A stretch of 21,680 nucleotides of DNA from a virus, in IMG/VR virus record IMGVR_UViG_3300042402_001052, positions 1 through 21,680 of that record; one strand, 5' to 3'. Positions 1 to 21,680 of the stretch are shown one piece after another. A program made the position numbers and the translations under genes. Each line of letters starts with the position of its first letter. Positions within the stretch are counted from its first letter, which is position 1. Under the pieces are notes generated by a model. That model was not told the DNA's origin. It did no database searches and was given only the letters and a program-made list of their open reading frames with translations.

Positions 1-876
1 GCTGGTGGCGCATTAGGAGAGGGAGTAAGTGTTCTTGCTAATAAGATGGGTTCAAGTAAGCTTGGTAATTATGTATCAGGTATATTTGGTGATCAGGCAG
101 ACCAAGCATTTAAGGTATTAGAAAGAGTTGGTAGATTATCTGCTCGTGGATTTGGTGAGGTTCCTCAGGAAACAGCTGAAGAGCTTGCTAACATATACAT
201 GAACTCTTCTAACTTTGAAGAGATGATGTCTAAGGCATCTGAGTCTTTTGGTTCGTTTGATAAGATACAGCAGTTTGTAATATCTTCATTTATTCTTGGT
301 TCAGCATTTGGCGCAGCTTCTACGTCATCTGCTAAGAAAGCATACGAAACTATGCCTGATGATAAAAGAAAACAAGTAGACCAAGTATTATCTCAGTTAA
401 AGTCTGACATGAATAAAGGTCAGCAGGCTGCAAATAACTATGCTGAAACAATGACTCAGCGTGAGGATGTTAAAGAAAAAATCGATAAAGATGATAAAGA
501 AAACAAGCCAGGGGTATCAGGTGAAGAGCGAGTCGGGGAAAAACCTGTCGAAGAGCAACCTGTCACTGAAGGCAGCAAAGAAACGCCTAGCCCTAGTGGA
601 GTGGTTCAAGAAGAACAAGTCCAAGTTGAAGAAGTAACACCTGAGGAAAAAATTGTTGCTGAGACAAATGTTCCTTTAGAGCCGTCTGAATCTGATATGT
701 TTAATGACCTACAATCTATAAGTGAGATTAAAAATCCTGCTGATAAGCGTAGAGCTATTGATGAATTTAATGCTAAGTATGACGGTCAGTATAAAAGAAT
801 GTCAAAAATTGATACTAACTTTGATAGTATTGTAAGGAACCTGAAAAAGAATAACTTAATTAATATAGATTGCTAA
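1..876 (+). CDS. Large virion-associated protein, C-terminal part (partial, cut by left edge)
   Basis: The reading frame is open to the first base of the window, so the ATG at 46 is probably internal and this is the 3' end of a longer gene. The visible part starts with Gly/Ala-rich, mildly hydrophobic helix-like sequence. About nt 280-325 encode a hydrophobic stretch (FVISSFILGSAFGAAS). A Glu/Pro/Val-rich low-complexity linker spans about nt 510-690, and a charged C-terminal tail follows. This composition and its place just before a 1459-residue protein in the same operon fit an internal virion or ejection protein, but no named domain is recognised. The stop is separated by 1 nt from the ferritin start, so translation is probably coupled. 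Function is inferred from context only. Confidence 0.6.
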   Translation, partial: AGGALGEGVSVLANKMGSSKLGNYVSGIFGDQADQAFKVLERVGRLSARGFGEVPQETAEELANIYMNSSNFEEMMSKASESFGSFDKIQQFVISSFILGSAFGAASTSSAKKAYETMPDDKRKQVDQVLSQLKSDMNKGQQAANNYAETMTQREDVKEKIDKDDKENKPGVSGEERVGEKPVEEQPVTEGSKETPSPSGVVQEEQVQVEEVTPEEKIVAETNVPLEPSESDMFNDLQSISEIKNPADKRRAIDEFNAKYDGQYKRMSKIDTNFDSIVRNLKKNNLINIDC

Positions 877-877
877 A

Positions 878-1345
878 ATGAAAAAGCTATTGACAAAAGA
901 AGAAGTTGAGTTAATCAACTCTTTAGGACATGAAGAACTTAAGGCAAGCCAAACATATCTTCATTTATCTAACTGTATGAAGACTATTGGTTTCTTTGGG
1001 GCTGAGAAATTCTTCATGAATGAGTCTAATAGTGAGCGTGAGCATTTTAACGGCTTAGAAGCGTTCATGAATGATATGAATGAGCAGATTGAAGTTCGCA
1101 CATTAGAGGCTATCAGCGTTGAAGCTGAGGAACTAATGGAGGCATTCGAGGTTGCTATGGAAATGGAGATGGACCTTCTTGCTAAGTATGAAGCTGCTTG
1201 GGATAAATGTAGCCCTAAAATGAAACCTCTTATCCACCACTACATTGAGAAACAAGTAGAAAGCGTTGGAGAGTACGGTGATTTAATTGCTCGTCTAAGC
1301 AGAACTAATGAACCTATTTTCATTGATCAAGAACTAGGAAAATAA
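878..1345 (+). CDS. Ferritin (non-haem, FtnA-like)
   Basis: This 155-residue protein has the four-helix ferritin pattern. By eye it aligns with bacterial FtnA (about 165 residues). E20 in the first helix matches the first ferroxidase glutamate. E53 and H56 form the ExxH pair of helix B. A Glu near 95-97 fits helix C. Y122, Q126 and E128 match the YxxxQxE pattern of helix D. The C-terminal FIDQEL (148-153) closely resembles the FIDKEL end of E. coli FtnA. Ferritins oxidise Fe(II) and store it in a 24-subunit shell, also limiting oxidative damage. The gene sits 1 nt after one virion-type gene and 1 nt before another, so it is probably expressed late. Whether it forms a shell in the cell or joins the particle cannot be told from sequence. 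Family call is confident; role in the phage is open. Confidence 0.88.
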   Translation: MKKLLTKEEVELINSLGHEELKASQTYLHLSNCMKTIGFFGAEKFFMNESNSEREHFNGLEAFMNDMNEQIEVRTLEAISVEAEELMEAFEVAMEMEMDLLAKYEAAWDKCSPKMKPLIHHYIEKQVESVGEYGDLIARLSRTNEPIFIDQELGK

Positions 1346-1346
1346 C

Positions 1347-4300
1347 ATGGCTAAAGACCCTTGTAAATACCAATTACCTGGATCAGACGTATGGATGTCT
1401 GAATTAGAATTCAAGAAAGCTTTGGTTGACGGACTGCTCGACCAATTGGTTATGGATTCAGGCGTATCTATTCCTTCGTTAAAGGGGTTTTCACCTGAGC
1501 CAAAGCGTGCTGAATCATTTAAGTTACGTGGTGCTAGAGGTGCTAAGATGACTGAAGATGCTGGCTTAAAATCAAGTGGATTTGATCCTAATGATAATTT
1601 ATTTTCTAAACCTGATTTGGCTAAAAATACCAATTTTGGATGGAGGACAATGGGTACTGATGAATTCAACTCATTGGCATCTGGAGAAAAGAAATACGAA
1701 GGAGGCGCTCCAGAAGGTGGCAATTGGATATCAGGTGTTCCTGAATCTTCTGCTAAGTTTGGTGGAGAGGGTAAAGTTATGGTTGAGTTTGGAGGCATTG
1801 ATATTAAAGGTGGAGAAAATATGTCTGCCGGATCTACTGCTGATAGAAACAACGTAACGAAAGTTTGGAAATACAATTCTGATACAAAACAATTTGAAGA
1901 AGCTCCTGAGCTATTAGATGCTATTAAAAATGGCTCTAAATTAGAAGCGCCTTCAGAAAAAACTAATGATGATAAGATTTCAGAATTACAAAACCAAATA
2001 GACGAAATCTTTGATAAAAGCATTCCTGCGCTAGAAGAAAAGCTGAAAAAGACAAAAGATGAATATGGTCTTTTTGCTGATGGATATAGCTTAGAGGCTA
2101 TAAACAAACAAAGAGAACTTTATAAATCAAATGATGTTGATATCGATGAGTTGTTAACTGATGAGCAAAAATCTATCATTGGTGAGATGCAATCTCTTCA
2201 AGATAAGTCTGATGAATTAGAAGATAGAATATCAGATTTAGATGAGGAAGAAGTTACTACTAAATCATACGAAGACCTAGCTAATAAGATTAGAAACATT
2301 AAGATTGACACTAGAGGTACGGCTATGTCCTCTTTGCCTGGATTGGTTGAAGCATGGAACTTAGCAGTTGAGGCTGCCGCTAAAGCTGTTGAGGTTGCTG
2401 GCGCTACAGCTGATGCTTTACAAAAAGGTATTGCTGCCGCAGAAAAAGCATTCAAGGAATCTGATTTCTACAAATCTCTTAAAGACAGAGATGAGAGATT
2501 GAGATACATGAATGATTTAAGAAACGGCATTCAACAGACCTTAGAAGAAAAGAAACCTACTGGAAAACAAAAGAAGGCAGGTAAGGAATTCAAGGAGAAA
2601 GTAGAAAGAGCTACAAGCGTAACTCGTGATGATAAAGTCATCTTAATGAAAGAGATGGACCTTTTAAAACGTGAATTAAGAATACGTCAGGGATCATCTA
2701 AACAAGCGGCAAAAGTACTTCAAGAAATGAAAGAAGCCGTAAAGAATTTTGTTAAAACAGCCCTTCCTAAAGAACAGTATTCTAAAACTGAGATTAATTC
2801 ATTAATGAATGCTATATACAAAGCTAAAGATGAAAAGAGTTTAGAAAAGGCTATACTTAAAGTATATGATTTAATTGATAAAAAGAACGAGCAAACAAGA
2901 AAGAAAAAAGTATCTGATATCAAGAAAAAGATTAAGGATAAAAGAACCCTATATACCAAAGTAAACGGCAAATGGAAAGGTAAAGTTTCTGTTGATTCTC
3001 AAAATGAATTCAATGAGTTTATAGGTCAATTGTCTGACTTAGATTCAATGTCAATGGAGGAGCTTGTTGAAGTTGAAGAAATTATCAATGGCATTGTCGA
3101 AAATGGTAAAGCTGACTTTAATAGACTTAAGGCTATTCAGGAGGACAGAAAGATGCGTGATGCTGCTGATATGCTAGAGGAACTAGCAGGTGAACCTGAT
3201 GCTATACTATCTGACAATGAAGCCGTAGAAAATTTCTTAGATCAAGCAGAAGGTGGATACGTGATTATTGACGGTAAAATGTACAATAAGAGTTCGTATG
3301 CTAAAAGCCCTTACAAAAACAAAGTAAATCCTGAACCTATTGATGGTCCTGTTAAAGGATACAAGGCTAAGAACTTACCTGAAATAAAAAGAATCCTTGA
3401 TCAAAAGGGGACACCTTTATCAAAGTTAAGATACAATCTTAAAAGATCTGTTGTATTAGATAATATGTATGGATACCTACAAAAAATAGGTAAAGATGCA
3501 CCTAAAATAACTGAGTTTATAAATAAAAATATCATTGAGCCCGTACAAGATTATTTTATTGACTCTCAAGTTGCATTTAAAAATAGGATGGATTCTTACA
3601 GAAAAGGTCTTAAGGATATATTTGGAAGCGAGAAAGCAGCAAGAAACAGATTAAATGAAAAATCACCTGTAAATCCACTAAGAGAAAGTAGAAAGCAAGG
3701 AGTTGATGTAAATAATTCTATGCTTGTTTCTATGTACAATGTATCTCGTACAGAAAATGGCATGGAGAGATTAGAGAAGTCAGGTGTTGATGCTCAAGAT
3801 TTAGTTGACTACATAGAGTCAAATGAAGACCTTCTTGATTATGCTAATTTCTTAGTGGACCAATATAATGAGATGAGAGCAGAATATGAGCCTACTTATA
3901 TTTCTGTTACAGGAATGCCATTCCCTGAAGGTTATTATTACCCTACTTATTCAGAGGCAAATTTTGACGATGACACATTATCTATTTCGGACATAATAGA
4001 TGATCAAGGTAATTTTGGCGCGTTAAATGCTATGGCAAATAACCTTAAGCGAAGAACTGATAAAACAGGAGAATTGAATACTTCACTTGGAGCAGAAGAG
4101 GTATTCATTGATTATGTTAAAAACATGGAAAGAGCTAAGGCTTTGATTCCTGTTGCTAGAGCTGCAAATCAATTATTTGCTCAACAAAATAGACCTTACT
4201 TAGTAGAGAAAATTAATGCTGAAGAATTAGCTGATTTACAAAAGCAATTAGCTGTTATATTTACTGGCAAAAGACCACCTAAAGTATATGGTGAACAAGC

Positions 4301-5726
4301 TACAAATGCTTTTATGAACCTTACGGTAATAGGGACATTAGGATTTAAGTTAAAATCAATACCTACTCAGTTAGCTTCATTTGTAAACTTTTGGGGTCAA
4401 GGAATTGAAGACGGTATTAACCCACTTAAAGTTATTTCATCTTTTCCATCTAATGCAGTTGAAAGGCAGTTTTTAACAGAAGTTGCATCTAGTCCATATC
4501 TAAAAGAAAGAAGACAAGGTACATCTTTGGATTTGGAAGTTAAAAGGATATTAAACACAAAAAATAAAACTGCTTTTGAAAGACAACTTAAAAAAGTATA
4601 TGAATCTGGTATGAAGCTTCCAGGTTTTGCTGATTACTTATCTAATATTTCACCATTAGGTGGAGGTGGTTCATATGCTATTGCTCAATTGAGAAATGAA
4701 CTAGCTAAAGGACTTTCATTAGAAGAAGCAAAAAGAAATGCTTTTAGAAAATATGTTAAGGCGGTAGAGGAAACTCAACAACCATCTACAGAAGACTACA
4801 CTTCATCTTTTCAAAGATCTACCTTTGGACGTATGCTTAGCACATACAAAACATCACAAATTGGTTTTGCTAGAAAAATAGTAAAAGGATTTAGAACGCT
4901 TGGTGATTCAAATGCTACAGATAAACAAAAAGTTCAGGCTTATTATGAAATAATATACTACAGTTTATTTAGTTCTGTTTTATTTAGCTTGATATCAAAT
5001 GCAGGTGGTAGAGTTTTATTTGGTCCTGAAGGAGATGATGAAGAATTCAACGAAGAAGCTAGAGTAATTTATGATTTAGTTATGGATCAAATGCAATCTG
5101 TAGCTCAAGGTTTTGGTACGCCAGGATTTGTATTGGATCAAGCTATTAATCATGCTAGACAGGATGATTGGAAAAACAATGTTCCATTAATTGATTTCTT
5201 GTTGAATATTTCTGAAGCAGGTTCAAGTGTATTTAACAGATATGTAAATGATGAGCTTTATCAGTATGAAAGTGATGGCGAAATATTTGATGCTAAAATA
5301 TCTCCTGAAGAACGATTAAGATTCCTTGAGGAAATGGGTCTTGCTGCTGAAGGCGGTGATGGATACTTAGAAAAAGTAGAGCAAATGTATCGTGATGCTT
5401 CTGTGTGGAGAAGAATGAGCGAGAAAGAAAGAAATCAATTGCTTAAAACAGCTCAAGTTAAAAACATAGTTAAACAGGCTGAAGATTTCTATGAATACTC
5501 TAAAGGAAATAAATCGTTTATGGATGCATTCATGGGATACGAAGAAGATTACTTTAAGTCAGCAAAATCTAGAAACAAAACTGACTATATATTTAAGTTC
5601 TTTGTTGGTGAGGATTACATTCCTAATAAAAAAGAAAGAAACAAATCACCTGAATATATTGGAGAAGAAATGGAGCCTAGAGAAATAAAAGAGAACGAAA
5701 TACCAGAATCGGAAATCAATAACTAG
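1347..5726 (+). CDS. Giant internal virion / ejection-type protein (1459 aa)
   Basis: The largest gene of the window encodes a multidomain protein. Residues about 97-185 hold R100, then DEF..L..G, then W127-I-S129, then a beta-rich GKVMVEF stretch. This order resembles small ADP-ribosyltransferase-like domains carried by phage polyproteins, but the likeness is weak. Residues about 206-300 and 380-530 are highly charged and predicted coiled coil. An Ala-rich amphipathic helix lies at 333-370. Residues about 985-1225 contain two hydrophobic segments (990-1012 and 1199-1225) and resemble the C-terminal region of large phage polyproteins that are packaged and injected. The C-terminus is acidic. 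It follows the ferritin gene by 1 nt, and a 52-nt spacer separates it from the next gene. A role in DNA ejection, with possible membrane insertion, is inferred from size, composition and position. Confidence 0.6.
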   Translation: MAKDPCKYQLPGSDVWMSELEFKKALVDGLLDQLVMDSGVSIPSLKGFSPEPKRAESFKLRGARGAKMTEDAGLKSSGFDPNDNLFSKPDLAKNTNFGWRTMGTDEFNSLASGEKKYEGGAPEGGNWISGVPESSAKFGGEGKVMVEFGGIDIKGGENMSAGSTADRNNVTKVWKYNSDTKQFEEAPELLDAIKNGSKLEAPSEKTNDDKISELQNQIDEIFDKSIPALEEKLKKTKDEYGLFADGYSLEAINKQRELYKSNDVDIDELLTDEQKSIIGEMQSLQDKSDELEDRISDLDEEEVTTKSYEDLANKIRNIKIDTRGTAMSSLPGLVEAWNLAVEAAAKAVEVAGATADALQKGIAAAEKAFKESDFYKSLKDRDERLRYMNDLRNGIQQTLEEKKPTGKQKKAGKEFKEKVERATSVTRDDKVILMKEMDLLKRELRIRQGSSKQAAKVLQEMKEAVKNFVKTALPKEQYSKTEINSLMNAIYKAKDEKSLEKAILKVYDLIDKKNEQTRKKKVSDIKKKIKDKRTLYTKVNGKWKGKVSVDSQNEFNEFIGQLSDLDSMSMEELVEVEEIINGIVENGKADFNRLKAIQEDRKMRDAADMLEELAGEPDAILSDNEAVENFLDQAEGGYVIIDGKMYNKSSYAKSPYKNKVNPEPIDGPVKGYKAKNLPEIKRILDQKGTPLSKLRYNLKRSVVLDNMYGYLQKIGKDAPKITEFINKNIIEPVQDYFIDSQVAFKNRMDSYRKGLKDIFGSEKAARNRLNEKSPVNPLRESRKQGVDVNNSMLVSMYNVSRTENGMERLEKSGVDAQDLVDYIESNEDLLDYANFLVDQYNEMRAEYEPTYISVTGMPFPEGYYYPTYSEANFDDDTLSISDIIDDQGNFGALNAMANNLKRRTDKTGELNTSLGAEEVFIDYVKNMERAKALIPVARAANQLFAQQNRPYLVEKINAEELADLQKQLAVIFTGKRPPKVYGEQATNAFMNLTVIGTLGFKLKSIPTQLASFVNFWGQGIEDGINPLKVISSFPSNAVERQFLTEVASSPYLKERRQGTSLDLEVKRILNTKNKTAFERQLKKVYESGMKLPGFADYLSNISPLGGGGSYAIAQLRNELAKGLSLEEAKRNAFRKYVKAVEETQQPSTEDYTSSFQRSTFGRMLSTYKTSQIGFARKIVKGFRTLGDSNATDKQKVQAYYEIIYYSLFSSVLFSLISNAGGRVLFGPEGDDEEFNEEARVIYDLVMDQMQSVAQGFGTPGFVLDQAINHARQDDWKNNVPLIDFLLNISEAGSSVFNRYVNDELYQYESDGEIFDAKISPEERLRFLEEMGLAAEGGDGYLEKVEQMYRDASVWRRMSEKERNQLLKTAQVKNIVKQAEDFYEYSKGNKSFMDAFMGYEEDYFKSAKSRNKTDYIFKFFVGEDYIPNKKERNKSPEYIGEEMEPREIKENEIPESEINN

Positions 5727-5755
5727 CTCTAAAATAAGTACAAGTAAATAAAACT

Positions 5756-5763
5756 TAAATTTG
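5756..5763 (+). promoter_or_regulatory. Possible Bacteroidota -7 promoter element
   Basis: TAAATTTG matches the Bacteroidota -7 consensus TAnnTTTG and lies 15 nt before the start codon at 5779, in the only sizeable spacer of the left structural region. No TTG is seen 17-23 nt upstream, so the -33 element is missing or degenerate. If real, it would give the cysteine-rich and tail-fibre genes their own late transcript with a very short leader. Confidence 0.35.
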
Positions 5764-5778
5764 TAACAATAACAAAAA

Positions 5779-6528
5779 ATGGCAACACCTATTAACAATC
5801 CATTCAAAGCTTCGTTACTCGTTGACGGATGTAGTTCATTAGAGGTATCTTGCGACTGCAAAAAGATTACTTTCAAGGACACATCTAACTATACGACTAA
5901 CGATTTGCCTGGTCATGAATCAGCTGACTTTACTAGCCGTACTATTACGATAACTCGTGGTGACGGTAGTTCGTACATCATGGCTACGTCTGATATTGCT
6001 AATAGGGATTTCACCATACCTCCTCACAATATTTCTAACAACACGTTTTCGTATTCATTTACGAACACTGATGAGGATGGTCTATGGAAAGTTGAATTAT
6101 GTACTTATCCTAATTGGCAAAATGATGTATTCTATCAAGCGTTCCTTAAGCCGATTGTGCTCCGCAATGGTGTCCTTTATCAGGCTGTTGGTTCTTCTAC
6201 CGCTGTCGATCCTGCTCTTGATACGAACCACACTTATTGGTCTGTCTATACTGATACTAGCGATTGCAGCGACACTCGTTACTGTACTTCGCAAACGATT
6301 GTAATTACCTGCATCTCTATTGAAAACTGCTACCGTAAGGCTGTTGCCGATGCGTTCTGTGGTATGCAAAGTAACCCTTGTAAAGATATGTGTGACAACA
6401 AATCATTTATGAAGGCTATGAAGATGAGAATTACTTTAGATGGATTAGAATTCGCTGCTTGTGCTTTTGACTGGGTTAACGCTCAGAAGCATATGGATAT
6501 ACTTAAATCACTTTGTTGCTGTAACTAA
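5779..6528 (+). CDS. Cysteine-rich virion-type protein 1
   Basis: This 249-residue protein carries 15 cysteines. Three are near the N-terminus (C18, C25, C27), a cluster lies in the second half, and the protein ends CCCN. The middle is beta-rich with many Thr and Ser. Residues about 117-155 (YQAFLKP, VLYQAVGSS, HTYWSVY) look like a carbohydrate-binding-type or fibre-type repeat element, as in many tail proteins. The ATG follows an A-rich leader, typical for Bacteroidota genes. The stop overlaps the next start by 1 nt (TAATG), tying it to a second cysteine-rich protein. It is probably a structural part of the tail or neck, where the cysteines might bind metal or form disulfides. I do not recognise a named family. 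Confidence 0.6.
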   Translation: MATPINNPFKASLLVDGCSSLEVSCDCKKITFKDTSNYTTNDLPGHESADFTSRTITITRGDGSSYIMATSDIANRDFTIPPHNISNNTFSYSFTNTDEDGLWKVELCTYPNWQNDVFYQAFLKPIVLRNGVLYQAVGSSTAVDPALDTNHTYWSVYTDTSDCSDTRYCTSQTIVITCISIENCYRKAVADAFCGMQSNPCKDMCDNKSFMKAMKMRITLDGLEFAACAFDWVNAQKHMDILKSLCCCN

Positions 6529-7463
6529 TGTCTTGTAACTGTAATCACACTCCCAACTGCACTGAGGTATCTACTTGCCTATGTGGAGTCGTAATGGATA
6601 TTTACGACAGCGGATTTTTTGTTGAATCTGTTGTATTTAATACGTATTCAGACGGAAATAGTACGTTTTTTGAAACTACTCAGGAGACGGTATTTAATCC
6701 TCCTATAGCATCTCCGTTACAAATGATTTACAATAATGTCGATGATCAATGGGAGATTTACTTTGCTGGTCCAAGTGGAAATATTGGATTTGGCGCTTAC
6801 GTAACTACTTCTATTTGTCCTACTACAGACTGCGGTTGGGTATTAGATGAATTTGTTGTTGCACCGACATACTCAATAAAAGTTAGATCTAATAATTGCG
6901 GATGTTGTGATGAGTCATTAAATATTGAATTGACTTATTTAGGAGATGATTATTCTGCTACTGCTGAAATTGTAAAGGATGAAAATGGAAATACATTAGC
7001 ATCGAATGGATATAATTATTATACGTTTACAATATATGTAGACGATGAGCCAATGATTTTCTTTGTAAACTACAATGGAAACTATTGGACTGTAAATGAA
7101 GGATCAATTGATGGGACTAGCTATACTAAATTAAATAGTGACAATGATTGTCCATTTGGACCGTATAAAGTTGACCTTGAATTCACTAGATTCTCTGTAA
7201 CAGGGGCTGAGTGTTTTGATTGCTGTAATTATTATACGCCAAGATTTAGTAATTTTATCAAGAAAAAGAAATATCAGTTAGTTGACGGTATTTCTGCTAT
7301 TCGTAGTAAAGAGCTGTTTGGCTTTAAATGCGGACCTGAATGGACTGATCTAGCGAAGCAACACTTGATACTGAATGTATTGCATTGTTTGCCTTATGGT
7401 GTTTTATGCGAAGAGACCGAGCAATGCTTAATGAATAATTTGAATGAAAACTGTAACTGTTAA
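6528..7463 (+). CDS. Cysteine-rich virion-type protein 2
   Basis: This protein of 311 residues has about 20 cysteines. They are concentrated in the first 20 residues (MSCNCN, then C11, C17, C19), in NCGCC and ECFDCC pairs in the middle, and in a C-terminal NCNC. Between the clusters the sequence is beta-rich, with Asn, Asp, Gly and aromatic residues common in tail proteins. It begins at the 1-nt overlap with the previous gene and ends 3 nt before the third cysteine-rich gene, whose N-terminus looks similar (MSCTNC). Shared CxC and CxxC ends across three neighbours suggest the same assembly or metal-binding mechanism. Exact function is unknown; a structural role is inferred from operon position. 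Confidence 0.6.
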   Translation: MSCNCNHTPNCTEVSTCLCGVVMDIYDSGFFVESVVFNTYSDGNSTFFETTQETVFNPPIASPLQMIYNNVDDQWEIYFAGPSGNIGFGAYVTTSICPTTDCGWVLDEFVVAPTYSIKVRSNNCGCCDESLNIELTYLGDDYSATAEIVKDENGNTLASNGYNYYTFTIYVDDEPMIFFVNYNGNYWTVNEGSIDGTSYTKLNSDNDCPFGPYKVDLEFTRFSVTGAECFDCCNYYTPRFSNFIKKKKYQLVDGISAIRSKELFGFKCGPEWTDLAKQHLILNVLHCLPYGVLCEETEQCLMNNLNENCNC

Positions 7464-7466
7464 GAT

Positions 7467-8018
7467 ATGAGCTGTACTAACTGCGGAAGCAAAAGCTGTT
7501 CTTGTTCTGATAACTGTCCTAATAAGACATCAGACATCACGGTATTTGATGGACAACTAAATGTATTGGAGGTTCCTTGTGGGGCTTCCTTAAACGATAT
7601 TCTAGCCTTGCTTGAGGCATACACCACTAACATGGTAAATGAATTGGATAATATGGTTAGTGTTGTAATCACTACACCTAATCCAATTGGTCTTGCTGCC
7701 GGTACGTATTCTATTCAGCAGGTGATTAATGCTATCCTTACTGCATTGACTACACTTAGCCAAGTGTATGTTGATGTAACTAAGACAGGGGCAAATACAT
7801 TGACTGCTACTCCATCGGGTGGTGTCGCTCCATATACTTATAAGTGGTTTGTTCAGGACTCTCGTGGAGATGTTAACATTTCAGGTTCATCAACAGGATC
7901 TTCGGTTTTATTGAATGGTACTAACCCTGACATCAGTGATGCACTTATTAAAGTTCGTATTACTGACGCTAACGGAAGACAATCGAACGACTGCTATTAT
8001 TTACGAATTACTATTTAA
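7467..8018 (+). CDS. Cysteine-rich N-terminus with SprB/Ig-like C-terminal domain
   Basis: The 183 residues split into three parts. Residues 1-20 contain C3, C6, C11, C13 and C17 in closely spaced pairs. Residues about 40-100 are helical with a hydrophobic pattern and may form an oligomerising segment. Residues about 100-183 form a beta-sandwich-like domain with GGVAPYTYKW and ITDANG, the hallmark of SprB/PKD-like Ig repeats of Bacteroidota surface adhesins. Phage tails often carry Ig-like domains that bind cell-surface sugars. The gene follows two other cysteine-rich genes and precedes the fibre genes, so a tail or adhesion component is likely. The match to SprB repeats is by motif only. Confidence 0.6.
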   Translation: MSCTNCGSKSCSCSDNCPNKTSDITVFDGQLNVLEVPCGASLNDILALLEAYTTNMVNELDNMVSVVITTPNPIGLAAGTYSIQQVINAILTALTTLSQVYVDVTKTGANTLTATPSGGVAPYTYKWFVQDSRGDVNISGSSTGSSVLLNGTNPDISDALIKVRITDANGRQSNDCYYLRITI

Positions 8019-8029
8019 AAAAATAAAAA

Positions 8030-8575
8030 ATGTATACTATTGATGTCATAAATAATCAACTCAAATTAACTTACTCTAATCTTGTAGAGTATTATGAGTT
8101 TCCTACTTTTAAAAGCATATCTTCTGGTTTTGACACTGTAAAAGGAAATTACTATGTTTCAATTAACTTTATTGCTAACGATAAGAACAACTCTCTTCGT
8201 TTATATTTAGTTGACATTAGTAATCAACCTTCTTGGACTGATACATCTATTGGCGCTCAAAATGCGGTAGAACAGATATCAGTATGGGCAAATATAACCA
8301 TTAAGGTTTCTCTTCCATTTGCTTCAAAAGCACCTAGAATTATTCGATCAAGTGGAGCTGCATTAACTGCTATTTCGAACTCAGTATTTTCAATTTCATT
8401 TGCTAGTACAGGAACTGCTAATGCTACAATTGTAGTAGCAGGAACATCAATAGTACTTAAACCAGGTGAAACCGTATCTTATGATGCAAGAAACGAGAAT
8501 ATATTCTTATCAGGTAATTTTTCTTACGATACTAGCGTTGCTGGATCTGAATTACTGATTGCTTATGTAATTTAA
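8030..8575 (+). CDS. Beta-rich tail-associated protein, unknown
   Basis: No family is recognised for this 181-residue protein. It is rich in Ser, Thr, Val and Ile with alternating hydrophobic positions, as in beta-sandwich or jelly-roll virion proteins. It has no signal peptide, no membrane segment and no cysteines. The start follows an AAAAAAATAAAAA leader of Bacteroidota type and the stop lies 3 nt before the tail-fibre gene. Residues about 115-180 (short Ala/Thr/Gly strands, then LKPGETVSYDA) resemble the C-terminal strands of fibre or baseplate proteins. A tail or baseplate component is inferred from position. Confidence 0.5.
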   Translation: MYTIDVINNQLKLTYSNLVEYYEFPTFKSISSGFDTVKGNYYVSINFIANDKNNSLRLYLVDISNQPSWTDTSIGAQNAVEQISVWANITIKVSLPFASKAPRIIRSSGAALTAISNSVFSISFASTGTANATIVVAGTSIVLKPGETVSYDARNENIFLSGNFSYDTSVAGSELLIAYVI

Positions 8576-8578
8576 TTT

Positions 8579-10741
8579 ATGGGCACTGATATTAATTTTA
8601 ATAAAAGCTTAGGTAGAACTTATGGCACGTACATAGGACTTCCTGCTTTTGACCCAGCTGCTCAAGCATACTTTACTGCAACGGGCATCACTGGAGTAAC
8701 GCAGCAAACTGCAATCAATAATCTTATAAAAGGCCTAAAATCTGATGGCATTTGGTCAAAGATGAAGGCAGTTTATCCGTTTGTTACTGACAATAGGAAC
8801 CGATTGAGTTATACGGAGGATTTCACGAATAATTTTTGGACTAAAAATGCTATTTCAATAACTGCAAATACAACGACTGCTCCTGACGGAACAACCACCG
8901 CTGATACTTTATCTGATGGATTGACAAACAATGCTCACTACATTAATACACCTGTGTCATTAGGTATTAATGGGAATAATACTTTATCAATTTACGCTAA
9001 AGCAAATACGCTCAATTTTTTATGGATTTATTTTTATAATGGAGTAGAGCCTGCTGGTCCAGCTGCTTGGTTTAATTTGTCAAATGGAACCATAGGAACT
9101 GTTTATAGTGGAATAACTGCAAACATTGAAAATGCAGGTAACGGATGGTATAGATGTAGCATAACAAGAAATTTTAATTTTACTGCTTCTTTTTCCAATT
9201 GTGGATTTGGTGTTTCGAACGCTGACAATGTAGTTTCATATCTTGGTACGAATAAATCACTTTTTGTATGGGGTCCGCAGTTAGATGCAGGCTTAACTCC
9301 TACAACCTACCAACCAATCGCAACAACACAACAAGCATTCATCGCATCACAATTCAAATTCAATCTTAAAGACCCAAGAGATTTGGACGCTGCTTTCAGA
9401 TTAGTTTTCAACGGAGGTTGGACGCATTCAAGTAATGGAGCTTTGCCTAATGGAACTAATGGTTATGCAGATACGAAGTTGATTCCAAACACTAACTTAA
9501 CTTTAAACAGTTGTAGTTTCTCCGTTTATTCGAGGAATAACTTTACACCTGCTGCCAATCAATCGTATGGTGTATACAGCAGCGGAACTGCATTGCCTTT
9601 AATAGGAGGTACGTTTTTTGTAGATAAAAGTGTAAGTGGGTTAACTTATTCATATTTACCGCCTGATGTGTTATTAAGTTCAACAGGTCAAAATTTAGCT
9701 GCTATGTTTTTGACAACAAGAACATCAGCATCTAATGCTAAATTGTTTAGAAACACAACTCAATTAGCGGCTGTAACAACTCAAGGTCAAACTTCTCAAC
9801 CAATAACTTCATTCTTATTTGGCGCATTCAGAAATCAAGGAGGTGTCCAAGATTACAATTCATTTCAATATGCATTTGCTCACATTGCAGACGGCCTAAC
9901 CGACACCGAAGCATCTAACCTATACACACGAGTACAAACGTTCAATCAAGCACTGGGCCGTCAGGTTGGTGTGCCTATCGTTTCTGATGCCGATGCTCAA
10001 GCGTTCTTGAATTCAGCTGAAATCACTGACTTAACTCAAGCCAATGCAATCAACACGCTCGTCACTGATTTAAAAGCTCAAGGCTTATGGACTAAAATGA
10101 AGGCCATCTATCCGTTCGTTGGTGGTACGGCATCAACTCACAAATGGAACTTGAAAGACCCGAGAGACCTTGACGCTGCGTATCGCTTGGTGTTTAATGG
10201 TGGGTGGACACATAGCTCAAATGGAGCAACACCGAATGGGACGAATGGGTATGCGGATACGAAGTTAGTACCTAATAGTGCATTAACTTTAAATAATGCT
10301 CATTTATCGTTTTATTCAAGAACAAATAATACAACAGGAATTGATGACTTATCAACAGTTATAGTTGGAGATACCCAAAATATGCGTGTTCTTATTAATT
10401 CAGCCGGTTCATTTATTACCGAAATAAATTCTGTAAATCAGCGTGTAACTATTGCAAATGCTAACTCGCTTGGTTTTTATCAAGTATCAAGAACAAGTGC
10501 AACTTCATTAAATATTTATAAAAATGCCATAACTTTTGGAAATAATACAAATACAAATACAGGTACACAACCAATAACATCTATGTATTTAGGTGCTGCA
10601 AATAGACTTGGGTCGGCTATTAACTATTCAAACAGAGAATGTGCTTTCGCATCACTAGGTGACGGACTTACAAACACCGAAGCCGCAGCACTTTACACAG
10701 CAGTACAAACATATCAAACAACTTTAAATCGTCAAGTATAA
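8579..10741 (+). CDS. Tail fibre-like protein with duplicated module and inserted carbohydrate-binding-like domain
   Basis: The 720 residues contain two copies of one module. Copy A is residues about 20-70 plus 262-463, and copy B is 464-514 plus 523-720. Both share a helical TQ.{2}AIN.L{2}..LK..G.W.KMKA.YPFV header, NLKDPRDLDAA, GGWTHSSNGA.PNGTNGYADTKL, and a DGLT.TEA..LYT.VQT end. Between header and body of copy A sits an extra domain (about 74-250) beginning NRLSYTEDFTNNFWTK and ending WGPQLDAG, then TTYQPIATT. This is the layout of carbohydrate-binding-like domains common in phage tail proteins. It probably binds host surface glycans. The stop overlaps the next start by 1 nt. Confidence 0.75.
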   Translation: MGTDINFNKSLGRTYGTYIGLPAFDPAAQAYFTATGITGVTQQTAINNLIKGLKSDGIWSKMKAVYPFVTDNRNRLSYTEDFTNNFWTKNAISITANTTTAPDGTTTADTLSDGLTNNAHYINTPVSLGINGNNTLSIYAKANTLNFLWIYFYNGVEPAGPAAWFNLSNGTIGTVYSGITANIENAGNGWYRCSITRNFNFTASFSNCGFGVSNADNVVSYLGTNKSLFVWGPQLDAGLTPTTYQPIATTQQAFIASQFKFNLKDPRDLDAAFRLVFNGGWTHSSNGALPNGTNGYADTKLIPNTNLTLNSCSFSVYSRNNFTPAANQSYGVYSSGTALPLIGGTFFVDKSVSGLTYSYLPPDVLLSSTGQNLAAMFLTTRTSASNAKLFRNTTQLAAVTTQGQTSQPITSFLFGAFRNQGGVQDYNSFQYAFAHIADGLTDTEASNLYTRVQTFNQALGRQVGVPIVSDADAQAFLNSAEITDLTQANAINTLVTDLKAQGLWTKMKAIYPFVGGTASTHKWNLKDPRDLDAAYRLVFNGGWTHSSNGATPNGTNGYADTKLVPNSALTLNNAHLSFYSRTNNTTGIDDLSTVIVGDTQNMRVLINSAGSFITEINSVNQRVTIANANSLGFYQVSRTSATSLNIYKNAITFGNNTNTNTGTQPITSMYLGAANRLGSAINYSNRECAFASLGDGLTNTEAAALYTAVQTYQTTLNRQV
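8636..10738 (+). repeat. Tandem module duplication inside the tail-fibre gene
   Basis: Copy A occupies 8636-8788 and 9362-9967, and copy B 9968-10738. The two are alike in protein and still visibly alike in DNA, for example around 9447-9480 and 10231-10264, where most differences are at third codon positions. Copy A is interrupted at about 8795-9328 by the carbohydrate-binding-like domain. The pattern suggests an in-gene duplication followed by insertion in one copy, or loss of the insert from the other. Confidence 0.75.
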
Positions 10742-10989
10742 TGAAATTAGCAGATATAACAACAGAAGATATCACCACCTTGGTCGGACTATTGACTGAG
10801 GTGCAAAAAGACGAATTAGTCGGAGTTTACTACTCCGATGATTCTATCTACAACCCTATTCAGGACATCGACAACAATTGGGTCATCTCAGTAGAGGAGA
10901 TGCTTTACACGACCAATCCTGATACGTTGTGGGTGAAAGACCTTGAGCTGATTGAGTACAAACCGAAACCATCACCAAGCCCTTTCTAA
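10741..10989 (+). CDS. Small acidic phage protein downstream of tail fibre
   Basis: This 82-residue acidic protein starts on the last base of the fibre stop codon (TAATG) and ends directly before the next ATG. The N-terminus is helical (MKLADITTEDITTLVGLLTE). The middle (VYYSDDSIYNPIQDIDNN) is rich in Asp, Asn and aromatic residues, and the C-terminus ends in Pro/Ser repeats (KPKPSPSPF). Tight coupling to a fibre gene suggests a fibre chaperone or a small tail part. No family name is recognised. Confidence 0.5.
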   Translation: MKLADITTEDITTLVGLLTEVQKDELVGVYYSDDSIYNPIQDIDNNWVISVEEMLYTTNPDTLWVKDLELIEYKPKPSPSPF

Positions 10990-11796
10990 ATGGCATACAA
11001 GCCTAAATCTAAGCGTACTAATTCACCAGTGGGGCCGCAGGGAAAGAAAGTCCTTGACGGCCTTACTGCTAATAAGAACATTGATGATATCAGGGCTTTA
11101 GCTAAATTACTTAACGGACATACATCTGATATTAGCAATATAAATACACACCTATCATCTGTAGATCTTAGCATACTAGACTTAGATAATACTAAGCAAG
11201 ACAAAATAAAGCTCACTACGAATGGATTTTTTGGGCCATCTACGTTCGTTAACAACGTACTTAATATACCCGACTACTCTTCTGGTCCTGATGGTTTATT
11301 TGCGCAGACTAGCGACAGTATTCCAATTACAGCTACTACTACCGAAGGCACACTAATAGATGGTGGAGTAGGCGTACTAACAGTGCCTGCTAACTCATTT
11401 AAAGCGGGAGATAGCTTCGTGTGTATGTTAAGCGGTATCATATCGTCAGTAAACAATGAAACACTTAGAATTAAAGTAAAGTCTGGATCAGTAATATTAG
11501 GTGATTCAGGACTTGTTACACTTCCTGCTACCACAAATAAGCATTGGGACTTAGATATTCATTTTACCATTAGAAGAACAGGTGTGGCAGGTACAGCTCA
11601 AATAATGACATCTGGTGCATTAACTTATTCCAAAAACTCATCAAATGCATTTGAAGGAATAGACTTTAGCTCACTAAACAATACTACCTTTAATACAACT
11701 GTACCTAATACATTGGATATAACTGTTCAATGGGGGAGTAATAATGCAGGAAACAGTATTTATACACAAACTTTCGTCTTACATAAAACCTATTAA
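10990..11796 (+). CDS. Second receptor-binding / fibre-tip-like protein
   Basis: The 268 residues begin with a basic segment (KPKSKRTNSPVGPQGKK). Residues about 28-70 show heptad spacing of Ile and Leu (DDIRALAKLL, DISNINTHLSSVDLSILDLD), as expected for a trimeric coiled coil. From about 110 onward the sequence is a beta-rich jelly-roll-like domain ending in alternating strands (LDITVQWGS, IYTQTFVLHK). Coiled-coil stalk plus C-terminal jelly roll is the common design of phage receptor-binding and head or tail fibre tips. It abuts the genes on both sides without spacers. Receptor binding is inferred from architecture; the ligand is unknown. Confidence 0.6.
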   Translation: MAYKPKSKRTNSPVGPQGKKVLDGLTANKNIDDIRALAKLLNGHTSDISNINTHLSSVDLSILDLDNTKQDKIKLTTNGFFGPSTFVNNVLNIPDYSSGPDGLFAQTSDSIPITATTTEGTLIDGGVGVLTVPANSFKAGDSFVCMLSGIISSVNNETLRIKVKSGSVILGDSGLVTLPATTNKHWDLDIHFTIRRTGVAGTAQIMTSGALTYSKNSSNAFEGIDFSSLNNTTFNTTVPNTLDITVQWGSNNAGNSIYTQTFVLHKTY

Positions 11797-12213
11797 ATGA
11801 AGTACTTAATTCCATTAGTTTTTTTAATTGTAGCCTGTAGTCCTAAAGACAGATTTACACGCTTAATTGAGAAGCATCCTGAACTATTAACCGTTGATAG
11901 TGTAACAATCCACGACACTGTTCGTGTGGTTGTACCTGAGGTTCATGTAGATACCTTTGTTAAAGTAGAAGCTTTACTAGACACCGTCTATTTAGAGAAA
12001 GAACAGCTTAAGGTTAAAGTATGGATGAAGGGAGACCAGGTATTCATTGAAGGGAAGTGTGATACGGTATACGTAGATAAGATTATAGAGCGCAAGATAC
12101 CTATTAAGTACTATGAGAAGACTCCGGAATGGAAGATGCTCTTAAATAACACTTTACCTTTTTTGATTATTTTTGCTATAGTTTATTTTGTTTACCGATT
12201 TATTAAAAGATAA
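11797..12213 (+). CDS. Lipoprotein with C-terminal membrane segment: unimolecular spanin candidate
   Basis: The N-terminus is a short lipoprotein signal with lipobox LIVAC (cysteine at residue 14). The C-terminus has one membrane segment at about 118-135 (LPFLIIFAIVYFVYRF) followed by a basic tail KR. Between them lies a beta-rich periplasmic segment with Val/Asp/Thr repeats (DTVRVVVPEVHVDTF). An outer-membrane lipid anchor plus an inner-membrane C-terminal anchor is the topology of unimolecular spanins such as T1 gp11, of similar length (131 residues there, 138 here). These fuse inner and outer membranes in the last step of lysis. It starts the lysis region and overlaps the next start by 1 nt. 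The assignment rests on topology and context. Confidence 0.6.
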   Translation: MKYLIPLVFLIVACSPKDRFTRLIEKHPELLTVDSVTIHDTVRVVVPEVHVDTFVKVEALLDTVYLEKEQLKVKVWMKGDQVFIEGKCDTVYVDKIIERKIPIKYYEKTPEWKMLLNNTLPFLIIFAIVYFVYRFIKR

Positions 12214-12467
12214 TGCAAGAGTTGATTCAGTTTGGAATGGTTACGGCCATAGCTATTATAGGATATTTTTTAAGAATGGTACACGCAGATGTACGTAAAA
12301 ATACCGAAGATGCAGGAAAGCTCAAGGGAAAGATTGAGTTAGTCGAACAGGAATCAAGACTCAAATATCAGGCCATACAGGAGCAAACTCAACTTGAGAT
12401 TAAAAACTTAGCTAGAAGCGTGGCTGAGTTATCTGACGCAGTAAAGCAACTAATAATTAATAGATAA
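12213..12467 (+). CDS. Single-pass membrane protein with coiled coil (lysis region)
   Basis: Of the 84 residues, positions 5-22 (IQFGMVTAIAIIGYFLRM) form one membrane segment. About 30-80 form a charged helix with heptad pattern (KLKGKIELVEQESRLKYQ). Both ends overlap neighbours by 1 nt (TAATG). The shape resembles XhlA-like or holin-accessory proteins and also small i-spanins, and the sequence does not decide between these. It probably acts in the inner membrane during lysis. Confidence 0.55.
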   Translation: MQELIQFGMVTAIAIIGYFLRMVHADVRKNTEDAGKLKGKIELVEQESRLKYQAIQEQTQLEIKNLARSVAELSDAVKQLIINR

Positions 12468-12607
12468 TGGATACAACTTCAACAGCACCTGACTTTGGTG
12501 TATTTAGTCAATTGGCTGACTACGGACCTATTGGATTGGCAGCACTAGCCCTTGGATATGTGGCTTGGGTATTTATTAAAAGATATTTAGACGAAACTAA
12601 AAAGTAA
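12467..12607 (+). CDS. 46-residue holin-like membrane protein (short paralogue)
   Basis: A complete 46-codon frame starts on the last base of the preceding stop (TAATG) and its own stop overlaps the next start in the same way. It fills a gap that would otherwise be empty. It has one membrane segment at about 19-37 (YGPIGLAALALGYVAWVF) and a short basic/acidic tail (KRYLDETKK). It is clearly related to the next gene: over 30 aligned residues (FG.F..L..YG..G.A.LALGY..W.F..R) 16 are identical. It lacks the coiled-coil tail of that paralogue. Such tiny single-pass proteins next to endolysins often act as holins, antiholins or pinholins. Role is inferred. Confidence 0.75.
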   Translation: MDTTSTAPDFGVFSQLADYGPIGLAALALGYVAWVFIKRYLDETKK

Positions 12608-12849
12608 TGTCATTCGGTCCTTTTGAAGTATTAACTCAGTATGGCGTGTTAGGATTTGCTGTCCTAGCGCTTGGTTATTTATGCTGGATGTTCCTCAATA
12701 GACTCATGAAAAGCGAGGATGATTTGAAGGCAAAGGTAAATGATCTTGAGGGAGAATACAGAGAAAAGCTTGAAGGTAAGCTAACAGAGACTACTGAGAG
12801 CTCTAAAAGCCTTAAGGAGATAGTTCTTATGTTCCTGAGTAAGAAATGA
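12607..12849 (+). CDS. Holin-like membrane protein with coiled-coil tail (long paralogue)
   Basis: This 80-residue protein repeats the membrane segment of the preceding gene (about 10-30, YGVLGFAVLALGYLCWMF). It then adds a charged helical tail, about 35-80 (SEDDLKAKVNDLEGEYREKL). Related membrane halves with and without a soluble tail recall holin/antiholin pairs, where one partner controls the other. The 4-nt ATGA overlap couples it to the next membrane protein. Assignment as a lysis-timing protein is from topology, paralogy and position. Confidence 0.55.
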   Translation: MSFGPFEVLTQYGVLGFAVLALGYLCWMFLNRLMKSEDDLKAKVNDLEGEYREKLEGKLTETTESSKSLKEIVLMFLSKK

Positions 12850-13226
12850 AAAAGAAGCTACTTATTGTTGGTGGTCTATTTATTACCCTTGTGGTAATAC
12901 AAGTATTCTCAAGCGGACACGGACACGTAGTTGTAGTTGAGGATAATATACAGCTAACCGGAGAGAATAAGAAGCTCACAACAGCAAATAAAAAATTAAC
13001 AACAAGTGTTAATAAATTAGAAGCTGAAAAGGAAGAGTTAATAGAAGACAAAGCTAGTCTTGAAAATATGGTTTCTGAGGTCATTGGTGATTTGGATAGC
13101 ACCAAGTCTGTGGTTAAAGACATCAAAAATGAATTGAAAAATGAAAAGGATATTGTTCGTAAGCAGTCTAGTGGTAAGCAGTTTGAGTTTCAGCCAATCA
13201 CGCTACCCACTTCAGACGGTAATTGA
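12846..13226 (+). CDS. i-spanin-like inner-membrane coiled-coil protein
   Basis: The 126 residues begin with a positively charged tip and one membrane segment (4-22, KLLIVGGLFITLVVIQVF). A long coiled coil follows (about 36-105, with repeats of NKKLTTANKKLTT and EAEKEELIEDK), then a short polar tail. This N-in, C-out coiled-coil form is that of inner-membrane spanins (lambda Rz). Its last 86 nt are also read in the +1 frame by the next gene, which encodes a secreted protein, echoing the Rz/Rz1 overlap. It overlaps the previous gene by 4 nt. No homologue name is recognised. Confidence 0.55.
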   Translation: MKKKLLIVGGLFITLVVIQVFSSGHGHVVVVEDNIQLTGENKKLTTANKKLTTSVNKLEAEKEELIEDKASLENMVSEVIGDLDSTKSVVKDIKNELKNEKDIVRKQSSGKQFEFQPITLPTSDGN

Positions 13227-13695
13227 TGGTGACTCTGTTGTCATCCTTACTAAGGCACAGGCTGACACGATAAATGAAATATTCGAAAATCAAAAGGCTA
13301 AGATTTTAAAATTTAAGTCCGAGGTAAAGACCAAGGATTCAATCATATCAGTTAGAGATACAGTGCTTATGTTTTACACATCTAAGTACACTGAGTATAG
13401 AACTATTATTGAAACTCAGATTGTACGTGAGGATAAGCTTGACACCATTAGAGGATGGTTGATTGACAGGGCAAAGGAGAACTCATGGCTTTACTACTCT
13501 TATTTAAACAATGAGGTAGTAGCTGTAGACCTCTCTGACTACGTTGTAAGGAAGGATGACTATACAGGTGATATAATTTTCTATAAGAGGGGAGAAGATT
13601 GCCCTAATGACGATAAACAGAAAGAACCGCCTATTGGTTGGCACACAGACATTGTAAAACCAAAAAGACCTAAATTAAATATTTTTAAATTATGA
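13141..13695 (+). CDS. Secreted coiled-coil protein overlapping i-spanin gene out of frame
   Basis: The start ATG lies inside the preceding gene in another frame (overlap 13141-13226). The start is supported by an A-rich leader and by an immediate Sec signal peptide (MKRILFVSSLVVSSLSFSQS), with a likely cut near residue 18-20. No cysteine is present there, so it is not a classic lipoprotein and differs from lambda Rz1. The mature part (about 165 residues) has a helical segment (about 38-75), a Val/Thr/Asp stretch, then tyrosine-rich sequence and a Pro/Lys-rich end. It is probably periplasmic or outer-membrane associated and may partner the i-spanin-like protein. Function is otherwise unknown. 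Its 3' end overlaps the next gene by 4 nt. Confidence 0.6.
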   Translation: MKRILFVSSLVVSSLSFSQSRYPLQTVIDGDSVVILTKAQADTINEIFENQKAKILKFKSEVKTKDSIISVRDTVLMFYTSKYTEYRTIIETQIVREDKLDTIRGWLIDRAKENSWLYYSYLNNEVVAVDLSDYVVRKDDYTGDIIFYKRGEDCPNDDKQKEPPIGWHTDIVKPKRPKLNIFKL

Positions 13696-13946
13696 AAAAG
13701 TTTTTCAGAGAGTTGATCTCAGACGATAATCAAATTAACGAGCAAGCCTTTGTAGGTGTTGTATCGTTTTTTGCTATGGTATTTGTACTAATGACAGATG
13801 TAATTACAGGCGTAATTGGTAATGAACTAATCATTAAAGAATTTATCTTTGATGGATTTATGTTATTAACTTTGGGAGCATTCGGTATTACTACTGCCGG
13901 ACGTATCATGAAACTCAAAAATAAAGATAAAAATGAAAATAACTAA
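13692..13946 (+). CDS. Two-segment holin candidate
   Basis: The 84 residues have a short charged N-terminus, two hydrophobic segments (about 19-43 and 50-70) joined by a short polar turn (GNELIIKE), and a strongly basic tail (KLKNKDKNENN). Two segments, small size and a charged tail are the marks of class II holins, which make holes in the inner membrane at the timed moment of lysis. The gene overlaps the lysozyme start by 14 nt, the usual holin-endolysin order. It is the best holin candidate of the several small membrane proteins here. Confidence 0.6.
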   Translation: MKKFFRELISDDNQINEQAFVGVVSFFAMVFVLMTDVITGVIGNELIIKEFIFDGFMLLTLGAFGITTAGRIMKLKNKDKNENN

Positions 13947-14391
13947 GACAGGTACAGCAGGCATTGATCTTATCAAGGTATTTGAAGGATTTAGATCAGC
14001 GCCATACAAATGTCCAGCAGGTATTCCTACCATTGGATACGGAGCTACATTCTACCCTAACGGCAAGAAGGTAACTATGACTGATAAAGCTATAACTGAA
14101 GCTGAGGCTGTAGATTTGCTTAAGCATATGCTCGTTAGCTTTGAGAAGTATGTTGACAGCTATTGTAGAGATGATATCAATCAAAATCAATTTGATGCGT
14201 TGGTGTCGTTTGCTTACAACCTAGGTCCTGCTAACTTAAAAGCCTCTACTCTATTGAAGAAAGTGAATGCTAATCCAGAAGATGAGTCTATTAAATTAGA
14301 GTTCATGAAGTGGGTTAAAGCAGGTGGGAAGACATTAAAGGGCCTTGTCAGAAGAAGAGAGGCTGAGTCAGTATTATATTTTAAAAAATAA
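13933..14391 (+). CDS. GH24 lysozyme (endolysin)
   Basis: This 152-residue protein has the GH24 signature: IKVFEGFR with catalytic E18, then YKCPAGIPTIGYG with T33. The conserved QFDALVSFAYNLG lies at about 76-88 and the C-terminal GLVRRREAE at about 135-143. It cleaves the MurNAc-GlcNAc bond of peptidoglycan. The position of the T4 lysozyme Asp20 (nine residues after Glu) is Cys27, a variant also seen in many phage enzymes and compatible with activity. There is no signal peptide, so export depends on a holin. It overlaps the holin candidate and is followed after 3 nt by a second cell-wall enzyme. Confidence 0.9.
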   Translation: MKITKTGTAGIDLIKVFEGFRSAPYKCPAGIPTIGYGATFYPNGKKVTMTDKAITEAEAVDLLKHMLVSFEKYVDSYCRDDINQNQFDALVSFAYNLGPANLKASTLLKKVNANPEDESIKLEFMKWVKAGGKTLKGLVRRREAESVLYFKK

Positions 14392-14394
14392 AAA

Positions 14395-14856
14395 ATGCAA
14401 CTAAGTAAAAATTTATCACTCGCAGAAGTAACACGTAGCGAAACTGCAAAACGTAAAGGCATTAGCAATATGCCAACACCTGAACACATTGAGAACTTTA
14501 AATTATTGGCTGAGAAAGTATTTCAACCTATCCGTGAGCATTTCGGTGTTCCTATACACATTTCATCTGGGTACAGAAGCAAAGCTTTGAATACTGCTGT
14601 AGGGGGAAGTTTGTCTAGTCAACATTGCAGTGGTAAAGCGATTGATATTGACATGGATGGCACATCAGTAACTAATGCTCAAATTTTCAACTTCATTAAG
14701 GACAACTTAGAGTTTGATCAAATGATTTGGGAATTTGGAACTGACACTAATCCTGATTGGGTTCACGTATCTTATGAGTCTACAGGTAAACAACGTAAGC
14801 AAATTCTTAAAGCTAAACGTGTAGGCGGTAAAACCACTTATGTACCTTATAAATAA
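14395..14856 (+). CDS. M15-family peptidoglycan peptidase (second endolysin)
   Basis: The 153-residue sequence carries the M15 zinc-peptidase pattern: SSGYR (57-61), SSQH (H77) and AIDID (D84), spaced HxxxxxxD, and DWVHV with D121 and H124. H77, D84 and H124 are the expected zinc ligands and D121 the general base. Such enzymes cut peptide bonds of the wall stem peptide or cross-link. No signal peptide is seen. Directly after the lysozyme, it gives the phage both a glycosidase and a peptidase. The leader AAAAAATAAAAA before the ATG is Bacteroidota-like. Bond specificity cannot be set by eye. Confidence 0.85.
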   Translation: MQLSKNLSLAEVTRSETAKRKGISNMPTPEHIENFKLLAEKVFQPIREHFGVPIHISSGYRSKALNTAVGGSLSSQHCSGKAIDIDMDGTSVTNAQIFNFIKDNLEFDQMIWEFGTDTNPDWVHVSYESTGKQRKQILKAKRVGGKTTYVPYK

Positions 14857-14862
14857 TTAAAG

Positions 14863-15144
14863 ATGAGAAATCGACTAGCCGGAACTAAGAGAGGTAAATC
14901 TGCTACTGCAAAGTACTATCAGAACAATCCTGAAGCTCGCGAGAAGAAGAAAGAGTATGATACTGAGTACCATTCTACTCCGGCTAGAAAAAAATACCGT
15001 TCAGTACTACAGGCGATCAATCGCAAGAATGGAACGCATGGGAATGGAGATGGCAAAGATGTAGCCCATACATCTAGAACTAAAACTACAAGTCAGTCAC
15101 AATCTAAGAATCGTGCTGACAAAAAACGTAAATTCTTTAAGTAA
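14863..15144 (+). CDS. Small basic phage protein with degenerate HNH-like pattern
   Basis: This 93-residue protein is very rich in Lys and Arg. The pattern YYQNNPEAREKKKEYD, STPARKKYR, a GNGDGKDVAH segment (D66, H69) and a terminal NRADKKRK resembles a small basic protein found in many unrelated phages. That protein looks like a reduced HNH-type DNA-binding module. It probably binds nucleic acid. Its stop overlaps the next start by 1 nt. The true role is not known; a virion DNA-binding or packaging aid is possible from its late position. Confidence 0.55.
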   Translation: MRNRLAGTKRGKSATAKYYQNNPEAREKKKEYDTEYHSTPARKKYRSVLQAINRKNGTHGNGDGKDVAHTSRTKTTSQSQSKNRADKKRKFFK

Positions 15145-15278
15145 TGGCAAAGCAGATTAACACTGGCACAAAGCTTGAGACCCCTAAAAAGAAAAGACCT
15201 GGCGTTCATGCAAAGGCCAAGTCTTCAAAGATTAAGGGTTCTAAGAACTATGTTAAGCGAAACGTAGGTCAAGGTTAG
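15144..15278 (+). CDS. 44-residue basic phage protein
   Basis: A complete 44-codon frame begins on the last base of the preceding stop (TAATG). The product is highly basic, with KKKRPGVHAKAKSSKIKGSKNY and a RNVGQG end, a pattern I recognise from short conserved proteins at the ends of late operons of other phages. Function is unknown; nucleic-acid binding is plausible from charge. Its stop codon (15276-15278) overlaps the stop of the minus-strand XRE-like gene (15275-15277). Confidence 0.7.
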   Translation: MAKQINTGTKLETPKKKRPGVHAKAKSSKIKGSKNYVKRNVGQG

Positions 15279-15508
15279 GTAACTTGTACCTTAAAAGTAA
15301 CCTTCACATTGTGGAAGGCTTCATTAACTTTCTTTAGGGCGAGTAATCCGTGTGGACCTCGTCCTTCTTCTACTGACAGGAGAACATTTTCTTTTAATCC
15401 TATCTTCTTAGCGAATGGTTCAGCGTGTAGTTTAAAGTGCTGCACTCTGAGTATTTCTATGATCTCTCCGAGATCTTCTGATGTTAAGTCTAATTCGTAT
15501 TCTGTCAT
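15275..15508 (-). CDS. XRE-like helix-turn-helix protein
   Basis: The 77 residues include a helix-turn-helix-like stretch at about 31-66 (PFAKKIGLKENVLLSVEEGR, then LLALKKVNEAF), which fits the XRE/Cro fold. Short N- and C-terminal extensions are present. It is the last gene of the leftward block, starting with an ATGA overlap with the gene before it. It may be a small transcription regulator or an adapter; the DNA target is not visible. Its stop meets that of the rightward block. Confidence 0.6.
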   Translation of the reverse strand: MTEYELDLTSEDLGEIIEILRVQHFKLHAEPFAKKIGLKENVLLSVEEGRGPHGLLALKKVNEAFHNVKVTFKVQVT

Positions 15509-15732
15509 GCTTCTAAATTTAGTCCATCATCACTAATTAATTGTCTAAGTCTTGTTCGACAGTAGTCTGCCATTTCAATCTCTGCATCAGTAGCCTCTCG
15601 GCTACCAATGTATCCGTGCTTGACTATTCCTCGTAGGTCTTGGTCTAGCTCCCAAACTATAAGTCTCCATTTAAAACCGTTGATGGCATCTCTAAGCTCC
15701 TGCTCGTCATCAAACTCTAGTATTGCTTTCAT
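15505..15732 (-). CDS. Small conserved phage protein, unknown
   Basis: The 75 residues (MKAILEFDDEQELRDAINGFKW, then RLIVWELDQDLR and a C-terminal CRTRLRQLISDDGL) match a short protein family widespread in tailed phages, known to me only as hypothetical. It is acidic, mixed alpha/beta, with no signal peptide. It overlaps the XRE-like gene by 4 nt and lies 13 nt after the glycosyltransferase, so it is part of the same leftward operon. No function is proposed. Confidence 0.65.
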   Translation of the reverse strand: MKAILEFDDEQELRDAINGFKWRLIVWELDQDLRGIVKHGYIGSREATDAEIEMADYCRTRLRQLISDDGLNLEA

Positions 15733-15745
15733 GAATTAAAATTTA

Positions 15746-16456
15746 TTATTTATGTTGTATATAACAATAATCAAAACCATTATCATCTCCTGAATAAGGA
15801 TTAACTCCTCCTCTATAAAGCGTATTTAATGGAGGTCCGTGTACAATTCTATTTCTATACTCTGTATATAATATGTGATTTGCAGCTGCCATGTCAACTG
15901 TTGTCTCTTTTATAGAATTTTTATCAATTAAATCTGACATCTTTCTGCAAAAAGAAAGCATATCATTATAGCTACCACCTAAGACGCCACAGTTTAAAAC
16001 AGTATCATCTAAGTAATCTTTTGCATCAAGGTTTAACATATCGTATCTTTCCATCATCCAATAATTTTCTTTATTGATTGACATTTCATCACCTATATAA
16101 ATTTTATCAGGCTGTATATAATCAAATGGATTCTTTAATATAATAACATCACTTACGTCCATAAAAAATACATTGTCTGCTTCTGTGTCACTTAGAAATT
16201 CTGAATAAAGTTTCCATCTAATATCTACCATATTCAATCCAGAAGAATTTACTTTTACAAATTTTATTTTGTTTGTAGTATATTCGTTGACGAAGTTATC
16301 TGAACAGTTATCATGAAGTATTATTAAAGATAAATCATGTTTAACTATAGATTCAAAAAACAATTCAATAATATTAAAATCATCTGTATCCCAGATATGA
16401 TTTCTTTGTGGATCAATATCTTTTGTGAAGTAAGTTGTGATTATTATATTTTTCAT
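15746..16456 (-). CDS. GT-A-type glycosyltransferase
   Basis: The 236 residues show a GT-A order: a start strand (MKNIIITTYF), a central FFMDVSDVIILKNPF (D100 and D103 as the DxD-type metal and sugar-nucleotide site), LNCGVLGG (155-161), and DMAAANHIL (188-196) in the place of the common DQ..LN helix. The C-terminal IQHK has a histidine that is often the last metal ligand. It moves a sugar from a nucleotide donor to an unknown acceptor. No membrane segment is seen. It lies among early-side genes and is AT-rich. Possible acceptors are phage DNA, a virion protein or host surface sugars; the sequence does not say which. Confidence 0.7.
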   Translation of the reverse strand: MKNIIITTYFTKDIDPQRNHIWDTDDFNIIELFFESIVKHDLSLIILHDNCSDNFVNEYTTNKIKFVKVNSSGLNMVDIRWKLYSEFLSDTEADNVFFMDVSDVIILKNPFDYIQPDKIYIGDEMSINKENYWMMERYDMLNLDAKDYLDDTVLNCGVLGGSYNDMLSFCRKMSDLIDKNSIKETTVDMAAANHILYTEYRNRIVHGPPLNTLYRGGVNPYSGDDNGFDYCYIQHK

Positions 16457-16477
16457 GATACTTAATTCGATTTATTT

Positions 16478-16651
16478 CTACTTAGTATTGCTTTCATCTG
16501 TATAATTTTTTAATATTTCATAGTGAGACATATGACCACAGTTAGTACATTCAAGTTTATTACATGAATATTTATGTACTGACAATGACTCATGACCACA
16601 TAGGTCACATTTAATAAGGGCACTTACCCATCCTGTTTCTTTTTCTTGCAT
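16478..16651 (-). CDS. Small zinc-ribbon protein (57 aa)
   Basis: The frame is open further upstream to a TTG at 16717, but the ATG at 16651 is preceded by an AAAAATTTAATT leader typical of this phage and is preferred. The product has two CxxC pairs (C15/C18 and C35/C38) in CDLCGHE and CTNCGHM, the form of a zinc ribbon, plus one more Cys at 30. It probably folds around one zinc ion and may bind nucleic acid or protein. The start region overlaps a plus-strand promoter-like site at 16646-16675. Function unknown. Confidence 0.6.
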   Translation of the reverse strand: MQEKETGWVSALIKCDLCGHESLSVHKYSCNKLECTNCGHMSHYEILKNYTDESNTK

Positions 16652-16675
16652 AATTAAATTTTTATCGTATTTTTG
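16646..16675 (+). promoter_or_regulatory. Plus-strand Bacteroidota-type promoter (cassette 1)
   Basis: TTG at 16646-16648, a 19-nt spacer, then TATTTTTG at 16668-16675, followed by CAGAG. This fits TTG-N(17-23)-TAnnTTTG, including the frequent C after the -7 box. No plus-strand gene follows; an intrinsic terminator lies about 40-75 nt downstream, so the product would be a short RNA. Confidence 0.6.
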
Positions 16676-16681
16676 CAGAGT

Positions 16682-16750
16682 CACTAATAAAATGTTGTCA
16701 ATAATTTGGCAAAGCAAAGGCTGGTTATTTAATCGGCCTTTTTTATTTTT
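16682..16750 (+). ncRNA. Candidate small RNA 1 (promoter to terminator)
   Basis: The stretch from the expected transcription start (about 16682) to the terminator U-tract (16750) is about 70 nt, with no plus-strand coding frame. It ends in a strong hairpin plus T-rich run. It lies between the two small zinc-binding genes of the opposite strand, next to the start of one. It could be a trans- or cis-acting regulator. Start and end are inferred from the two signals only. Confidence 0.45.
16716..16750 (+). terminator. Intrinsic terminator, plus strand (cassette 1)
   Basis: AAAGGC (16716-16721) pairs with GCCTTT (16736-16741). The stem continues inward through a T-G wobble and GGTTA/TAATC, and TTTATTTTT (16742-16750) follows. 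The stem with a U-rich tail points to plus-strand termination. Read on the minus strand, only a weak T run follows. Confidence 0.7.
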
Positions 16751-16805
16751 AAGTGTTTTTCACCAAATGTGTAATATATTATGCATTTAGTCGGAAAATA
16801 GCCGA

Positions 16806-17168
16806 TTATGGATAAAATATTATGCATTTTTCACACTTCATATCTTTGGTTAGACCTTCAGATATAATCACTCCACAATCATGACACAGCGTTGCACCAT
16901 TTCCATTGTTGTACTTATGGATCGGTTTGCCGTACTTCCTGATTAACTTAAAAGTCAACTTTATGTCAGTCCAATTAAGTGTAAAGTCATCATCATTTGT
17001 TTTAGGAAACCAAGCAAAGGTATACCCGTGGTTTGCATTGATCCAGTCTCTTTCTTTTACTATGTTTCCATTAACTGAGTGAAGGTATATCCAAGGCGCA
17101 TTGCCGGCAAGTTTAATCTCGTATCCAATCTTCCTTAGCCTCTCTCTAAACTTTACTACCTCATTCAT
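16806..17168 (-). CDS. Conserved phage protein with C-terminal zinc knuckle
   Basis: The open frame reaches a GTG at 17204, but the ATG at 17168 after AATAAAAAAC is the likelier start, giving 120 residues. The main part (WIYLHSVNGN, a WINANHGYTFAWFP stretch, then WTDIKLTFKLIRKYGKP) is a pattern I know from hypothetical proteins of Bacteroidota phages and prophages. The end adds CHDCG and CEKC, two CxxC pairs 14 residues apart, likely one zinc site. The gene lies between the tRNA-like element and another small zinc protein. A plus-strand -7 box lies just upstream of its start. Function unknown. Confidence 0.6.
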   Translation of the reverse strand: MNEVVKFRERLRKIGYEIKLAGNAPWIYLHSVNGNIVKERDWINANHGYTFAWFPKTNDDDFTLNWTDIKLTFKLIRKYGKPIHKYNNGNGATLCHDCGVIISEGLTKDMKCEKCIIFYP

Positions 17169-17184
17169 GTTTTTTATTTTAATG

Positions 17185-17192
17185 TATCTTTG
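17185..17192 (+). promoter_or_regulatory. Plus-strand -7 promoter element (cassette 2)
   Basis: TATCTTTG is an exact match to TAnnTTTG and is followed by TATC. A clear TTG is not seen at -33. Two hairpins and a terminator follow within 70 nt, which makes a short transcript plausible. Confidence 0.45.
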
Positions 17193-17197
17193 TATCA

Positions 17198-17260
17198 ACC
17201 CCACTTACAGAGAAGTTTGTAAGTCCCCCTCTATTCTCCGGTGTAGAGGGTTTTTATTTT
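17198..17260 (+). ncRNA. Candidate small RNA 2 (two hairpins)
   Basis: After the -7 box at 17185-17192 the sequence holds a 7-bp hairpin, ACTTACA/TGTAAGT (17203-17224), and then the terminator hairpin (17227-17250) with its U-tract. There is no plus-strand frame. The layout repeats that of cassette 1 about 500 bp away. The transcript would be about 60 nt. Ends are inferred. Confidence 0.45.
17227..17260 (+). terminator. Intrinsic terminator, plus strand (cassette 2)
   Basis: CCCTCTA (17227-17233) pairs perfectly with TAGAGGG (17244-17250) around a 10-nt loop, followed by TTTTTATTTT (17251-17260). The U-tract is on the plus strand only. Confidence 0.75.
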
Positions 17261-17314
17261 ACATCCCTTTATAGTTTATGTGGTAATTTTTACCCCTTAT
17301 CTTAAACCATAATG

Positions 17315-17360
17315 TGTTATTAAAGTAACAATTATACGTTGTTTTGTTACTTATATAACA
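17315..17360. repeat. Imperfect inverted repeat, operator- or origin-like
   Basis: The arms 17316-17331 and 17344-17359 are 16 nt each and match at 14 positions when one is reverse-complemented; 17315/17360 adds one more pair. The 12-nt centre contains GTTGTT. The inner arms hold AAGTAACAA and TTGTTACTT. The stretch is very AT-rich and lies in the spacer between the tRNA-like element and the zinc-knuckle gene. It may be a protein binding site or RNA hairpin; no T-run follows on either strand to make it a clear terminator. Confidence 0.5.
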
Positions 17361-17365
17361 ACTTG

Positions 17366-17447
17366 TAGCTCTAGTCAGACTCGAACTGACACTAGCCCCG
17401 GCATACACCGTATTAAATTAGGACCGTGTTACTTACACCATAGAGCT
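17366..17447 (-). tRNA. tRNA-like element with aberrant anticodon arm
   Basis: On the minus strand the 82-nt sequence shows a 7-bp acceptor stem (AGCTCTA with TAGAGCT), a 4-bp D stem (GTGT/ACAC, loop AAGTA), and a 5-bp T arm (GTCAG/CTGAC) around TTCGAGT, the canonical T-loop. Discriminator A follows and no CCA is encoded. The middle does not form a normal 5-bp, 7-nt anticodon arm in any register. The best fit is GTCCT/GGGGC with two G-U pairs and a 20-nt loop, so no anticodon can be named. The D loop lacks the GG pair. It could be a decayed tRNA, a tRNA mimic, or a tRNA with a loop insertion. It lies downstream of ssb in the same direction. Confidence 0.5.
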
Positions 17448-17545
17448 ATGTGCCTTTTTCTCGGAAGGCTAACCTATCTCCCTACGATGAGAACCTCAGG
17501 CCATTGCTAGGCAGGCTACGATCCACACGTCTGTGGCATATTACA
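17448..17545 (-). other. GC-rich structured non-coding stretch after ssb
   Basis: This interval of about 100 nt is near 50% GC, well above its surroundings, and has no convincing gene. On the minus strand it offers several short hairpins: CCACA-GACG-TGTGG just after the ssb stop, TGAG-GTT-CTCA, and GCCTT...AAGGC just before the tRNA-like element. CTACGAT occurs twice on the plus strand. It may be a structured RNA or part of a processed precursor with the tRNA-like element. Confidence 0.4.
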
Positions 17546-17959
17546 TCAGAAGGGAAGATCATCATCTGCTTCAATAGGATTGCTCTTAGGAGCAGTTACC
17601 GGAGTTGTAGGCTGATGAAAATCATTATCCGCTTTTGCTTTTACAAACGTCTTGAAGATTGTACAAGAAATCTCCTTGATCTCTTTCTTCTCACCATCCT
17701 TGGTTGTCCAGGAATTAGTGTTGATGCTTCCTTCAACATAGATCTTATCACCTTTTTGAATTGAAGCTGCTCTATCAGCAAGGGCAGGGATAGCAAAGAT
17801 GCAGCGATGCCACTCTGTTTTTTCTTCCCACTTATCACCCTTTTTGTAACCGTCAGACGTTGCCAATGACACCTGTACTAACTTCTTACCAGTCTCGAAG
17901 CTTTTCACTTCTACTTTACCTACATTTCCCAGTAGGCACACTTTGTTTAAACTACTCAT
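17546..17959 (-). CDS. ssb: Single-stranded DNA-binding protein
   Basis: The 137-residue product has the SSB OB-fold order: LNKVCLLGNVGKVEV at the start, KLVQVSLATSDGY, TEWHRCIFA (48-56) and GDKIYVEGSI (70-79). A Pro/Thr/Asn-rich linker leads to the acidic tip ADDDLPF, which normally recruits partner proteins. It coats single-stranded DNA in phage replication and recombination. The start overlaps the stop of the nuclease gene by 4 nt (ATGA). It is downstream of the minus-strand promoter at 18973-19003. Confidence 0.93.
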   Translation of the reverse strand: MSSLNKVCLLGNVGKVEVKSFETGKKLVQVSLATSDGYKKGDKWEEKTEWHRCIFAIPALADRAASIQKGDKIYVEGSINTNSWTTKDGEKKEIKEISCTIFKTFVKAKADNDFHQPTTPVTAPKSNPIEADDDLPF

Positions 17960-18348
17960 AGCTTTAATAAATTAAATAAAAAATCTTTGACTTCTTTTTG
18001 GGAGTGTAGCCAAACCACATCAGCATTAGAGTCTTCTCTCACATAGAACTTTAGCATCTTGTATTTCAGTTTAGATGTCTCGGTAGCGAACCCTTTTGTG
18101 TCTATGTAAATTTCTTGTCCATCGTGATGGAGTACAAAATCTACAATCATAGTAATAGGTCGTATTGCTTTACCTCTGAATCTAAATCCTTCCTGCAAGA
18201 GTATTGTTCTTTGGAAGTCGAACTTTAGCCCCAAACTTTTAAATTGTTGGTAACAGAATAATTCCAGCTTGGAATCAAACTTTACACCATCCAACTCAAT
18301 TTTTTTATTCCCGTACTTAGATGTTTTGGATTGGGTAATCTTTGCCAT
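17956..18348 (-). CDS. DUF1064-type phage nuclease
   Basis: The 130 residues have the DUF1064 pattern: KYGNKKIELDGVKFDSKLE with E29, PITMIVDFVL with D70, and EIYIDTKG with D83 and K85, then a Lys-rich helix (TSKLKYKMLKF). This E-D-DxK arrangement belongs to the PD-(D/E)XK fold, and members of this family in phages are thought to act as endonucleases in recombination or branched-DNA resolution. Its start overlaps the MazG-like gene by 32 nt and its end overlaps ssb by 4 nt, pointing to a shared role in DNA metabolism. Activity is inferred from family. Confidence 0.82.
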   Translation of the reverse strand: MAKITQSKTSKYGNKKIELDGVKFDSKLELFCYQQFKSLGLKFDFQRTILLQEGFRFRGKAIRPITMIVDFVLHHDGQEIYIDTKGFATETSKLKYKMLKFYVREDSNADVVWLHSQKEVKDFLFNLLKL

Positions 18349-18958
18349 AAATATTGACTACTACTTCTCCGTAAACAGACTGTGGATACTTAATTTCAAT
18401 CTTTTTCTTAAGATTGTTCTCAGCCTTGTTTAAAAGCCAATACAGGAACTTATCCCATAGAGTAAGGTGTTTACCTAACTTGCTCTCTATTCGATTGTTT
18501 AAGAGGTTCTTTTCTTCTTTGGCAATTGCTTCCATTACCTCAGCCGCATCCTTCATAACTTCACTGTTTTTATAAACGTTGAAGTCACGCTCAAGGATAG
18601 GTCTAAGCTTAGGCTCTAAGTATGTCTCAGGCTTTAGAATCTTACCATCCTTACGGAAGATTGGCTTACCATCAGGACCCATCTTGCTCATGTTAGATTT
18701 ATGAACCTCATCAAATAACATCACCAATCGATCAGAGATACCATACTCATGAGCAGTTCCGTAGGTAATGTAAAGAATATCACAAATAGCATCTGCGACA
18801 TCTAAAATGTTGTTTGCTTCACGTAGTTCCTTTACCTCTTCTTCGAGTAGAGACTGGCGAAGTCTTGCCCTGCGCTTAGAAAGCATCTTGGGTTGATCAG
18901 GCATACTCACTTTAAAAGCTTTCTGAAAATCAAGTACTTGCAAAATTTGACGTTCCAT
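18317..18958 (-). CDS. MazG-like nucleotide pyrophosphohydrolase
   Basis: The 213-residue protein has an all-alpha NTP-PPase core: RQSLLEEEVKELREA (E39-E41 and E44) and then DVADAICDILY (D57 and D60) in place of the usual ExxD. EVHKSNMSKM, GPDGKPI and GKILKPETYLEP (to about 116) follow, typical of phage and bacterial MazG-like/HisE-like enzymes. These cut nucleoside triphosphates to monophosphates, changing nucleotide or alarmone pools. About 95 extra C-terminal residues (charged helix, then beta strands) are not typical and are unknown. The first gene after the promoter at 18973-19003. Confidence 0.8.
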   Translation of the reverse strand: MERQILQVLDFQKAFKVSMPDQPKMLSKRRARLRQSLLEEEVKELREANNILDVADAICDILYITYGTAHEYGISDRLVMLFDEVHKSNMSKMGPDGKPIFRKDGKILKPETYLEPKLRPILERDFNVYKNSEVMKDAAEVMEAIAKEEKNLLNNRIESKLGKHLTLWDKFLYWLLNKAENNLKKKIEIKYPQSVYGEVVVNIYGKDYPIQNI

Positions 18959-18972
18959 ATTTATATTTTTAT

Positions 18973-19003
18973 CAAAGTTAATTAAATTTTTGTTTTAGTG
19001 CAA
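18973..19003 (-). promoter_or_regulatory. Minus-strand Bacteroidota-type promoter for MazG-nuclease-ssb
   Basis: Read on the minus strand, TTG (19003-19001), a 20-nt spacer and TAACTTTG (18980-18973) fit TTG-N(17-23)-TAnnTTTG. The MazG-like start is 14 nt downstream of the -7 box. This would restart transcription within the leftward block. Confidence 0.6.
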
Positions 19004-19306
19004 GTCGTAGTCAAAATGGTAGCATATGTTCGAAAGAAACTTAATAGTATCATATGACTCTATGCTAAATATGACATCCTCAAAGTTACCACGATGTATA
19101 TACTCATCGTATATCTTAGTAAACAATTTTGTTAACTGCTTACTTGTGGCGATACTACCGTCATGCATTAGTAGTGGTAAGTTCTTAAGCTTAAATACTC
19201 GTGTGTCGTATTCTTTTTTCTTGCCTCTTCTAGGTATCCTAGCCTTAACTGTGAGGTCAACGCAATATATCTTTGGTTGAGCCTTCTCTTCAAAAATGTC
19301 AAACAT
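18995..19306 (-). CDS. Hypothetical protein after dnaB
   Basis: The frame extends to a TTG at 19321, but the ATG at 19306, 1 nt after the dnaB stop, is the likelier start (103 residues). The protein has a basic centre (KARIPRRGKKKEYDTR), then LPLLMHDGSI and an acidic/aromatic C-terminus (SNICYHFDYDLH). No signal peptide, membrane segment or named domain is seen. Close coupling to the helicase gene suggests a replication-linked job, but nothing in the sequence shows which. The -33 box of the next promoter lies in its last codons. Confidence 0.55.
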   Translation of the reverse strand: MFDIFEEKAQPKIYCVDLTVKARIPRRGKKKEYDTRVFKLKNLPLLMHDGSIATSKQLTKLFTKIYDEYIHRGNFEDVIFSIESYDTIKFLSNICYHFDYDLH

Positions 19307-19307
19307 A

Positions 19308-20687
19308 TCAGAATATATCAAAGTTATTATTAGGCTTTATCGCAGTCTGAACATAGTCATCTTCATCGTCTCTATCGTATGGATTCTTCCAAGCAGGAAT
19401 GTTGGAGTCAAACGTAAGTTGTATGTCTTCCAATTCACCATCCCTGTGCTTGGCAATGATTGCATATCCATCATCAGCCATAGGATTGTTTTCTTTTTCC
19501 TCTGGAGCCATGTAATAACCATTACGATACAAGAACATTACAATGTCAGCATCCTGCTCTATATCTCCTGACTCCCTAAGGTCAGACAGCATAGGCTTCT
19601 TATCAGTTCTATGCTCTACAGCACGAGACAACTGAGCCAAAGCAACAACAGGTATCTTCAATTCGTTAGCCATATCCTTTAGCTTCCTTGACACATCACC
19701 AACCTCATTGGTCCTGTTCTGAGCGCCTGGAGATGATACCTTCTGAATGTAATCTATGACCACATAATCTAAGCCCTGAGAGTATTTCATCTTGTAAACA
19801 AGGGAAAGTATATCCGTGATGGTAAAAGAGCCTGCAACAATCTTTAAATTAGAATTAATGATACGTCTCTTAGACTTCTCATAACGCATGATGTCACGTG
19901 TCTCAAGTCTACCACGTTTGATATGATACCCCGGAACCCCACTATCAACAGAGATGATTCTCTTCATGACCTGAACCTCGTCCATCTCGCAGGAAATGAA
20001 TAGGCCTTTGTAGTTGTTACGTATGGATGCGTGCTTCATCATACCTAGTGCGTACTGAGTCTTACCCATAGCTGGACGTGCCGCAATGATGATAAAGTTT
20101 GTAGGCTGCATACCTGAGGTGAGCACATCGAACCGTTTGTATCCAGTCTCTATGCCACTCACGCCATCCTTTGTAGATGCCTCGATCATTTTCTTATCAA
20201 GTTCTTGCAGTAGAAACTCATTGTCCATATCCTTACGTCTAAGCAACGATTTGAACTTATTGTCAGAGATGTGCGACTGAAGTACATTGATGACGTCCTG
20301 AGGGTCGTATGCATCCTTATTAGCCATTAACTCAACCTTCTTAGCTAAGTCTATGTGCTCGTGTCTTACATTCTCACCAATCAAGAAGTATACTGAACTT
20401 TCTAATTCATTTGTACCTGTTGATTTATAAGATGTAATTGCTGTAATTTCTAGAACGGCTTCACGCTTATGCATGGTGTTCTTTTTCATTATAGACTGAC
20501 TCAATGACACTGCATTGATAGGTTCTTGCGATAAGTATAATTCGTATGCAGCTTCAAAAATGACTTTGTTGATTGGAGTAATGAACATATCACATGACAC
20601 TTTTGACATGATATCATGGATTGTAGAAGGGTTCATAAGCATGGAGTATAACACTACTTGCTCTGAGCGTAGCTGCATATTATCCAT
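19308..20687 (-). CDS. dnaB: Replicative DNA helicase, DnaB-like
   Basis: The 459 residues have an N-terminal helical domain (about 5-115), a linker and a RecA-like motor. The Walker A is ARPAMGKT (203-210), followed by LFISCEM and Walker B DYVVIDY (D312). VALAQLSR (348-355) and the conserved DLRESGDIEQDADIV (369-383) complete the DnaB signature. It unwinds DNA at the replication fork as a hexamer. Unlike most genes here it has a strong Shine-Dalgarno sequence, AAGGAGGT, ending 4 nt before the ATG; this overlaps the last two AGG codons of the gene before it. The C-terminus is acidic. Confidence 0.95.
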   Translation of the reverse strand: MDNMQLRSEQVVLYSMLMNPSTIHDIMSKVSCDMFITPINKVIFEAAYELYLSQEPINAVSLSQSIMKKNTMHKREAVLEITAITSYKSTGTNELESSVYFLIGENVRHEHIDLAKKVELMANKDAYDPQDVINVLQSHISDNKFKSLLRRKDMDNEFLLQELDKKMIEASTKDGVSGIETGYKRFDVLTSGMQPTNFIIIAARPAMGKTQYALGMMKHASIRNNYKGLFISCEMDEVQVMKRIISVDSGVPGYHIKRGRLETRDIMRYEKSKRRIINSNLKIVAGSFTITDILSLVYKMKYSQGLDYVVIDYIQKVSSPGAQNRTNEVGDVSRKLKDMANELKIPVVALAQLSRAVEHRTDKKPMLSDLRESGDIEQDADIVMFLYRNGYYMAPEEKENNPMADDGYAIIAKHRDGELEDIQLTFDSNIPAWKNPYDRDDEDDYVQTAIKPNNNFDIF

Positions 20688-20688
20688 A

Positions 20689-21108
20689 TTACCTCCTTAC
20701 ATTAAACTTGGGCATAACAAATCCTTCTTTCTTTTGATCTTCCTTAGATACGTTGGTCCACTTATCAATCTGCTCAAGTCGAGAGAAATACTCTACGGTG
20801 CAGTACTTATGATTATTCTCTGTGTGGAAATCGTCATCTCTAGCATTCTCCATTGCAACCTTGATGTCATCTAAGCTGAAATGTTTAAGTATATCCTTGT
20901 ACTTATTGACAACCTTCTTGGTCATCACACGAGACTTCTTTTGGAAAACCTCGTTAAAGATATTCAATATTTTAAGAACGTCATCACCTGAGGCAACGGA
21001 TGTCATAGCATTAATATCTTTCTTAGCGGCATTAAGTATTGCCGTCTTTTCTTCTGAGAACGGCCCGAATATCCTATCGAGCTCATTCTCTAAATTCTTT
21101 AGTATCAT
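20689..21108 (-). CDS. Replication accessory / helicase-loader candidate
   Basis: The 139 residues are helical and charged. The second half (KKVVNKYKDILKHFSLDDIKVA, then NNHKYCTVEYFSRLEQIDKW) resembles the C-terminal segment of phage replication proteins that help load a helicase, where a .KY.T.EYF.R.E.ID. motif is usual. It directly precedes dnaB, and its final AGG AGG TAA doubles as the dnaB ribosome site. A helicase loader is inferred from motif and position; other replication roles are possible. Confidence 0.5.
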   Translation of the reverse strand: MILKNLENELDRIFGPFSEEKTAILNAAKKDINAMTSVASGDDVLKILNIFNEVFQKKSRVMTKKVVNKYKDILKHFSLDDIKVAMENARDDDFHTENNHKYCTVEYFSRLEQIDKWTNVSKEDQKKEGFVMPKFNVRR

Positions 21109-21113
21109 GGTAG

Positions 21114-21428
21114 TTAATCTAAAAAGTCCTTAATGCATTCAATGTTTATCTCATATTTTCTAGATTTTTTACGGTGCTTTTCGTAGTGGTTAATTGTAGC
21201 ATGGTCACATCCTATCAGTTCAGCAAGAGAAGTCATAGTATAATATGTATTTAGCCTATCTTGGTTTTTCTTCCACCACAATACAACGAAATGCTTTCTA
21301 TCTGCATAGTCTTGTCTTCTGCTTTTATTCCGTATGTCATATGAACTAATAACCATTTCAAGTAGCCTATCATGTATGTTAGACCCTTTTAAATGACCGT
21401 TGTTCACTAACCAATCTTCCCAACTCAT
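21114..21428 (-). CDS. DnaA-domain-IV-like DNA-binding protein
   Basis: In this 104-residue protein, residues about 43-86 (RKHFVVLWWKK, then TMTSLAELIGCDHATINHYEKH) match the DNA-binding domain IV of DnaA, where the signature is GRDHTTVLHA. No AAA+ domain is present, so this is a stand-alone DNA-binding part. It could recognise the phage origin, or act as a regulator. It overlaps the upstream gene by 4 nt and precedes the accessory and helicase genes, as expected for an initiation module. The resemblance is by motif. Confidence 0.65.
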   Translation of the reverse strand: MSWEDWLVNNGHLKGSNIHDRLLEMVISSYDIRNKSRRQDYADRKHFVVLWWKKNQDRLNTYYTMTSLAELIGCDHATINHYEKHRKKSRKYEINIECIKDFLD

Positions 21429-21680
21429 TTTTCGTAAGTCATTATAGATTTACCTAGATTATCGAAAAACTCAATGATGTGCTCCACACCTTTACCATCT
21501 ACATCTTTCATGTTGATGATACTGTCGTATTGTTTCTCGATGTGTTCAATAACAACCTTAGTATGTAGGTCAATGAATACTGGATAGAATGTTGATTTGT
21601 GCTCATCCATCTGATCGATGTCATTTATTGCACTCTTCAACTTAGCGTAGAACAAAATCAATGATGTCTTATCTTCTCCT
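21425..21680 (-). CDS. Unknown protein, C-terminal part (partial, cut by right edge)
   Basis: The frame is open to the right edge of the window, and the first in-frame start candidate (TTG at 21661) is probably internal, so the gene begins outside. The visible part (about 84 residues) is helical and acidic (SAINDIDQMDEHK, then EHIIEFFDNLGKSIMTYEK) with no recognised domain. It overlaps the DnaA-like gene by 4 nt and so belongs to the same leftward operon. Confidence 0.55.
   Translation of the reverse strand, partial: GEDKTSLILFYAKLKSAINDIDQMDEHKSTFYPVFIDLHTKVVIEHIEKQYDSIINMKDVDGKGVEHIIEFFDNLGKSIMTYEK

Follow-up and report, generated by a model that had tools for sequence, protein, structure and literature searches.

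What use could a phage have for a ferritin, and why does the gene stand between genes for large virion-type proteins? The locus that raises these questions lies in an IMG/VR virus record of 21,680 bases, the whole of which was analysed and is called the window here. The original prediction described a complete ferritin gene 1 nt from virion-type genes on both sides, and the ORF ends agree with this spacing: the large ORF before it stops at 876, and the one after it begins at 1347. The features of the locus are as follows.

1..876, + strand: C-terminal 291 aa of an upstream large, putatively cargo-type protein, ending in ...NNLINIDC and a stop (full-length relatives; hhalign to the G010 fusion)
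878..1345, + strand: ferritin of 155 aa with five-helix H-type core and ATG start (Pfam, PDB sequence matches, AlphaFold2, Foldseek, relatives)
935..937, + strand: codon E20 (human H E27), by alignment; invariant 40/40
956..958, + strand: codon Y27 (human H Y34); invariant 40/40
1034..1045, + strand: codons E53-x-x-H56 (human H E62-x-x-H65); invariant 40/40
1166..1168, + strand: codon E97 (human H E107), by alignment; invariant 40/40
1253..1255, + strand: codon Q126 (human H Q141); invariant 40/40
1347..5726, + strand: downstream large, putatively cargo-type protein of 1459 aa (second half of the 2844-aa fusion of G010, hhalign 100%)
1347..1490, + strand: N-terminal tag of the downstream gene, MAKDPCKYQLPGSDVWMSELEFKKALVDGLLD..., ~45 aa (blastp, hhalign, alignments)

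Identity, active site and relatives of the ferritin

The ORF at 878-1345 is a genuine ferritin. It matches Pfam Ferritin (PF00210) far above chance, with E=3.1e-13 and 50.3 bits, twice the curated cut-off of 24.5 bits. Solved ferritins were retrieved from the PDB at E=4e-11 with the single sequence and at 4e-15 with the family profile, the top sequence matches being eukaryotic H-type ferritins. AlphaFold2, run on 24 sequences from the window and the other loci, gave a model of the window ferritin with pLDDT 95.0 and pTM 0.89, in which helices 7-37, 40-66, 86-110 and 116-141 form a four-helix bundle with a crossing BC loop, followed by a short fifth helix (146-154). In a Foldseek comparison with the PDB, E. 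coli FtnA (4ztt) and human H ferritin both aligned to this model at TM 0.90. The profile search and the structure prediction proposed with the original prediction uphold the ferritin fold. The label "FtnA-type" describes the fold and no more: by sequence the protein best matches eukaryotic H-type ferritins, and its ligands are those of the H-type core. A chance ORF or a misassembly is ruled out by the Pfam match, the repeated homologues and the dN/dS values.

We assigned the ferroxidase site by sequence alignment to H ferritins. Human H E27, Y34, E62, H65, E107 and Q141, which we take to be the core diiron site, pair with E20, Y27, E53, H56, E97 and Q126 of the phage protein. All six positions are unchanged in 40/40 viral homologues, down to ~45% identity, which supports an intact ferroxidase site. 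The ferroxidase glutamates, whose loss would have spoken against a ferritin, are in place (E20, E53 and E97, each aligned to H ferritins and invariant). Among the residues named beforehand, E20, E53, H56 and Q126 hold up; E128 does not, since this position is E in 12 and G in 17 of the 40 homologues, and Y27 and E97 had been overlooked. Variable are also the positions tied to site C of E. coli FtnA, presumably a third iron site made of a cluster of extra glutamates, in the numbering that we assume for it: S52, beside E53, is S, G, D or Q, and position 128, after Q126, is mostly G or E. Pairwise dN/dS values are 0.05-0.11 (Nei-Gojobori, the larger dS values being near saturation), and the ferritin is under purifying selection.

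In IMG/VR we count ~43 viral loci with ferritin, the window included, and all ferritin-bearing phages are metagenomic contigs. Homologues comprise 12 sequences at 65-89% identity, 11 more at 44-51% and a further 17 (one partial), and two very divergent ferritin loci, L389 and L390, were reached via the tag of the downstream gene (Pfam Ferritin 5e-18). The carriers are the ~65-kb group to which the window belongs, ~90-kb crAss-like phages and two deeper lineages. A tblastn search with the ferritin against 50,697 phage records gave no match. Among prokaryotes, a pattern scan of 84,980 species, sensitive to close relatives only, found no relative, and a profile search of 395 Bacteroidota genomes found no close copy (best 52.7 bits); on both grounds a close host origin from Bacteroidota was rejected. 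In the tree, which had also been proposed as a check, the phage copies form their own clade apart from the sampled cellular ferritins, with support of 100/99, or 99/94 after L389 and L390 were added. A single origin of the phage ferritins, possibly with a deeper cellular root, is likely; we put it no higher because of long branches and of a narrow cellular sample, made up of Bacteroidota ferritins and two eukaryotic fragments.

The putative cargo block and the ferritin slot

The relatives of the window (G001, G004, G008, G010) measure 58-65 kb and carry genes for terminase and portal (phrog_6547/156), a ~1.5-kaa gene, two or three large genes, ferritin, a large gene and tail-type genes. In this group the N-half of the ~1.5-kaa protein resembles the crassvirus muzzle (hhalign 94.8%, E=5e-8), the portal aligns to cr10_1 at 21% over 24%, and the terminase has weak matches to T4-like and other phages only. 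In the fused protein of G010 the first half corresponds to the upstream protein (hhalign 100%), which is 1313-1655 aa long in relatives. For the downstream protein AlphaFold2 was uninformative (pLDDT 53). Its C-terminal half (window 3324-5723 compared with L001 and others) exists in two sequence types, with identities of 49-59% as against ~16%, which suggests exchange of a module within one phage group. Two further observations concern genes beyond the ferritin locus. A 720-aa tail-type protein (8579-10741) looks internally duplicated, its halves sharing stretches such as G[IL]W[ST]KMKA[VI]YPFV and having separate PHROG matches. Directly before the lysozyme gene, two overlapping ORFs (12846-13226 and 13141-13695) with hydrophobic or signal-like N-terminal stretches could encode lysis proteins.

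The ~90-kb relatives (G017, G018, G019) have a TerL with 33% identity over 96% to Cellulophaga phage phi14:2 and a virion RNA polymerase (vRNAP) with 25% identity to phi14:2 gp66 that keeps the DFDID motif. Homology of terminase and vRNAP places this ferritin-bearing group among the crAss-like phages (Crassvirales), and from this membership we infer Bacteroidota as hosts. By homology, their genes run in the order crAss001 gp44 (muzzle), gp45 (C1), N-part of gp47, ferritin, a ~3.1-kaa protein resembling phi14:2 gp66, the catalytic vRNAP, and gp49/gp65; crAss001 gp47 and gp49 are RNAP-associated. Mass spectrometry of crAss001 virions detected gp45, gp46, gp47, gp49 and gp50, which are described as cargo kept in capsid and tail and then ejected (PMC10172136); the annotations of phi14:2 gp65-gp67 likewise state detection by MS/MS. 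Judged by these homologies, the ferritin gene of the crAss-like phages sits between homologues of proven virion cargo. In the window group the flanking genes would be cargo by analogy, because beyond the tag they have no detectable similarity to crAss001 cargo. The predicted "virion-protein operon" is correct as far as presumably late virion-type genes surround the ferritin, and can be refined to a probable ejected-cargo and vRNAP block, since the crAss-like relatives have homologues of crAss001 gp44-gp49 and of phi14:2 gp65, gp66 and gp71.

The two groups are joined by the tag, which is common to the downstream protein of the window and the N-terminus of the crAss-like vRNAP (hhalign probability 92%, E=7e-7, residues 5-52 to 3-48). 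Both follow the pattern MA-(KP)-C-x-Y...W-x-S/T-E-x-x-F/L-K-x-x-L-x-x-G-L-L-D; outside the tag, no similarity between the downstream proteins of the window group and the crAss-like phages was detectable. A C-terminal Cys upstream together with an MA-C-x-Y start downstream is found in 37/39 loci. In the two exceptions (L010, L011) the flanking cargo genes are fused, giving the 2844 aa of G010, and the ferritin has moved to the front, directly before the fusion. The same slot is seen in four lineages: the window group, the ~90-kb crAss-like phages, and G447 and G449, further deep lineages with the same arrangement and a terminase of ~21-22% identity over part of its length. In G449 the cargo block, ferritin included, lies on the strand opposite to the muzzle, portal-position and terminase genes.

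The slot is also found empty. Among 32 loci found in a survey with the tag, ferritin stands directly upstream in 25 (at 5-22 nt) and is absent in seven, in which a constant 32-nt spacer separates the two genes; these proportions are biased to ferritin carriers, because 8/10 query rows came from ferritin-bearing phages and the slot survey began mainly from such sequences. In G434 and G436, two of these seven, the major capsid protein shares ~90% identity with that of carriers, so ferritin is an accessory gene gained or lost at one exact place. Moreover, G426, a more distant relative of the window group, has an intact fused cargo gene of 2805 aa and no ferritin. Ferritin is thus not universal in these groups. 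The idea that the tag is a ferritin-docking peptide is weakened, because ferritin-less relatives carry the same tag.

Cys residues at the touching ends of consecutive cargo proteins (window 871-873 and 1362-1364; also L067 and L068), C-terminal in one and N-terminal in the next, are an observation of their own. Besides the 37/39 ferritin loci they occur in ferritin-less crAss-like slots, in phi14:2 (gp67 ...NTIC; gp66 MACK... ...KQECK; gp65 MSCK) and in crAss001 (gp47 ...LRCNS; gp49 MAKKC), and the pair is absent where the two genes are fused. Overlap with the start codon (A-TGT) accounts for just part of the cases. One way to read this is that disulfides join ejected cargo proteins end to end. 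In the ferritin-less slots L365, L367, L377 and L383, the 32-nt spacer holds an 11-codon frame, ML[IV]KI..FDK[IF] and a stop, which overlaps the upstream Cys codon and may represent either a scar or a mini-cistron that serves coupling.

Possible roles of the ferritin

We favour the reading of a catalytically intact, late-made H-type ferritin that belongs, in a fixed slot and as a dispensable member, to the ejected-cargo and vRNAP block of crAss-like and related phages, and that is somewhat more probably packaged than left behind; as a whole we give it an even chance. Homologues suggest that the neighbours are virion cargo and that the operon is late, with ferritin expressed together with the cargo genes. 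Such co-expression would be helped by the close spacing between ferritin and the upstream gene (-10 to 12 nt, overlaps included), and translation may be coupled to that of the giant cargo proteins. The protein would oxidise Fe(II) at its diiron site and hold ferric iron. Packed in the capsid beside the polymerase cargo, it would tie up iron in the particle or let the particle carry it. Seven tag loci lack ferritin, and therefore the cargo system does not need it.

Cage assembly, iron oxidation and packaging are what we infer beyond this. Packaging is favoured just by genomic position, and we consider it about evenly balanced. For it speaks that ferritin stays in the cargo block despite the strand switch in G449 and the gene fusion in L010/L011; against it, recombination at the conserved flanking ends may hold the gene in its slot without a virion role. 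Assembled ferritin is a 24-subunit cage of ~12 nm that oxidises Fe(II) and holds a mineral core. This cage is too wide for a tail such as that of crAss001, with constrictions of <50 Å (PMC10172136), and only subunits that are unassembled or unfolded could be ejected. If ferritin is packaged, the capsid could still hold the cage, or the subunits could leave singly. The fuller claim, that crass-type phages pack a working ferritin beside the vRNAP and that the particle brings into the host, or takes out of it, an enzyme that handles iron and possibly iron itself, seems to us a little less than evenly probable.

The chief rival is an iron or oxidative-stress protein of the infected cell. Here ferritin would be a late auxiliary gene product confined to the cytoplasm, the cage would store oxidised Fe(II) and limit Fenton damage during genome packaging, and its place in the operon would reflect timing. 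The intact H-type site and a cage that exceeds the tail channel suit this well, the recombination at conserved flanks could explain why the slot persists, and the Dps and Mn-catalase genes of gut phages are read in this way (PMC8008677). It accounts less easily for a ferritin that is always in the cargo block and never elsewhere in the late region, even with strand change or fusion, and a non-systematic look at the window revealed no further gene for iron or oxidative stress. We regard it as a serious possibility, with somewhat more than a third of our belief. The idea that ferritin supplies a class I ribonucleotide reductase encoded by the phage was rejected, as 19 records, several of them fragments, gave no PF00268 match.

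Improbable, in our estimate, is a structural or assembly protein built on the ferritin fold, for instance a docking body for cargo proteins, with incidental iron chemistry. The fixed slot between two cargo genes, the conserved end motifs common to the flanking genes and a C-terminus shorter than in Bacteroidota ferritins would fit such a protein, but a purely structural role requires none of the six invariant diiron positions, and close relatives assemble without ferritin. A recent chance pickup of a host gene, or a chimeric contig, would agree with sightings just on metagenomic contigs and in 0 of 50,697 phage records, but is refuted by the recurrence of the same arrangement at ~43 loci from many samples and is further opposed by the single clade on long branches, the missing close copy in both cellular searches and the low dN/dS, so we give it almost no weight.

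The "Ferrojan horse" hypothesis, in which phage particles carry iron, has mostly been discussed for tail proteins. Packaged ferritin, if true, would be a definite molecular candidate to explain iron in phage particles, and a specific gene with an intact predicted site and natural ferritin-less relatives offers a way to test iron in them. The find also indicates that the ejected-cargo block of crassvirus-like phages takes in enzymes besides the RNA polymerase in several deep lineages, a point relevant to what such phages deliver at the start of infection.

Comparison with known ferritins and phages

Several relatives of classical ferritins were considered and ruled out. Dps is a four-helix protein that lacks the fifth, C-terminal helix and has its diiron site between subunits; the phage protein has helix 146-154 and the full intra-bundle H-type set, and its Pfam and PDB matches are ferritins. 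In bacterioferritin the haem ligand is the Met directly after the site glutamate of helix B; at position 54 the window ferritin has R, and the aligned homologues have R, K, L, N or I. Encapsulated ferritins are short two-helix proteins of ~100 aa in encapsulin operons; the phage protein is a complete bundle of 155 aa, and neither the window nor the examined phage neighbours have an annotated encapsulin.

The earlier view of ferritin as a rare cargo for phages needs qualifying. In PMC8008677, Dps and Mn-catalase, both of the ferritin superfamily, are reported from gut phages ("Gratiaviridae" and others). They resemble the present case in superfamily, in Bacteroidota-type phages and in a plausible oxidative-stress role; they differ in being of the Dps and Mn-catalase families and not five-helix ferritins and, as far as that text goes, in not being placed in an ejected-cargo block (PMC8008677). 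BFVD also lists ferritin-annotated proteins of an uncultured marine phage (A0A8D9C9X5) and of Siphoviridae sp. ctrzs15 (A0A8S5Q7U4), which share the fold with the window ferritin (TM 0.84-0.87) at just 16-24% identity. Ferritin-superfamily genes in phages, including other phage ferritins and Dps, are thus already known. No report of a crassvirus ferritin was found in the literature searched (subscription papers and preprints lay outside the search), and a five-helix ferritin fixed in the vRNAP cargo block of several lineages looks undescribed so far.

With the crassvirus cargo block (crAss001 gp44-gp50, phi14:2 gp65-gp71) the ferritin-bearing crAss-like phages have the order muzzle, C1, gp47-like, vRNAP and gp49-like protein in common. 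Unlike them, crAss001 and phi14:2 are without ferritin (no match in the phage collection), and the window group is just remotely related to these crassviruses. Classical non-haem ferritins such as E. coli FtnA and human H agree with the phage protein in their five-helix fold (TM 0.90) and in the residues of the core site, E/Y/E-x-x-H/E/Q. Compared with Bacteroidota ferritins, the phage protein is ~5 residues shorter in the loop that precedes the fifth helix; compared with eukaryotic ones, it is ~4 residues shorter in the C helix region. What sets the phage copy apart from the classical proteins is its length of 155 aa, its separate clade in the tree and the place of its gene in a phage cargo block.
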